The notes below the pieces were generated by a model. That model had not been told where the DNA came from and ran no database searches. It worked only from the letters and a program-made list of their open reading frames with translations. A DNA stretch of 64,000 bases from positions 3,274,501-3,338,500 of the forward strand of contig NC_019703.1 in NCBI RefSeq assembly GCF_000317045.1, read 5' to 3'. A program made the position numbers and the translations under genes. Source of the DNA: Geitlerinema sp. PCC 7407. Lineage in GTDB: Bacteria > Cyanobacteriota > Cyanobacteriia > PCC-7407. Of the stretch, positions 1 to 64,000 are shown one piece after another; position 1 is the first letter of the stretch, and each line of letters starts with the position of its first letter.

Positions 1-867
1 TGTGCCAGTTCTGGAGAGAAATCCTCGCTCCAGCAGATTTCGCAGACGACACCACAGGGTGTCCTTGATGGTGCCATCGGTCCCAAAGCGGGAATAACGC
101 TGCAAATACTCGGCCCACTCCGGCACGAAGTCACTGTGTCGTCCAGTCCCCTTTTCGGCCACTATCGTCAGAATCTTCAGCAAGCCTTCATGCTCATCAA
201 TGTAGGCGACTGCGTCCCCTTGCTCCTGAGTCACAAAGTCATTGCCACGATCAGTCAGAAGCATCGGACCTGCGGCATTCTCGGCCAGCAGGCCATACTG
301 ACAGGCCAAGAGCCAGTGACCATAAACATGCCGAGGGTTGACCTTGCCATCGGTCTTTTTCCAGATGGCTTCTGCCAGTTCGCGATCGCTCCCTTGGAGG
401 CGCTGGGGAATCCAAACATCCGGATCGGTCCAGTCCACAGGAGCTTGGGGACTACCCCACAGCGCAGATAGCGTAGAGCGCAACCCCGTAATCTGAGCCC
501 TCAGGTGTCCCTGCCAAATCGGCAACACCAAACGGACTTCTGAATAAATTGGAAACAGTGGTGTTCGAACGCGTTGATTTTCGCTGTTGGTTGCGCTGGG
601 CTTTTGATTGGGCATAAACGGATCTAATCCCCAGATGCGCAGACCAAAGACCCCTGGCCTGATGCGAACAAAGGGGCTTTGTTCACCTTTTTGCTTGATG
701 TCCACGGCCAACCGAGCGTTGAGCGTGGCGTCAGGGGTTTTGCCATCGGTTTGCAGGAAGCCTTGCTCTAGCGATCGCCGCGTGATCTCTTGATAGTGCA
801 ATGGCTCTCCAGCAGATTGCAGAATCCTGAAAGCTGCATCAGCAAAGGACATCGGATCAGAGGTCAT
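1..867 (-). CDS. HARE-HTH domain protein, probable restriction-endonuclease family, 3' end outside window
   Basis: The reverse-strand frame is open from an ATG at 867 to the window edge (289 codons, no stop). Residues about 5-75 match the HARE-HTH winged-helix domain (MSFADAAFRIL, then PLHYQEIT, then FVRIRPGVFGLR). This domain is found at the front of bacterial restriction endonucleases and some chromatin proteins. Residues about 150-215 resemble a second winged helix of the Mrr N-terminal kind (ending LLTDRGNDFV). I infer that a nuclease domain, perhaps Mrr_cat, follows outside the window; it is not visible. The gene stands alone, and a strong hairpin terminator separates it from the upstream tRNA. 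A defence role is an inference from the family only. Confidence 0.75.
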   Translation of the reverse strand, partial: MTSDPMSFADAAFRILQSAGEPLHYQEITRRSLEQGFLQTDGKTPDATLNARLAVDIKQKGEQSPFVRIRPGVFGLRIWGLDPFMPNQKPSATNSENQRVRTPLFPIYSEVRLVLPIWQGHLRAQITGLRSTLSALWGSPQAPVDWTDPDVWIPQRLQGSDRELAEAIWKKTDGKVNPRHVYGHWLLACQYGLLAENAAGPMLLTDRGNDFVTQEQGDAVAYIDEHEGLLKILTIVAEKGTGRHSDFVPEWAEYLQRYSRFGTDGTIKDTLWCRLRNLLERGFLSRTGT

Positions 868-1064
868 GGCACTTAGCGATCGACGAGAGAACGATTTCAG
901 CTCATTCCTGGTGGCCAAAAGCGATACCTGAAAAATGCACGCAGGGGTGAGCAGTTCTAGAGTTCCCGAGAAAATTGATAAAGCTTTAGACGAATAATTA
1001 TTGTTTGAGCTCAGCAGACTTTTGGCGCGGCTGAGCTCAAGGCTGAAAAGTTTAAAAACAAAAC

Positions 1065-1097
1065 AAAAGAGGGACTCTTTTTGGGAGTCCCTCTTTT
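1065..1097. terminator. Perfect hairpin, bidirectional terminator
   Basis: A 13-bp perfect stem (AAAAGAGGGACTC with its complement) closes a 7-base loop. The A/T-rich outer bases provide a T-run on both strands. It lies between the tRNA-Ala gene and the HARE-HTH gene, both read leftward, so it most likely ends the tRNA transcript. Confidence 0.8.
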
Positions 1098-1150
1098 GCT
1101 TCAGAAGCGCTTGGCTTTTTAGAGCTTTGCGCAGGTGCTTGTCTTACGGA

Positions 1151-1223
1151 TGGAGGTAAGCGGATTCGAACCGCTGACCCCTTCAATGCCATTGAAGTGC
1201 TCTACCAACTGAGCTATACCCCC
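1151..1223 (-). tRNA. tRNA-Ala (anticodon GGC)
   Basis: The reverse complement folds as a complete tRNA. The acceptor stem is GGGGGTA with TACCTCC, the D-arm is TAGCTCAGTTGGTAGAGC, the anticodon stem is CTTCA/TGAAG with loop ATGGCAT (anticodon GGC), and the T-loop is GTTCGAATC. The discriminator base is A at 1151. The 3' CCA is not encoded. It decodes GCC alanine codons. Confidence 0.97.
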
Positions 1224-1390
1224 GTGACGCGAAATCTATAATGCCTTGAAGGATCGGGGTTCGTCAAGGGGAATCGGAATTTTGTTGGGAAAAGAGGGCC
1301 AAGGAGGTCGGCGATCGCGCTAGAGTTTTGATCGGGCCTTCCGGGTCCACCTGTGTTTGAATGTTTTGCTGGTCAGCCTCTAGGGTTCTC

Positions 1391-2482
1391 ATGACAGACT
1401 TTTCGGCTTCTCCCCTCAACTCGTCCATTTCCCTCAGCCCCGAAGAAACCGAAGACCTCGTGCGTCAGCTCCGGCGCAAAGAAGGAAACTGGGTGGGCTG
1501 GGGAGAGGCATGCCAAAAGCTGCTGAAATCCGGCTTCAATCCTCAGTCGCTGTTCGAAGAGACGGGCTTCGAGCCGGTGCAGCAGAACCAAGTGATCGTC
1601 GGGGCGCAGGTGTTTGCGTCGATCACGAGCGGGAACGTGGAGGAGGCTGTCCGGGAGTACTTCGAGCGCAAGGGCAGCGACATCCTCTATGAGTTCCGGA
1701 TTTTGAATAATGCCGAGCGCCAAGCGGCAGCGGCGTTTGCCTACGAGCGCAAGATGGACATGGACGAAGCCCATGATCTGGCTAAGGCGATGCGAGATTA
1801 TTCGCGCACCCGCAATGTGCCCGAGGCGTTCAAAAACCATCCGGGAGACGCGATCGCCTATGAGTGCTGGCGTCTAGCCCGCCAAAAGGACGATCTCCAA
1901 GAGCGATCGCGCCTGATCGCCCGCGGCTTGCAGTTCGTCCACAGCACCGAGGCTCGCCAATACCTCGAAAAGCTGCTCACCGACTTCACAGTGGTGGCCC
2001 GCCGGCCCAAGCCTTTGATGCCAATTTACCGGATGGAGTCGGACGAGGAGTCGCCGCGCATCGTGCCCGTGGCGGGCCGTCTGCCCCTCAAGCGCGACGA
2101 TCTCCAGGCCGTGCCCTTTTCGGAAGATGAGCCGCCCTTTGGCATCGTCAAGTTTTCTGGGACCGGGGCCTGGGTGCCACTGCCGGGCTGGCAGGTCTTG
2201 GTGAATGCCGAAGATCCCGTGGCCGTGCTGACCACTAGCCAGGAGCTACCGACCCCCTTCGAGACGCCCGAAGAGGTGATGGTGGTGGTCGATCGGGCTC
2301 AGCGAACCTGGGAGGCGGACGCGTTTTTCATCGCAGAGAGCGCAGAGAGCGGCGACTTGCAAATCCACTGGTTCGAAGAGGCGCCGGATATGACCATCCT
2401 GGGGCGAGTCCTGATGATCTTGCGGGCCAAGCGAATTTTTGACGCCAATGTGGCCCGCGATCTTTGGCAGTTTGAGGAATAA
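1391..2482 (+). CDS. raf1: Rubisco accumulation factor Raf1
   Basis: This 363-aa protein matches Raf1, the chaperone that brackets RbcL dimers during form I Rubisco assembly in cyanobacteria and chloroplasts. An N-terminal helical domain starts near EETEDLVRQLRRKEG and continues through GWGEACQKLLKSGF. After a linker, the C-terminal beta-rich dimerisation domain runs from about residue 200 (RMESDEESPRIVPVAGR) to the end. The frame opens upstream at 1361, but the ATG at 1391 (MTDFSASPL) fits the family length better. It appears monocistronic. The enzyme it serves, RbcLS, is not in this window. Confidence 0.9.
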   Translation: MTDFSASPLNSSISLSPEETEDLVRQLRRKEGNWVGWGEACQKLLKSGFNPQSLFEETGFEPVQQNQVIVGAQVFASITSGNVEEAVREYFERKGSDILYEFRILNNAERQAAAAFAYERKMDMDEAHDLAKAMRDYSRTRNVPEAFKNHPGDAIAYECWRLARQKDDLQERSRLIARGLQFVHSTEARQYLEKLLTDFTVVARRPKPLMPIYRMESDEESPRIVPVAGRLPLKRDDLQAVPFSEDEPPFGIVKFSGTGAWVPLPGWQVLVNAEDPVAVLTTSQELPTPFETPEEVMVVVDRAQRTWEADAFFIAESAESGDLQIHWFEEAPDMTILGRVLMILRAKRIFDANVARDLWQFEE

Positions 2483-2635
2483 AGGGCGCGATCGCCTCCT
2501 AGGCGAGCGGCAAAAAGGCGCCAACTGCCCTCTCAGCGGGCGATCGCTCTGGCAAATCCACCTGCGATCTTGAGATCGGCCAGGAAGTGGGAATACTGAG
2601 TGCAGCAAGCAAACGAGGCTAGCGGCGCTCAGCAC

Positions 2636-3076
2636 ATGTGGCGACAGTTCAAAAACATCCTTCATAGCGTCCAGACCTACGCCGATCTCAGTCCTGACCT
2701 CGAAGTCCGCAGAAGCGTCCAGGAGTCTCTCGGCGATCGCCCTGCCCTAAGTCCAACTGAGTGGTTTGAGCAGCTTTGGCGGCCCCTCGGCGTCTCGCCA
2801 GAGACCGCTGATTTTGCCTATCGTCATCTCGAAATTTATTCGGGGCTGCCGCTGGCGCAGGTTCGCCCGGGCGATCGCCTGCACGAAGACCTCAAGTGGA
2901 CCCTCGTGTGCTGGTTTGACTGGGAAGAGGCCCTCTGCGACGACTTCCGCGACTGCTTCGCCGTCGACATCTACGACAGCCTCGGCCTCAATCTTTTTGT
3001 CACCGTTGCAGAGCTAGTGTGCTTCCTCGAGCAGCAGCGCCAAGCGGCCGATTCTTTGCCTAGCGCTGGTGTCTAG
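2636..3076 (+). CDS. Conserved small protein with an acyl-carrier-like fold
   Basis: 146 aa when started at the ATG at 2636 (MWRQFKNIL); a GTG at 2600 would add 12 residues. I do not recognise a named family. The second half can be laid on the helix pattern of acyl carrier proteins (DUF1493-like): LHEDL, then a helix ending FAVDIYDSL, then TVAELVCFLEQQ. The Asp-Ser-Leu phosphopantetheine site expected after the first element is replaced by a tryptophan-rich stretch, so it probably does not carry a prosthetic group. The protein is acidic and soluble, with no signal peptide. It lies 153 bases after raf1 on the same strand. Confidence 0.6.
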   Translation: MWRQFKNILHSVQTYADLSPDLEVRRSVQESLGDRPALSPTEWFEQLWRPLGVSPETADFAYRHLEIYSGLPLAQVRPGDRLHEDLKWTLVCWFDWEEALCDDFRDCFAVDIYDSLGLNLFVTVAELVCFLEQQRQAADSLPSAGV

Positions 3077-3097
3077 GAGGCAAGCTGCGGCGGGAGC

Positions 3098-5137
3098 TCA
3101 GGACGCCTGACTCGGCTTTTGGAACGTATAGAAGAAGTAACCATCGCGGAAAGGGTGTTCATCGAGGACGTGGTAAATGAACCCCTCATCCATCAGCCTT
3201 TGCCCCACTTCTAGAGCCTCATCCCGAGAGCAGCGCAGGGCCTGGAGCAGCCACTCCACCGCCTCAGACCCCACAAAGCAATCGGGGTAGACATGGAACA
3301 GGTAGCGGCGATCGCGCACCTCCACCCCGTGCTCGCCCTGCATCGCCGCCACCAGTTCCGTCAGATCCACGTCCTCCAGCGAAAAGCCGCAGGGAAAAGG
3401 GCCGTGAGCTCCCACCGCTAAGGGACTTCGCTCAGGAAGAATGAGCTGGGGATCAGGAGAAATAGGGGTAGAAGGGCGATCGCGAGTTGCCCCGTCCGGA
3501 TAGTACAGCTGGGGCTCCGGGGCCGGCGCATGATCCTGCAACCACCGCCCCAAAAAAGCCTCCAAATTGGGCGATCGCACGTTGAGGTCTCGCTGGGGAA
3601 AAGGCACCTCGACCCCATAGCGCCGCAGATTCACCTCAATGCGGTAGTACAAATCGCTCTTGATGCGATCCTGCTTCTTGGGCTCCCCGATCCACACCAG
3701 CAGCTCAAAGTTCAGCGCACTGTCCCCGAACCCCTTAAACCAGACCTGGGGCGTCGGGCTGACCAGCACATCGGGATGTTCCTTCGCCGCCTCCAGCAGC
3801 GCCGCCTGCACTCGTTCAATCTCAGAACCATAGGCCACCCCCAGAGGCAGTTTGATCCGGCTGACAGGATTGCCGTGGTTCCAGTTGATCACTTCGCTTT
3901 CGAGGAAGCGCGAGTTTGGCACAATGATCGTCACCTGGTCCAGGGTGCGGATTTCGGTGCTGCGCGCGCCAATGCGATCGACAACTCCCACCAGTTCGCC
4001 CACCTTGACGAAGTCGCCCACCTGAATCGGCCGCTCCAGGGTGATAATCAGGCCGCTAATAAAGTTATTGGCAATGTTTTGGAGGCCAAAGCCAATCCCC
4101 ACCCCCAGTACGCTCGCCAGGATCGCCAGGGAGCCCACGTCAAGGCCCCAAATTTGCAGCAGCACAATCAGCCCGAGGAACATCAGGATGTACTGCGTCA
4201 GGACGGCGATTACCTCCTGCATCGCCGAGTCTGCGCCAGTGCGCGCCAGCACGTAGGCCTTGAACAGCCGCGTCAGTGCCCGAACCGCAAACCAGAGGCC
4301 CACCGTGAAGCCCAAGAGCAGCAGCAGCTGTAGGGCCGAATAGTAGGTATCGCCCAGGCTCACCACAGGAGCGTTGAGCAGGTCAAAGATTTTGTAGCGA
4401 CCGCTGCGCAGATGGGGGAACAGATCGGTAACGTAGACGCCGACCGCCACCCACAGCCCCGTCTGAAAGCCCAGCAGCGCTAGCTGGATAAAGAGCTTGA
4501 TGGTCTGCTCCCAGGGGTGCAGGGGCGAGGCTGGGTGCCCCAGCAGACGAGTAACCTGGCGGTTGGCGATGCGGGCAAAGAGGCGGAGCCCAAAGTGGCC
4601 GGCGATCGCCGCTAGCAGGACTCCTGCCGCAAACAGCAGTGCCTCGTTAACATAGCGCGGCGATCGCTCCAGCCGCGCTCGGCGAATGGCCATTTCTAGA
4701 TCCTGCTGCCACACCAGCGCCTGGGAATAAGCGCTCAGGCCCGGCAGCACGTCCCCCTGGGTCACCGTCATCAGCGCGCGATCGGTGCTTTGGCTGCGCA
4801 GGGTAATTGAGTTATTGTCCTGGGCCACGGTCAGGTCAACCGGCTTCCCAGACTCCACCTCCGCCAGCAGCGCCGTATTGATGATGTCGGCCCGCTCCTC
4901 CGCTGTGAAGTTGCCCGAGTTGCCGATGGCAAAGAGCTCTCGGCCATCTAGGACCACCGGAGCTTTGGCAGCGCTTAGGTCTGGTGCTGACTGGGCCAGG
5001 GTGGGCATCGGCATCACGGTGAGCAGCATCGCCAGCACCCCCAGCCAGATCCAGGATCCCTTGCTTCGGCGTCTCCCAAGACGTCCCTGCATTTCTCGCC
5101 CGCTCCTGCGCTGCAATCTGCGCGTCAATCCCAGCAT
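3098..5137 (-). CDS. MscS-family mechanosensitive channel with C-terminal DEP domain
   Basis: 679 aa. There is a signal peptide (about 1-50, ending PTLAQS), a short periplasmic domain, and four or five membrane segments (about 165-190, 215-240, 265-290, 310-365). The last carries the MscS pore-helix pattern (ASVLGVGIGFGLQNIANNF). The MscS beta domain (GDFVKVGELVGVV) and the alpha/beta domain (to about 530) follow. Residues about 595-677 form a clear DEP domain (DRRYLFHVYPDCFVGSEAVE, then GQRLMDEGFIYHV). MscS channels release osmolytes under membrane tension; DEP domains usually bind membranes or signalling partners. It starts 30 bases after the FHA gene stops, so the two probably share a transcript. 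Confidence 0.9.
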   Translation of the reverse strand: MLGLTRRLQRRSGREMQGRLGRRRSKGSWIWLGVLAMLLTVMPMPTLAQSAPDLSAAKAPVVLDGRELFAIGNSGNFTAEERADIINTALLAEVESGKPVDLTVAQDNNSITLRSQSTDRALMTVTQGDVLPGLSAYSQALVWQQDLEMAIRRARLERSPRYVNEALLFAAGVLLAAIAGHFGLRLFARIANRQVTRLLGHPASPLHPWEQTIKLFIQLALLGFQTGLWVAVGVYVTDLFPHLRSGRYKIFDLLNAPVVSLGDTYYSALQLLLLLGFTVGLWFAVRALTRLFKAYVLARTGADSAMQEVIAVLTQYILMFLGLIVLLQIWGLDVGSLAILASVLGVGIGFGLQNIANNFISGLIITLERPIQVGDFVKVGELVGVVDRIGARSTEIRTLDQVTIIVPNSRFLESEVINWNHGNPVSRIKLPLGVAYGSEIERVQAALLEAAKEHPDVLVSPTPQVWFKGFGDSALNFELLVWIGEPKKQDRIKSDLYYRIEVNLRRYGVEVPFPQRDLNVRSPNLEAFLGRWLQDHAPAPEPQLYYPDGATRDRPSTPISPDPQLILPERSPLAVGAHGPFPCGFSLEDVDLTELVAAMQGEHGVEVRDRRYLFHVYPDCFVGSEAVEWLLQALRCSRDEALEVGQRLMDEGFIYHVLDEHPFRDGYFFYTFQKPSQAS

Positions 5138-5167
5138 GGTGTTCCGGTCTAGTCCTATGTGAGCAGC

Positions 5168-5782
5168 TTAGCTTTGTCCAGGGCGATCGCCCCCTGGGAG
5201 CTCCGCCACAGGTCCTTGCCACAGCAGGCGCTGGCTGGTGGGCTCAGGCGCTTCCTGGAGCTGGGGGCGCGATCGCGACAGCAACATACTAACCAAGGCC
5301 CAGCCACCGACCGCCATCAACAGCAGCAGCACGCCCCCCACTGTCCAAATCAGCATCGTATTGCGATAGGGGGGGTGCTCCTGGCGCTCAAAGCTCGTGT
5401 GCTCGCGAGGATTGAGCTCCGTGGCATTGAGATCCTCACCGCCCATGAGCGTCGCCGTGATTTTGTAGGGACCGATGCGCAGGGTGTCTTTGTTAGAAAA
5501 CAACTGCTTGCCGCCGCGGATCATTTGGCCATTGAGAAATGTACCGTTGGCGCTGCGATCTTCGACATAGATTTCAGAGCCGGTCACCGTGATCAAAGCG
5601 TGAAAGCGCGAGACCTGGCGATCGTCTAAAACCAGGCGCGACACCGCCTGACCGCCCAGCTCCTCAGGCATTTGATCGAGCTCTCGGCCGATCGCCACCG
5701 GGGCCGCTAGGAGGGGGCGCTGCACTTCGCGGGTGCTTGGCTCTTCCCAGATTAGTTGAATGTAAAGGGGCTCAGCAGACAT
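5168..5782 (-). CDS. Membrane-anchored FHA-domain protein
   Basis: 204 aa. The N-terminal FHA domain (about 25-110) has the expected Gly-Arg, Ser-Arg-Phe-His and Asn-Gly-Thr positions (IGRELDQ, VSRFHALI, SANGTFLNG), so it should bind phosphothreonine peptides. One transmembrane helix (about 142-165, MLIWTVGGVLLLLMAVGGWA) is followed by a short tail. It is the first gene of a likely two-gene operon with the MscS-DEP channel and lies divergently from a Ser/Thr kinase. I infer that it reads phosphorylation near the channel. The partner is unknown. Confidence 0.88.
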   Translation of the reverse strand: MSAEPLYIQLIWEEPSTREVQRPLLAAPVAIGRELDQMPEELGGQAVSRLVLDDRQVSRFHALITVTGSEIYVEDRSANGTFLNGQMIRGGKQLFSNKDTLRIGPYKITATLMGGEDLNATELNPREHTSFERQEHPPYRNTMLIWTVGGVLLLLMAVGGWALVSMLLSRSRPQLQEAPEPTSQRLLWQGPVAELPGGDRPGQS

Positions 5783-6176
5783 ACAACGCCTTCTTTCAAG
5801 TCAAGATGGAAGGGAAATTGGTTAGGATCATCCGAAATTAGGGAACACCACAATAGAGCATCCCAAGAATACTGAAGGAGCGATCGCCGCCGAGCTTCAA
5901 ATATTCCTGTGACTGGGCTGGATATCGCGTAGGGTTTAGGCCCATTGTGAAACTATTTCCAGCCGTTGGGCGTCAGCCCGAGGGAAGCAGGCCAAGCCTT
6001 TGTCAGCATCATACGCGACCTCGGATCCTTCCCCAGACCGAGTCCCAGCAAGCCCAGACGCTCTTTGATCCATCCTCCTGGCATCCGATTTCGTCCGGGG
6101 AGTCGGCAGGAAAATCAAAGAGCGATCGCCCCCACCCGGGATGAATGTTCCAGCAGGTTCCATCAAGACTCGCACC
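5783..6176. other. Divergent intergenic region between FHA gene and kinase gene
   Basis: This 394-base gap must hold the promoters of both the leftward FHA-MscS unit and the rightward kinase. Short frames here overlap one another and look like no protein. I see no clear -35/-10 pair or operator. One HIP1-like GCGATCGC lies near the kinase start. Confidence 0.5.
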
Positions 6177-8162
6177 ATGGCACTGAATTTTCTCCGGCGA
6201 CAGCAGTCCACCGACGAGCCCCAGCCCCTGGGTGGGCGTTACCACGTTCTGAGCCGTCTGGGGGGAGGGGGCTTTGGCCAAACCTTCCTGGCCGAGGACC
6301 TGCACCTGCCGGGACACCCGCGGTGCGTCGTCAAGCAGCTCAAGCCCCAAGTTTCAGATAGCGCCAGTCTCCAGACTGCTCGCCGCCTTTTTGACACGGA
6401 GGCTCAGGTTCTGTATCAGCTGGGCAGCCACGATCAGATTCCCCGACTGCTGGCCCACTTTGAGCAAAGTCAGGAGTTCTATCTGGCTCAGGAACTGGTG
6501 GAAGGTCGGCTGCTCAGCCAAGAGCTCCAGAGCAATCAGCCCTGGAGTGAGGCGCAGGTGGTGGCGCTTTTGCAGGACTTGCTGACGGTGCTGGCCTTTG
6601 TGCATCAGCAGAACGTGATTCACCGGGACATCAAGCCGGCCAACCTGATTCGTCGTCAGCGCGATCGCCGCATTGTGCTGATTGACTTTGGGGCTGTCAA
6701 GCAGGTGAGCACTCAGCTGGCAGACACGCGCACTCACCAAACGAACCTGACGATTTCCATTGGCACCCAGGGCTACATGCCCAACGAGCAGCTGGGCGGC
6801 AATCCCCGCTTTAGCAGCGATCTCTATGCAGTGGGTAAGGTGGCGATTCAGGCCCTGACCGGGGTGCATCCGCGCCACTTGCAGGAAGATCCCCAAACCG
6901 GGGAAGTGGTTTGGCGCGATCGCGCTCCCGACACGACGCCCGAGCTGGCGGACTTTTTGGACCGGCTGATTCGCTACGACTTCCGAGCCCGCTATGCGAC
7001 GGCTGTCGAGGCCCTAGAGGCCCTAGAGGCGCTCCCCGAGGAGCTGCGCGAGGCGTCCACCACCGTGGTGTGGCCAAGCGTTCCGGCCCAAGCCATTCCG
7101 GGTCTGGAGGGTCCGCTGGCCACTGAGGGGACCACCGTTGACGCGGGCTCTGTGGGCAGTACCCTAGTCCCGGAGGCGGGGCTCGCGGGCAGCTGGACCC
7201 CTCAGAAGTCCAGCCAGACTGGCCCCACGGTCCCGATGATGGTCACAGGATCGTCGCAGAGTGCCTCTAGGGGAACGCCGCTGGCGCTGCAGCCGATCAC
7301 CTGGGTGGCGGCGGCGCTACTCCTGGGGGCAACCGCCTGGGGAGCGTGGAGCCTCTTGGGCGATCGCCCGCAGTCCCTGGAGGCCTCTGTCCAGGCCAGT
7401 CAGTCTCCCGAGGCCAGTCCTCCGGAAACCGCAGCGTCGCCAGCGCCGACTGCCTCGCCGACGCCTAGCAGCGCGCCCAGCCCCTCGCCCAGCGCGAGTC
7501 CTAGCCCAGCCGCTGCCACAGCCTCACCGACGGGGGCTTCTCCGGCCCCGGCGGCCCAGCCTGCGACGCCCGCCGGAACCCCGGCCAATTCGGGACCGCA
7601 GGCCGCCCAGGTCCTAGCAAGCGCCCAAAAACTCCAAGAAGCCGAGCGCTATCCCGAGGCGCTGAGTGCCTTTGATCAGGCGATCGCCCTTCAAGAGGGT
7701 TCGGCGGAGGCCCATCAGGGACGCTGTTTCGCCCTGAACAAGCTCGGGCGCTTTGATGAGGCGCTTTCAGCCTGCAACCGGGCGATCGCCCTCAATAGCA
7801 ACTACCCCGAAGCGCACTGGAGCCGAGGGTTTGCCCTCGACGCCACGGGCCGCCACGGCGAAGCCCTGGCCGCCTACGATCAGGCGATCGCCCTCAACCC
7901 CAACTACAGCGAAGCCTGGAGCAACCGCGGGGCCGCTCTGCTGATGCTCAAGCGAGACGCCGAGGCCCTGGCTGCCTTTGACCGCGCCACCGAGCTCAAT
8001 CCCCAACTGGCCGAAGCCTGGAACAACCGCGGCGCCACCCTGTGGAACCTGGGACGCTACGAAGAGGCCCTAGCGTCGGTCAACCGCGCCCTGGAAATTC
8101 GCCCCGACTACAGCGACGCCCGCAGCCTACAGCAGCAGATGCGCGCCCGGATCGGCGGATAG
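6177..8162 (+). CDS. Ser/Thr protein kinase with TPR repeats, membrane-anchored
   Basis: 661 aa from the ATG at 6177 (MALNFLRRQQ); an in-frame ATG at 6141 is the alternative, and neither has a clear Shine-Dalgarno sequence. The kinase domain (about 20-280) has the glycine loop GGGGFGQTF, the VVKQL lysine, the HRDIKPANL catalytic loop and DFGAVK. DFGAVK and the GYMPNEQ activation segment mark the cyanobacterial Pkn-type subfamily. One membrane helix (about 375-393) and a Pro/Ser/Ala-rich linker lead to about five TPR repeats (480-655), which probably lie outside the cytoplasm and bind a partner. It is divergent from the FHA gene. Confidence 0.92.
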   Translation: MALNFLRRQQSTDEPQPLGGRYHVLSRLGGGGFGQTFLAEDLHLPGHPRCVVKQLKPQVSDSASLQTARRLFDTEAQVLYQLGSHDQIPRLLAHFEQSQEFYLAQELVEGRLLSQELQSNQPWSEAQVVALLQDLLTVLAFVHQQNVIHRDIKPANLIRRQRDRRIVLIDFGAVKQVSTQLADTRTHQTNLTISIGTQGYMPNEQLGGNPRFSSDLYAVGKVAIQALTGVHPRHLQEDPQTGEVVWRDRAPDTTPELADFLDRLIRYDFRARYATAVEALEALEALPEELREASTTVVWPSVPAQAIPGLEGPLATEGTTVDAGSVGSTLVPEAGLAGSWTPQKSSQTGPTVPMMVTGSSQSASRGTPLALQPITWVAAALLLGATAWGAWSLLGDRPQSLEASVQASQSPEASPPETAASPAPTASPTPSSAPSPSPSASPSPAAATASPTGASPAPAAQPATPAGTPANSGPQAAQVLASAQKLQEAERYPEALSAFDQAIALQEGSAEAHQGRCFALNKLGRFDEALSACNRAIALNSNYPEAHWSRGFALDATGRHGEALAAYDQAIALNPNYSEAWSNRGAALLMLKRDAEALAAFDRATELNPQLAEAWNNRGATLWNLGRYEEALASVNRALEIRPDYSDARSLQQQMRARIGG

Positions 8163-8411
8163 CCGCCCTGGGGGCGCTGATCCTGAACGTCGGCAGAGGT
8201 TCGGCACAGCGATCGGGCGATCGCCCAAATTGGTCCGTGGGTTTTTCTCAGGGGCCGAGTTGCGCGACAATTGCTTTGCAGAACACTTTCCGCGCGACCT
8301 CCTCCGCACCCAAGCCCAACCGCTTTGCGGAGAGCTTTTCAGCGCTGCACTAGCGCTCAGCCGCCCTGAATCTCGCTGCTGTCCGCGATCGCACCATCAT
8401 TCGCCGTAACC

Positions 8412-9326
8412 ATGCACAACTTCCTGCCCATTGCGTACTTTCAGAACCAGTTTGTTCCCTTCGAAGACGCCAAAATCTCCATTGCCACCCACGCGCTGCA
8501 CTACGGCACCGGCGCGTTTGGCGGTCTTCGCTGCATCGCCGATCCCGAAAATCCCAACCAATATCTGCTTTTCCGCCTCGACCTCCACTGCAAGCGCCTC
8601 AGCAACAGCGCTCGCTTTTTGAACTATGACCTCCCCGCCAGCAAAATTCAGGAGGCCATCGTTGAATTTGTGCGCAAAAACCGTCCTGGCAGCTCTTCCT
8701 ACATTCGCCCCTTCGTCTACACCTCAGACCTCGGCATCTCGCCCCGCCTCCACAAGATCGAAAAAGACTTTTTCATCTATGGTCTAGAGCTCGGCGACTA
8801 CCTCTCCCCCGAGGGCGTGAGCTGCCGCATCAGCTCCTGGTACCGCCAAGAGGACCGCAGCCTGCCCCTGCGCGGCAAGATCAGCGGCGCCTACATCACC
8901 TCCTCCCTGGCCAAGACCGAAGCGGTGGAAGCGGGCTACGACGAGGCGATCTTGATGAACTCCCAGGGCAAAATCTGCGAAGCCTCGGGCATGAATGTTT
9001 TCATCGTCCGCAACGGCCAGGTGATCACCCCCGGCCCCGACCAGGACATCCTGGAGGGAATCACCCGTGGCAGCATCATCACCATCGCGCGGGACATGGG
9101 CCTCGAGGTGATCGAGCGGCCGGTGGACAAGTCCGAGCTGCTGATCGCCGATGAGGTTTTCCTAAGCGGGACAGCGGCCAAGATCACGCCGGTCAAGCAA
9201 GTCGAGAACTACAAGCTCTCCAGCGATCGCCCGATCACCGACCAGCTTCGCGAGAAAATCACGGCCATCACCGAAAACCGCGATCCGCAGTACAAAGACT
9301 GGGTTTACGTTATTTCCTGCGACTAG
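8412..9326 (+). CDS. ilvE: Branched-chain amino acid aminotransferase
   Basis: 304 aa, class IV PLP aminotransferase fold. Seen are the N-terminal HALHYGTGAFGGLR, the region holding the PLP lysine (GKISGAYI), GYDEAILMN, EASGMNVF and EGITRGSII, all typical of IlvE. It performs the last step of leucine, isoleucine and valine synthesis, transferring the amino group from glutamate to the 2-oxo acids. leuA lies about 2 kb away on the other strand but is not co-transcribed. A GC-rich hairpin follows the gene. Confidence 0.92.
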   Translation: MHNFLPIAYFQNQFVPFEDAKISIATHALHYGTGAFGGLRCIADPENPNQYLLFRLDLHCKRLSNSARFLNYDLPASKIQEAIVEFVRKNRPGSSSYIRPFVYTSDLGISPRLHKIEKDFFIYGLELGDYLSPEGVSCRISSWYRQEDRSLPLRGKISGAYITSSLAKTEAVEAGYDEAILMNSQGKICEASGMNVFIVRNGQVITPGPDQDILEGITRGSIITIARDMGLEVIERPVDKSELLIADEVFLSGTAAKITPVKQVENYKLSSDRPITDQLREKITAITENRDPQYKDWVYVISCD

Positions 9327-9373
9327 GCTTAGTTACTAGCGACTCTTGGGGCGATCGCCCCCAAACACAAACA

Positions 9374-9400
9374 ATCCCCCCTTCATGATGAAGGGGGGAT
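9374..9400. terminator. GC-rich hairpin between convergent genes
   Basis: Thirteen-base arms (ATCCCCCCTTCAT and complement) surround a single central base. It lies between convergent ilvE and the 122-aa gene. Read leftward it is followed by a T-rich stretch, so it suits the minus-strand gene best; it may also end ilvE. Confidence 0.7.
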
Positions 9401-9451
9401 CAAAAGCTTGTCCTTTGGCGTTGCAGCCTCTAGAGCAGCAATCTAGCTAGT

Positions 9452-9820
9452 CTAGCGAATCACGTCCTCAGCCTTTTCTTTCATCGACTCCAGAACGTTT
9501 TTAGCCGATTCCTCGACGGTCTTGGCCCCTTGGGAGTTGCTGGGGCGATTCATTTTCTCCGCGTCAGCCGCGCCCTGCACTTCGTTAATTCCTTCATTGG
9601 CTTTGCGCTGGGTTTCCTTCAGAGAGGGAGAGACGGAGTTGCCGCGCAGAACCTGCTCCGATTCTTTTTGGATTCCCTTCAGGGCGTCTTCACCCTTGCG
9701 CAGATCGCTGCTGAAGGCAGGCGCAGCACTAGCAAACACAAACAGCGTGCAGACAAAGGTCAAAACAAGAACTCGAGCTGCTTTGACAATTGCAGAAAAG
9801 TTTTGGCGAATGGTTTTCAT
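9452..9820 (-). CDS. Small secreted, helix-rich hypothetical protein
   Basis: 122 aa. A signal peptide (about 15-38, ending PAFSSD) is followed by a charged, Lys/Glu/Ser-rich region predicted as helix with little hydrophobic core (LRKGEDALKGIQKE; AKNVLESMKEKAEDVIR). This resembles the LEA-like or low-temperature-induced small proteins of cyanobacteria, but I cannot assign it firmly. It is monocistronic, convergent with ilvE, and has a long AT-rich upstream region. Confidence 0.72.
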   Translation of the reverse strand: MKTIRQNFSAIVKAARVLVLTFVCTLFVFASAAPAFSSDLRKGEDALKGIQKESEQVLRGNSVSPSLKETQRKANEGINEVQGAADAEKMNRPSNSQGAKTVEESAKNVLESMKEKAEDVIR

Positions 9821-10512
9821 AATGAAATTCTCACGTTTTTAACATCAGGTGTACTGTGATTCTTTCAAAGCAGCGCTTTAAGGCGCTTTAATGTCACCTT
9901 TTCTGATGAGAAAACTCATCCTAGAAGTTCATCTTAGAAATTGGTGAACTTAGGCCCCATTGGCCGCCAGCAAAAGCTTGGCGTCCTAAAATGCTGCTGG
10001 AGAATCACACAGCGTCTTGACGGCGATCGCCCATTTTTCCAAAACTTGGATTAACAGGCTGTCGCTACAAACAAGCAGGCTTTTTCCTTGAAATTTCAGG
10101 AATTTAGCCTACAAAAATCAGTCAGAAAAATCGAAAGACTTTGATTTGAATGGTTAGCAACAGCTTAAAAAATCGCCGTAGAGGTTGCAGTTGTTTGTCC
10201 CTTGGACATCTGACTGAACCCTATATAACCATCTTTGATTTCGGCCTAATTTGAATCTACACGCGGACAGATCTGTGATTTTGGGATATTGTTGCCCAAA
10301 ACCTCTGGAAATTCGGATTTTAGCAAGGTGTTCCAGAGCCACTCAGGCTTTAGGGACTTTGGCAACAAAAAATTCGCTCTTTCCTGAGATAGAGACCTCA
10401 GAAAATGAGCGAACCCAGTCGTAAGCGCAGTTGGAAAAAGAAGTCGTCTAGACTACGTTCCAACAAGTCCAGAAAAGAGATGGTGGTAGGGCCAAGCTGC
10501 CCATACCAGAGG
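9821..10512. other. AT-rich intergenic region, 692 bases
   Basis: It lies between the promoter side of the 122-aa gene and the 3' end of the TsaC-type gene. I see a tandem GCGCTTTAA pair near 9873-9893 and a short inverted repeat (CTGAG/CTCAG) near 10384-10400. The small frames here look random. No gene or RNA is recognised. Confidence 0.5.
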
Positions 10513-11124
10513 CTACAGCGGCAGGGCGATCGCCCCTTGGCGCAGCACTTCCCAGTCTGTGCCGGTCCACTTCACCACCGTCGAGGGCGTGCCTGAGGTG
10601 GCTGGGCGATCGCCTTCGATGGCGGCCACCTCCGCCGCCTGGGGCAGCAGCACCTGGGGAAACTGAGCCGCGATGTCTTCAAGGGTCTGCAAAGCTGGCT
10701 GCCCGGAGAGGTTGGCGCTGGTGGTGGCCAGGGGACCGGTCTGGGCGAGGATGTGGCGGGCGATCGCCCGCTGGGGCACCCGCAGGCCCACCGTGGTCGG
10801 ATCGGTGGGGTTGATGGCAGAGGGCACGCGATCGCTAGCGGGCAAGACCAGCGTCAGGGCTCCGGGCCAGTGACGCTCCGCCACCGATCGCCAGAGAGCC
10901 TGCTCCTCAGCGCTACCTCCCACAAAGGGCCACAAATCCTCGGCGCTGGCCCCCAGCAAAATCAGGGGCTTGGTTTCACTGCGCTGCTTGGCCGCGAAAA
11001 TCAGCTCGCCCCGATCGGGGCGCACCGCCAAGCCGGGCACCGTATCCGTCGGCAACCCAACAATTTGCTGACCGGCCTTGGCTTGGGCGATCAGCTCCGG
11101 GAGCGAAGTATAGGGCATAGACAA
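10513..11124 (-). CDS. tsaC: Threonylcarbamoyl-AMP synthase family protein (Sua5/YciO/YrdC)
   Basis: 203 aa, the short form without the C-terminal Sua5 domain. Family motifs are GLPTDTVPGLA near residue 25, the AAKQRSETKPLILL segment with the conserved Lys/Arg, WPGALTLVL and TTSANLSG. Members make threonylcarbamoyl-AMP from threonine, bicarbonate and ATP for the t6A37 modification of ANN-decoding tRNAs. Paralogues of the YciO type exist, so the exact role is less sure than the family. A second ATG two codons in (11118) is an equal candidate for the start. It stands 81 bases left of leuA on the same strand, after the leuA stop, so read-through from leuA is possible. Confidence 0.8.
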   Translation of the reverse strand: MSMPYTSLPELIAQAKAGQQIVGLPTDTVPGLAVRPDRGELIFAAKQRSETKPLILLGASAEDLWPFVGGSAEEQALWRSVAERHWPGALTLVLPASDRVPSAINPTDPTTVGLRVPQRAIARHILAQTGPLATTSANLSGQPALQTLEDIAAQFPQVLLPQAAEVAAIEGDRPATSGTPSTVVKWTGTDWEVLRQGAIALPL

Positions 11125-11205
11125 AAAAACTCAGAGTTTCAGCAGGAGCACCCGTCATGGGCGCTCCTGGCTCAGCAAACGTGACTTCCTAGAAGCTGTT
11201 GAGGC

Positions 11206-12852
11206 TTAGATGCGGCTTTGGGCGATCGCCGGATCCGTCGACGTCAGCCCCGCGCCCCGCTGGGGATGGAGGGACGCTCCCTGCTGCAAAGCCGCGCAGA
11301 GGCGGTTCAGGGCATTCAGGTAGGCCTGGGCCGACGCCACAATGATGTCGGTATTGGCGGCATGGCCCGAGAACAGCCGATCTTCGTGCTTGAGGCGAAT
11401 CGTCACCTCGCCAATGGCGTCGATCCCGGCCGTCACCGACTGGACCGAAAACTCCACCAGCTGATTGGGCACCTCAACCACGCGATTGATCGCCTTGTAC
11501 ACCGCATCCACCGGCCCTGTGCCAATGGCCGCGTCCGTCAGCTCCTCACCGTCGGGCGTCCGCAGGGTGACCGTCGCCGTCGGCCGCGCGTTGCTGCCGC
11601 AGGAGACCTGCACCAGCTCCAGCCGGAACAGCTCTGGGGCCTGCTGGATTTCGTCGTTGACGATGGCTTCCAGGTCACGATCGGAGATGTCTTTTTTCTT
11701 GTCGGCCAGCTCTTTGAACCGCACAAAAGCCCGATTCAGGTCCTGATCCGCCAGGTCAAAGCCCAGCTCCCGCAGGCGCGTCCGGAAGGCGTTGCGGCCG
11801 GAGTGTTTGCCCAGCACAATTTGGTTGTCGGTCAGACCGATAGACTGGGCGTCCATGATCTCGTAGGTGAGCTTGTTCTTGAGGACGCCGTCCTGGTGAA
11901 TGCCGGATTCGTGGGCGAAGGCGTTGGCGCCGACGATGGCCTTGTTCGGCTGGACCAGCATCCCGGTCAGGTTCGAGACCAGGCGCGAGGTTTTGTAGAT
12001 CTGGCGGGTGTCGATGTTGGTGAGGGGCGCTTCGGAGTCCTGTGGGCGGCCCAAGAAGGGGTTGAAGTAGCGGCGGCGCACGTGAAGCCCCATGACCAGC
12101 TCTTCGAGGGCAGCATTGCCGGCCCGTTCACCGATGCCGTTGATGGTGCACTCGAGCTGACGAGCACCATTCTTGACGGCTTCCAGGAAGTTTGCCACCG
12201 CCAAGCCCAGGTCATTGTGACCGTGGACCGAAATAATGGCCTTGTCGATGTTGGGGACGTTCTCTTTGATGCCGCGAATCAAGGCGCCGAACTCAGCTGG
12301 CGTCGTGTAGCCAACGGTGTCGGGGATGTTGATGGTGGTGGCACCGGCGGCGATCGCCCGCTCGAGCACCTGGTACAGAAACTCCGGCTCCGATCGGCCC
12401 GCATCCTCCGGCGAGAACTCAATGTCATCCACGAAGGATTTGGCGTAGGCGACCATCTCCTCGGCGATCGCCAGCACCTCGGGCCGCGTCTTCTTCAGCT
12501 TGTACTGGAGGTGAATGTCCGACGTCGCAATGAAGGTGTGAATGCGAGGCTTGGCCGCTGGCTTGAGGGCCTCCGCCGCCGCCTTGATGTCCTGCTGGGT
12601 CGCGCGCGCTAGACCGCAGATCGAGGGGCCGTCGGGAGAACCTACCTGAGCAGCGATTTTTTGTACAGCCTCAAAGTCCCCAGGACTCGCAAAAGGGAAC
12701 CCCGCCTCGATCACATCGACCCCAAGCCGAGCCAGCTGGCGCGCAATGGTCAGCTTTTCATCCACATTCAGCGTTGCGCCAGGAGACTGCTCCCCGTCGC
12801 GGAGGGTGGTGTCAAAAATGATGATTCGATCCTGAGGGGGGTTTGTGCTCAT
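11206..12852 (-). CDS. leuA: 2-isopropylmalate synthase
   Basis: 548 aa from the ATG at 12852 (MSTNPPQDR); an in-frame start 27 bases upstream is less likely. It condenses 2-oxoisovalerate with acetyl-CoA, the committed step of leucine synthesis. The TIM-barrel HMGL-like domain (about 10-280) has [12 protein letters not shown] with the metal/substrate residues and the HGHNDLG metal-binding pair. [11 protein letters not shown] follows, and the C-terminal leucine-binding regulatory domain (about 390-520, ending [13 protein letters not shown]) is intact, so feedback inhibition by leucine is expected. No leader peptide rich in leucine is evident upstream. Confidence 0.95.
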
Positions 12853-13196
12853 AGTTGTTGAGGACTCGCAGAAGTTCAAAGAAAATCAGCAGGGAAAAAG
12901 CAATCTCAGACGCCGTCGGGGCTTGAGGCGCATCGCTCAGGGCGAACAGCAGCCCCAGTCTCCGATGGCTGAACACAGGAGCAAGGCGCTGAGTATCAGA
13001 GTATCAAGGGTCGTCACCAGCAGCATTCACAGGGGGGGAGCAGCCCCAGGCCGCTGCATCTAGACCCGCTGCGGGGCGATCGCCCCCGTACCCACCGTAA
13101 GACCATTCTAGTCGCTGGCTTTACCTCGCCGTATCCCAGAACTCCGAAAAGTCGGGCCGGCGATCGCTCAACCTGGGCAAGCTATCTTTTCGCCAG
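12853..13196. other. Intergenic region upstream of leuA
   Basis: 344 bases between the leuA start and the 3' end of the LabA-like gene. It is GC-rich with HIP1 sites near 13075 and 13160 and G/C tracts that could pair (around 13033-13085). I see no confident promoter or terminator. Confidence 0.45.
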
Positions 13197-13715
13197 TCAG
13201 GCATCCATTTTTTCGATAAACGGGCGAATATCATTCAGGTCAATATAGCGGTCTGTGGCATTGCGCAACTCGCGCGCAATCATGCCTTCTGTAGAAACAA
13301 CCGTGATGTGCGTACTTTTCGATCGCAGCAGCTCGATCGCCCGCTCAAAATCACCATCACCGCTAAACAAAATCACCTGATCGTATTGCTCAACGGTATT
13401 AAACATATCAATAACAATTTCGATATCGAGATTCGCTTTTTGGGAGTAGCGTCCCGAGTTATCGTCGTAATACTCTTTAAGAATTTTAGTTCGGACCGTA
13501 TAGCCTAAGCTGATCAGGGCATCTCGAAAACCTCGCTGGTCTTGAGGATCTTTGATGCCGGTATACCAAAAAGCATTGATCAGGTTAATACCGGGTTCTC
13601 GGGTGAAATACTCTAAAACGCGACGAGGATCAAAGAACCAACCGTTTTTCTGCTGTGCATAAAACATGTTGTTGCCGTCGACGAAAATCGACAGCCGATT
13701 TTTGGGATAACTCAT
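13197..13715 (-). CDS. NYN-domain protein, LabA/DUF88 family
   Basis: 172 aa, a single NYN (PIN-like) domain. The acidic residues of the nuclease-like centre are visible: FVDGNNMF near the start, then DIEIVIDM and FSGDGDFERAI. LabA in Synechococcus elongatus affects circadian output, and other members are RNases or RNA-binding proteins; which applies here cannot be told. It is monocistronic. The coding sequence is more AT-rich than its neighbours, as for a housekeeping-type small gene. Confidence 0.88.
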   Translation of the reverse strand: MSYPKNRLSIFVDGNNMFYAQQKNGWFFDPRRVLEYFTREPGINLINAFWYTGIKDPQDQRGFRDALISLGYTVRTKILKEYYDDNSGRYSQKANLDIEIVIDMFNTVEQYDQVILFSGDGDFERAIELLRSKSTHITVVSTEGMIARELRNATDRYIDLNDIRPFIEKMDA

Positions 13716-14310
13716 AGAAGGTTAGACCTAAAATTTGTAGAATTGAGCCGAGCCAGCGTCCTTTTATGGGCTGGCTAGCATTGGTGAAAAGACCTGCAAG
13801 GGAGATTGATTTCCCTCACACCGAAGTTTTGAGCCTAAAGAAGTATTTGAGTTAAGGGTAATTTTAGTTCTTTAGGAATTGACTACACAGATGAGTAAGG
13901 GTTAGGTAGAAGCAAAATTAACTGGGATTCTCATTGAAGGAAGTCTAGAGTAGGAAATAGGCTGAATTAAGAGGGTATTTTGAGCTGATCCTATTATAGG
14001 GTGCACTGCAAAGCCCTCTCGCTCATGGTGGCAGAAAAGCTCGATCAGCGATAGAGCCGGGACTCGCGGGACAGCCTTTCCGGTCAAAGAATTTACGGAA
14101 AGGGGCGATCGCCGGTGGAGATCAGGGGCAGGGAGACGCGCTTTTTTGTCGCTTGGGATCCCAGACCAATCTTGAGCTAGGTCGATCTTGGGAAAGAAAT
14201 CGTCTTCGCCTCGGGTTGGACTTGGGCACAATGGTTGCTATCGAACCCCGCTCAATTGCCGCTCCTATTCCGCCCCGCCCTCCAACGACGGGGTCTCTCG
14301 GAGGCTTCCG
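13716..14310. other. Divergent intergenic region, 595 bases
   Basis: It separates the leftward LabA-like gene from the rightward CHASE2 kinase gene. An inverted repeat CCTTTCCG/CGGAAAGG lies at 14075-14082 and 14096-14103. Small frames here do not resemble proteins. A Shine-Dalgarno-like GGAGG at 14300-14304 precedes the kinase ATG at 14311. Confidence 0.5.
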
Positions 14311-16728
14311 ATGACCGCAGAAAAACCTGCTTTTAGCAATACCACGTCGCTGGGCCAGCGCTTGAAGCTGCGAGCTCGTCAGTGGTGGACGCTCCGACGG
14401 TTGGGCCATAGCCTGGCGGGGGCGATCGCCTTGCTGGCAGCAGCGGGGACGGCAACCGAAGTGGGCCTGGTCCAGCTCCTAGAGCGCCAAAATCAGGCTT
14501 TCTTTTTTGAGGTGCGCGGTCCCAGGACGCCGCCCCAGGACATTGTTATTTTGGCCATCGATGAGCAGTCGATCCAGCAGGGCAAAATCCACGCCATGGA
14601 GCCCGAGCGCTACCCGTTCCTGGCGCCGCTGCAATCTTGGCCCTGGCAGCGCACGGCCTACGCGATCGCCATCGAGCGCTTGCTAGGGGCGGGGGCCAAG
14701 GCGGTCGGGGTCGACGTGATTTTTGATGCGCCGGGCATCTATGGCGAGGCGGATGACGAGCGCTTTGCCAAAACCCTGGCGCGCTACCGCTCCCAGGTGA
14801 CGCTGGCAGCGCAGTTTGAGGAGGGGAGCGATCGCGGCGGCTACGTGTTTCAGCTCGCTGAGCCCCAAACTCGCTTCCTGACCGGGGGCACCCTCACGGG
14901 ATACATCAACTATCCCCTGAGTGCCAACAGCGAAGTCCAAGAGCTCAACAGCCGCTATCTCTGGCACGTCCAGCGCAATAATCCAGATCATGGCGACTTT
15001 TTACAGACGATCGCCGACGACGTGCCGTCCTTTGACCAGGCAGTCCTGGCGTCTGCCCAGGCCTCCACGCCGCCTCTCAGCGGCAGCGACATCTTTTTCT
15101 ATGGGCCTTCCGGAACCTTCGAGCAAATCCCCTTTTGGCACGTTCTCGATCCGAGCAACTGGAATACCTACCTCCAGAGCGGCGCCTACTTCAAAGACAA
15201 AATTGTGCTGATCGGCGCCACCGCAGCATCGGCCCAAGACTTTCACAACACGCCTTTTGGCCTCAGCCTCCTGTATCCTCAGCCCATGGCAGGCATCGAG
15301 ATCCACGCGAATGGCATCGCGACGCTGCTGGAGGGACGAGCGATCGGCGACTTGCTACCCGGGTCGGGGGCGCGAGGCGGACTGGTCTTGGTTTTGGTGC
15401 TGGGAGCTAGCGCCCTGCTCAGTCGGCAGCGCCGATTGGAGCACCAGTTTCTCTGGCTGAGCGCACTGGTGCTGACTTGGCTGATTGGCAGCTATAGCCT
15501 ATTTACCTATGCCCAGCGCCGAGTGCCCACGGCTACGCCGATCCTGGCGATCGCCCTGGGGGGCTTTGGCTACATGGGGACCACCTACTGGCAAGACCAG
15601 CAGCGTCGCCGCCAGCTCCGTCGCACCCTCAAGCACTACGCTGGCGCGCCCCTCGTCCAAGAAATTCTGGGACAGCAGGATGATTTTCAAGACTTGCTGG
15701 CCGAGCGGGAGCAGGAAGTGCTGGGCAAGCTGCTCGGCAATCGCTACCGCGTGCTAAAAGTCTTGGGCTCTGGAGGCTTTAGCGCGACCTACATCGCCGA
15801 AGACACCCAGCGCCCCGGCACGCCCCAGTGCGTGGTGAAGCAGCTGCGGCCCGCCAGCAATGATGTGAAGGTCTTGGCCCTGTCGCGGCGTCTGTTTGAG
15901 CGAGAGGCCGCCACCCTCGAAAAGCTCGGCAAACATGACCAAATTCCGCAGCTTTTGGCCTATTTCGAAGAAGATGCCGAGTTTTATCTGATTCAGGAAT
16001 TCATCATTGGCCATCCCCTCAGCGAGGAGCTCCCCCTCGGTAAGCAGATTCCTTCGGCGCGCGTGCTGCGGATGCTCGAGGACTTGCTGGAGGTGCTGAT
16101 CTTTGTCCACCACCACGGGGTGATTCACCGGGACATCAAGCCGAATAACATCATTCGGCGCCACAGCGACAATAGGCTAGTGCTGATTGACTTTGGGGCG
16201 GTCAAGGAGATGCAGACCCAGGCCAGCGGCGAGGGCGGGACAGAGGCGGCCTTGACCATTGGCATCGGCACGCGGGGATACATGCCCAGCGAGCAGTGCG
16301 CAGGGATGCCGCGCTTTACGAGTGACCTGTACGCGGTGGGAATGACGGCCATTCAGGCGCTGACGGGGCTTCCCCCGGACCAGCTCAAGGAAGACCCGAA
16401 GACGGGGGATCTCGTTTGGCAACATCGGGCCCGCGTGAGCCACGAGCTGGCAATGATTCTGAGTCAGATGGTGCGCTATGACTTCAAGCTGCGCTATCAG
16501 TCTGCGGATGAGGCGCTGGCAGCGCTGCGATCGCTCCAGTCCAGCGGCGCGATCGCCGAAGAGAGCGAGCCTGAGACGGCTGTTTCTGGCAATTTCGCAA
16601 ACGCCCTGGATGACGGCGAGGACGAGCGGCCCTCGACGCTGCTGTGGCCGGAGGGCTTTGATACTGCCCAAGTTTCTGAAGAGCCAGAAACGGCGATCGC
16701 CCCTGACGCTAGCCCACCGTCAACCTAG
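14311..16728 (+). CDS. CHASE2-domain transmembrane Ser/Thr protein kinase
   Basis: 805 aa from the ATG at 14311, supported by a GGAGG six bases upstream; the frame opens earlier, but that part is poor in coding character. The first membrane helix (about 28-55) is followed by an extracytoplasmic CHASE2 sensor (about 60-345; DIVILAIDEQSIQQG, FKDKIVLIGATAA, MAGIEIHAN). Three membrane helices (350-430) lead to the kinase domain (about 480-740): GSGGFSATY, VVKQL, HRDIKPNNII, DFGAVKEM. It shares the DFGAVK subfamily mark with the kinase at 6177. The CHASE2 ligand is unknown. It converges on the FecR gene with a 34-base gap. Confidence 0.93.
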   Translation: MTAEKPAFSNTTSLGQRLKLRARQWWTLRRLGHSLAGAIALLAAAGTATEVGLVQLLERQNQAFFFEVRGPRTPPQDIVILAIDEQSIQQGKIHAMEPERYPFLAPLQSWPWQRTAYAIAIERLLGAGAKAVGVDVIFDAPGIYGEADDERFAKTLARYRSQVTLAAQFEEGSDRGGYVFQLAEPQTRFLTGGTLTGYINYPLSANSEVQELNSRYLWHVQRNNPDHGDFLQTIADDVPSFDQAVLASAQASTPPLSGSDIFFYGPSGTFEQIPFWHVLDPSNWNTYLQSGAYFKDKIVLIGATAASAQDFHNTPFGLSLLYPQPMAGIEIHANGIATLLEGRAIGDLLPGSGARGGLVLVLVLGASALLSRQRRLEHQFLWLSALVLTWLIGSYSLFTYAQRRVPTATPILAIALGGFGYMGTTYWQDQQRRRQLRRTLKHYAGAPLVQEILGQQDDFQDLLAEREQEVLGKLLGNRYRVLKVLGSGGFSATYIAEDTQRPGTPQCVVKQLRPASNDVKVLALSRRLFEREAATLEKLGKHDQIPQLLAYFEEDAEFYLIQEFIIGHPLSEELPLGKQIPSARVLRMLEDLLEVLIFVHHHGVIHRDIKPNNIIRRHSDNRLVLIDFGAVKEMQTQASGEGGTEAALTIGIGTRGYMPSEQCAGMPRFTSDLYAVGMTAIQALTGLPPDQLKEDPKTGDLVWQHRARVSHELAMILSQMVRYDFKLRYQSADEALAALRSLQSSGAIAEESEPETAVSGNFANALDDGEDERPSTLLWPEGFDTAQVSEEPETAIAPDASPPST

Positions 16729-16762
16729 CGCCGCAAACCGTTCAGGCCCAATAAACACAATC

Positions 16763-18355
16763 TCAGTTTTGTCTGGGCAAGCCAGGCAAATCAAATACCG
16801 GGTTGCCCGGGGGTCTATCGGGTGGGTTTGCTGGCGGGTTAGGAGATTTTCCTGGCTTCCCCCCCAGATTAATCCCCAAATTGGCCAAATTCAGACCAAT
16901 TCCGACGTCGCTAGAGGGTGTGCTCTCCGGCACAGGAGCGGGGTTAACGGAGATGGGTGGCTCCACCGGCATCGGCGTGACGTCGGGCTCTGGCTGGGGC
17001 GATGGAGGCGTATCCGGAGTGACCGGGATCGTCGTTGGCGGCTCGGCTGGCGTAGTAGGCGTCCCCGCAGGATCTGGCGCTGGGTCTACCTGGAGAGGCG
17101 GCTGATTAGCCACAGGCCCCTGAGGAGCGGGGTTGCCTGCATTTGGTTGGGCCGGAGTTGCGGGCGTTGCCGGAGTCCCAGGACCATTGGGCTGGGCTGG
17201 GGTCGCGGGCGTCGCTGCGTTGTTGTTGCGTCCGCCGGGCTGGGCCGGGGTCGCGGGCGTTGCCGGAGTCCCAGGACCGTTGGGCCGGGCCGGAGTTGCA
17301 GGCGTCGCCGCGTTGTTGTCGCGCCCGCCGGGCTGGGCCGGGATCGCGGGCTGGGCTGGGGTCCCAGGACCGTTGGGCTGGGCTGGGGTCGCGGGCTGCG
17401 CGGGACTAGCACCGGGCCGCGTCGGGATCATGTCGAGGCCCCGCATGATTGCGGGCTGAGGCTGGGCCGGCGCCACCGGGTTGGGCTCAAACTGGGACGC
17501 TGGCACCGCCTCTAGAAACTGGGTTTCGCCTGCTTCGAGCAAGCGGTCTGGGTGGACATCAATCGTGGGGCGCAGGGGAACGCCCTCTGGTGGCGAGCTT
17601 TCGGTGCGGGTAGAGACCGCGCTGAGAAAGTCTGGATTTTCCTGCATGGGCATTTCTGCCAAGGAGCCTTGGGACGCCAGACCCCGACGGATCTCGGCTC
17701 GCACTTCATCGAGGGCAGCCCCTTCAATGGCGATCGCCTGGGGATTTTCGGAGGAGAGATCTAGGCCCTTGACGATTTCACTGGTGGCGTAGAAGGAGCT
17801 CAGGTCAAATTCGTATACGCCTTGCAGGCGATCGCCCTCAAACACCGCCATTTGGCCTGCGGCGAGCGTTTGGGTTCCCTGCTCATTCGACACCGTAATG
17901 CCAGAGTCGGTCAGGGCCGCAACAATACTAGTCTGCGTCTCGGGCACATAGCGCACAAACAAGGCAGAACCTCGAATGCCCGCCGTCGCGTTGGGAGTGC
18001 GAATGCGAGTCAAGCCTTGACCAGGCCGAATCAGAGCCAAGACCGTACCACCGCGCAGGTCAATGTCTCGGGTGTTGGGCTTGAAGTTGAAGAGGGCTTG
18101 AGCGCCCAAGCGGGCGAGGGAGCCGTCGTTGAAGACGACATCCGCTGAAGAGCCACTTCCCGTCGAGAGCGCATCCCCAGGCACCATTGGGTCGGAGAGG
18201 CGGGCCGGTCGAGCCGGCTGGCGCTGGGGTTGGAGCCGAACAATATTGCGGATCTGCTGCACGGTCGCCCGGGTCAATGGAGTCAGGGCGTAACTCGCTT
18301 GTGCCCCTAGGCTCCAGATTAGGACCGTCAAGACCAGGATTAAACGCCGAGACAT
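16763..18355 (-). CDS. Secreted FecR-domain protein with Pro/Ala-rich repeats
   Basis: 530 aa. A signal peptide (1-24, ending ASYALT) is followed by a FecR domain (about 60-165; GDALSTGSGSSADVVFNDGS, then TPNATAGIRGSALFVRY). A region of unknown fold comes next, then a low-complexity tail (about 310-480) of PATPAQP-type repeats. Two nearly full copies of a 31-residue unit are visible, with partial copies on each side. FecR domains of this kind in cyanobacteria occur in the periplasm and are often encoded beside CHASE2 receptors. Here the neighbour is a CHASE2 kinase, which suggests a joint sensor. The gene is divergent from a barrel-protein gene. Confidence 0.88.
   Translation of the reverse strand: MSRRLILVLTVLIWSLGAQASYALTPLTRATVQQIRNIVRLQPQRQPARPARLSDPMVPGDALSTGSGSSADVVFNDGSLARLGAQALFNFKPNTRDIDLRGGTVLALIRPGQGLTRIRTPNATAGIRGSALFVRYVPETQTSIVAALTDSGITVSNEQGTQTLAAGQMAVFEGDRLQGVYEFDLSSFYATSEIVKGLDLSSENPQAIAIEGAALDEVRAEIRRGLASQGSLAEMPMQENPDFLSAVSTRTESSPPEGVPLRPTIDVHPDRLLEAGETQFLEAVPASQFEPNPVAPAQPQPAIMRGLDMIPTRPGASPAQPATPAQPNGPGTPAQPAIPAQPGGRDNNAATPATPARPNGPGTPATPATPAQPGGRNNNAATPATPAQPNGPGTPATPATPAQPNAGNPAPQGPVANQPPLQVDPAPDPAGTPTTPAEPPTTIPVTPDTPPSPQPEPDVTPMPVEPPISVNPAPVPESTPSSDVGIGLNLANLGINLGGKPGKSPNPPANPPDRPPGNPVFDLPGLPRQN
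17130..17420. repeat. 93-bp coding tandem repeats in the FecR-domain gene
   Basis: The DNA encodes two near-identical 31-residue units (PAQPGGR, NNAATPATPA, PNGPGTPATPAT) plus partial flanking units. Such repeats expand and contract by slippage, so copy number may vary between strains. Confidence 0.75.
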
Positions 18356-18827
18356 AGTCTTCTTTCCTCGCGGCTGAGAACCAAATAAAAACCAGGCGCA
18401 GGGGTGTCGCCGCTCGCCAATTCACAATTGAACCCGTTGCGGTGCTGGTAGGTTCCCTGATACTCCCATCTCTATGGTCGCGCATATCGTCCAAGCCTTG
18501 CAGTCTGGCGATCGCGGACTTCTTTGATCTGCACCCACCCCTCATCTCAGTGTAATCACCAGACCCAGCGGGTGTGTCGAAAATTGTTAGTTCTTCAATT
18601 CAGCGCTTTTTGCGGCGCGAAAATCTCTCCATTGACAGAATTTTGTTAAATTCACTCAATCAGGTGCTTCCGGTCGCTGAGAATCAGGGTTAGGCAAGAG
18701 CAGTGATTTCTACGTGAACCCACTGAGGGCAATGCTAGGCTAACGATTTGTGCAATTCATCCCTCGCAAGGATCAGAAGTGCACGATCAGCCGTCTGAAA
18801 GCTGACAGCAAGGGATGGGAGAGACCT
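18356..18827. other. Divergent intergenic region between FecR and barrel genes
   Basis: 472 bases carrying both promoters. A TTGACA near 18632-18637 lies in an AT-rich stretch, but no well-spaced -10 follows it. The barrel gene has a GGGAGAG Shine-Dalgarno-like sequence just before 18828. Confidence 0.45.
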
Positions 18828-20057
18828 ATGTATCAGAGTTGTTTCTTGGGTCATGACAGCGTTCTAGGACCTCTGGGACTGGGGACGCTGGGGGTTGTTG
18901 GCCCGTGGATAGGGGCGATCGCCCTCATTGCTCAGCCCTCGGCTGCGCTAGCCGAGGAAAGCGAAATAACGGCGATCCAGGACGCGCCCGCTGTTTTGGA
19001 TACGAGCGGCGATCGCCCGTTTCCGGCCCAGAGCATCCCTTTTTCTCCCCCGGACTTTTTGCAGCTGCCGCCGGACGCGCCGGCGCGCCTGCTCGGTCCG
19101 GTCTCGGCTCCCTCAGGGCCTAGCCAGTTCGCTCAAGAGTCTCCTCCCTCGACCATTATTCAAGACCCCACAGAGCCCTCTCGGCAGCTTGACACCGTCC
19201 CTCGCCCGGGCCAGCCCGCCCCGCCCATCGGCGTTCCTGCCACCCCCACCGACGGCACGGGCGAGTCCGAGGTGCTGGGCGATCCGGAACTGGGCGTGAT
19301 TCGCGTGCGCCCCTTGCCGACGCCCACCGCAGAAGCCACGCCGCCCACGCCACCCCCCGCCCTCTATCTGCTGGGGAACGCTACCTATTTCAGCAGCGAC
19401 AATATTTTTTCGATTCGCGATCCGATCGCCGACGGTCTGATCCAGACGGGTCTGGAGCTGTGGGGCGTCTATCCCCTCAGCTCCCGGACGGCCTTGATCG
19501 GCTCCGTGGGCGGCAACTTGGTGCGCTATCAGGACCAGTCAGAGTTTGACTACAACGAGCTGCGCTTTGAGGCGAGCGTGCGTCATGCTCTGTCGCCGCG
19601 GATGTACGGCGAGGTGGGCTGGAGCAACCAAAACCTGTTTTATCGGGAAGGGGGCGATCGCTTTCTCAATGACCACGCCCTCCGCTTGGCCCTGGGCCGC
19701 ACCGATCCGCTCACTGACAAGCTCGCTCTCGACACGCTCTATCAGCTTCAGGTCAGCTTTGCCGATCCAGACAACCGCAGCCGCATTTTGAATTCCCTCG
19801 GCGCGTCTTTGCGCTACGACGTCACCGAAGAATTTCAGGCGAGTCTGGCTTACCAGCTCGGCCTGAGCAACTTTACCGAGAGCGATCGCGATGACTTTTA
19901 TCAGCAGCTCTTGGGCGTTTTGAACTATCAGTTTTCGGAGCGCGCCCAGCTCACGGTGTACGGTGGATATCGCTTCGGGAACTCCAGCAACGACTTGGTG
20001 GACTTTGATGGGGGGCTCGTCGGCGTCAGCCTCGGCTTCAATCTGCCGCTTTTTTAG
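18828..20057 (+). CDS. Outer-membrane beta-barrel protein with Pro-rich N-terminal part
   Basis: 409 aa from the ATG at 18828. A hydrophobic signal segment (about 18-45, ending SAALAEES) and a Pro/Thr-rich region (about 60-170) are followed by about 235 residues of alternating strands: ALYLLGNATYFSSDNIF, RTALIGSVGGNLVRY, RMYGEVGWSNQNL and QLTVYGGYRFG. It ends in ...LGFNLPLF with the terminal Phe typical of outer-membrane barrels. I do not recognise a named family. It is divergent from the FecR-domain gene and lies in the CHASE2 kinase cluster, so an envelope role with them is a reasonable inference. Confidence 0.8.
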   Translation: MYQSCFLGHDSVLGPLGLGTLGVVGPWIGAIALIAQPSAALAEESEITAIQDAPAVLDTSGDRPFPAQSIPFSPPDFLQLPPDAPARLLGPVSAPSGPSQFAQESPPSTIIQDPTEPSRQLDTVPRPGQPAPPIGVPATPTDGTGESEVLGDPELGVIRVRPLPTPTAEATPPTPPPALYLLGNATYFSSDNIFSIRDPIADGLIQTGLELWGVYPLSSRTALIGSVGGNLVRYQDQSEFDYNELRFEASVRHALSPRMYGEVGWSNQNLFYREGGDRFLNDHALRLALGRTDPLTDKLALDTLYQLQVSFADPDNRSRILNSLGASLRYDVTEEFQASLAYQLGLSNFTESDRDDFYQQLLGVLNYQFSERAQLTVYGGYRFGNSSNDLVDFDGGLVGVSLGFNLPLF

Positions 20058-20611
20058 CTGTTTTTTTGCAGTCGCCGTCACCGACTGCTCGCTCGTTGAG
20101 GCGTAGTACAGTCCGCCCAAACCTGCTGTGACAGACTCCTACATCGATACTGACGTATACGGTGTAGGCTTCTCAGTGACCCCTGCTATTGCATCGGGCG
20201 TATCCTGAGCTTTATTTTGAGTCCACGGAATGCCCTACCGCAGACTTTGAACAAGTACCAATGTATGTTCAACCTCGGTACTGTCAAAGTTTTACGCATC
20301 CACAGAAACGCGAATTCGCTATGACTGGATGCAACCCCATACTTTGAGTTGTCGTGGTTCAAATTTCAGGGCGGCGATTGGCTCAAACCCTTGCCCTGAC
20401 TATATCCCACTTACTTTGTGCCATGAAAGATTTGCTCGTTTTCCCCCCCTTCCCTTCCCTAGCCTGGGGCATAGGTCAGAGGAGCGTCATTATCTCACGC
20501 CAAGCCAAGGATGATGGCGTGAGGCTTCTACTGCTTTAGCTAATCAACAGCAGCTCTCCCAAGCAGTCGGGCGATCGCCCGTTGTCGTTCCCCGCGTAGT
20601 GACCTCTCCCC
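20058..20611. other. Intergenic region, 554 bases, with hairpins
   Basis: It follows the barrel gene and precedes the ABC permease gene. It holds a strong hairpin at 20138-20168 (listed separately) and an inverted repeat TCACGCCA/TGGCGTGA near 20494-20521, about 90 bases before the permease ATG. No convincing coding frame is seen. Confidence 0.5.
20138..20168. repeat. Near-perfect inverted repeat (hairpin)
   Basis: CCTACATCGATAC pairs with the following GTATACGGTGTAGG around a TGAC loop, with one bulged base and one G-T pair. It lies 80 bases after the barrel gene. No T-run follows, so it may be a processed 3' end or an operator rather than a simple terminator. Confidence 0.55.
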
Positions 20612-21535
20612 ATGACGACAAAGTTTCCAATTCCCCAAAACTGGCCAAAACTTCAGCAGCAGCTCACGCCCTACTGGTTTTTGCTGCCGGCCCTGGCACT
20701 TTTGGGCCTGACCGTCTTTTGGCCAGCGGTCCAGGCCTTTTTGCTGAGCTTCACGCGCTACAGCTACGACCTCACGCAGCCGCCCCTGTGGATTGGGTTT
20801 GGCAACTTTCAGCGGCTGCTGGGCGATCCGGTCTTTTGGCAAACCCTGCGGAATACCTTTGTGTATCTGGTGGGGGTCGTTCCCGTTTTGGTGGTGCTGC
20901 CCCTCGGGCTGGCGATCCTCGTCAACCAAAAGCTGCGGGGCATCAGCTGGTTTCGCGCCGCCTACTACACCCCGGTGGTGATCTCGATGGTGGTGGCGGG
21001 CATCGCCTGGCGCTGGCTCTATAACGAAAACGGCCTGCTCAACCATGTCGTCCGTCTGGTGCTGCCGGGTTCGGAGGGTTTTCCGTGGCTGACCCTGCCG
21101 ACGTGGTCGCTGTTTAGCGTGATGGCAGTCACGATCTGGAAGGGGCTAGGCTACTACATGGTGATTTATCTGGCTGGGCTACAGGCCATTCCCGCAGAGC
21201 TGTATGAGGCGGCGGCGATCGACGGCTCGGACGGGCTGCGCAAGCACTGGGACGTGACGGTGCCGCTGATGCGCCCTTACCTCCTGCTGGTGGGGGTCAT
21301 CTCAGCGATTTCGGCCACCAAGGTCTTTGAAGAGATCTACATCATGACCCAGGGTGGCCCCAACAACAGCTCGAAGACGATTGTGTACTACGTCTATGAG
21401 CGCGCTTTCCAGGATTTGGAAGTGAGCTACGCCTGCACGATCGGTTTGGTTCTCTTCTTGGTGATTTTGGCGCTGTCGGTGGTGCGCTTGGGCCTGCAGC
21501 GAGTCGGGGCAGCGCCGGGCCAAGAGTGGCTGTAG
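20612..21535 (+). CDS. Sugar ABC transporter permease (MalF/UgpA type)
   Basis: 307 aa with six predicted membrane helices. The EAA loop that contacts the ATPase is clear near residues 195-215 (YEAAAIDGSDGLRKHW). The family imports mono-, di- or oligosaccharides or glycerol phosphates; the substrate cannot be read from the permease. No solute-binding protein, second permease or ATPase lies beside it, so it must rely on subunits encoded elsewhere. The gene is preceded by an inverted repeat. Confidence 0.9.
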   Translation: MTTKFPIPQNWPKLQQQLTPYWFLLPALALLGLTVFWPAVQAFLLSFTRYSYDLTQPPLWIGFGNFQRLLGDPVFWQTLRNTFVYLVGVVPVLVVLPLGLAILVNQKLRGISWFRAAYYTPVVISMVVAGIAWRWLYNENGLLNHVVRLVLPGSEGFPWLTLPTWSLFSVMAVTIWKGLGYYMVIYLAGLQAIPAELYEAAAIDGSDGLRKHWDVTVPLMRPYLLLVGVISAISATKVFEEIYIMTQGGPNNSSKTIVYYVYERAFQDLEVSYACTIGLVLFLVILALSVVRLGLQRVGAAPGQEWL

Positions 21536-21650
21536 AAGAGAAATCCCTAGGGCAGGTTCAGGAACTGGGAAAACGCTGAGTGAGGCATTGAGATAGCGCG
21601 TTCTGTTGGTGTGGCTGTCGATTGACTGGCAATCCAAGGCAAGGATAAGT

Positions 21651-23402
21651 ATGAATTCACGTTCTTCTGCGGCTGGAGGGCGATCGCCCGGGGACACCCT
21701 GCGCGATCGCCTCCGCAGGTCTCGGCTGCTGCCCCGCCTCGGCCAGCTCATTAGCCTAGGCCTTTTGCCTTGGAGCCTCCTGGCAGCCCAGCCCAGCCTG
21801 GGCGCTGAGCGGATTTATCTGTCCTATGGACTGCTGGGCCGATCCATCACGATCAAAGAGCTAGAGATCTATGCGCGGACCGGCGAAATCACGGGGGATT
21901 TGGCCCTGTACGGGCAGTACGCGGGGCCAGAGCGCCTGGCTCAGCTGCGGGAGGTGCTGCTGACGCCCATTGGCTTTGATGCGGTGGCGGTGTCCCAGTT
22001 TCTCTACTCGCCCCAGGGCGAAATTTTGCTCGATCGCCTGGGCCAAGTGATCCAGTCCGAAGCGCGCCAGTCGGGATTTTTGGGCCTGCGGGCCGCGCTG
22101 ATTTTGGCGGCGGCGGAGCCCGAGGGCATGACCCTCTTGAATGTGATGCAGCAGTTTCCGACACCGGGCATTCGGGTGGATCTGGGACGGAGTCTGGAGT
22201 TTGCTGATGAGCTGAGCACGATCGTCCAGGAGACGCGGCAGGCGGTGGCGGCCGTCAAGACCCAGGCGCGCACCGAGGCGCTGCTGACGCCGCCGCTGCC
22301 GAGCGGAGAACTGGTGGATGTGCGATCGCGCGGGCCGGTGGACTACCGGCGCGAGACGCTGCGGCTGCGCGATCCGAGCCGCGATCGCACCTTTCCAGTG
22401 GACTTTTATCTGCCTGCGACTCCCAATGCTCCGGTGGTGATTATTTCCCACGGCCTCGGCTCCAATCGCACCACCTTTGCCTATTTGGCCGCTCACCTGG
22501 CCAGCTACGGCTTTGCGGTCGCGGTGCCAGAGCACCCCGGCAGCAACGACGCCCAGCTCCAGGCCCTCATCGAGGGGCGCGCCAGCGAAGTGGCCGACCC
22601 GATGGAGTTTGTGAATCGTCCCCTTGACATTCGCTATCTGATCGACACGATCACGACCCTCAATCAATCTGGGAGCGCCCTAGAAGGCCGATTTAATCTG
22701 GATCAAATCGGCATTTTGGGCCAGTCCTTTGGCGGCTATACGGCACTGGCGGCGGCCGGAGCGACGCTAAATTTTCCGCGACTGCAAGAAGATTGTCTGG
22801 ACGTGATTAATACCTGGAATTTGTCACTGCTGCTCCAGTGCCGCGCCCTGGAAACCCAGACGGCTGCGTCCCAAGTCACCCTGCACGACCCCCGCATCAA
22901 GGCGGCGATCGCCATCAATCCGATCACGAGCAGCGTCTTTGGCGAGACGGGTCTCAACCAGCTTCAGGTGCCGGTGATGATCGTGACCAGCAGCAATGAC
23001 ACCATTGCCCCAGCGCTGGCCGAGCAAATTCGTCCATTTACTTGGATCAATGGCAGTGCCGATCGCTATCTGCTGATGATGGAGCGCGCGAGTCACTTTT
23101 CGACCCTAGATGAACCCTCGGAAGGCGAGGAGCCCATCCCGCTGCCGTCGGCCCTCGTCGGCCCAGACCCGGCGATCGCCCAAAACTACATGGAAGCCAT
23201 GAGCGTGGCTTTTTTCAAGACCTACCTGGGCCAAGAGCCCGCCTACCGCAGCTATCTCCAGGCCAACTACCCGCCCCTGATTGACCAGCCCTCGGTGAGT
23301 CTGGCCTTGGTTAAAGATTTCAACTCAGCGCAGCTCACCGAGGCTCTCCAAGAAAAGTCGCCCCCGCCTACCGCCACCGCCGCCCCTGTGAGCCGGCGCT
23401 GA
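21651..23402 (+). CDS. DUF1400 and alpha/beta hydrolase protein, secreted
   Basis: 583 aa from the ATG at 21651 (MNSRSSAAGG). A signal-like segment (about 28-50) is followed by DUF1400 (about 52-190; the AERIYLSYGLLGRSITI start is typical). A dienelactone-hydrolase or PAF-acetylhydrolase-like domain (about 250-530) follows. Its nucleophile elbow is GQSFGG, the oxyanion region is ISHGLGSNRTTFAYL, and a late histidine lies in RASHFSTLD. This two-domain layout is common in cyanobacteria and of unknown substrate. It follows the permease by 115 bases; co-transcription is possible but not shown. Confidence 0.88.
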   Translation: MNSRSSAAGGRSPGDTLRDRLRRSRLLPRLGQLISLGLLPWSLLAAQPSLGAERIYLSYGLLGRSITIKELEIYARTGEITGDLALYGQYAGPERLAQLREVLLTPIGFDAVAVSQFLYSPQGEILLDRLGQVIQSEARQSGFLGLRAALILAAAEPEGMTLLNVMQQFPTPGIRVDLGRSLEFADELSTIVQETRQAVAAVKTQARTEALLTPPLPSGELVDVRSRGPVDYRRETLRLRDPSRDRTFPVDFYLPATPNAPVVIISHGLGSNRTTFAYLAAHLASYGFAVAVPEHPGSNDAQLQALIEGRASEVADPMEFVNRPLDIRYLIDTITTLNQSGSALEGRFNLDQIGILGQSFGGYTALAAAGATLNFPRLQEDCLDVINTWNLSLLLQCRALETQTAASQVTLHDPRIKAAIAINPITSSVFGETGLNQLQVPVMIVTSSNDTIAPALAEQIRPFTWINGSADRYLLMMERASHFSTLDEPSEGEEPIPLPSALVGPDPAIAQNYMEAMSVAFFKTYLGQEPAYRSYLQANYPPLIDQPSVSLALVKDFNSAQLTEALQEKSPPPTATAAPVSRR

Positions 23403-23550
23403 CCCCGACCTCGAACAAAGTTTGCCCTGGCCGCGTCTAGAAACCCCGACCCAGACAAAACGGCATTGGAGCAGTGCCCTTGCCGATACAATGAACCTGG
23501 CCAGTGCGCGCAATTTTGCTGATCTTTTTTACCTGGCACCATAAATATCC

Positions 23551-24555
23551 ATGGATGCGTCCCTAGCACCCGAGCTGACGCCGCTTTCTGCGGACGCCCA
23601 GCCTGATTTATCGATCGTTGTTCCCCTGTATAACGAAGTTGAGAGCTTGCCCAAGCTGATTGAGGCGATCGCAGCGGCCGTCGTCGATCTGCCTCATTCC
23701 TACGAAATTGTGTGCGTGGACGACGGCTCCCAGGACGGATCGGCCGAGCTGCTGGGCGAGCTGGCGCGATCGCGCACGGACCTGCGGGGCGTCCTGCTGC
23801 GGCGCAACTACGGCCAAACCGCCGCCATGGCCGCCGGATTCCAGCACGCTCGGGGGCGCATCATCATCACGATGGACGGCGATCTCCAGAATGATCCCGC
23901 CGATATTCCGGAGCTGCTGGCCAAGCTAGAAGAGGGCTACGACTTGGTGAGCGGCTGGCGCAAGAAGCGTCAAGACGCCGCCCTGACCCGCCTGCTGCCG
24001 TCGCGGATCGCCAATGCGCTGATCGGCCAAGTGACGGGGGTGCACATCCACGACTACGGCTGCTCCCTCAAGGCCTACCGAGCCGAAATTGTCCAAGATC
24101 TCAACCTCTACGGCGAACTGCACCGCTTTTTGCCCGCTTTGGCTTTCATCGAGGGGGCGCGGGTCGCCGAAATCCCCGTGCGGCACCACGCCCGCCGCTA
24201 CGGCCACAGCAAGTATGGCCTCAGCCGGACCTTTCGGGTCCTGATGGACTTGGTGACGGTGTTCTTTTTCAAGAAATTCCTCACCCGGCCCATGCATGTC
24301 TTTGGCTTTTTTGGGATTCTCTGTACGCTCTTGGGGTCGGCCCTGGGGCTGTATTTATCGATTTTGAAGCTGGGCTTTGGCCAAAGCATTGGCGATCGCC
24401 CTTTGCTGATTTTGGCGGTGCTGCTGTTCTTGACCGGGGTCCAGCTGTTTAGCTTTGGGCTGCTGGCCGAGCTGCTGATGCGCACCTACCACGAGTCCCA
24501 GAAGCGACCCATTTACCGGGTGCGGGACGTGGTGGGACCCGCGGCTCGATCGTGA
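23551..24555 (+). CDS. Family 2 glycosyltransferase with C-terminal membrane helices
   Basis: 334 aa, GT-A fold (about 20-190): [23 protein letters not shown] and the acidic sugar-nucleotide motif TMDGDLQND. Two membrane helices follow (about 245-270, 280-305). This is the layout of GtrB/DPM1-like enzymes that move a sugar from UDP- or GDP-sugar to a polyprenyl-phosphate. Its stop codon overlaps the GTG start of the next glycosyltransferase (bases 24552-24555), pointing to coupled translation. Substrates are unknown. Confidence 0.9.
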
Positions 24556-25577
24556 GGGCGATCGCAACGTCTGTGAGCACTGGGCCTGAGCCTTCCGATA
24601 TGCAGCCGACCTACTCCCTGGTGATTCCGATCTATAACGAGGAAGCCACCATCCCTGAGATGTACCGCCGGGTGGGGGCCGTGATGGATGGCCTTGACGG
24701 GCCTTGCGAGCTGATCTTGGTAAATGACGGCAGCCGCGATCGCTCCTTGGCGCTGCTGCGCGATCTGCGCGATCGCGACCCCCGCGTGTGCTACCTCAGC
24801 TTCGCCCGCAACTTCGGCCACCAGACCGCCGTGACGGCAGGCCTGAACTTCGCGCGGGGGCGCATCGTGATCGTGCTGGACGCCGACTTGCAGGATCCGC
24901 CCGAGCTGATCCCGGCCATGGTGGAGCAGTGGCGCGCCGGATACCAGGTGGTCTACGCCCAGCGGGTGCAGCGGCGTCAAGAAAGCTGGTTCAAGCGGCT
25001 CACGGCCTACGGCTTTTATCGGGTGCTGCGGCACCTGGCAGACGTGGACATCCCCACCGACACCGGGGACTTTTGCCTGATGGACCGCCAGGTGGTCGAG
25101 GCGCTCAACGCCATGCCCGAGCGCAACCGCTACCTGCGCGGTCTGCGGGCGTGGGCCGGTTTCCGTCAGACGGCGATTCCGTTTCAGCGCGATCCCCGCT
25201 TTGCCGGGGAGGTGAAGTATACCTTCCGCAAGTCCCTGGCCCTGGCCATTGACGGGCTGGTGTCTTTTTCGAAGGTGCCGCTGCGCATGTCCACCTATGT
25301 GGGCCTGCTGTCGGCGGCGATCGCCCTTTTGATGGGGCTGCTGGTGCTCTACTGGCGCTTGTTTGAGCCCAACTCTCCCCTGACAGGCTTTGCCACCATC
25401 GCGATCGCCATCTTTTTCCTGGGGGCCGTTCAGCTCGTCAGCATCGGCATCCTGGGCGAATACATTGGCCGCATCTACGAAGAGGTCAAGGGCCGCCCCC
25501 TCTATACCCTGGCCGAGGTCAAGGGATTTGAGCACCAAAGGCCGACGCCAGCGCTGCATACTCCGCCGCCACCTTGA
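24552..25577 (+). CDS. Second family 2 glycosyltransferase, coupled to the first
   Basis: 341 aa from a GTG that overlaps the previous stop (GTGA); an ATG at 24600 ([15 protein letters not shown]) is the alternative. Motifs are [21 protein letters not shown] and [12 protein letters not shown], then two C-terminal membrane helices (about 245-305). It is similar in architecture to the preceding gene but clearly diverged, so an old duplication is likely. Its last 59 bases overlap the end of bvdR on the other strand. Confidence 0.9.
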
Positions 25578-26556
25578 CCAGGCGGCCTTCCTCAGCGGAT
25601 CGGCGGGCCGCATCGGCCACGCACAGAGCATAGAGGCTCTCGGCGGGGCTCACATAGAGCGATCGCCCGTCTAGCAAGTGGTCCAGCACCGCCGCCGTAT
25701 CCTTGGCGAATAGGCCCCGGCGGCCGCCCACCTCCAGGGCCTGGAAGCCCTCGGCCTGGATCAGCGTGCCGTCGTTGCCGTCAAACAGGAGCGCTCCCGC
25801 CCGCCCCTGCACCTCAAAGCGCCGCTCCACCTGCCACAGCGCCTCTCCCTTGCCGTAGACTATCTCCCCGATCAGCCCGCTCTCAAAGCGGAGCTGGGCG
25901 CTGCACAAGCAGCTCCGGTAAGAGCCACTGGAGTTGGCGATCGCCCCCGAATCAAAGCTGGCCTGACAGGTCACCGTTTCCACCCGCCCAAAGGCGTGGG
26001 TCAGGCGATGCACCCGCGACAGCGCCCCCACCAGCGGAAACCCAAACAGCTTGGGCTGGTAGGTCCAGCGATCGGGCGCAGGCCGCTGAGGATTGAGGGT
26101 GCTGTAGCGCGCATAAACAGGTTCGCCAATCCGGGGCAGGTTTTGCAGTAGGGCCTGATGGACTCCCCCCAGCAGCTCGATGTGCTCCACGTGCAGCAAG
26201 CGGTCTTGCTGGTGCGCCAGCGCAATCAGCTCAGCTGCCTCCTGGGGATCTAGGGCCAGCGGATACTCCACCACGACGTGCTTGCCCGCCTGGAGGGCTG
26301 CCCGGGCGATCACTCCGTGGGCCTGATTTACATTACAGATCACCACCAAGTCCAGATCCGGCCGCGCCACCAGCTCTTGCCAGTCCAGGGTGTGGGCCGC
26401 GCCGTAGGCCTGGGCAAAGGCCGCCGTTTTGTCGGGGCTGTGGCCCGCTACGCGATCGACGCGCGATCGCTCGTCTGCCTGAAACGCCTCCGCCCGCAGC
26501 TTCGCCGCGTAACCCGTCCCAACAATGCCAACATGAATCGTGTCCAAAGCGCCCAT
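25519..26556 (-). CDS. bvdR: Biliverdin reductase
   Basis: 345 aa from the ATG at 26556 ([19 protein letters not shown]). The N-terminal Rossmann fold with GIVGTGYAA, then [12 protein letters not shown] and [16 protein letters not shown], match the cyanobacterial BvdR described from Synechocystis rather than general Gfo/Idh/MocA dehydrogenases. It reduces biliverdin IXalpha to bilirubin with NADPH; in Synechocystis it affects phycobilisome assembly. The C-terminus is somewhat longer than I would expect and overlaps the convergent glycosyltransferase gene by 59 bases. Confidence 0.85.
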
Positions 26557-27304
<748 letters not shown>

Positions 27305-27430
27305 GCCTTGTGGGCCTGGGTCAGAGACGGGGTTGCGCTACAAAGTTTGTTGACGTTGACCTGTCTCTGATTCCGGTGGATTAGCGCCAAACAGGCAAAA
27401 GAATGAAGGCCCCAAGGGGCCGACCTCTGG

Positions 27431-27461
27431 GAGAGTCGTTTTTGACTCTCTTTGTTTTTTT
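27431..27461 (+). terminator. Rho-independent terminator after petF
   Basis: Stem GAGAGTC/GACTCTC with a T-rich loop is followed by TTTGTTTTTTT. It lies 127 bases beyond the petF stop codon. Confidence 0.85.
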
Positions 27462-27541
27462 AAAGGGGGTTTTAAAAAGATCCAGAGGTCTTTTGGGGTG
27501 TTTGGGCGAATTCTTTCCCAAGCACACCCCGATTCGAGTCG

Positions 27542-29215
27542 TTAGGGCTGCGGGGCCTGGGCCTGGAGATCCTGGGGCTCGCGCCAGAAGGTGATGGCGG
27601 GGCTGATGGGCTGGAGCTGGGTCTCAGGGAAGTAGAAGCTGAGGATGCGATCGCTCGACCAGCCGAGCTCGGCGAGGCGATAGGAGCCGGTCTGGCTCAT
27701 GCCGACGCCGTGGCCCAGGCCGCCCCCGACAAAGGCATAGCCCCGCAAGGTTTTTTGGTCGCTCTGGTAGAGCGGGTCTAGGTAAAAGAGGGTGCTGTTG
27801 GGGGTCTCGAAGGCGCGCAGGAGCTCGTCTTTTTCGAGGGTGACGACGCCTTTGTCGGTGGTGACCTGCATCTGCTGGACGCGGCCCGAGGGCGATCGCC
27901 GAGAGACCTGAACCTGCTGAATGGTTTGGAAGCTGGCTAGGGGGTTCTTTTTGGCCTGGAGATAGGCCCGCAGATCCTGGTTGAGCTTTTGCAGGCTGCC
28001 TTCTTCTCGCCAGCGCAGCCACTTCCAGCCGTCTTCATTGAAGCCTTGCTTGATCTGAATAAAGCGCCGGAAGGCCTGCTCGTCGGAGAGATCTTGCTGG
28101 GCCAGGTTCCAGACGTTGTTGACGGAGTCGACTACGGGCCGCAGGTAGGGGCGGGGGGTGCCGTTCCAGACGTCGGTGAAGGAGGCGGTGACGCCGCCGG
28201 TCGTGGAGGAGTAGAGGGCGTCGACCAGCTCATCTTGGTAGGTCAGGACCAGGCCGCGGGTGGCGGCGATCGCCCGGTCGGTCTGGGGCGTGGTGCCATC
28301 GAGGCCCCAGTACACCTGGCACTGGGTGTCGGCGCACAGCTCGTAGTTGTCGACGGCGAAGCGGCGCAGATTCCGGAGGGCGTAGGTCCGGGCCAAGATC
28401 GCCTGGGCTTCGATGGCGTTTTGGGGAGCACCTGCGCCGATCTCGTGGGGCACCACGCCTCGCAGGTAGGTTTCGAGGGGCACGAAGTTCACGAGGGTGT
28501 AGGTGCCGTAGGTGTTGGGCTGGAGGCGGAGGCTGCCGGCGTACAGGCTGCGATCGCTGCCGTCCGCTCCTTCCTCCACTCGAATCAGGCCCTGGCCAGC
28601 GGTGATGTCCACTTCGTCCCGGTTGTAGCGATAGCCATTCACCACCCACGAGCTCTTGGGCACGGCGGTGAGCGTCTGGGAGTCGAGGAAGGGGCCGCTG
28701 ATTTCGGCCATTTCGATGCTGCGCAGGAGCAAGCGGCGCAGCAGGGGCGTGCTGTAAACCGATCGCTTGGCCCACACTTGCCAGTTGCCGGGCTGGGCGA
28801 TTTCTACTTCGATGCCCCGCGATCGCCACTGGTTGGCGCTGTCTTCCGCGCTTTCAAAGCTCCGGTGGGTGCTGAGCACCACCCGCTCTTGGACCACTTG
28901 CTCGGTGAGGGGCTGGGGTTTGGCCTCGATCACCATGGTCGTCGCTTCGATGGTTTCGGTTTTGTCGCCGGTCTGGAAGCTCAGCGTCAGGCGATCGCCC
29001 GGCTGGGCCTTGAGGGTGAGCTTGTCAGTGGGCTTGGAGCCAAAGCGCTGGACCACGCCGACTTTGAGCTCGATATCCTGGTTCCCTTGCGCTTTGGCTT
29101 CTGGCGTGGCGCTTCCGAGCCAGCAGGTTGCTAAGAGGGCGATCGCCGACCACCGCTGCCAGTGAGGTATCCAGCGAGGCAGCACAGCAGACAAAGCAGA
29201 AGAAGAATAACCCAT
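27542..29215 (-). CDS. SpoIID/LytB-domain protein
   Basis: 557 aa from the ATG at 29215 (MGYSSSALSAV), which opens directly into a signal peptide (about 20-42, ending PEAKAQG). The longer frame upstream has no coding character. An SPOR-like stretch (about 100-150) precedes the SpoIID domain (about 210-550; FVPLETYLRGVVPHEIGAG, ARTYALRN, GLGHGVGMSQTGSYRLAE). SpoIID proteins are lytic transglycosylases or amidase enhancers acting on peptidoglycan. In cyanobacteria the role is probably cell-wall remodelling. It is monocistronic. Confidence 0.9.
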   Translation of the reverse strand: MGYSSSALSAVLPRWIPHWQRWSAIALLATCWLGSATPEAKAQGNQDIELKVGVVQRFGSKPTDKLTLKAQPGDRLTLSFQTGDKTETIEATTMVIEAKPQPLTEQVVQERVVLSTHRSFESAEDSANQWRSRGIEVEIAQPGNWQVWAKRSVYSTPLLRRLLLRSIEMAEISGPFLDSQTLTAVPKSSWVVNGYRYNRDEVDITAGQGLIRVEEGADGSDRSLYAGSLRLQPNTYGTYTLVNFVPLETYLRGVVPHEIGAGAPQNAIEAQAILARTYALRNLRRFAVDNYELCADTQCQVYWGLDGTTPQTDRAIAATRGLVLTYQDELVDALYSSTTGGVTASFTDVWNGTPRPYLRPVVDSVNNVWNLAQQDLSDEQAFRRFIQIKQGFNEDGWKWLRWREEGSLQKLNQDLRAYLQAKKNPLASFQTIQQVQVSRRSPSGRVQQMQVTTDKGVVTLEKDELLRAFETPNSTLFYLDPLYQSDQKTLRGYAFVGGGLGHGVGMSQTGSYRLAELGWSSDRILSFYFPETQLQPISPAITFWREPQDLQAQAPQP

Positions 29216-29523
29216 GGGCCGCAGCGTGTAAGGAGATCGAGGGTGAACGAACCGCAGAAGCGCAAAATCTCTTTCCCAAGATACAGCCCTTTTGGCGGGA
29301 GGCAAGGGCGATCGCCGGGCAGCCCGTTGCGCAAAGTGCCGTATCTTGAGCCCTTGACGCAAAACCTGTGTCCCTTTGTTTCCACCCCAGCGGGTGATGA
29401 TCCGGACACTGAGCCGCGCCAAGCTGGGAAAAACCGAGTTGCCGGCGATCGCAAGAGCCAGTTGCAACTCGTACTCATAACGAGTATGATTTAGAAAGAT
29501 TAAACACTGGAGGAACTCACCGA
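29216..29523. other. Divergent region between SpoIID gene and sulfiredoxin gene
   Basis: 308 bases. It contains the clear sulfiredoxin promoter with an embedded palindrome (listed separately). No clear promoter is seen for the SpoIID gene. Confidence 0.5.
29462..29490 (+). promoter_or_regulatory. Sigma70-type promoter with palindromic operator in the spacer
   Basis: TTGCAA (29462-29467) and TATGAT (29485-29490) are separated by exactly 17 bases. The spacer, with one base on each side, is the inverted repeat ACTCGT-N7-ACGAGT (29467-29485). A factor bound there would block polymerase. It lies 34 bases upstream of the sulfiredoxin ATG, which also has a GGAGG. Confidence 0.65.
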
Positions 29524-29787
29524 ATGGCAAGAGTCCAGGACATTCCCATCGCTGCAATTCGTCGGCCCCTCCCCCGAGGAACCGACCCCGACAAAGTCAT
29601 CGCGCTGATGGAGTCGATTCGCACCGAAGGGCTGCGCGAACCGATTGATGTGCTGGAGGTGGACGGCCAGTACTACGGATTTTCAGGCTGCCACCGCTAC
29701 GAAGCGTGTCAGCGCCTGGGTCTGGAAACCATTCGGTGTCGAGTCCGCCAAGCTCCCCGGTCCGTTTTGCGAATGCATTTGGCCTAG
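29524..29787 (+). CDS. srx: Sulfiredoxin
   Basis: 87 aa, full length for the cyanobacterial enzyme. The ATP- and sulfinate-binding motif with the catalytic cysteine is FSGCHRYEA. The N-terminal IPIAAIRRPLPR and C-terminal RVRQAPRSVLRMHL also match. It uses ATP to reduce the sulfinic acid of over-oxidised 2-Cys peroxiredoxin. A GGAGGAA Shine-Dalgarno precedes the ATG. It lies just upstream of a dps gene, but separated by 154 bases. Confidence 0.93.
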   Translation: MARVQDIPIAAIRRPLPRGTDPDKVIALMESIRTEGLREPIDVLEVDGQYYGFSGCHRYEACQRLGLETIRCRVRQAPRSVLRMHLA

Positions 29788-29941
29788 GAGGGCCGCATTT
29801 CGCCAGGAGAGGAGATTGGGCAGAATAACTCCGCCAGAAGATGCAAAAGCCCTAAAATTTCGCTAGAAACTGAATAAAGCTGCCGAATATTCAAGCATTT
29901 TGGATTTTGGCTTGGCTCACCGTTCATTCTTGGAGGAACGC

Positions 29942-30427
29942 ATGGCTGCGAAAGTGCAACCGATCGAAGTCAATATCGGGATTGAAGAAGGTGACCGCAA
30001 GGCGATCGCCGAGGGTCTCTCTCACCTGTTGGCAGACACCTACACGCTGTACCTCAAGACCCACTACTTCCACTGGAACGTGACCGGTCCGATGTTCCAG
30101 TCCCTGCATCAGCTCTTTGAGACGCAGTACACCGAACTGGCGATCGCCGTTGACGATGTGGCAGAGCGGATCCGGACGCTGGGCTACCCGGCACCAGGCA
30201 GCTACAGCGAGTACGCTGAGCTTAGCTCGATCAAGGAAACTCGCGGCGTCCCCAAGGCCGAAGACATGATCCGGCTGCTGGTGGAAGCCAACGAAGCTGT
30301 GGTTCGCACGGCCCGGGCCACCTTCCCGGCTGTCGAAAAAGCCAGTGATGAATCGACGGCGGATCTGCTCACCGAGCGGATGCGAGTTCACGAAAAAGCA
30401 GCCTGGATGCTCCGCAGCTTCCTGTAA
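29942..30427 (+). CDS. dps: Dps-family ferritin-like protein
   Basis: 161 aa from the ATG at 29942, which has a GGAGGAA Shine-Dalgarno. The ferroxidase-centre pattern of Dps is present: YLKTHYFHWNVTGPMFQSLH, then FETQYTELAIAVDDVAERI. Dps dodecamers oxidise and store iron with hydrogen peroxide, protecting DNA. The neighbouring sulfiredoxin also belongs to peroxide defence. This copy is of the standard bacterial type and differs from the second Dps at 56911-57465. Confidence 0.93.
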   Translation: MAAKVQPIEVNIGIEEGDRKAIAEGLSHLLADTYTLYLKTHYFHWNVTGPMFQSLHQLFETQYTELAIAVDDVAERIRTLGYPAPGSYSEYAELSSIKETRGVPKAEDMIRLLVEANEAVVRTARATFPAVEKASDESTADLLTERMRVHEKAAWMLRSFL

Positions 30428-30488
30428 GACTTGGCTGTGAGCAACGTTCCTGCTAACCAAAGCGTTGCCACACCGCCTTAAACCCCGG

Positions 30489-30522
30489 CCCCCTTCTCCG
30501 ATATCGCGAGGAGGGGGTTTTT
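30489..30522 (+). terminator. Terminator after dps
   Basis: Stem CCCCCTTCTCC with GGAGGAGGGGG-type partner, then TTTTT. It lies about 60 bases past the dps stop. Confidence 0.8.
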
Positions 30523-30671
30523 GATGGTCTGGAGAACTGGCGAAAAGGGAGTTTTCGGGACTCAACTGACGGAATTTTTGGCGGAGGGCGATCGCCCTCC
30601 GCCGCGCACGCTGGACAATGATCAACAGTTGCAGTGGCAACGGTGAGCAGTTGTTGACGACATCCCAGCCC

Positions 30672-31325
30672 ATGGCTTCTTCAGCAGAATACGAGCAGCG
30701 GCTTCAGGCCCACCTGCGATCGCGCAAGATTTCGAGTTTGCGAGTCCTGGCCAAGCAGGCCGGGGTCTCCCGGTGGCAGGTGCAGCAGCTCCGCCAGGGT
30801 CGCGCAGATCAGATGCGGGTGGAGCCGCTGCGGAAGCTGGCGATCGCCCTGGGACTGTCGCTGGAGGAGGCGATCGCCCAGTTCTCGCTCTTCCGCTCAG
30901 ACACGCTGTCAGCCCAGACGGTCGCCACGAGCCCAGACCTCGCCGCCGAGTATCGCCGCCTTCAGGACCAGCTGACTCAGCAGCGCACCCAGCTCCAGCT
31001 TGAGTTTGAGCAGGCCAGCCTCGATCGCCTGGAGTCCTGGCTGCGGCAGTGGCCCCGGATCGTCCATCTGGCCCGCCAGCGCCCAGAGCTGTCTGCCGCC
31101 CAGCTCGACGCGCTGCTCAAGCAGCTTTTGCCCCTGCACCAGCTCCTCGACACCTGGGAAGTCGAGCCCATCGGCAGCGTGGATGAGGCCGTGGCCTACG
31201 CGCCCCAGTGGCACACCCTCGTCCAGGGACTAGCCGCCGAGGGCGATCGCGTGCGGGTCCAGCGTCCCGGCTATCGCCACCGCGACCGACTGCTCTTTCG
31301 GGCAGAGGTGGTCGCGGACGGCTAG
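30672..31325 (+). CDS. HTH (XRE-like) and GrpE-like fusion protein
   Basis: 217 aa from the ATG at 30672. Residues about 8-75 form a helix-turn-helix (LAKQAGVSRWQVQQLRQGR). A coiled coil (about 95-145) follows. The last 70 residues match the GrpE four-helix and beta-wing part: LKQLLPLHQLLDTWEVEPIG, then YAPQWH in the position of GrpE DPxxH, then GDRVRVQRPGYRHRDRLLFR. GrpE proteins exchange nucleotide on DnaK. A DNA-binding domain on a GrpE core suggests chaperone-linked regulation, which is inference. It converges with the DUF1350 gene two bases apart. Confidence 0.8.
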   Translation: MASSAEYEQRLQAHLRSRKISSLRVLAKQAGVSRWQVQQLRQGRADQMRVEPLRKLAIALGLSLEEAIAQFSLFRSDTLSAQTVATSPDLAAEYRRLQDQLTQQRTQLQLEFEQASLDRLESWLRQWPRIVHLARQRPELSAAQLDALLKQLLPLHQLLDTWEVEPIGSVDEAVAYAPQWHTLVQGLAAEGDRVRVQRPGYRHRDRLLFRAEVVADG

Positions 31326-31327
31326 CC

Positions 31328-32110
31328 CTAGGTGCGGAGGGGCGCCAAGGGATTGAGCCAGCGCAGGATCTCGTCCCGGAGCGGATTGAGGTCGCGGTAC
31401 ACCTCTTGCTTGACGAACTGGGCGATCGCGTCGATGGGCGAAAACGACTCGCCCACCTGCCACGCGATATCCTGGCCCAGCGGCGTCAAGTGGTTGCCCT
31501 TGAGGGTCCGCAAGACGGTCATGCGCGGAAAGCGCTTTTGCAGGACGATGTCGAGGGTTTTGGTCTGGTCGATGTCGTCGTTGGTGAACTGGATCAGCAG
31601 GTTTCGGCGAATCTGGTAGTCCCGAGCGATCAGGTCATTGGTCTCGGCCGGAGACGGCGTGAACTCCACCGAAAAGGACGGCGTGAACTGCTGGAACTGC
31701 TCCAAAAACGGAATCGATCGCTTCGCTGGATAGTTATTGAAAGCCATAAACGCATTGCCCGCGCGCTCCACCGGATACAGGCTGCCGATGAGCAAGTGCA
31801 GCTTGCAGCCCATGCTGTGCCCCAGGCCGTAAACCGGGAGATACTGCCGGTTAAAGTCCGTTTCCTGGAGCTGGTAAAAGGCGCGGTTGAAGTTGCGAAT
31901 GACCTGCTGGGCGATCGCCTGATGGTCAAAGGTATTCACAAAGGGCGTGGCCACCACCCCATAGCCTTGCTTGGCCAGACTTTCGAGGAGCCACCGATAG
32001 GTAATGTGGGGCGCGGTCGCCACAAAGGCCCCTCCCAAAAAATGCACAATGCCAACGGGTCGGCGCGGCATCAGCACCCAGTTACCGTGCAGTTCTTTCC
32101 ACTCAGCCAC
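31328..32110 (-). CDS. DUF1350 alpha/beta-hydrolase-like protein
   Basis: 260 aa. The DUF1350 family is conserved in cyanobacteria and chloroplasts and its function is unknown. Seen are the start (GNWVLMPRRPVGIVHFLGGA) and the nucleophile-elbow sequence GHSMGCKLHLL. A late histidine (GNHLTPLG) could complete a catalytic triad. It carries no signal peptide. It is monocistronic, with HIP1 sequences upstream. Confidence 0.85.
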   Translation of the reverse strand: MAEWKELHGNWVLMPRRPVGIVHFLGGAFVATAPHITYRWLLESLAKQGYGVVATPFVNTFDHQAIAQQVIRNFNRAFYQLQETDFNRQYLPVYGLGHSMGCKLHLLIGSLYPVERAGNAFMAFNNYPAKRSIPFLEQFQQFTPSFSVEFTPSPAETNDLIARDYQIRRNLLIQFTNDDIDQTKTLDIVLQKRFPRMTVLRTLKGNHLTPLGQDIAWQVGESFSPIDAIAQFVKQEVYRDLNPLRDEILRWLNPLAPLRT

Positions 32111-32287
32111 AGGTGTCCCCTAGCGCTTGGTTTTCTCCCCAAAGGATTGATGGTTGGGGGTTTCAGAATCTTTTCAGAGTCCTTAAGAAAATATAGATCC
32201 TCCGGCGGCGCTCTAGGGGCGATCGCGCCTTAGCCAAAACTGGGCAGCGTGGCTCAGAGAGCTTCTAGGCGGGAGCCAGGGGCTCTG

Positions 32288-32524
32288 CTAGCCGCGCGAT
32301 CGCCGGACGATATCCTGGGCTTTTTGCCAGTACCAGTCTTCGGTCTGGCCCGGATAGTCTCGGCGCAGGCGCGAGGCCGTTTTGCGCAGGAGCTTGCCCC
32401 GGGACGGGCGGCCCAGCACGGCGATTTTGCGGGAGCGGCCGGGAGACGAAGGGGAGCGGCCCAGCCACAAAAGCCACAAAAACAGACTCACAATGACGGC
32501 GATCGCCCCAAGAAAGACCCCCAT
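32288..32524 (-). CDS. Small membrane-anchored hypothetical protein
   Basis: 78 aa. One N-terminal membrane helix (about 3-23, FLGAIAVIVSLFLWLLWL) is followed by an Arg/Lys-rich cytoplasmic part ending EDWYWQKAQDIVRRSRG. A GGGAG lies nine bases before the ATG on the minus strand, which favours this frame over two overlapping ones. I do not recognise a family. Confidence 0.55.
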   Translation of the reverse strand: MGVFLGAIAVIVSLFLWLLWLGRSPSSPGRSRKIAVLGRPSRGKLLRKTASRLRRDYPGQTEDWYWQKAQDIVRRSRG

Positions 32525-32690
32525 GGCATTTTTCTCCCTTCAGCAGCTTGGTCTTTAGAGTTCCCGCAGCGATCGGCCCAATCAAGACCTAGGGCCGAAA
32601 ATTTCGATCGCCGCCCTAGACTCATAAAGATGCACGTTGGGCGCGATCGCCCTTCACCCACCCAAATCTGGAGAGAAAGCGACTGTGACA

Positions 32691-33524
32691 ATGTCTGGGG
32701 CTCCGACAACGCAGCCGTGGTGCGGCACCTTGGACCTGGTGTACGCCCAGCGCCAAGGCATCACCCAACCGATCCACAACCTGGCCCTGGCCCCGCTCAA
32801 GATTCAGCGGCCGTTTCACCCGGAGGGGGCCGTGTGTCATAGCGTCTTGCTGCACACGGCGGGCGGTATCGTGGGGGGCGATCGCCTGACGATCCGCGCT
32901 CGCCTAGAGCCCGAAAGCCACGCCCTGCTTACCACAGCCGCCGCCAGCAAACTGTACCGCAGTAACGGTTTTGAAGCGCAGCAAAGGGTTCATTTAGACG
33001 TGGGAGCAGGGGCCTGCGTGGAGTGGCTGCCCCAGGAAAGCATCGTGTTTGATGGCGCAGTGTATCGCCAGGACTTGCGAGTAGAATTGGCTCCAGACGC
33101 TTGGTGGTTTGGCTGGGAGCTGACGCGCCTCGGTCGCAGCGCGCGGGGCGAGCGCTTTGTTCAGGGCAACTGGCGATCGCACACCGAAGTGTGGCGCCAA
33201 GGCCAGCCCCTGTGGATCGATCGCCAATGGCTGCCCGGAAATCCGGCGTGGCTGGACAGTCCCCACGGCCTCCACGGGCGATCGCTGGTGGGCAGCTTTG
33301 CGGTGGTGGGGCAGCCCATCGCGCCGGAGCTGGTGGCCGAGGCCCGCGCGCTGTGGCAGGGCCGCGGCGAAGTCGGCGTGACGCGGCTGATGGCAGGGAT
33401 GCTCTGCCGCTACCGGGGCGACTCCACCGAAGAAGCCCGCGCCTGGATGCTCCGCGTCTGGGACCTGCTGCGCCAAGCCCTCATTCAGCGTCCCGCCTGT
33501 CCGCCCCGAGTATGGCCGCTGTGA
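32691..33524 (+). CDS. ureD: Urease accessory protein UreD
   Basis: 277 aa from the ATG at 32691. UreD binds the urease apoenzyme and with UreF/UreG helps deliver nickel. Diagnostic segments are LLHTAGGIVGGDRL, AAASKLYRS and EWLPQESIVFDGA. It is the first gene of ureD-A-B-C. ureE, ureF and ureG are not in the window, so the nickel-loading set is split. Confidence 0.93.
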   Translation: MSGAPTTQPWCGTLDLVYAQRQGITQPIHNLALAPLKIQRPFHPEGAVCHSVLLHTAGGIVGGDRLTIRARLEPESHALLTTAAASKLYRSNGFEAQQRVHLDVGAGACVEWLPQESIVFDGAVYRQDLRVELAPDAWWFGWELTRLGRSARGERFVQGNWRSHTEVWRQGQPLWIDRQWLPGNPAWLDSPHGLHGRSLVGSFAVVGQPIAPELVAEARALWQGRGEVGVTRLMAGMLCRYRGDSTEEARAWMLRVWDLLRQALIQRPACPPRVWPL

Positions 33525-33544
33525 GCCTTGGCAAGCGTTTGGCC

Positions 33545-33598
33545 CCTATTTGGCTCTCATAAATTTGGCTTCTATTTGGCTTCTATCTGGCCTCTGTT
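33545..33598 (+). repeat. Short imperfect tandem repeats between ureD and ureA
   Basis: Four successive units resembling ATTTGGCTTCT lie here (the third and fourth differ by a few bases), ending 15 bases before the ureA start. They could arise by slippage and may change the leader between ureD and ureA. Confidence 0.6.
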
Positions 33599-33612
33599 AA
33601 GGAGATGCACTG

Positions 33613-33915
33613 GTGCAGTTAACCCCTCAAGAAAAAGACAAACTGCTGATTTTCACCGCCGCCCTGGTGGCCGAGCGGCGCAAAAACCGCGGCCTCAAGC
33701 TCAACCACCCCGAGGCAGTGGCCTACCTCTCGGCCGCCATCCTCGAAGGGGCGCGGGACGGGCGATCGGTGGCTGATTTGATGAACTACGGCACGACGCT
33801 CCTGGGCCGCGACGACGTCATGGAGGGGGTGCCCGAGATGATTCCTGAGGTGCAGGTGGAGGCGACGTTTCCCGATGGCACCAAGCTGGTCACCGTTCAC
33901 CATCCCATTCGCTAG
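33613..33915 (+). CDS. ureA: Urease gamma subunit
   Basis: 100 aa, standard length. It starts with GTG ([14 protein letters not shown]) after an AAGGAG-type ribosome site. It contains [16 protein letters not shown] and [19 protein letters not shown], typical of UreA. It forms the (alpha-beta-gamma)3 urease with UreB and UreC. It is 11 bases upstream of ureB. Confidence 0.96.
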
Positions 33916-33926
33916 GAGCGATCGCC

Positions 33927-34301
33927 ATGATTCCCGGAGAGCTGTTGGTTGATGCGGGCGACATCGAGCTAAACGCCGGACGGCCCACCGTCACCCTCAC
34001 GGTGGCCAACACGGGCGATCGCCCGATTCAGGTGGGGTCTCACTTTCACTTTTTTGAAGTCAACTCGGCCTTGCGCTTCGATCGCGCCCTGGCCCGCGGG
34101 TTCCGCCTCGACATCCCCGCAGGCACGGCGGTGCGCTTTGAGCCCGGCGACGAAAAGCAGGTCACCCTGGTCGCTTTGGCCGGCAGCCGCGAGGTCTACG
34201 GCCTCAATGGCCAAATCAACGGCCCTCTTGACACAGCTCCTGACGAGCAGGACACCGGCAAAGGGGCCAAAGCCAAGGGCCACAAAAAGAAGAAAAAGTA
34301 A
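33927..34301 (+). CDS. ureB: Urease beta subunit with lysine-rich tail
   Basis: 124 aa. The core (about 1-102) is a normal UreB ([34 protein letters not shown]). A tail of about 20 residues follows and ends in a run of lysines ([10 protein letters not shown]), longer and more basic than in the usual beta subunit. The tail may bind nucleic acid, membrane or a partner, or may be neutral. It lies between ureA (11 bases) and ureC (85 bases). Confidence 0.95.
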
Positions 34302-34386
34302 CTTCGCAAGAATCAGTTTGGGCGGCGGGCACCCTCTGGGGCGACCAGTCCCGGGGCAAATCAGGCGCTAATGCAAGGGAAAACAG

Positions 34387-36096
34387 ATGAGCTACAGAAT
34401 GGATCGGCGGGCCTATGCGGAAACCTACGGGCCGACGGTGGGCGATCGCGTGCGGCTGGCAGACACGGACTTGATCATCGAAGTTGAGCGGGACCACACC
34501 ACCTACGGCGACGAAGTGAAGTTTGGCGGCGGCAAGGTCATCCGCGAAGGCATGGGCCAGTCGCCTCTCTCGCGGGACGAAGGCGCGGTGGATCTGGTGA
34601 TCACCAACGCGCTGATCCTGGACTGGTGGGGCATCGTCAAAGCCGACATCGGGGTCAAAGACGGTCGCATTGTCGCCATCGGCAAAGCGGGCAACCCCCA
34701 CATTCAAGACGCCATCGACATCATCATCGGCCCGAGTACCGAGGCGATCGCCGGTGAGGGGATGATCCTGACGGCGGGCGGCATCGACGCTCACGTTCAC
34801 TTCATCTGTCCTCAGCAGATCGAAACCGCGATCGCCTCGGGCATCACCACCTTGATCGGCGGCGGCACTGGTCCCGCCACCGGCACCAACGCCACCACCT
34901 GCACCCCCGGCCCCTGGAACCTCCACCGGATGCTGCAAGCCGCCGACGCCTTCCCCGTGAACCTGGGCTTTTTGGGCAAGGGCAACAGCGCCAAGGCCAA
35001 GGGACTGCGCGAGCAGGTGGAGGCTGGAGCCATCGGCCTGAAGCTCCACGAAGACTGGGGCACCACGCCCGCCGCCATCGACACCTGCCTCAGCGTGGCA
35101 GACGCCTACGACATCCAGGTGGCCATCCACACCGACACCCTCAACGAATCAGGCTTTGTGGAAGACACCATTGCTGCCTTTCAGGGGCGGGTCATCCACA
35201 CCTACCACACCGAGGGAGCCGGAGGGGGCCACGCCCCGGACATCATCCGGGTGTGCGGCGAGACCAATGTACTGCCGTCTTCGACCAATCCCACGCGGCC
35301 CTACACCGTCAATACGCTGGATGAGCACCTCGACATGCTGATGGTGTGCCACCACCTGAGCCCCAGCATTCCCGAGGACGTGGCATTTGCGGAGTCTCGG
35401 ATTCGGCGAGAGACCATCGCCGCCGAAGATATCTTGCAGGATCTGGGCGCCTTTAGCATGATCTCCTCGGATTCCCAGGCCATGGGTCGAGTGGGCGAGG
35501 TGATCATTCGCACTTGGCAGACGGCCCACAAGATGAAGGTGCAGCGAGGCGCTCTGGCCGAAGATTCGGAGCGCCACGACAACCAGCGGGCCAAGCGCTA
35601 TGTGGCGAAGTACACAATCAATCCGGCGATCGCCCACGGCATTGCCCACGAGGTGGGATCGGTCGAGGTGGGCAAGCTGGCCGACTTGTGTCTCTGGAAA
35701 CCCGCTTTTTTTGGTGTGAAGCCGGAGCTAGTGATCAAGGGCGGGGCGATCGCCTGGGCCCAGATGGGCGACCCCAACGCCAGCATTCCCACGCCTCAGC
35801 CGGTGCACATGCGGCCCATGTTCGCGAGCTTTGGCGGGTCGATCGCCTCGACGTCTCTTACCTTTGTTTCCCAAGCCGCCCTCCAGGCCGACCTTCCCAG
35901 CCGCCTCGGCCTCCGCAAGCAGGCTGTCGCCGTCCGCAACATTCGCCAGCTCACCAAAGGTGACATGAAGCTCAACGACTATCAGCCCCAGATTCAGGTA
36001 GACCCAGAAACCTACGAGGTCCACGCTGATGGTCAACTGCTCACCTGCGAACCAGCCACCGTCCTGCCCATGGCCCAGCGCTATTTTCTGTTTTAG
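34387..36096 (+). CDS. ureC: Urease alpha (catalytic) subunit
   Basis: 569 aa, normal length. Nickel and catalytic residues are present: DAHVHF (two His), GLKLHEDWG (carbamylated Lys and His), [25 protein letters not shown], the flap VCHHL and SSDSQAMGR. It hydrolyses urea to ammonia and carbamate. It ends the ureDABC operon, and no hairpin terminator is obvious in the 297 bases that follow. Confidence 0.97.
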
Positions 36097-36393
36097 GCTG
36101 CTCCGCGACGAAATAGATAGGCGATCGCGCTTTGCCAGCGTTTCCAGCCTCCACCCCTTCGCTTGAGAAATGGGGACTGGATTAGCCTGCAAACTTTTTT
36201 AAAGTTCAGACCCTGGACCCGGCCCCTCGCTGTAGCATTTCTCACCTAAGATGCTGCAATTACCACAGCAATCCTTCCTAGGGGTGACGAAAATTTCCTA
36301 ACTTCAAAATCACAATAGGCAACAGAGGATTTTTGATTAATCTCCCCCCTTCCCGTGCCTTTCGCACATCACGGTAGCAAATACCCCGGATTC

Positions 36394-37542
36394 ATGACTT
36401 CGTACTCTCGCCTCTCTCAAGACTCCCGCCGCGATCGCATCTTGGTGGTAGATGATTCGCCGGACAACTGCTATCTCATCCAGGCCATTCTCGAAGAAGA
36501 AGGCTACGACATCACGATCGCGGACAGCGGCAAAGAGGCGCTCCGCCACATTGATCTGTCGCCGCCAGACTTGGTTTTGCTCGACATCATGATGCCGGAG
36601 ATGGACGGCTTCGAGGTGACGCGGCGCATCCGTGACAATACCAAGCTCTCGTTTACTCCAATCTTGCTGATTACGGCCTACGACAGTCCAAGCGTGGCTG
36701 AGGGCCTCGACAACGGCGCGGACGACTTCATCCGCAAGCCGATGGAGTACGACGAGCTGCTGGCGCGGGTGCGATCGCTGCTGCGCCTGAAGCACAGCGT
36801 AGATGAGCGCGACCAGATCGCCCGGCAGCGAGAAGACTTTGTCTCGCGCCTGACCCACGATCTGCGCACCCCCCTGGTGGCCGCGGACCGGATGCTGAAC
36901 CTGTTTCAGCAGGAGGCGCTCGGGGAAATCTCGCTGGAGATGCACGAGGCGATCGCAACCATGATTCGCAGCAACCGCAACCTGCTGCAAATGGTCAATA
37001 CGTTGCTCGAGGTCTATCGCTACGAGGCCGGCAACAAGACCCTGACCCTGCACCCCATCAACCTTAAGGAGCTTCTGAAAGAAGTCGTTGACGAGCTGGC
37101 GCCCCTGGCCGAAGAAAAGAGCCTGACCCTCAAAGTCAATCTGGATCCCCAGGGCAGTCAGGCAGTCGATCGGCGGATTGTGGGCGATCGCCTTGAGCTG
37201 CACCGCGTCTTTACCAATCTGCTCGGCAACGCCATCAAATTCACCGACGCTGGGGATATCGTCATTGAGGCCTATGCCTGTCCCGCCGGGACCGACGGTC
37301 GCTGCCCAAATGGCGATCGCGACTGGGCCGTCATCTCCATCACCGACAGCGGCGTCGGCATTCCTCCCCAAGACCTGCAAAGCATCTTCTATCGCTTCCG
37401 CCAGGGCAACCACAAGCGCTCCGGCAGCGGCCTCGGGCTACACCTCACCCACCGGATCGTCGAGGCTCACCAAGGCAGGATTACCGTCGAATCCGTTGTG
37501 GCCCAGGGGAGCACGTTCAGCGTCTATTTGCCCCTCAGCTAG
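36394..37542 (+). CDS. Response-regulator/histidine-kinase protein (REC then HisKA-HATPase)
   Basis: 382 aa. The N-terminal receiver (about 15-130) has VVDDSPDN, the phospho-acceptor LLDIMMPEMDG and a lysine in RKPMEYDELL. The HisKA helix carries the site SRLTHDLRTPL (about 155). The HATPase has N, G1 and G2 boxes (FTNLLGNAIKF, DSGVGIPPQD, GSGLGLHLTHRIVEA). No membrane segment is seen, so it is soluble. The 37539-37542 CTAG provides its stop and also that of the convergent receiver gene. They may form a phosphorelay, which is inference. Confidence 0.93.
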   Translation: MTSYSRLSQDSRRDRILVVDDSPDNCYLIQAILEEEGYDITIADSGKEALRHIDLSPPDLVLLDIMMPEMDGFEVTRRIRDNTKLSFTPILLITAYDSPSVAEGLDNGADDFIRKPMEYDELLARVRSLLRLKHSVDERDQIARQREDFVSRLTHDLRTPLVAADRMLNLFQQEALGEISLEMHEAIATMIRSNRNLLQMVNTLLEVYRYEAGNKTLTLHPINLKELLKEVVDELAPLAEEKSLTLKVNLDPQGSQAVDRRIVGDRLELHRVFTNLLGNAIKFTDAGDIVIEAYACPAGTDGRCPNGDRDWAVISITDSGVGIPPQDLQSIFYRFRQGNHKRSGSGLGLHLTHRIVEAHQGRITVESVVAQGSTFSVYLPLS

Positions 37543-37991
37543 GCCCCCAATCCTGCTCTGCCTTCATCACACCGTTCGGGAACGGGCGATCGCCGCGCCA
37601 GCAGCCGAAACATCTGCTGCTCTAGCACATCCAGGTCAACCGTCTTGATCACGCAGGCATCTGCCTCTGGAAAGAGGTAGTGATCCTCAGCGTCGATCAT
37701 GCCGGACACCAAAACCATCAGCGGCGGCTGGGTCAGATGGCGCTTGAGGAACTGCACCAGTTCATAGCCATTGTGAATCGGCTCAAAAAAGAACAGTGGC
37801 AGCAGCACAAAATCAACTAATAGCAAATCAAATTCCTGCGATCGCTGGACAAAGCACTCTGGATCAGTGAAAGTCGTCACGTCAAAACGGTATCGGAAAA
37901 ACCGCTTTATCGCCTGACACCAGTGCTCATCATCATCGACCACAGCAACTTTATACATTTCTGGGTATTGAGCATTTTTTTGATGACTCAT
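37539..37991 (-). CDS. Stand-alone receiver-domain protein
   Basis: 150 aa from the ATG at 37991 (MSHQKNAQYPE); a longer frame upstream is open but lacks coding character. The receiver has VVDDDE, the phospho-acceptor Asp in LLLVDF, VLVSGMI and a conserved Lys in VIKTVD. No output domain is present, so it would act as a phospho-transfer or protein-binding receiver. It lies tail to tail with the REC-kinase gene, the obvious candidate partner. Confidence 0.85.
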   Translation of the reverse strand: MSHQKNAQYPEMYKVAVVDDDEHWCQAIKRFFRYRFDVTTFTDPECFVQRSQEFDLLLVDFVLLPLFFFEPIHNGYELVQFLKRHLTQPPLMVLVSGMIDAEDHYLFPEADACVIKTVDLDVLEQQMFRLLARRSPVPERCDEGRAGLGA

Positions 37992-38700
37992 CCAATTATT
38001 CGGCGCCGTTTGACTCGTCAAGTCCCACGCAGAATTTTTCAACTTGCATCGACTTTCATACACCCCATCTTGTCTTCTGTTAGTTGGGACTTTTGGGATA
38101 TTTGACAAGCACATCACACACTCAAACTCTTAGAGACGATGAGAAATCAAAACGCTGTCATGTAAGTACAGCCTTTTTTGCTGTTAACCAGCACACATTT
38201 GGACCATATTCGATGAAACGAAGCAAAATAAAATCACCCCCAGGACACAAGTGCCGAGCTCATACACTGAGATTCCAAAGAATGCCCAGCATTTCGCATT
38301 CGATTGGCTAGCTTCCTAACTGAGAGAAGAGAGCTGACGCCAGCAGGAAAAAGAACACAACCGCAGGGCTTCAGCCCTGCAAACACCGCACTTTTTAACA
38401 AAAACTTCAGCCTTTTCCCTAGTTCTAACAAGGGCTCTGGGGCAAAAAAACGGACGAAATGCGGGACATTCTACGCCAAAGATGCAGTTCACCCCGATCT
38501 AGCGTGCTCCTGCCCTCTACGCTAGCAGCCTAAAGTTCATTCTGGCCGCGATTGATTCGAGGAGCTAGAGCGTTGTGGGTACCCAGAAACGCGGCGCCCT
38601 GGCTTCTGGTGAGCGCCCAAAGACATCGATCAGAGACACCAACTTAGGGCTCTGTAGGCGATCGCCCACAGAGCCCGCTCTCTGACCTCGCTTTTTGGCC
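37992..38700. other. Intergenic region, 709 bases, with two hairpins
   Basis: AT-rich from about 38000 to 38240. It contains a GCAGGGCT/AGCCCTGC hairpin at 38363-38380 and a 30-base palindrome at 38647-38676 close to the sulfite-oxidase-like gene. The frames here look random. Confidence 0.5.
38647..38676 (-). terminator. Palindromic terminator-like element with a central HIP1
   Basis: GGGCTCTGT and its complement flank GGCGATCGCC with one unpaired base on each side, so almost all 30 bases can pair. It lies 25 bases beyond the stop of the sulfite-oxidase-like gene, in a position suited to its 3' end. A strong T-run is lacking. Confidence 0.6.
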
Positions 38701-39309
38701 CTAGCCGCCAAAAAAGCGGTTGCTGTAGCGCTCCTCTGCCCAGGGTTCTCCCCGGCGGTGGTAGCCATTGCGCTCCCAGAAACCAGACACTTCTTTTTCG
38801 AGAAACTCTAAACCGTTAATCCACTTGGCACTTTTCCAGGCGTAGAGGTGCGGAATCACCAATCGCATCGGACCGCCGTGATCGGGCGGCAGTGGCTCAT
38901 CAAAGAGCGTATGGGCAAAGAAGTTTTCCTCGCGCAGGAAATCGGCCAAGGGGACGTTTGTGGTGTAGCCGCCGTAGCAGTGCTCCATCACGTGGGCTGC
39001 CTTGGGGTCGAGGTTCAGCAGGGCCATGAAGTCGGCTACCTTGACTCCCCGCCACTTGACGTCGAGCTTTGACCAGCGCGTCACGCAGTGAAAGTCGGCG
39101 GTGAAGTCATGCTGAGGCAGAGCCATGAAGTCATCCCAGGAAAACACGCGCTCTTCCGCCAAGCCCCAGACTCGAAACTCCCAGGTGTCTCGATCGACGG
39201 GGGGTGTTTCGCCGTAGGTGAGGACGGGGAAGCCATTGGTGAGGTGCTGGCCGGGCGGAACGCGATCGCTGTGTTCAGGGCCGGGTTTGTGAAAAAACTT
39301 GCCTAGCAT
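38701..39309 (-). CDS. Sulfite-oxidase-like molybdopterin protein
   Basis: 202 aa, a short molybdopterin-binding (oxidored_molyb) protein without the heme or dimerisation domain. The Mo-ligating cysteine is in DFHCVTRWSK; nearby are YGGYTTNVPLAD and GGPMRLVIPHLYAWKS. There is no Tat signal, so it is probably cytoplasmic. The substrate is unknown; relatives include MsrP-like and sulfite-oxidase-like enzymes of uncertain role. It is monocistronic. Confidence 0.88.
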   Translation of the reverse strand: MLGKFFHKPGPEHSDRVPPGQHLTNGFPVLTYGETPPVDRDTWEFRVWGLAEERVFSWDDFMALPQHDFTADFHCVTRWSKLDVKWRGVKVADFMALLNLDPKAAHVMEHCYGGYTTNVPLADFLREENFFAHTLFDEPLPPDHGGPMRLVIPHLYAWKSAKWINGLEFLEKEVSGFWERNGYHRRGEPWAEERYSNRFFGG

Positions 39310-39473
39310 AAGGTGATTTTTACAGAGCTTTGAGCAAAGCCCGCGATTTCAAGGGGGGCTGTAGCATGAGCGGCTTCGGCCGCCATCTTTCTCACTCTAC
39401 CGTTTGACTCCCAAGCGGTGACAGAGTGCGACCTTTACTCACAAAAAAACCCTGCAATGCGAGGCAAAAAAAT

Positions 39474-39500
39474 AAGCAGGGCTTTGGGAAGCCCTGCTTT
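39474..39500 (-). terminator. rpmF terminator
   Basis: The AAGCAGGGCTT stem and its complement enclose four bases. On the minus strand the hairpin is followed by TTATTTTTTT. It lies just beyond the rpmF stop. Confidence 0.85.
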
Positions 39501-39526
39501 GAAAGCGGTAGGACAGTGGAAAATGC

Positions 39527-39706
39527 CTACTCTTCGCCAGCCTCTTCTTCGTCTTCACTGGGATACACAAAGCCCTTCGAGCGTCCCGTCAGGATGGATT
39601 TGCCGAGGGAAAGCGCTTTTTGAGCCTCCAGAGCGGCTTGACGCTTCCAGTGTGCGCGGCGCTGATCGCGCTTACCGTTGGAGGTTTTCTTCTTGGGAAC
39701 AGCCAT
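39527..39706 (-). CDS. rpmF: 50S ribosomal protein bL32
   Basis: 59 aa, read from the ATG at 39706 to a TAG at 39527-39529. The start [20 protein letters not shown] is diagnostic for bL32. The C-terminus is acidic ([10 protein letters not shown]), as in several cyanobacteria. The zinc-binding cysteines found in some bL32 are absent. It is monocistronic with its own terminator. Confidence 0.93.
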
Positions 39707-39882
39707 GACCGTCCAGTCTCAACCAGAATTTGACAACCTTTCTATCTTAGAGCATGCAAAAGGTTCTGAGGGATCACAGAGGAAGAACCTTGGGCGATTG
39801 CTTGCTAGTCGCCCATAACGTTATGGGTAAGCGCAAAAGCCTGTCGCTGAGTGGGACCCATCTCACGTAGTCTTCGCCCTTC

Positions 39883-40866
39883 CTAGCGCTGCTCCACGGT
39901 GCGGCAGGTCCCGCCGGAGCATACGACTGCCGATCGGGGCTGAGGCGCTGTGGTTGTAGGAGCCGGGGCCGCAGGAGCCGGGGCAGGCACCGTTTGTTGC
40001 TGGGGAGCGGGAACAGCCGTGGCGGGCGCTGGCGCGGCGTTGGTCGGCGCTGGCGCCGCGCCGGGGGGCGGGGTCGGTGCCGCATTGGTTGGGGCTGGCG
40101 CGGCGTTGGTCGGCGCGGGGGCAGTACCGGGGGCAGCACCGGGGGTCGGTGCAGGGGCAGTACCAGGGGCAGCGGTTCCGGGAGCAGCCGTTCCAGGTGC
40201 GGCAGTTCCGGGCGCAGCCGTTCCAGGTGCAGGCGCTTCACCCGGCTGTACTTGAGCCGGCGGCGCAGCGCCAGGGGTAGTAGTGGCTGGCGGTACGGCG
40301 CCGGGGGCGGCTTGACCTTCACCTGCCGCAGGGGCCGTCTCGGTCTGAGCGGGGGCAGCGCCGGGCGCTGCGCTGGGCAAGGGAGCCGTGGGCGCTGGAA
40401 CAGGCACAGGAACAGGGGCAGGAGCAGGCGCGGCGATCACAGGCTGGTTGATGCCCAAGAGAAGATCGGCATTGCTGTAGTAGGTTGCCCACTGCTGCGG
40501 ATCAGGGCGGCGACGCCAGTCTGCGCGGCTGACCTCTAGGGCCAAGATCGGCACGATGAGGCCGCTATTTTGGCCAGCCACAATGACGGAGACTTCTGTA
40601 GCGAGGATGTCGTTGTCAAAGGCGCGCTGGGCAGCGGCTCGGGCGGCAGTTTCGGCGCGGCGCAGCAGGGTGTCATAGCTTTCATTAGCGCGGCGATCGA
40701 GGCTGAGGTTGACCCGCGCAGTGTAGGCCTGGGCCGCGGGCGGCGCGATCGCCATTTCCAGCAACCACAAGCTCCCCCCGCCAAAGAGCGTTACCAAGCT
40801 GAGGGGGAAAGCCAGCAAACGACTGGCTCGCTGGCGCATGGGGCTGGACTGGGGCTGATGTTTCAT
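39883..40866 (-). CDS. Secreted or anchored Pro/Ala-rich hypothetical protein
   Basis: 327 aa. A hydrophobic N-terminal segment (about 17-47, ending PPAAQAYT) acts as signal or anchor. A conserved-looking domain follows (about 48-140; ARVNLSLDRRANESYDTLLR, NSGLIVPILALEVSRADW). Then comes a long low-complexity tail with AAPGT and APAPTN repeats, ending SAVVCSGGTCRTVEQR with two cysteines. I do not recognise the domain. The tail is probably a flexible spacer in the envelope. Confidence 0.72.
   Translation of the reverse strand: MKHQPQSSPMRQRASRLLAFPLSLVTLFGGGSLWLLEMAIAPPAAQAYTARVNLSLDRRANESYDTLLRRAETAARAAAQRAFDNDILATEVSVIVAGQNSGLIVPILALEVSRADWRRRPDPQQWATYYSNADLLLGINQPVIAAPAPAPVPVPVPAPTAPLPSAAPGAAPAQTETAPAAGEGQAAPGAVPPATTTPGAAPPAQVQPGEAPAPGTAAPGTAAPGTAAPGTAAPGTAPAPTPGAAPGTAPAPTNAAPAPTNAAPTPPPGAAPAPTNAAPAPATAVPAPQQQTVPAPAPAAPAPTTTAPQPRSAVVCSGGTCRTVEQR
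40120..40235. repeat. 15-bp tandem repeats coding AAPGT
   Basis: Five near-identical AAPGT units in a row, differing mainly at wobble bases, are followed by further APTNA units. They are prone to slippage. Confidence 0.7.
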
Positions 40867-41366
40867 GGTTTGTGCTCACTTCTCTGGGGAAGTGCCTCAA
40901 AGGTGCAATGCGATTCAGGGGTCGGTGCAATTTTAGTGCGAGGTCGAAAGGAATCAGACCGCACAACCCAAAACACAAAATTGTGACCCAGGCAGCCGTG
41001 TTAGCGCAGTTTGGAGGGTTTTGGAGGCAATCGCCCGCCACTAGCCAGCCCCCTGGATACAGCGATGGGCAAGATTGCATTAAATCTTAGGCGAGGACGC
41101 CATCATTTGCTCTCTATCAGGTGGTGAATTTTCGTTATGGAGCTATCTAAGGGTCAAGTCAGCCTCGGGGAGCGATCCTACGTTGGCGGCCAACAGCTTC
41201 TGGGAAAGAAATTTTCTGTGGGACACCCGTGGCATCTCGATAGTTTGCGGGCACACTAGAATAAGCGACTTGCGTGCGCGTCTTGTGCGATCGCTAATCC
41301 GTCCAATCCTGGGGTGCAAAGGCTGCCATTGACGGCTGGATCGCTCCGCTTCAGCATTAATTGGCC
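40867..41366. other. Divergent intergenic region, 500 bases
   Basis: It lies between two divergent Pro/Ala-rich envelope genes and holds their promoters. A 40-codon ATG frame at 41137-41259 lacks a ribosome site and was not accepted. No clear promoter pair is seen. Confidence 0.45.
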
Positions 41367-42620
41367 ATGGCTAACGTTCTTAAAAATTCCATTGTTTCGC
41401 CGTCCGCAGCGCGTGAGGCCGCTCCCATGACATCGGCTCCTCCGACCAAGGCCTCCCAGTCAGAAAGTGAGACCGGCAATACCCTTGTGTGGCATCGCCT
41501 GCTCGTCGTTGGGGGCCTGGTTTTGGCGGCTCTGCTGGTGGGAGTCCTGCTGCGCTACCGGAACCTGATGTGGGCGGCTGCCCCCAGCGCCGAAGCGCCA
41601 GGCGCGATCGCGGCCAGTTCAGGGGCGATCGCCCCGACCCAGCCGCCCACATCTGGCCCCGAATCCGCCCAGGGCAACGCCCCAAACCCAAGCACGCTAG
41701 CCAGCAGCCCTCAGACCGCACCTGCCCAGAACGCCGCCAGCGCTTCATCCCAGGAACCGGCACAGGCCACTTCCCAAGCAGCGGCGTCCAGCGGGACGGC
41801 CGCCTCTAGCGAGAAACCAGCGACCCAGGCAAGCGCTGCATCTACGGCAACCGCCACAACGGCGGCGGCGAACCCTTCGAGCAAACCCGCAAACGCTGCC
41901 CCGTCAGCCGCCAACACCAGTTCTCCGGACGCTAACACCGCTTCTGCAAAGCCCAGTTCCGATCGCCCTGCGCCCTCAGTGGCGACAAAACCAGCAGCCA
42001 CTGCCAGCAAGCCCGCCGCCAAGCCCGCCGCCCCGGCCAGCGCCACCGCTGCGAAAGCTGGCTCCCTAGCGGACGCTCGCAAGCTGGCCGACCCCAACCA
42101 GGCCTCTAAGCTGCGGCACGCGATTTTGGCCGCCCAAAAAATTCAGCCCGGAGCCCCGGAGTATCGAGCTGCCCAGCAGGCGATCGCCACCTGGAACCAG
42201 CAAATCTGGACCCTGGCCGAACGGCGCGCCCAGCAAGGTCAATTTCAAACGGCGATCGCCGCCGCCAAACTCGTCTCAGACAGCCCCAGCACGCTCAAGC
42301 GCCAAGCCCAGCAGGCCATCCCTCAGTGGGAGGTGATTCAGTCCGCTACAGCGCTCCTGCGCCCCGGACAGGCCTCCACCTACAACCGCGCCATCGAAAA
42401 AGTCCGCCAGATCAAGCCGGGACAACCGGGCTATGGCCAAGCCCAGCAGCTGACCGGCCAGTGGAGCCAGCAGATCATGATGCTGGCTGAGTCGCGAGCT
42501 TCCCGAGGCCAAGTGCGAGACGCGATCGCCGCTGCCTCTTTGGTGCCGACCGACAGTCCGCTGTATAGCAGCGCTCAAAGCGCGATCGCCCGCTGGAAAA
42601 GCCGCACCGGCGCTTCATAA
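41367..42620 (+). CDS. Membrane-anchored protein with Ala/Pro/Ser linker and helical repeats
   Basis: 417 aa from the ATG at 41367. One membrane helix (about 42-65, LLVVGGLVLAALLVGVLL), a low-complexity Ala/Ser/Pro-rich linker (about 75-235), then about 180 residues of two repeated helical units. Shared patterns are YRAAQQAIATWNQQIWTLAE/YGQAQQLTGQWSQQIMMLAE and QFQTAIAAAKLV/QVRDAIAAASLV. These look TPR-like. The family is common in cyanobacteria but I know no function. A strong terminator follows. Confidence 0.8.
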   Translation: MANVLKNSIVSPSAAREAAPMTSAPPTKASQSESETGNTLVWHRLLVVGGLVLAALLVGVLLRYRNLMWAAAPSAEAPGAIAASSGAIAPTQPPTSGPESAQGNAPNPSTLASSPQTAPAQNAASASSQEPAQATSQAAASSGTAASSEKPATQASAASTATATTAAANPSSKPANAAPSAANTSSPDANTASAKPSSDRPAPSVATKPAATASKPAAKPAAPASATAAKAGSLADARKLADPNQASKLRHAILAAQKIQPGAPEYRAAQQAIATWNQQIWTLAERRAQQGQFQTAIAAAKLVSDSPSTLKRQAQQAIPQWEVIQSATALLRPGQASTYNRAIEKVRQIKPGQPGYGQAQQLTGQWSQQIMMLAESRASRGQVRDAIAAASLVPTDSPLYSSAQSAIARWKSRTGAS

Positions 42621-42933
42621 GCCTTAGATTTGTTCTTAGCTTGCTGAAAAAAGGGCGTTCTAGGACGCCCTTTTTTGTATCTTCACGCTTTTCACAAATG
42701 GCCAGAACCTTCCTAGACAGTTGAAACCTCAAAACTTGCGCAATAATTTCAGTCTTTTTCATCTCAAAAAACAGGAATTAAGTTTTTCAGAAATTAAGCA
42801 ATATTGGCTTCTCAATGCAAAAAAGTATTGCGAACTTCAAGCGTCCAAGGGGCTTTAGCCCTACTATTGAGGTATGAGATATCAGTTCTAAACGGGATCT
42901 CGGCATCGCTTCAACTCACCCTGAGGACGCCCT
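42621..42933. other. Intergenic region upstream of the 49-aa gene
   Basis: 313 bases. It starts with the terminator at 42647-42676, is AT-rich to 42840, and includes a small GGGGCT/AGCCC hairpin near 42849-42862. A GAGGA at 42923-42927 serves the next ATG. Confidence 0.5.
42647..42676 (+). terminator. Strong terminator after the 417-aa gene
   Basis: AAAAAAGGGCGT pairs with ACGCCCTTTTTT around a six-base loop. The A/T ends let it work in both directions. Confidence 0.9.
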
Positions 42934-43083
42934 ATGAATATCTCCCTCGCCTTCGAAAACATGTTCCGCTACATATCGGAAGGTGTTGCTCGAATTTTTG
43001 GCCCTAGTGATGATCAGTATCCAGACGTCGGAGTTCAACCCTTTGAAGGTGACCCGTACAAAGAAACTAAAACTGTTGATTAG
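42934..43083 (+). CDS. Small acidic hypothetical protein (49 aa)
   Basis: ATG at 42934, TAG at 43081, with a GAGGA seven bases upstream. The sequence has an amphipathic start (MNISLAFENMFRYISEGVAR) and a polar, acidic end (DDQYPDVGVQPFEGDPY). It looks like a genuine conserved small protein rather than noise, and a perfect 15-bp terminator follows. The PxxGVQPFEGDPY type of ending is familiar from small cyanobacterial proteins, but I know no function. Soluble, no membrane segment. Confidence 0.65.
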   Translation: MNISLAFENMFRYISEGVARIFGPSDDQYPDVGVQPFEGDPYKETKTVD

Positions 43084-43141
43084 TTAGGAGGACAAATAAA
43101 TTCATCGCTGCATTGCATTTGCTTTGACTGATATTCTCAAC

Positions 43142-43178
43142 GGCGAATCCAAGAATTCCTTACATTCTTGGATTCGCC
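43142..43178 (+). terminator. Perfect 15-bp hairpin after the 49-aa gene
   Basis: GGCGAATCCAAGAAT pairs exactly with its complement around a seven-base loop. CTTTAATC follows, so the T-run is weak, but the stem is very stable. Confidence 0.8.
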
Positions 43179-43387
43179 CTTTAATCTGTCTTAATGAGAA
43201 TTCTATGGTTTGAATTCGCTATAAATTTCGCTCAACAAACAGAACTAGCCAGAATAAATACTTTGAATCAACCATTTCAAGGCAGCAAAATCTAAAGCTA
43301 TTTGAGAATAAGACTGTAATTTATTGGGCAAACGAAAATGGCGATCGCAGTGGATTTTTCTTCCACCAGCCGATCGCTTTCGAGTAA

Positions 43388-43570
43388 TTTTTTCAAAAGC
43401 TATTTGACGTCAAAAGAGGAGATTGGGAGAACATTCAGTTGATGCTGACCCCTCAAGCTGTTCTTGGGGATGGTTTCGCATCCTCTCGGCGGTCATGAGG
43501 CAGGGGAAACGGCAAAAACCCTGCTACATCTCTGTTCTCCCATCAACTCTTATTCACATTTTTCAAAAGC
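43388..43570. repeat. Structured non-coding element flanked by 12-bp direct repeats
   Basis: TTTTTCAAAAGC occurs at 43389-43400 and again at 43559-43570. Inside, the ends are inverted: AAGAG...GGGAGAACA (43414-43433) pairs with TGTTCTCCC...CTCTT (43533-43551). Inner hairpins are CCCCTCAAG/CTTGGGG near 43449-43470 and GGATG/CATCC, plus CAGGG/CCCTG. It could be a MITE or a small RNA gene. I recognise no Rfam-type family. Confidence 0.5.
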
Positions 43571-43798
43571 CTGATGCCCAGACTTTTTAGCGCAACCATT
43601 TGCCTTCCTGGCGGCCGTTCTCCTTCGGTTGGCAATCAGCAAGCAAAACAGCAAAAAGCTTGCGATGGTTTCACAGCCTATTGTCAAAAGTTTCAAGATA
43701 AAAAACTTCGATTTCTTGCTGTATTGACCTCATTATGGCTACTCCATGAAGGAGCGTCCTCCTTCAAAAGCAATACTTAATTTTTTAGCAATAAAACA

Positions 43799-44494
43799 TC
43801 AAGAAGTTAGTTGACGGAGGTGCTGCTGCTGTCGGTTAAATTCCTGTTCTTCGGCGGTCAAGAAAGCGTAGTTCTCAATGGGAGGACGCATATCCCACTG
43901 CACCTCTGCCAAAAGCAGCAAACTCCCGGCCATCAGTACGCCCGTCGCTAGAAATTGCCAGCCAAGCATCTGGGGTAGAACGGCGATTCCACAGAGGTGG
44001 AACCCTCCTACCAAAAGGAAGGTGCGCGAGCCCATCCCCAGGCCCATTCCCACATATCCAAGGGCGCTGAGCACGAGCCACAGCGAGCACAGGTGCATCA
44101 GCACCCATCCCCAGCCCAGGAAAATGCCCAAATCCGTCAGAATGACGCCGCTGAGCATTAAGGAGCCCCAGAGGTAGATCAGCCAGCTGAGGCGCTCAAT
44201 CCGCACCCAGCACCAGGCCAGCCAGCCCATGAACGCTGTTCCCACTAGCGTCAAGACGCTCCAGGCGATCGCCTGAATGTGCCAGGCGATCGGCATAAAC
44301 TGGGCTGTCAAAAAGATAACGGCCGTAATCACGCCCCAGAGCAAGAAAACTTGATCAATTCGCGTATAGGTGCCGGATAAAAGCTGGAAGTTACCAATTT
44401 TTAGATCAAGCTTCAAAAGACCTTTGAGATCCTGGACATCCAGAGCATGTTGTTTGCGACGCAAAAGGGGCTCAGAAGACCGTAGAAACTGCAT
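43799..44494 (-). CDS. Multi-pass membrane hypothetical protein
   Basis: 231 aa with about six membrane helices (from IDQVFLLWGVITAVIFL near residue 47 to FLATGVLMAGSLLLLAEVQ near 195). Both termini are probably cytoplasmic; the C-terminus is polar and Gln-rich (EEQEFNRQQQHLRQ). It has tryptophan-rich helices and no recognised family motif. It is monocistronic. The gene is less GC-rich than most neighbours. Confidence 0.78.
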   Translation of the reverse strand: MQFLRSSEPLLRRKQHALDVQDLKGLLKLDLKIGNFQLLSGTYTRIDQVFLLWGVITAVIFLTAQFMPIAWHIQAIAWSVLTLVGTAFMGWLAWCWVRIERLSWLIYLWGSLMLSGVILTDLGIFLGWGWVLMHLCSLWLVLSALGYVGMGLGMGSRTFLLVGGFHLCGIAVLPQMLGWQFLATGVLMAGSLLLLAEVQWDMRPPIENYAFLTAEEQEFNRQQQHLRQLTS

Positions 44495-44717
44495 CCAAAA
44501 ACTCCAGCTAGTCGGTTTTGAGAAATAAAAATCTGTCTGAGATTAGAATTCTTGAAATATCGTAACAAGTTTTAATGCTTAGTATTTCGAAATAGGCAAT
44601 AAGACGGATGTCTTCTCAGGAATTTGGCTGAAATAAGCAGGCCAAAGGGTGAACTCGACCACGGGTGTAGCAAGTTCTCGAAGGCGATCGCCTATGGCCA
44701 TTCAAGGCGCGATCGCC

Positions 44718-45401
44718 CTAGGCAAGCCCCAACAGCTGACTGAGCCAAAACGCCAGCGCCGCGCTGCCCAGAGGCACGGTCAGATTATCGATTCCCAGGC
44801 TCGAAAAGGCCTCTAGCACCGTAGCCACCAGGGCCACCCCCAGGGCGATGCCCCAAACAGGCCCCTGCCAGCCATAGGCGCTCAGCAAGATAGCGCCGCT
44901 GACCGCAAAGCTGACCAAGGCCATGGTGAAGGAGCCCTCAAAGCTTTTTTTGATGCCGCCGAGCTCGTACTTGCGGCGGCCAAAGCGCTGGCCGATCAGG
45001 CCGGCCAAGCCGTCGCCCCAGGCCATCACCAAAATGCCAAGGGCTGCGAAGTAGGGCATTTGCAGCGGCCAAAACCAGGCCACCAGCGCGCCAATGCTGA
45101 CGGCATAGAAGAAGGTGCCGAGGCTTTTGCGGCCGACGCTGTCGATGCCGGGCAAAAAAGGGATTTTGTAGGACAACAGGGCGACGATGGCTGCCAGGAC
45201 GCCAGCGGAAATGCCAATCCAGGCCGGGATTTGCAGCCACCAGGCCAGCAAAATTACGTTGCCCGTCCCAATATGAACAACTTTGCGAGCAATTTCGGTA
45301 TTGCCTTGGGTGATGCGGTGAGCGACGGTGGCCAGGGCACCAATGAGGCCGAGCCAGAGCGCCACGAGCACAATTTGAACTATCAGGTTTGAGAGATCCA
45401 C
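44718..45401 (-). CDS. Phytol/dolichol kinase family protein
   Basis: 227 aa with about seven membrane helices. The family pattern is visible: RKVVHIGTGNVILLAW, VMAWGDGLAGLIGQRFGRR and the late DNLTVPLGSA. In Synechocystis and plants such proteins (VTE5 type) phosphorylate phytol released from chlorophyll, for tocopherol and chlorophyll salvage. Other members act on polyprenols, so the substrate is inferred. It is divergent from psb28, which fits a shared photosynthetic context. Confidence 0.85.
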   Translation of the reverse strand: MDLSNLIVQIVLVALWLGLIGALATVAHRITQGNTEIARKVVHIGTGNVILLAWWLQIPAWIGISAGVLAAIVALLSYKIPFLPGIDSVGRKSLGTFFYAVSIGALVAWFWPLQMPYFAALGILVMAWGDGLAGLIGQRFGRRKYELGGIKKSFEGSFTMALVSFAVSGAILLSAYGWQGPVWGIALGVALVATVLEAFSSLGIDNLTVPLGSAALAFWLSQLLGLA

Positions 45402-45675
45402 CGATCGATTGGTCCCATGGGCGACAGGATGCTGCGGCGACCGAGACAGCCTACGACAGTGCAGTCTTGCAGACTCTCACAAACTCGGCACAGCAAACAT
45501 TTCAAGTAGAATACAGCGATTTTTGAGGCCCGCGATCGCCCCTCGAATATTTCTCGCGGGGAAGGGAGCGATCGCCCTTGGTGATGACTGGAGATCGTCT
45601 CTGTCAGGGTGCCGAGGTTAGCATCAGCAATGTTTTGTATACTGAGCTTCAATATGATTGAAATTACTTTTTTAC

Positions 45676-46065
45676 ATGACTACTTCTCTGCCCTCAGTCG
45701 AATTTTTTGAAGGGATTTCAGAAGAAATTTCAAACGTTAGTCTGCGCCGCAATCGCAACACAGGCGCGCGTTCAGTGCTGCTAAGTTTTGAGAAATTGCG
45801 CTGCATTGAGCGCTTTAATAGCTATCGCAAACGCTTTTCAAATGCACTGCTGCTCACGGACAGCGAGGGTCAAATTACGGTCGAGCCATCCTCGGTGCAG
45901 TTCATTTTTGGCGGGCCGGAAGGGGACGACCTCGAGCGCGTGGACTGCAAGTTTGAGATCGAGCGGGAGGAGCACTGGGAGCGCTTTCGGAGATTTATGG
46001 ACCGCTATGCAGAGGCCAACGGAATGGCGTACGGTGAACCCAATCGCGAAAATTCTCAGGATTGA
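45676..46065 (+). CDS. psb28: Photosystem II assembly factor Psb28 (class 2-like)
   Basis: 129 aa. The C-terminal half carries the Psb28 signature (VQFIFGGPEGDDLERV, then HWERFRRFMDRYAEANGMAY). The N-terminal part (EFFEGISEEISNVSLRRN) is closer to the second, Psb28-2-type paralogue than to Psb28-1, as judged from memory. Psb28 proteins bind CP47 in PSII assembly intermediates. The next gene begins 11 bases after the stop, so they form an operon. Confidence 0.85.
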   Translation: MTTSLPSVEFFEGISEEISNVSLRRNRNTGARSVLLSFEKLRCIERFNSYRKRFSNALLLTDSEGQITVEPSSVQFIFGGPEGDDLERVDCKFEIEREEHWERFRRFMDRYAEANGMAYGEPNRENSQD

Positions 46066-46076
46066 GTCAAGAAGCC

Positions 46077-47006
46077 ATGAAGGTAGCAGTAACGGGCGCA
46101 ACAGGATTTGTGGGAAGCCGCTTGGTGCAGCGGCTGGCCGGTGAGGGTCACTCGGTGGTGGTGCTGAGCCGCAACGCCGCTAAAGCAAGTCGCGTTTTTC
46201 CCAAGACGGCCTTCCCGACGGTGGAGGTGGTGGCCTACGGCGGGACGGAGCCGGGGCCGTGGCAGGGGGCGATCGCAGGCTGTGATGGCGTGGTGCACCT
46301 GGCCGGTGAGCCGATCGCGGAGCAGCGCTGGACCCCCGAGCACAAGAAGGTCTTGCTAGAGAGCCGCCAGCTGGGCACGCGCCGCATCGTAGAGGCGATC
46401 GCCCAAAGCAACCCCAAGCCCGCCGTCCTCGTCAATGCCTCCGCCATCGGCTACTACGGCACCAGCGAGACAGCCACCTTCGAAGAGAGCAGCCCGCCGG
46501 GTCAAGACTTCTTGGCGGAGATCTGCCAGGCCTGGGAAGGCGAAGCCCAGGGCGTGAAGGAAAGCGGCACGCGGCTGGTCATTCTGCGGTTGGGCATTGT
46601 CCTGGGCCGAGAGGGCGGGGCGCTGGCTAAGATGCTGACGCCCTTCCAGATCTTCGCAGGTGGGCCGCTGGGCACGGGCCAGCAGTGGTTCTCGTGGATT
46701 CATCGCGAGGATCTGGTAAACCTGATTCTGCGATCGCTCACCGACACCAGCATGAGCGGCGTCTACAACGCCACCGCCCCCAATCCTGTGCGGATGCAGG
46801 GCTTCTGTCAGGCCCTGGGCGAAGTGATGGGGCGTCCCTCGTGGCTGCCGGTGCCGGGCTTTGTGCTGGAGCTGCTGCTGGGTGACGGCGCCAAGGTCGT
46901 CCTCGAAGGTCAGCAGGTCCTGCCCAAGCGCACCGAGGCATCAGGGTTTGTGTTTCAGTACCCGACGGTGAAACCCGCTTTGCAAAACATCCTCAAAGGC
47001 GGGTAG
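46077..47006 (+). CDS. TIGR01777 family epimerase-like protein
   Basis: 309 aa, extended SDR fold. GATGFVGSRLV is the nucleotide-binding loop; HLAGEPIAEQRW, NASAIGYYG and the DUF1731 C-terminal end (TEASGFVFQYPTVKPAL) define the family. Cyanobacterial and chloroplast members (called SulA or giant chloroplast 1) affect division or thylakoid biogenesis. The enzyme activity is unknown. It is co-transcribed with psb28, which supports a photosynthetic membrane role. Confidence 0.9.
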   Translation: MKVAVTGATGFVGSRLVQRLAGEGHSVVVLSRNAAKASRVFPKTAFPTVEVVAYGGTEPGPWQGAIAGCDGVVHLAGEPIAEQRWTPEHKKVLLESRQLGTRRIVEAIAQSNPKPAVLVNASAIGYYGTSETATFEESSPPGQDFLAEICQAWEGEAQGVKESGTRLVILRLGIVLGREGGALAKMLTPFQIFAGGPLGTGQQWFSWIHREDLVNLILRSLTDTSMSGVYNATAPNPVRMQGFCQALGEVMGRPSWLPVPGFVLELLLGDGAKVVLEGQQVLPKRTEASGFVFQYPTVKPALQNILKGG

Positions 47007-47116
47007 CGATCGCCCCCAGCCCCGCCGCAGGGCAACCCTGCGTGCCCGAAGCCATTCCTTCTCTAGACGTGGTATCAATGGGCTGGAGACTGACGAGAAG
47101 TCCACGGAGTCGAGCT

Positions 47117-47524
47117 ATGGAAGAAGACAGAAGACCCTACGAAGAGCCCTACGAAGACCCCGAGCGACAGCGGGAAGAGCTGCGCCTGCGGGAAGAAGAG
47201 TGGCGCATGTCCGTTGCTTTTCGAGAAGCGCGGGTCAACCGGGCGGTGAGCGTCATTTACTACACCGTTGGAGCGCTGCTGATCTTGCTGCTGCTGCGGT
47301 TCTTGCTGCGGCTGTTTGGCGCTAACCCAGAAAATACCTTCGCTCAGGTGATCTACGGTCTGTCAGAGCCTTTTGCCGCTCCGTTCTCGACCCTCTTTAT
47401 CAGTCCAGCCTCCAGCAGCGGCCCGATTTTTGATGTCAATCTGCTGGTGGCCATGCCGGTCTATGCGCTGTTGGCGTGGCTGGTGGGACAGCTGGTGCGC
47501 CTGATTTGGAGCAAGAGCGCCTAG
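47117..47524 (+). CDS. YGGT family membrane protein
   Basis: 135 aa from the ATG at 47117. A charged N-terminus rich in Glu, Arg and Pro (RRPYEEPYEDPERQR) precedes two membrane helices (about 60-80 and 110-130) typical of YGGT (LLRFLLRLFGANPENTF, YGLSEPFAAPF). Related cyanobacterial and plastid CCB3-type proteins act in cytochrome b6f assembly or osmotic response. The acidic/basic N-terminal extension is longer than the minimal family. A terminator follows. Confidence 0.88.
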   Translation: MEEDRRPYEEPYEDPERQREELRLREEEWRMSVAFREARVNRAVSVIYYTVGALLILLLLRFLLRLFGANPENTFAQVIYGLSEPFAAPFSTLFISPASSSGPIFDVNLLVAMPVYALLAWLVGQLVRLIWSKSA

Positions 47525-47572
47525 GGCCGAGCTCTGAGCCAGCGGTTTCTTTCCGGACACAGCTTCTATGCC

Positions 47573-47610
47573 AAAGGAGGCGATCGCCCTTGGGTGCGAT
47601 CGCCTCCTTT
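47573..47610 (+). terminator. Terminator with HIP1 in both arms
   Basis: AAAGGAGGCGATCGC pairs with GCGATCGCCTCCTTT across an eight-base loop. GTTTGG follows. It lies between the YGGT gene and the convergent GH57 gene and may serve both. Confidence 0.85.
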
Positions 47611-47664
47611 GTTTGGCCGTTTTTGTTGGGCCGTTGTTGTCCTATCTCCGGACGCCTAGCGCCC

Positions 47665-50313
47665 TTAGCGCACCAAGGCCCCAGTATCCACTGCCAAAAT
47701 CCGGCTCAGGGCCAGGTAGCAGCGCAGCAGCTCTTCGCGATCGCGATCGCCCTCTACCTCGTCCTGGGAGCAGCCTTCCAGGACGGCCCTCTCCAGGGCC
47801 GGTCCCACAATGCCCTGGAAAAAGACCTCTTGGGCGCGATCGAGGCTGATCCCCAGGTGCAGGTGAGCCCCTAGGCGAATCAGGCGCTCGATTTGCTGCA
47901 CTTCGCTCTCGGCCGTCGCGGGCGCAAAGTCCTGCATCAGGTGCCACAGCGCCCGCAAGATCAGCTGCTCTAGGGTCACTCTGGCGCTGGGAATATTCAG
48001 TCGGCAGTGGAGATGCTCCGCTTCTTGGGCGATCGCCTCCAGCTCCGCCAGATGGACCGATCCCGGCGGCTGGGCCGTCACACTGGGATCGTTCATGTCC
48101 TGCTCTAGGGACTTCAGGGCCGTCAGCGCCCGATGGCTCAGAGCCACCTCCGCCGCCACCTGAAGCTCTTGGGGCACCTCCAGGCCATCGCGATGGAAGG
48201 CCATCAGCACCCCGTAGTTGTCCCGGTAGACCTGGGTGTAGAGCTGGTCGAGCCGCGTCAGGGTCTCCTGACTCAGCAGGCGCATGATCCGGTGGCGCTC
48301 CTCCGCAAACAGGTCATGGAGGCTAAAGAACTTGCCGTTGAACAAGCGGTTCATCGCCAAGATGCTGTGGGCCGCGCTGGCGTGCTTCAGCGCCTCGAAC
48401 AGCTCATCACGCAGTTGCGTATAGGGTCGCCGACCGCTGAAGGGCTGAATGCAGCAGTGGAAATCCCAGCCGCCCAAATGGAGCACCGCAAAGACAAAGT
48501 CCCCGGTTTCCCAGGTGATCGACGAGACTAGCTGCACCTGCCCCACCACCAGGGACAGCGACCCGATGCGCTGGAGCTGGTAGTCCATTTGGTGGGCAGT
48601 GTAGCAGTAGACCTGCTGCTCCGGCGCGTAGGTCGTAAACAGGGAGGTGATGGCGTAGTGGGCCGCGACCTGCTCCAGGCTGACCTGGGCTGGCAGGACC
48701 AGCTGTCGGTACACCTCGCCCCCGTGCTTGAACAGGTCCACGTTGCTGGGAGCCTGGGACAGGCGCTTGACGAACTTCTTCTCGAGCTGGATGCCCGAGA
48801 CGTCCCCGGCTAGCTCCATGGCGCGGGTGGCGTAGCGCAGGATCTGCGTTCCTTCGGGCCGCGAAATTTCTTCAAAGAACCAGCCGCAACTGGTGTACAT
48901 CAGCAGGGTGTGCCGCTGCATCTCCAGCAGCCGCAGGACGTCGATTTGCTCGGCGGCCGTCAGGCGGCGGGTGCGGTGGCGGGCCAAAAAGCGATGAATA
49001 TTGGCGGGACTGCGATCGCGAATGATCTGGATATAGTCATTCCGGGCAGCCCAGGGGTCGATCAGGTAGCGGCTGGCCACCGAGGTGTACACCTCGATCA
49101 GCTGATCCCGCAGCCAGTCGAGGGCCTGACGCAGCGGCCGCCGCCACTGTTGGTTCCACAGGCCGCCCCCGCCGCAGCCGCAGTCGTCCTGCCAGCGATC
49201 GACGCCATGGGAGCAGCTCCAGGCCGTCACGGGCTTCAGCTCGGCCTCCCACAGCGGCGGGTGAATGCTCAGGTAGTGGGCGAAGTTGGTGACCGTCCAG
49301 CCCCGCTGCTCAAACTCCTGAGTGAAGGCGTAGGCCAGACACTTCTCGGTGCCGCCCCGGTGGTGGCCAAAGGTTTCGCCGTCGGTGGCCACGGCGATCA
49401 GCTGGGCCGGACGGTGATCCCCGCGCACCGCCATGCCCAGCCGCCCCGCGAAGCTGTGGGAACTGGCCAAGGCGTCGCTAAAGCCCATGTCCCGCGAGAT
49501 CGGGCCGTCGTAGAAGAACACGTCAATGTAGTCTTTTTGGCGATCGCCCCCCGGCACATAGCAGCGGTAGGGCCGCGTGGGATCGATCTGGCCGCCGCCC
49601 ACCTCGTGCCACTCTGGGTCGGGGTCGTCTGCCGTGGGCAAGGGGCGGCAGCGCTGGACCTGGGACGGCGCCAGAATGATAAAGCGAATCCCCTCCGCCA
49701 CCAGGGCCTTGAGCGTGGGGCCGTCCACCGCGGTTTCTGCCAGCCACATGCCCTCGGGATCGCGCCCAAAGCGAGACCGAAAGTCGGCCTTGCCCCAGAC
49801 AATCTGGGTGCGCTTGTCCCGCTCATTGGCCAGGGGCAAAATGATGTGGTTGTACACCTGGGCGATCGCGTTGCCGTGGCCATTCAGGCGATCGCAGCTC
49901 TTGCGGTCCGCCTCCAAAATCCGCTGATACACCTCCACGTCATAGCGCTCTAGCCATGACATCAGCGTTGGCCCGATATTGAAGCTCAAATATTCAAAAT
50001 TATTGACGATCCCCAGCAGCTCCCCTTGGGCGCTGAGCACGCGGGCAAAGGCGTTGGGCCGATAGCACTCGTGGTGAATGCGCTCATTCCAGTCGTGGAA
50101 AGGCGCTGCGCTCGGCTGGCGCTCAATGGCGTCGAGATAGGGATTTTCGCGGGGGGGCTGATAAAAGTGGCCGTGAATCGTGACGTAGACCCCCTGGGCC
50201 ACAGGCACTACGGGCTGCTCAATCTCCACCGTTGAGCCCAGGGCCGCCTCGGATCGCAAATCCGACTCAGGACTGGGAGAGTCTGAAGCGGGATGGGGAT
50301 GATAGGAAGTCAT
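47665..50313 (-). CDS. GH57-type glycoside hydrolase with DUF3536
   Basis: 882 aa. An N-terminal GH57 domain (about 40-330; VTIHGHFYQPPRENP, the nucleophile-like Glu in GMWLAETAVD, and DGETFGHH) is followed by DUF3536 (to about 840; CGCGG, MYTSCGWFFEEISRPEG). GH57 enzymes are amylases, branching enzymes or 4-alpha-glucanotransferases. This two-domain form is widespread in cyanobacteria and probably acts on glycogen-like glucans; the activity has not been read from sequence. No signal peptide. Confidence 0.92.
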   Translation of the reverse strand: MTSYHPHPASDSPSPESDLRSEAALGSTVEIEQPVVPVAQGVYVTIHGHFYQPPRENPYLDAIERQPSAAPFHDWNERIHHECYRPNAFARVLSAQGELLGIVNNFEYLSFNIGPTLMSWLERYDVEVYQRILEADRKSCDRLNGHGNAIAQVYNHIILPLANERDKRTQIVWGKADFRSRFGRDPEGMWLAETAVDGPTLKALVAEGIRFIILAPSQVQRCRPLPTADDPDPEWHEVGGGQIDPTRPYRCYVPGGDRQKDYIDVFFYDGPISRDMGFSDALASSHSFAGRLGMAVRGDHRPAQLIAVATDGETFGHHRGGTEKCLAYAFTQEFEQRGWTVTNFAHYLSIHPPLWEAELKPVTAWSCSHGVDRWQDDCGCGGGGLWNQQWRRPLRQALDWLRDQLIEVYTSVASRYLIDPWAARNDYIQIIRDRSPANIHRFLARHRTRRLTAAEQIDVLRLLEMQRHTLLMYTSCGWFFEEISRPEGTQILRYATRAMELAGDVSGIQLEKKFVKRLSQAPSNVDLFKHGGEVYRQLVLPAQVSLEQVAAHYAITSLFTTYAPEQQVYCYTAHQMDYQLQRIGSLSLVVGQVQLVSSITWETGDFVFAVLHLGGWDFHCCIQPFSGRRPYTQLRDELFEALKHASAAHSILAMNRLFNGKFFSLHDLFAEERHRIMRLLSQETLTRLDQLYTQVYRDNYGVLMAFHRDGLEVPQELQVAAEVALSHRALTALKSLEQDMNDPSVTAQPPGSVHLAELEAIAQEAEHLHCRLNIPSARVTLEQLILRALWHLMQDFAPATAESEVQQIERLIRLGAHLHLGISLDRAQEVFFQGIVGPALERAVLEGCSQDEVEGDRDREELLRCYLALSRILAVDTGALVR

Positions 50314-51128
50314 GCAAATAAATCACTAAAAGGACAAAAGGACAGCCCCAGACACAAAACGCGAGAGCACTGCGATCGCGCGCCGAGCGCAGACCAGCGG
50401 CTCACCCATCCACCCCTCTACGGGCATTTCTGAAACTGTCCACGGGCAAAAAATTCCTGAGTGCTCCTCAAAGGCCGCTAGCAGAATGACCGCCCCTTTC
50501 TGGGCCAGGGCAGCCTCGCCAACAGCAGAACTCCGAAATGCTAGGAACACTATTGGTTAAAGTAGCGGAGTCAAAAGTATTCGAAAATCCGCATAAAGAC
50601 TTAGATTGTCCATGCTGATACAAATTCGATTTCTCTAGCAGTCGATGGAGCGGTAGGGCAGCTTCGGCAAAGCTACCGGTGCCAGATTGCGATCGCCCAA
50701 CGCCATACCCATCAGAGTCTTGAGCCATTAGCAGGCGATCGCCCACTTACGCCTTTAGCCCTTTCTTATTCAAGCTTTTTGACTCAATGATTCTCAAAAC
50801 TTGTCGACTTTCGTAATAGAAATTTGAGAATTCATAGAAAATTTTCACGAAAATTTGCGGGGATCAACGTCAATTGACTTGACATGAATTCCATCCTTTG
50901 TCCCGTGGAGAAGTGAGTCGCTTTTTTCGACTATCTGCCTCGCCTTCGCGCTGATCGCTCGCACCAAGAAGCATCTCCCCCTTCTAGCAAAGGCGATCGC
51001 TCCCCAATGCAGACACCTTTTGCCCCCTCAACCCAAGATGATGGACGTGAGGCGTTTGGCTGATTAAGCTAACGTTGACGGCGCAAGGTCTCACTAACGC
51101 CTCCTGACCAAGGACAATCACTATCTCT
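50314..51128. other. Divergent intergenic region, 815 bases
   Basis: It separates the leftward GH57 gene from caxA. AT-rich between 50760 and 50910. An inverted repeat before caxA (listed separately) is the only structure that I trust. The frames on the minus strand at 50326-50746 look random. Confidence 0.5.
51049..51103 (+). promoter_or_regulatory. Leader hairpin upstream of caxA
   Basis: GAGGCGTT (51049-51056) and AACGCCTC (51096-51103) can pair 25 bases before the caxA start. An AAGGA follows at 51110-51114. It may be a regulatory leader, but it matches no riboswitch that I know. Confidence 0.4.
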
Positions 51129-52241
51129 ATGTCAGTCAAAAATCTGATTTTCTTCGGCTTATTACTATTCGTCCCCGTCTCGATCGCCGCGCACTTCTTA
51201 GAATGGGGCCCGCTCGTGGTCTTCATCACCGCTGGACTCGCCATCTTGCCCCTAGCAGGCTGGATGGGCACAGCGACAGAAGAGCTCGCCGTGGTCGTCG
51301 GCCCCACCCTCGGCGGTCTGCTCAATGCCACCTTTGGCAACGCTACCGAACTGATCATCGCCCTCATCGCCCTCAACGCTGGCCTGATCGACGTGGTCAA
51401 AGCCAGCATCACCGGCTCCATCATCGGCAACCTGCTGTTGGTGATGGGCCTAGCCATGCTGCTGGGCGGGATCCGCTTCAAGGAACAAGAATTTCAGTCC
51501 ATTGTGGCCCGGGTCAACGCTTCGTCCATGAACCTGGCCGTCATCGCGATCCTGCTGCCCACAGCGGTACAGTTCACCTCCGCCGGGATCGAAGAGAAGA
51601 CCCTGCAAAACCTCTCTCTAGCAGTTGCCGTCATTTTGATCCTGGTTTACATGCTGACGCTGCTGTTTTCCATGAAGACCCACTCCTATCTCTATGACGT
51701 CGGCGTGGCCGAAATCGTGGGCGAGAGCGAGGACACCGCCGAACCGATCAAAGCGGAAGAAATCAGCGAGCATAAGCCCAATACTTTGTTGTGGAGCAGC
51801 GTTTTGCTGGGAGCGACGCTGCTCGTGGCGATCGAGTCTGAGCTGCTGGTGGAGTCCCTGGAGGTGGCCACCGAGAGCCTGGGCCTGACGCCCCTTTTCA
51901 CCGGTGTGATCCTGCTGCCGATCATTGGCAACGCCGCTGAGCACGCCACGGCCGTCACGGTGGCGATGAAAAACAAGATGGACCTTTCGCTGTCTGTGGC
52001 GGTGGGCTCCAGTATGCAGATTGCCCTGTTTGTCGCGCCGGTGTTGGTGATTGCGGGCTGGTTCATGGGTCAGCCCATGGACCTAGACTTCAATCCCTTT
52101 GAGCTGGTGGCGGTGGCAGTGGCGGTCCTGATTGCCAACTCCATCAGCTCCGACGGCAAGTCCAACTGGCTCGAGGGAACGCTGTTGCTGGCGGCCTACG
52201 CGGTCTTGGGCGTCGCGTTCTACTTCCACCCGGTGATCTGA
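51129..52241 (+). CDS. caxA: Calcium/proton antiporter (CaxA)
   Basis: 370 aa with about 11 membrane helices in two inverted halves. Each half has the cation-binding alpha repeat (NATFGNATELIIALIAL near 65; PIIGNAAEHATAVTVAM near 260). An acidic segment (about 195-215, GESEDTAEPIKAEE) links the halves. It exports Ca2+ from the cytoplasm in exchange for protons. It is monocistronic, with a leader hairpin upstream. Confidence 0.93.
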   Translation: MSVKNLIFFGLLLFVPVSIAAHFLEWGPLVVFITAGLAILPLAGWMGTATEELAVVVGPTLGGLLNATFGNATELIIALIALNAGLIDVVKASITGSIIGNLLLVMGLAMLLGGIRFKEQEFQSIVARVNASSMNLAVIAILLPTAVQFTSAGIEEKTLQNLSLAVAVILILVYMLTLLFSMKTHSYLYDVGVAEIVGESEDTAEPIKAEEISEHKPNTLLWSSVLLGATLLVAIESELLVESLEVATESLGLTPLFTGVILLPIIGNAAEHATAVTVAMKNKMDLSLSVAVGSSMQIALFVAPVLVIAGWFMGQPMDLDFNPFELVAVAVAVLIANSISSDGKSNWLEGTLLLAAYAVLGVAFYFHPVI

Positions 52242-52388
52242 GGCTCAAGGAGCATCGGAAGCATTTTCAAAGCGCGATGGCGCGATCGCTCCTCCAGAAG
52301 CGATCGCGCTTTGGTTTGTACAGGATCTCCCTCAAGAGCCCTGTATAAAGGGAAGAGATGCGATCGCCTGCACGCTCCCTAGGAAGCC

Positions 52389-53804
52389 ATGATATCCACA
52401 CTGCGAAACGGCCTCAACTTGATCCAAGCTCGGCTATCGCGGCAGATCACGGCCTGGGTGTTCCTCAGCATCCTGATCATTGAAATCATTATTTTTATTC
52501 CCTCCTACTACCGGCGCGAGCAGGAGCTCTTTGCCAATCTGGAGATGATGTCTAGTGAGGTGACAGCGCTGCTGGTGCCCCAGCGTCTCACGCCTGAGGC
52601 CCTCGATCGCTTCCGCAATCCTGATCTCAAGGCTGGCTCTATCGTTCTGGGCGGCACGCTTTACGATTTGGACGGCACCTTGATTGGGGCTTTTGGTGAA
52701 GCGCCAGCGCTGACGTTTCGGGAGCTGGGCGATCGCCCGCTGGCTCGGTACCACAGCGACGACCAGAAGCGCTACGACGTCGCGCGATCGCCCGAGCAGC
52801 TCAGTCGCCCCTACGTGCTCGTCATCCGCCACGACGCAAGCTGGGTCCGCAAGGAGCTGTCTGGCTTCAAGCAGCGCATCGCCGGGTTGATTATTTTGAT
52901 TTGCCTGTTTGTGACGGCAGTGCTGATGTGGGTGCTCAGTTTCACGGTCATTTTGCCGGTGGTGCGCCTGCGCCAAGATCTCATGGCCGCAGGCGACAGC
53001 ATTGCTCAAGCCCACATCATGCCCCGCTTTTACAGCCTTTCGCTGCGCCGCCAAGACGAGGTCACCGACGTCGCCAAGGCCTTTCAGGCGATGTTTGGCC
53101 GGGTGCAGCAGGAAATCCGCGATCGCCGCCAAGCCGAGCAGGCCCTGCGATCCGAGCAAGAAAAAGCCGATCGCCTCCTGCTGAATATCCTGCCCCAGCC
53201 GATCGCCGAAAAGCTCAAGCACAACCAGCAGGCGATCGCCGATCGCTTCGAGCAAGTCACCATCCTCTTTGCCGACATCGTCGACTTCACCACCCTGTCC
53301 TCGCGAATCTCGCCCATTGAGCTCGTGGACCTGCTCAACCGGATTTTCTCGACCTTCGATCAGCTCGCCGAGCACCACGGCCTCGAAAAAATCAAAACCA
53401 TCGGGGACGCCTACATGGTCGTCGGCGGCCTGCCCATGCCCCAGGCCAACCACGCCGAGGCGATCGCCGATATGGCCCTCGCCATGCAAAGCGCGATCGC
53501 CCACTTCTATACCGACCTCGGCGAACCCTTTCGGCTGCGCATCGGCATCAGCACCGGCCCCGTCGTCTCCGGCGTCATCGGCCTGAAAAAATTCATCTAC
53601 GATCTGTGGGGCGACACTGTCAACGTCGCCAGTCGCATGGAATCCCAGGGCGAAATTGGCCGCATCCAGGTCACAGAAGCTGTCTATCAGCAGCTGCGCG
53701 ATCGCTACCACTTCGAGAAGCGCGGCACCATCGACATCAAAGGCCGCGGCCAAATGACCACCTACTGGCTCATCAGCCGCAAAGCCTCCGAGCAAGCCGC
53801 TTGA
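52389..53804 (+). CDS. Transmembrane adenylate cyclase with HAMP domain
   Basis: 471 aa. A membrane helix (about 20-40), an extracytoplasmic sensor (42-160), a second helix (165-190), HAMP (190-245), a signalling helix (RSEQEKADRLLLNILP) and a class III cyclase domain (about 285-465). The metal aspartates are in LFADIVDFT and GDAYMVVGG. The purine-specifying residues are Lys (EKIKTIG) and Asp (YDLWGDTVN), which favour ATP, so the product is probably cAMP. The transition-state Asn/Arg are in NVASRME. The sensor is not recognised. Confidence 0.92.
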   Translation: MISTLRNGLNLIQARLSRQITAWVFLSILIIEIIIFIPSYYRREQELFANLEMMSSEVTALLVPQRLTPEALDRFRNPDLKAGSIVLGGTLYDLDGTLIGAFGEAPALTFRELGDRPLARYHSDDQKRYDVARSPEQLSRPYVLVIRHDASWVRKELSGFKQRIAGLIILICLFVTAVLMWVLSFTVILPVVRLRQDLMAAGDSIAQAHIMPRFYSLSLRRQDEVTDVAKAFQAMFGRVQQEIRDRRQAEQALRSEQEKADRLLLNILPQPIAEKLKHNQQAIADRFEQVTILFADIVDFTTLSSRISPIELVDLLNRIFSTFDQLAEHHGLEKIKTIGDAYMVVGGLPMPQANHAEAIADMALAMQSAIAHFYTDLGEPFRLRIGISTGPVVSGVIGLKKFIYDLWGDTVNVASRMESQGEIGRIQVTEAVYQQLRDRYHFEKRGTIDIKGRGQMTTYWLISRKASEQAA

Positions 53805-53833
53805 CCCTTTTCTTGGCCAAAGACACCCTGCAA

Positions 53834-53875
53834 AAACCCCTCCTCTTGCGCTAATCAGCCCAGGAGGAGGGGTTT
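53834..53875. terminator. Bidirectional terminator between cyclase and sucrose synthase genes
   Basis: AAACCCCTCCTC pairs with GAGGAGGGGTTT across an 18-base loop. It is placed between convergent genes. Confidence 0.8.
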
Positions 53876-53924
53876 GCCAGCCTAGGGTCCGCGCGCCCAA
53901 GCACGCAGCGTCGCCCCATCGGCT

Positions 53925-56345
53925 CTAGCGGTGGGAATGCTTCTCCAGCAGCGCCTTCGCCCGCGGACGATAGATCAGATAAAACAGCGCCTCCAGGTAG
54001 CGCAGCATATCCTCCCGCTTTTCCTTAGACGTGTAGTTCCAGAAGCCGTAGATCTTCGCCAAAGAGAGCAGCCGCGTCGTGTGGATCCGCCACGTATAGG
54101 TGCTGTAGACCCGATCCATGCCGCGCTTCGAAATCTCCTCCCAAGCCCGCGGATCTTGGTCACACTTGGACACGAAATCCAGAATCTTCTGGGCCATTTC
54201 CTTCAAATGCGTCGGGTTGATATAGAAACCATTCACCCGATCTTGAATAATCTCAAGCGGTCCCCCAAAGCGCGTCGCAAAGGTCGGCACCCCCGAAATC
54301 ATCGCCTCCAGAATCGTCAAACCAAAGGCTTCAAACAGCGCCGGCTGCACAAAGATTCCTTGGCGATCGGCGATCACCCGGTAGATCTCCCCCGAGTCGC
54401 CCTTGGGCAAGCGCACCCCCAGCCAGCGAATTTTTCCGTGCAGATTGTACTGATCGATCAGCCCGTAGAGCTTCTCAATCTCGCTGATCTCCTCGGGATC
54501 GGTGGACTCCTCCCGCCGCAGCTTGCCCGCCACCAAAATGAGGTTGCAGCGCTCTTGCAGCTCCGGGCTGCGCCCAAAGCACTCCGCCAGACCGGTCAGA
54601 TTCTTGATGCGATCGAGGCGCGCCATCGAAAAGAGCGGCCGCTTGCTCGGGTCATCCAGCTTGCCAAAGATGTGCTCCGGCTCCTCCGCCGTAAACAACA
54701 GATCCTCGATGCGCTCGCGATTCGCAGGCACTCGGTCTTCGGTCCGCGAGTAGGGGAAATACACCGATTCATTGACCCCCGGCGGCACCACATTAAATTT
54801 CGGGCTAAACAGCTCAATGCCATTGACCACGTGATAGAGATCTGGCATCGAGAAACAAGCATAGGACTCGTACTGCCCCACACTGTCCGGCGTCCCGACA
54901 ATTTCTTGATAGGTGCTGCTAATAATAAAATTCGCCGCGTTCATGGCGATCAGGTCCGCCGTGAACTGGATCGAGAAATGGTACTGCTCGTCGAGCTCTT
55001 GCCAGTAAAGATTGCTAAAGAGGTATTTGGACTTCTCGAGGGCGTGGGCAATGTTGCACTGGGTGACCTGGAGGCGGCGCGACAGCAAAAAGGCGACCAA
55101 GTTGCCGTCGGAGTAGTTACCCACGATCAGATCCGGCTTACCCTGGAACTCCGCCAATAGCTCGCGCTCGGAGTCGATGACGTAGGTTTCGAGGTAGGGC
55201 CAGATCTCAAAGCGCGAGATCCAGTGGTTGGTGACATTGGGGTTGAACTCGCGGAAGGGGACGCGCAGGATCCAGGCGTTGTCGGTGCCGTGGACTTTTT
55301 CGAGGCGCTGGTTGCACAGGGTGCCGTCCGCGTTGGGAATCAGGCGGGTCAGGATGACAACTTTGGGATGGACTTTGAGGACGTCAAGACCAGCCAAGAT
55401 TAGGTCTTCCTGGAGCTGCTTTTCGAGGCTGCGGGCCTGGTCTAGGACGTAGACGACTTGACCGCCGGTATCGGGCCGCCCGAGGACCCCCTCTTGGCCA
55501 AACCAGCCGTGGGGCGACACCAGCACGATCCGGAAGATCATGGGGATGCGCGAGATGAAGGCGTCGAGGGAGCGATCGTCGGGGGAGTCGATGAGGGCGT
55601 CAAGGATTTCGAGGGTTTCCCGGACGCGGCTGGCAGTGTTGCCCCATCCGGGCTCGAAGCCCAGGGTCTGGAGATCAAAGCGAAACTCTGCGTAGGGCTG
55701 CTCGGGGGGCAGCTCGTTGACGAAGTTAAGGGCCTGCTTGATCTGATCGGAGAGCTGGCGCTGGCTCTTGATCCGGCCGTTGATCAGGAGCTGGGTGCCG
55801 TCGTAGGAGTGCAGGTTCAAGAACTCGTAGAGAGCTTCGAGCCACTGGGCGGGGTCCTGGAAGAGTTTGCTGGAGAGGAAGCGGTTGAGGAAGGCGACGC
55901 CTTTGCCGATGTTTTTGGGATCGCGCAGGGTGGGGGAGTAGTCGTAAAAGGGCTGAAAGTCGATTTCGAGGACGTCGCCTTCGTTGGGGTGGAAGTGGTT
56001 GACGAAGCGATCGCGCACATCCAAGAGCTCCTGCACAGACATGGGCTCGATAGCGAGATCGTCAAAGAGGCGGTAGGTCTCTTGATGAGCGATGTTGGGA
56101 CGGACAATGATGCAGAGGCTTTCGTCTTCGAGAATGATTTCTTGGGTGTAGGAGATCAGTCGACCGAGGGACGAGGAGGACTGGAAGGAGGCAGGTTTGT
56201 CGTTTTGGCTGCAGTAGCGCCCGAATGCGCCCAAAATGTCGTTGCGAAGCAGATAGCGCTGCTCTTCCCCCCGGAGTTCGCTGACAAACTGCCGAAGATC
56301 CGATTTTTCCTCACTGTTGAGGACGGCTTGAATCAATGCGGACAT
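53925..56345 (-). CDS. susA: Sucrose synthase
   Basis: 806 aa, normal length. The N-terminal sucrose-synthase domain (about 1-250) precedes a GT4 glycosyltransferase domain (about 270-790): HGWFGQEGVLGRPDTGGQVV, the HALEKSKY segment, SMARLDRIKNLTGLAE and EAFGLTILEAM with the nucleotide-binding glutamates. It cleaves sucrose with UDP (or ADP) to fructose and NDP-glucose, linking sucrose to polysaccharide synthesis. It is monocistronic, with about 560 bases of upstream non-coding DNA. Confidence 0.97.
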   Translation of the reverse strand: MSALIQAVLNSEEKSDLRQFVSELRGEEQRYLLRNDILGAFGRYCSQNDKPASFQSSSSLGRLISYTQEIILEDESLCIIVRPNIAHQETYRLFDDLAIEPMSVQELLDVRDRFVNHFHPNEGDVLEIDFQPFYDYSPTLRDPKNIGKGVAFLNRFLSSKLFQDPAQWLEALYEFLNLHSYDGTQLLINGRIKSQRQLSDQIKQALNFVNELPPEQPYAEFRFDLQTLGFEPGWGNTASRVRETLEILDALIDSPDDRSLDAFISRIPMIFRIVLVSPHGWFGQEGVLGRPDTGGQVVYVLDQARSLEKQLQEDLILAGLDVLKVHPKVVILTRLIPNADGTLCNQRLEKVHGTDNAWILRVPFREFNPNVTNHWISRFEIWPYLETYVIDSERELLAEFQGKPDLIVGNYSDGNLVAFLLSRRLQVTQCNIAHALEKSKYLFSNLYWQELDEQYHFSIQFTADLIAMNAANFIISSTYQEIVGTPDSVGQYESYACFSMPDLYHVVNGIELFSPKFNVVPPGVNESVYFPYSRTEDRVPANRERIEDLLFTAEEPEHIFGKLDDPSKRPLFSMARLDRIKNLTGLAECFGRSPELQERCNLILVAGKLRREESTDPEEISEIEKLYGLIDQYNLHGKIRWLGVRLPKGDSGEIYRVIADRQGIFVQPALFEAFGLTILEAMISGVPTFATRFGGPLEIIQDRVNGFYINPTHLKEMAQKILDFVSKCDQDPRAWEEISKRGMDRVYSTYTWRIHTTRLLSLAKIYGFWNYTSKEKREDMLRYLEALFYLIYRPRAKALLEKHSHR

Positions 56346-56910
56346 AGTGTCTTCCTTCGTAGAACCAACAAGAGATGGGGCAAAGCAGGTAGGTTGCTGA
56401 AGCGTTGAGGTGCGATCGCCTAGCCGCCGCTTCTAGGGGAAAGCTTTTGGGGCGAGGGCGGAGACAACTCACAAGAAAAGCCAGCACAAAGTGGCGCTCA
56501 GGGCTTTGCTGAAGCTGCAATGGTTTTCTGCCGCTGCTGGGGACCGTCAGGATTCAGAGCGGTATCTAACAGCAGCGGCACCGGGAGAGAGCTCACGAAA
56601 TATTTGGCCGACGCGAAAACCCTCTGGCGATGTGCGCGCAGCCCTACTGCTAGGGAGTTTGTAGCGTAAATAAAGCGGATGGCACCTCTGCCAGAAGTCT
56701 AAACTACGGCCCCGCGAAGTTTCGCGGCAAGCTTTAATGTCTTCGTGAAATCTGGGGGAAATGGGATTAATTTTTGGGCAAGCAGCGATCGCGCCTTTTC
56801 TCCCAACTTCGCAGAATCAGCCCCAAAACGCCAAAAGGAGCGATCGCCCACGGTGATCGGCGATCGCTCCCTATCAATCTTTCAAATTTGGCAATAGAGG
56901 CGATTGCGCT
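56346..56910. other. Intergenic region upstream of susA, 565 bases
   Basis: It contains the susA promoter region on the minus strand and, at its right end, the dps terminator at 56837-56870. No clear promoter pair is seen. Frames are short and random. Confidence 0.5.
56837..56870 (-). terminator. dps terminator with HIP1 in both arms
   Basis: GGAGCGATCGCC pairs exactly with GGCGATCGCTCC over ten bases. On the minus strand TTTTGGCGTTTTGG follows. It is 40 bases past the stop of the Dps-like gene. Confidence 0.8.
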
Positions 56911-57465
56911 TTAGCGATCGCTCCCATTCAGCAGCCCCAGAACCAAGCTATCTTTGGCCAGGAAGTGGCCGATATGGTACGCCCGCTCCTCTGTTTTGAG
57001 CAGGATCTTTTCGTAGAGATAGCGCGTGGCGCGATCGCCCAGGCTCTCCGCCTGACCCGCCTGCTGACGAATCAAAGAAATGATTGCCTGCTCAGCAGCT
57101 AGGTCATTTTCGAGCATCTGCCGACACTGATAGATGCCGTCCGGCTCCGGCGTAAAGCAGCACAGCTCCGCCAGCTTCGCAAAACTCGCCGCAGGCACGC
57201 CGCCGAGGCCATTGAGGCGCTCGCCAATCTCATGGACGTGCTCCTGGACCTCGTCGTAGCTCTCCGAAAAGAACTCGTGGAGCGAGTAGAACTCCGCCCC
57301 CTCCACCACGAAATGGTGCTTTTGATATTGCAAATACAGCGCTTGGAAGCTCGCTAAGGCGGCATTGAGCCCCTCACAGACCGGCACCGTCACACTTTTT
57401 TCTAGCAGGATAGGGTTATCCGTCACCGCTCCGTAGGCTTGCACCAAACTTTGCGTACTCGACAT
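56911..57465 (-). CDS. Second Dps-like ferritin
   Basis: 184 aa from the ATG at 57465 ([12 protein letters not shown]); an AGGAGA on the minus strand lies ten bases upstream, and a second ATG two codons earlier is possible. Dps motifs are [20 protein letters not shown] and [19 protein letters not shown], carrying the ferroxidase ligands. It diverges from the Dps at 29942 in length and sequence (about 35 extra N-terminal residues). Two such proteins in one genome often differ in metal or stress response. Confidence 0.9.
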
Positions 57466-57984
57466 TTCCATCCGTCTCCTGTGCGAAACGTTCTTAATCA
57501 ACGTCGATACAGCGTCATGGATTCCTCATCCATCAGCCTTGCTCTGGGCGTGACGCGCGCCGCGATTTTGGCTCAGCTTTTCGCGAGGAATGTAGCAAAA
57601 CTCAGAAAGTGAAGCCTTAATCTACAAAGCTTCTACCCCCTAGCTTAAAAGAGATTCTGAGAAGCTACCGAATCATTATTCTATCGGCTGATGAAATTTA
57701 ATAGATAAAATTTGCAATTGCTTTACAAAGACCATTGGGCGGCAATGCCTCTGAGGATGCCGCGGGGCGATCGCCCGCAACCGCTCTCCTAGAGCGCGAT
57801 CGCCCACTCGCCAAATCAAGATCACCCCCGCGATCGTGCCACAACCCTGGTTGACAGTTGAGAATAATTTGCATTTATAATCACAGGTAATTGCTAGCCT
57901 TTAGCAAAGTTGAAAGGCTTTAAGCAGTGCTTGCCAGCCCAAGCAACAGCAGCAGCGCCAAAACCACCGTTTCGGAGCAACAGC
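57466..57984. other. Divergent intergenic region between dps and the 84-aa gene
   Basis: 519 bases. AT-rich at 57620-57730. A promoter-like and Fur-like site at 57851-57881 serves the rightward gene. No confident promoter is assigned to the dps side. Confidence 0.5.
57851..57881 (+). promoter_or_regulatory. Promoter overlapping a Fur-like box
   Basis: TTGACA (57851-57856) and TATAAT (57876-57881) are spaced by 19 bases, slightly long. Between them TTGAGAATAATTTGCATTT (57858-57876) reads on the other strand as AAATGCAAATTATTCTCAA, a sequence very like known Fur boxes. Fur bound there would block the promoter under iron-rich conditions. Confidence 0.5.
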
Positions 57985-58239
57985 ATGAATCCCCACAATC
58001 CTCAACAAGATCTCGAAACCGGCAACATCGTCAACGTCGACTGGGAGATCCGCTGGCAAGTTTATTACCGTCTGCGCGATTTGGGCATTTCCTGCTGCTG
58101 CCTCCCCAATCAGCCTTTGCGCGTTTGGATCAACGGCCCCACCGAGGCTGTCCAGCTCGAAAGCGTCGTTCGGCAAATGACGACACCGCGCTCCTCCCTA
58201 GCTCAGTGGCTAGAGCGCTGCTGGTCCACTGAGTCATAG
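57985..58239 (+). CDS. Small conserved cyanobacterial protein, cysteine-rich centre
   Basis: 84 aa from the ATG at 57985, with a CGGAG ribosome site. Sequence features are GNIVNVDWEIRWQVYYRL and the LGISCCCLPNQPLRVWI stretch with three adjacent cysteines, then a C-terminal helix. It has the look of a conserved small cyanobacterial protein, but I know no function. The promoter upstream overlaps a Fur-like box, so iron regulation is possible. A ferredoxin- or metal-related role is not shown. Confidence 0.72.
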   Translation: MNPHNPQQDLETGNIVNVDWEIRWQVYYRLRDLGISCCCLPNQPLRVWINGPTEAVQLESVVRQMTTPRSSLAQWLERCWSTES

Positions 58240-58481
58240 CGGTCGCTCGGCACAGGTCTTTTCGGGCGCTGCCCTCATTTTTCTTCCAGAGCTGCTGCAA
58301 AACTATTGATACTGATCGTCAGTAGCTCAGCACCCTTGAGATCTTTTAGAAACCCATAGAAATTTGGTAAATTTCTCGAGCGCTCCCTTCATTCCCGAAA
58401 CTCGCTGAGCGGCAGTGCACTGCCCCGGTTTGGGTACATCCAAAGGGCTGATGACGAACTGACTTTTGAGCGGGAGAGCGC

Positions 58482-59651
58482 CTAGATAGATGGGGGGGTG
58501 TAGGTCGGCTCTAGGTAAATCGCGTGAACGTTGGGGCCAAAGTCAAGGCGATCGCCCGCTTTCAGCTCCCAAGACTCTTGTTTGTGGCCATTCACCAAAA
58601 TGCCGTTGGTGCTGCGCTTGCCCTCCAGGGTGCCGTCCACAACTTGATAGGCGTAGCTGCCATCGGGCTGAGGCAGACAGACCAAAGTGCCATGGACCCG
58701 CGAGACAAATTGGGAATGGATGCGAATCGTGCAGCGCGGGTCGCGACCTACGGTACAGAGGTTTTCTGTGAGGGGGATTTCTCGCTGACCTAGCTCGTCT
58801 TCGAGCAGCAGGGCCGGGCGGTAGCGGACCGCAGGCGTAGGCTCGGGGCTACTTTTTTCTACCTCTGGCTTTGTGGGCTCTGGGACAGCTTCAGCGTTCT
58901 CGTCTTCGTAGTATCCCCGGCCATACCAAGCTGGGTTGGTGGTGGGCAGCTTGCGATCGTCAATGCCGCCGGCCTTGTCGATGGCGCGGCTGCGGGCATA
59001 GCGAATGGCCTGATCGTCGGGACTGAGGACCAGCGCCTGATCGTAGCTGGCGATCGCCTCTGAATAGTGCGCCATCTCCACCAGGACATTGCCCCGATTT
59101 TGCCAAGTTGCCGCAAAGCCCGGATTGATTTCGATCGCTTGGTTGTAGCTTTCTAGAGCTGCTTGAAAATGGTTGAGCCCATAAAAGAGAGCGTTGCCGC
59201 GGTGGTGCCACGCCAGGTAGTAAGACGGCAAGCTGGCGATCGCGCGCTCATAGCTCGAAATGGCCGCCTCATAATCGCCCAAGCCATACTGCAGCGCGTC
59301 ACCTCGACTGCTCAGAATGCTGCACGCTATCTCCCGCGCAGGCTCAAGCTCCAGGGCCCGGTTATAGCTGGCGATCGCCTCTGGGTAGCGACACAGGTTT
59401 TCTAGGACCAGCCCTCGCTCGTACCAAATCTCGTAATAGTCTGCACAGAGGCCCAGCACGCAATCGTAGCTTGCCAGCGCTTTTTCGTAGGCATTTGCAG
59501 CGGCATAGGCTAGGCCCTGACGAAAGATCAGCAACGCGTTGCCTGTCAGTGTGTGTTGACCGGTATCTAGCACAGCGTCAATATCCAAGCATCTGCTAGG
59601 GGTACAGTTGGCCAAAGTGCCTGCGAGACGATGCCACTCTTTAGGAGACAT
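58482..59651 (-). CDS. TPR and FHA domain protein
   Basis: 389 aa, soluble. Five or six TPR repeats (about 40-215; for example ALASYDCVLGLCADYYEIWY, AISSYERAIASLPSYYLAWH, AIASYDQALVLSPDDQAI) precede an acidic linker (220-265). A C-terminal FHA domain (about 275-385) has VGRDP, VSRVHGTL and STNGILVNG. The TPR part may bind a partner while FHA reads phosphothreonine. It is the second FHA protein in the window and could be a reader for the Ser/Thr kinases. It is monocistronic. Confidence 0.92.
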   Translation of the reverse strand: MSPKEWHRLAGTLANCTPSRCLDIDAVLDTGQHTLTGNALLIFRQGLAYAAANAYEKALASYDCVLGLCADYYEIWYERGLVLENLCRYPEAIASYNRALELEPAREIACSILSSRGDALQYGLGDYEAAISSYERAIASLPSYYLAWHHRGNALFYGLNHFQAALESYNQAIEINPGFAATWQNRGNVLVEMAHYSEAIASYDQALVLSPDDQAIRYARSRAIDKAGGIDDRKLPTTNPAWYGRGYYEDENAEAVPEPTKPEVEKSSPEPTPAVRYRPALLLEDELGQREIPLTENLCTVGRDPRCTIRIHSQFVSRVHGTLVCLPQPDGSYAYQVVDGTLEGKRSTNGILVNGHKQESWELKAGDRLDFGPNVHAIYLEPTYTPPSI

Positions 59652-61492
59652 TACGTAAATTTTAACCTTTGCACCATGAAGGCAGATTAAAGCAAGAAAT
59701 GTTCTTCAGCAAAACCACACAAACTTCATGGGCTGATGTCAGCTTTAGCAGGACATCTAGAGGGCGATCGCAATTTTTAAATTTTTCTGACAAAAACTGA
59801 AAAGATTCATCTTTAGTTGCGATCGCCTGGTGTCTTTAGCGTTCCGAAAAAACGACCATATGTTGGCGTTTTAATCCGTTTTAGGGTTCTTCAACCCTCT
59901 CGCAGAGACACAGTTGCGATCGCCCAAACTTCCCCTAAATTCGACATTATGAGGAGAATTTCGACCCTCCAGCCTGCCAAATCGCCCTAAAGTCTAGCAC
60001 TTCCCCCTCCGCTCAAACTCCCTCTCTAGCAGGATGTCAGTTTGCACCTCTGTGAGGCCATCGGCCAGAGTATTTGAAACATTCGTCCTAGGTTTAGGCC
60101 AAACCCCATAGTCAAATCTCAAAAATCTTTCAAAAGATTTTTTAATGAAGCCTTCACTCAAATCTCCCGTCAGAGCCAGCTGCGCCAGATATCAGAGCGC
60201 TTACGCACAAAACACAGGAGATTTACGTTAATTTATATACAGCGCTGCTTGCTCTTGTCCCCTTGCGTCTATAGCGAACTTCCGCTAATGACAAGGCAAA
60301 TTACCCGTAAAAAATCCTTCACTCTACGGCCAGCGTCAGCATTCTGTCGGTTGCTGAGGTAGCTATCAAAGCAGTTCAATCCAGAAACTCTGGAATCACT
60401 CCCAGTAACTTCCATCCCAGGCACCAGCCTTTATCTAGGAATCCCAACTGGCATTAACGTCCCAAGCGCTTCTGATTCTTTTTGACGAATTAACCTTTTA
60501 AGCAGTAGAAGATTAGATTTTCTGATTTATTCAATCTGCATCCAGTTAGGAATTTATCTAACGTTCGTCAGTCAAGACAGCAATTAGGCAAAAATATGGA
60601 TTGACAGGCTATATCTTCTAGAGAGAGTCTTTTGAGAAGTCCCCTTTTTAGAGCTTTAACAGGCTGTCTATTATCGATTCTTTCAGCATTAATAAGAGAA
60701 ACTAATTCACAGCTTTTTAGGCTGATCAGAATTCATTTTAAAAACAATAAGTTCAGGATGAATTTTCAAAGTGATTAATGTTTTGAACAATCATCACTTT
60801 TCAAGTCTTTTTGCAAGTCATTTCAATTCTGGCGATCGCCCTTCAACTGCTTCTCGAGGTTTTTTTGCATCCTGTATCTATCTTTAAAAATTTCTTTTCT
60901 TAAGGCTTTTGAGGTTTTCTATGTTTGTGCAGAACCGCTTTTGAGATTCCACCTTTCAACCGTTATTCAGCGATGTAGCCAACTTAACACTTACCTCTTT
61001 CTACCTACGGATAGATTTTGTATATTAATTAACAAATCCTATAATCGGAGGAGAATAGAAGGTCAGATTTTTAGTAAATTTAGCCCCAGAGCGATTACGA
61101 GTAGATTTTGGGGCTTCAGGAGCTGGGATCAAAGTAAAAGTACTTTGGCCAGCCAATCAATTTTCGACTTGAATAGCGCTTATTTCTGTCAATGGCCCCT
61201 TCCTAATCGCCTTGGCAGGCAAATTCTCAAAACCCCTTCCAAGGCGTACTGAGAAGCTCTCCAAAGTGCTGCACAGTCACTCTTTGATTGCGCAAATCAC
61301 GCCCCAGACAGCTTCGCACCCTGGATCTCCCTTGTAGCCTGTGGCACGTCATAGCGGCGATCGCCCAGCAGCCTTCTGCTATACAAACTCGCCAATAAGT
61401 GTCGTTTTTATTGTTCCCCCTCACAACCCCCCGAAATTGTGATCAAAACGAACACCCTCCCCAAACAAAACTCTCGCCATGAGTCATCGTGC
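59652..61492. other. Long AT-rich non-coding region, 1.8 kb
   Basis: The largest gap in the window. It is more AT-rich than the genes on both sides, especially 60480-61080. A GGCGATCGCAA/TTGCGATCGCC inverted repeat lies at about 59764-59829. A 65-codon frame on the minus strand (59994-60191) has protein-like composition but no start codon and was not accepted. No RNA gene is recognised. Confidence 0.5.
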
Positions 61493-62575
61493 ATGAATAG
61501 AGGGCGCTGCTCTCGGTGTGAAGATCTCCCTCATCCGATCCAGGATGATGTGGGCCATATTTATCTTTGGCTACCGTCTGAGCACACGTTTTACAAGCTG
61601 GTGTCAGCTGCCTGGCACCTCAAGCTCAACTGCGAATCCATCGAGGAAGGCAAGTGCTTGAGCATCGACCTGCATTCACCGGCAGCAGAAGATTTTCTAG
61701 AGGAGATCGAGCAAAGGCTAACCGAAAAAGAGCTGCAAGAGTCCCGCACGCTGTGGATGAGCGGCTCCCTTGAGCCTCAGCTGAAGGACTTTTCGCGGGT
61801 GGTCTCGCTGCGCAACTTCATCAGCTTGCAGCGCTCTGCCTGGATTACGGACCTGATTGAAAAAGGGCGTTTTACCAGCTTTTTCCAGCCCATTGTCTTC
61901 GTTGAGGACACCTCCAAGGTGTTTAGCCATGAGGCGCTGTTCCGGGCCATGGACGATGAGGGTAACTTTATTTCGCCGGGAGTGCTGTTTTCCCAAGCCC
62001 AAGATGCGGGGCTGTTGCTTCAGCTCGATGTGATCGCGCGCCAGAGCGCCATCCAGCAGGCCAAGCGCCATTCCCTCGAAAGCCTCTTGTTCATTAACTT
62101 TGCGCCGACGTCGGTGTACGATCCGGCGACCTGCCTGCGCAAGACGGTGCGGGCGATCGATGAGGCGGGAATTCCCCACAATCGGGTGGTGTTTGAGGTG
62201 ATGGAGTCGGCTCAGCTGACGGAGCTCAATCACCTACTCAAGATTCTGCGCTTCTATAAGGAAGCAGGATTTTTGGTGGCGCTGGATGATTTTGGGGCGG
62301 GTTATTCCAATTTGAATTTGATTCACCAAATTCGGCCCGACTTTATCAAGCTCGATCGCCATCTGATTAGCAATGTCCACAGCGATCCTTACAAGGCGCT
62401 GATCACTGAGAAGTTGCTGGAGATGGCTCACCAGCTAGAAATCCAGACCGTGGCAGAGGGCATTGAGACCCTGGAGGAACTGAACTGGGTGCGCGATCGC
62501 GGCGCGACCTATGCCCAAGGGTTTTTGATCGCGCGGCCCGCAGAGGCGCCGATTAAGCGGGCTGCGTCGGTGTAG
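61493..62575 (+). CDS. EAL-domain protein (c-di-GMP phosphodiesterase type)
   Basis: 360 aa from the ATG at 61493; a GTG at 61439 would add 18 residues. An N-terminal region of about 125 residues with a CSRCEDLP cysteine pair is unrecognised. The EAL domain (about 130-355) keeps the expected active-site residues: EALFR, FINFAPTSVYD, FEVMES, ALDDFGAGYSNLN, IKLDRHLI, VAEGIET and YAQGF. It should hydrolyse c-di-GMP. It is soluble and monocistronic. Confidence 0.9.
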   Translation: MNRGRCSRCEDLPHPIQDDVGHIYLWLPSEHTFYKLVSAAWHLKLNCESIEEGKCLSIDLHSPAAEDFLEEIEQRLTEKELQESRTLWMSGSLEPQLKDFSRVVSLRNFISLQRSAWITDLIEKGRFTSFFQPIVFVEDTSKVFSHEALFRAMDDEGNFISPGVLFSQAQDAGLLLQLDVIARQSAIQQAKRHSLESLLFINFAPTSVYDPATCLRKTVRAIDEAGIPHNRVVFEVMESAQLTELNHLLKILRFYKEAGFLVALDDFGAGYSNLNLIHQIRPDFIKLDRHLISNVHSDPYKALITEKLLEMAHQLEIQTVAEGIETLEELNWVRDRGATYAQGFLIARPAEAPIKRAASV

Positions 62576-62613
62576 GCGATCGCCCTTCCAAGAGGCTCCG
62601 CCAACAGCAGGGC

Positions 62614-63105
62614 CTAGGCAGATTGGGAGCTGGTGGCTGGGCGGTGCCGAGGGCGCGGCTGGGGGAGCTGGCTCTCAAATTTGCGTAGATAATTCCAGCC
62701 GGTGACGCTGCTGATTTTCTTGCCGGTGACCTGCTCGATCCAGCGGGCCACTTTGGGACCGCTCCACAGCCCGCCGTCGGGGGGCGGCGCCTGCAAAAGC
62801 TGGAGCAGTTCTGTTTGCTGCTCGAGGTTGAGGATGGGCTTTTGGCCACCCGGGTTTGCGCGGTGCCGATCGACGAGACCGTCGGGACCGTGTTCGTTGT
62901 AGCGATGGACGAGCTTGCGTACCCAGTCGGGAGTGAAGCCGATCACTTCGGCGACTTGCTCAGCGCTGGGGGGTTTGGTTGGTCGACTAAGAAGCCAAAT
63001 GGCCTGCCACCGAGAGCGTTCCTTGGCATCTCGGCAGGCCCGGTATCGTTGGGTCAGTTCTTCGTAGCTGAGATGGGGAACGAGCTTGATCCGAGCTTGA
63101 GCCAT
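62614..63105 (-). CDS. Orphan IS630-type winged-HTH protein
   Basis: 163 aa. It matches the N-terminal DNA-binding half of IS630/Tc1-type transposases: EVIGFTPDWVRKLVHRYNEHGP, then GLVDRHRANPGG and VTGWNYLRKFESQLPQPRPRH. The DDE catalytic half that would follow PRPRH is absent; only 38 bases separate the stop from the EAL gene. I see no terminal repeats. It may be a truncated element or a domesticated regulator. Confidence 0.78.
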   Translation of the reverse strand: MAQARIKLVPHLSYEELTQRYRACRDAKERSRWQAIWLLSRPTKPPSAEQVAEVIGFTPDWVRKLVHRYNEHGPDGLVDRHRANPGGQKPILNLEQQTELLQLLQAPPPDGGLWSGPKVARWIEQVTGKKISSVTGWNYLRKFESQLPQPRPRHRPATSSQSA

Positions 63106-63195
63106 GCAACCGGGAAAGATTCAGAAGGAAGAAGGTCTTAGCCCAGATATTATAGTGGCTGTGCCATGGGCTGGGATCCGCAGTAGGCGAGAACT

Positions 63196-64000
63196 TTAGC
63201 CCTGCAAAAAGGCATCTAAAAGTTCGTCGGCACCAAAGCGAACGGGATCGGTGCAGGGCAGGCCGGTTTTTGCTCGGACAACGGCGATCGCGAGCTGAGC
63301 GGCAGGCTCATCGAGGTGGGCCGTGTTGAGGGCGATCGCCGCTACGCGCGGATGGCCAAACAGGCCAGCTCCCGCCGCCAAAGTCTCATAGAGGGGCACC
63401 ACCTCCGGCAGCGGCGGAATCAGCAAATCGGGAAAGTTGCGCAGGTGGTCCTGACCAGCGCGATGGACCAGCACCAAGTGGGTCGGCTGAGCGCCCCGCA
63501 TCAGCGGCAGCGTCGCAGTGGAAGCCGGATGGAGCAGGGAGCCTTGGCCCTCGACCCAGAGAATGTCTTGGTCCGGGGCGGCCTGGATCACGGCCTGCTC
63601 GACGGCCCCCGCCGCAAAGTCCACGCGCACGGCATCCAGGGCCACGCCTTCCCCCGCGATCATCAGGCCCGCTTGGCCGGTGGCGATGAATTTGGAGCGC
63701 AGACCTCGCTTTTGGGCCTGGCGATGCAGCTCTAGCGTGGTGGACATTTTGCCGACGCCCATGTCGGTGCCGACGGCCAGAACTCGCTGACAGGGGAGCG
63801 ATCGCGCTTGGCCGGTGCCGGTGCGCAGCCCCGGAGGCTCCTGGCGCACGTCCCAGATCTGCTGTCCCGGCCGCAAGAGTCCCTGAAATTCTGGGTCTGT
63901 GGCCAAGGGCGTATGGAGCCCATTGAGGATGGACACGCCAGCGGCGATCGCCGCTCGGATTTCCTGGCGCCACTCCGGGGGCAAGGCACCGCCCGAGGGC
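63196..64000 (-). CDS. DUF1611 family protein, 5' end outside window
   Basis: At least 268 codons, open to the right edge. The visible part reads on through the edge codons (PSGGALPPEWR), so the true start lies beyond 64000. The DUF1611 C-terminal domain has the P-loop-like GTDMGVGKMSTTLEL, then ATGQAGLMIAGEG and WVEGQGSLLHPA. The family includes proteins acting on D-glutamate derivatives (DgcN-like), but the activity of this member is not known. Confidence 0.88.
   Translation of the reverse strand, partial: PSGGALPPEWRQEIRAAIAAGVSILNGLHTPLATDPEFQGLLRPGQQIWDVRQEPPGLRTGTGQARSLPCQRVLAVGTDMGVGKMSTTLELHRQAQKRGLRSKFIATGQAGLMIAGEGVALDAVRVDFAAGAVEQAVIQAAPDQDILWVEGQGSLLHPASTATLPLMRGAQPTHLVLVHRAGQDHLRNFPDLLIPPLPEVVPLYETLAAGAGLFGHPRVAAIALNTAHLDEPAAQLAIAVVRAKTGLPCTDPVRFGADELLDAFLQG

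Follow-up and report, generated by a model that had tools for sequence, protein, structure and literature searches.

The window analysed here is a stretch of 64,000 nucleotides (positions 3274501-3338500) of a single 4,681,111-bp cyanobacterial chromosome. It contains three neighbouring genes for a CHASE2-domain Ser/Thr kinase, a secreted FecR protein and a predicted outer-membrane beta-barrel, arranged as the initial annotation had described: the kinase gene lies tail to tail with the FecR gene, with 34 bp between the two stop codons, and the FecR gene is divergent from the barrel gene. The features of the locus, in coordinates of the window, are as follows.

11206..13715, minus strand: leuA and an NYN-domain gene, both conserved next to the kinase and used for kinase orthology
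14311..16728, plus strand: CHASE2-Ser/Thr kinase, 805 aa (Pfam CHASE2 E=1e-40, residues 46-348; Pkinase E=1.1e-29, residues 479-735)
16763..18355, minus strand: secreted FecR protein, 530 aa (PF04773 E=2e-9, residues 62-138)
18356..18827, no strand: divergent FecR/barrel intergenic region, a layout kept in 37 of 52 loci
18828..20057, plus strand: predicted outer-membrane 12-strand beta-barrel protein, 409 aa, with a C-terminal Phe (AlphaFold2, fold matches, family alignment)
19281..19310, plus strand: DPELGVIRVR, a short linear motif within the disordered linker ahead of the barrel, conserved in relatives with 1-3 copies each

Hydropathy and Pfam matches give the order of the kinase as a hydrophobic segment, a periplasmic CHASE2 domain, more hydrophobic segments and a cytoplasmic kinase domain, in which all catalytic motifs are intact (G-loop GSGGFSAT, CVVK, HRDIKPNN and DFG). 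Carrying both a CHASE2 and a Ser/Thr kinase domain, it is a member of the CHASE2-domain Ser/Thr kinase (cbSTKII) architecture, which has been catalogued in cyanobacteria (PMC2176072). The adjoining leuA and NYN genes probably do not belong to the sensor system discussed below.

The second protein scores 38.2 bits against PF04773, above the cut-off of 24, which places it among FecR-domain proteins. Its N-terminus has a signal-peptide-like segment at residues 5-24, cysteines are absent, and there is neither a second hydrophobic segment nor a cytoplasmic anti-sigma part. The AlphaFold2 model shows a single confident, FecR-like beta domain (residues 30-182), which also resembles a cell-surface-signalling (CSS) domain, followed by a helix and then by a disordered, proline-rich tail of about 290 residues (27% Pro). 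Fold matches of this model in the PDB are the anti-sigma factor BDI_1681 and the CSS domain of PupR (E about 1e-5).

For the barrel gene, ATG 18828 is the more likely start because a signal-peptide-like segment comes after it; the listed GTG 18750 is probably too early. In the AlphaFold2 model, built with 47 relatives, a disordered linker leads into twelve strands (residues 179-407), and pLDDT exceeds 90 for nearly all of these. Its fold matches in the PDB include the 12-strand channels KdgM, NanC and COG4313 (TM by target 0.62-0.73, 11-13% identity). Searched against Pfam, the protein matched no family above cut-off, and no STN, plug or TonB-receptor match was found.

The linker is marked by a conserved motif, DPELGxLRLR, of which each protein has one to three copies. 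A relaxed form, [ED]LGx[LIV]x[LIVF], occurs in 44 of 47 linkers with 80 copies in all, compared with 0.5 in shuffled linkers; part of this count is owed to shared ancestry, and the shuffle test shows conservation, not repeated origin. No other ORF of the examined loci carries the strict form, and a degenerate DNA pattern of the motif has a single match genome-wide, which is the barrel gene. Being strand-like, repeated and located in a flexible periplasmic tail, the motif resembles a docking site, in this case possibly one for the beta-rich FecR domain.

The intergenic region 18356..18827 presumably holds the promoters of both the FecR and the barrel gene. Across 30 divergent FecR/barrel intergenic regions, a search for NtcA, HLR1, PHO and Fur-like sites and for enriched 8-mers yielded nothing clearly above shuffles; a promoter/terminator search also gave no convincing call.

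Linkage and co-inheritance across cyanobacteria

The proposal of a three-part module made in the initial annotation depended on the barrel, FecR and kinase families occurring together in other genomes, and they do so nearly perfectly across a sample of 146 genomes from the class, in which each species is represented once and draft assemblies are numerous. The barrel family, detected with one query sequence, is present in 53 of the 146 genomes and the long FecR (defined by E<=1e-30) in 52, with 51 genomes common to both. Kinase candidates were CHASE2 proteins with a length of 770 aa or more, which occur in 53 genomes; this limit was set once the lengths had been seen, and a domain search was then used to check it. 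After the unlinked candidates had been inspected in this way, 52 genomes with a kinase domain were left, every one of them a barrel genome. The remaining candidate, G030, was dropped as a kinase-only genome, its long CHASE2 ORF having no kinase domain. Only G055 has a barrel but no such kinase, and its barrel is a distant one (27% identity). Fisher p values for the co-occurrence range from 1e-35 to 1e-39 and ignore shared ancestry. The other CHASE2 proteins show no association with the barrel (p=0.54), so the co-occurrence is not simply a large-genome effect.

Shared ancestry can be addressed in part within families and on a tree. In the two families of mixed status (f24 and f32), presence or absence of barrel and kinase is concordant in 21/21 genomes scored, among which G144 is the sole case of a FecR gene without barrel or kinase. 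A weakly resolved LeuA tree with 61 genomes calls for 12 changes of state in the barrel, of which 4 are forced by supported branches. Among the well-supported independent pairs on this tree, which are too few for significance, FecR and kinase follow the barrel in about 3/4 and hardly ever show the reverse change. Overall, co-inheritance is near-perfect in about 14 cyanobacterial families. The three genes are kept or lost together and hence are probably parts of a single system, not described before, by which conditions at the surface are reported inward.

Physical linkage is closest between FecR and barrel. Of the 55 barrel loci, 53 are uncut by contig ends, and in 52 of these (all but L069) the gene immediately 5' of the barrel encodes FecR, in divergent orientation in 37 and co-directional in 15. 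Named loci were sought by FecR since the barrel alignment has no conserved stretches; a barrel lies nearby in 78 of 80 such loci located by FecR sequence alone, a few of which come from the same genomes as the first barrel-locus set. All 80 are cyanobacterial (Nostoc, Calothrix, Fischerella, Gloeocapsopsis and others). The other neighbours of the FecR-barrel pair are all less conserved.

A CHASE2 gene, encoding either a kinase or a cyclase, adjoins the pair in 23/55 loci, with ~3% expected for a neighbourhood of that size if ancestry is ignored. Three layouts recur. The kinase can be tail to tail with FecR, as in the window (families f1, f13, f25 and f27); kinase, FecR and barrel can be co-directional (f9, f11 and f24); or a barrel, a short FecR and a CHASE2 guanylate/adenylate cyclase can lie together with a divergent long FecR (f7 and f16). 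Further, the order leuA-NYN-kinase is found in 16 genomes that have the FecR-barrel pair elsewhere, and the window kinase occupies the same leuA-NYN position, which makes these unlinked kinases its orthologs by position. The pair and the kinase are retained together even when far apart. With about 30 genomes in which the kinase lies elsewhere, its linkage to the pair is not obligatory. A CHASE2 cyclase takes the place of the kinase next to some barrels, and more than one receptor may thus be served by the barrel.

Adjacency of FecR and CHASE2 genes is also evident within the chromosome itself. Its 8 CHASE2 genes compare with only 2 for FecR, and each FecR gene adjoins one of the 8; such adjacency for 2/2 FecR genes in a 4.68-Mb genome is more than chance. 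In the second pair, a 284-aa FecR gene overlaps the gene for a CHASE2 hybrid histidine kinase.

A possible envelope-spanning sensor and competing readings

The preferred reading, with a probability of roughly 0.6, is that the three genes encode one envelope-spanning sensor. From the parts, their predicted folds, the conserved linkage, the co-inheritance and the recurrent motif, we infer an outside-in path that leads from a cue to the substrates of the kinase. Located in the outer membrane, the barrel would meet an outside cue through its loops or pore, or would signal in what state that membrane is. The disordered N-terminal linker of the barrel protein, in the periplasm, may bind the folded FecR domain through the one to three DPELGxLRLR copies, taking the place of the folded signalling domain of TonB-dependent receptors in Fec/Pup signalling. 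The long proline-rich tail of FecR could span the thick cyanobacterial peptidoglycan, and FecR would touch the inner-membrane receptor at its CHASE2 domain in the periplasm, thereby altering how active the cytoplasmic Ser/Thr kinase is. Such a path would need no sigma factor, since FecR has no cytoplasmic part. A chain from outer-membrane barrel through periplasmic FecR to inner-membrane CHASE2 kinase had been suggested at the outset, and it gains support from the co-occurrence as well as from a distant precedent, the NsrA-CyaK system described below; protein contact and an inward signal are the conjectural elements of this chain.

The same genes could also be read as a structural or transport pair, in which FecR serves the barrel as a periplasmic plug, anchor or assembly partner, and the kinase either senses or regulates the pair or is a frequent neighbour, with no flow from barrel to kinase. 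At 52/53, the FecR-barrel linkage is far tighter than that of the pair to a CHASE2 gene, whether the kinase or another (about 40%), and the barrel resembles the 12-strand channels KdgM and NanC. However, the kinase is present in 52/53 barrel genomes and absent from the rest of the sample, CHASE2 receptors adjoin the pair in three different gene orders, and the FecR fold matches signalling domains, all of which makes this reading rather unlikely, if the strongest of the competitors.

A further reading, of the kind put forward for FecR-CHASE2 operons found elsewhere, is that FecR and the CHASE2 kinase make up a two-component sensor of the periplasm, and that the barrel does no more than share the promoter region of FecR. 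FecR-CHASE2 linkage without this barrel is indeed common, as seen for the second FecR gene of the genome, in G007 and G023 and in Burkholderia (PMC5192318). Yet the long FecR is found without the barrel in only 1/52 genomes, and the co-directional kinase-FecR-barrel loci have no shared divergent promoter, so that this arrangement appears improbable. Classical Fec-type cell-surface signalling with an unlinked ECF sigma factor would fit the likeness of the FecR domain to the PupR CSS domain, but it is largely refuted and very improbable, as FecR has a signal-peptide-like segment at its N-terminus and lacks any cytoplasmic anti-sigma part, the 12-strand barrel has no STN, plug or TonB-receptor match, and the neighbouring genes scanned include no sigma-factor match, in keeping with the original remark that none was visible.

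An envelope-spanning sensor of this kind would bear on two questions, namely what the ligands or triggers of CHASE2 receptors are and how Ser/Thr kinases of Gram-negative bacteria receive outer-membrane input. The three-gene module names candidate partners for both. With a candidate docking motif of just ten residues, both questions become testable in culturable strains such as Fischerella, Calothrix and Nostoc.

Comparison with known signalling systems

The module is real, and its variant with separate FecR and barrel proteins and a kinase output is not described in any paper found; nor did a literature search return a paper on a cyanobacterial FecR-barrel-CHASE2 link. The survey of cbSTKII kinases (PMC2176072) names neither FecR nor outer-membrane partners. 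The initial annotation had regarded CHASE2 and FecR co-occurrence as known in cyanobacteria, a statement for which no source turned up in the literature consulted; such co-occurrence has been published for Burkholderia (PMC5192318) and Campylobacterota (PMC9239204).

In Burkholderia, the BiofilmReg operon encodes a LysM-FecR protein and a CHASE2 histidine kinase. It shares with the cyanobacterial locus a periplasmic FecR encoded beside a CHASE2 receptor, but differs in its response regulator and histidine kinase, in the LysM domain and in being an operon without a barrel. Similarly, the Campylobacterota cluster combines a CHASE2 adenylate cyclase with a FecR-domain outer-membrane protein; a CHASE2 receptor and an outer-membrane protein linked to FecR are common to both, while the cyclase output, a phosphodiesterase and a TPR protein set that cluster apart.

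The classical Fec and Pup systems (FecA-FecR-FecI and PupB-PupR) likewise have an outer-membrane barrel with a periplasmic extension and a FecR/CSS fold. In contrast to them, the cyanobacterial module has no TonB-dependent receptor or STN domain, its FecR is secreted and not membrane-anchored, and a sigma factor is absent among the genes scanned.

The closest likeness is to NsrA-CyaK (and CyaD1/D2) of Sinorhizobium meliloti, in which a FecR domain and an outer-membrane barrel are genetically coupled to an inner-membrane CHASE2 receptor. NsrA is reported to be genetically required for signalling to CHASE2 cyclases and to act upstream of them (PMC7529298, PMC13001267). Its sequence of 1197 aa contains a FecR domain (1.5e-15), TPRs and a C-terminal barrel region, and its gene overlaps cyaK, which encodes a CHASE2 cyclase. 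The FecR domains of NsrA and the window protein align (hhalign E=3e-6). The barrels, compared with one NsrA sequence, show no detectable sequence similarity (hhalign probability 0.1), and the precedent is therefore functional and architectural only. Even so, it is the strongest outside support for the logic of barrel to FecR to CHASE2 to kinase. NsrA holds FecR, TPRs and barrel in one polypeptide and has cAMP as its output, whereas the cyanobacterial FecR and barrel are separate proteins with no TPR match and a Ser/Thr kinase output; the linker motif DPELGxLRLR is a further feature that sets the cyanobacterial module apart. Tentatively, the module might be viewed as a sigma-independent relay from outer membrane to kinase, widespread in cyanobacteria, and as a split, kinase-driving counterpart of NsrA, in which the barrel would signal via repeated strand motifs in its disordered tail, in place of a folded signalling domain, to a secreted FecR that gates a eukaryotic-type Ser/Thr kinase.

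Second FecR gene of the genome

Besides the FecR gene of the window, the genome holds only one other, encoding 284 aa at locus L101, which overlaps the gene of a CHASE2 hybrid histidine kinase carrying receiver and Hpt domains.

L101:5387-9350 (own genome, about 1.80 Mb), minus strand: FecR and CHASE2 hybrid histidine kinase pair

Surroundings of the CHASE2 kinase gene

The order leuA-NYN-CHASE2 kinase (window 11206-16728) is kept in several cyanobacterial families; despite this conservation, no functional link among the three genes is evident. Upstream, at a distance of 8 kb from the CHASE2 kinase gene, another Ser/Thr kinase is encoded.

Window 6141-8159, plus strand: Ser/Thr kinase with TPR repeats at its C-terminal end

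LeuA matches with an in-frame TAG

The LeuA match at G000:C1:2918039-2919664, here a paralog, contains an in-frame TAG within the matched stretch, as do the matches of genomes G029, G043, G132, G139 and G146. For several members of a single genus, g28, no copy is listed other than a TAG-containing match. The TAG may lie near the C-terminus.

Barrel genes beside CHASE2 cyclases

At four loci (L050, L055, L056 and L068), the barrel family of the window is found next to genes for a short FecR and for a guanylate/adenylate cyclase with CHASE2. This arrangement resembles Sinorhizobium nsrA-cyaK still more closely.
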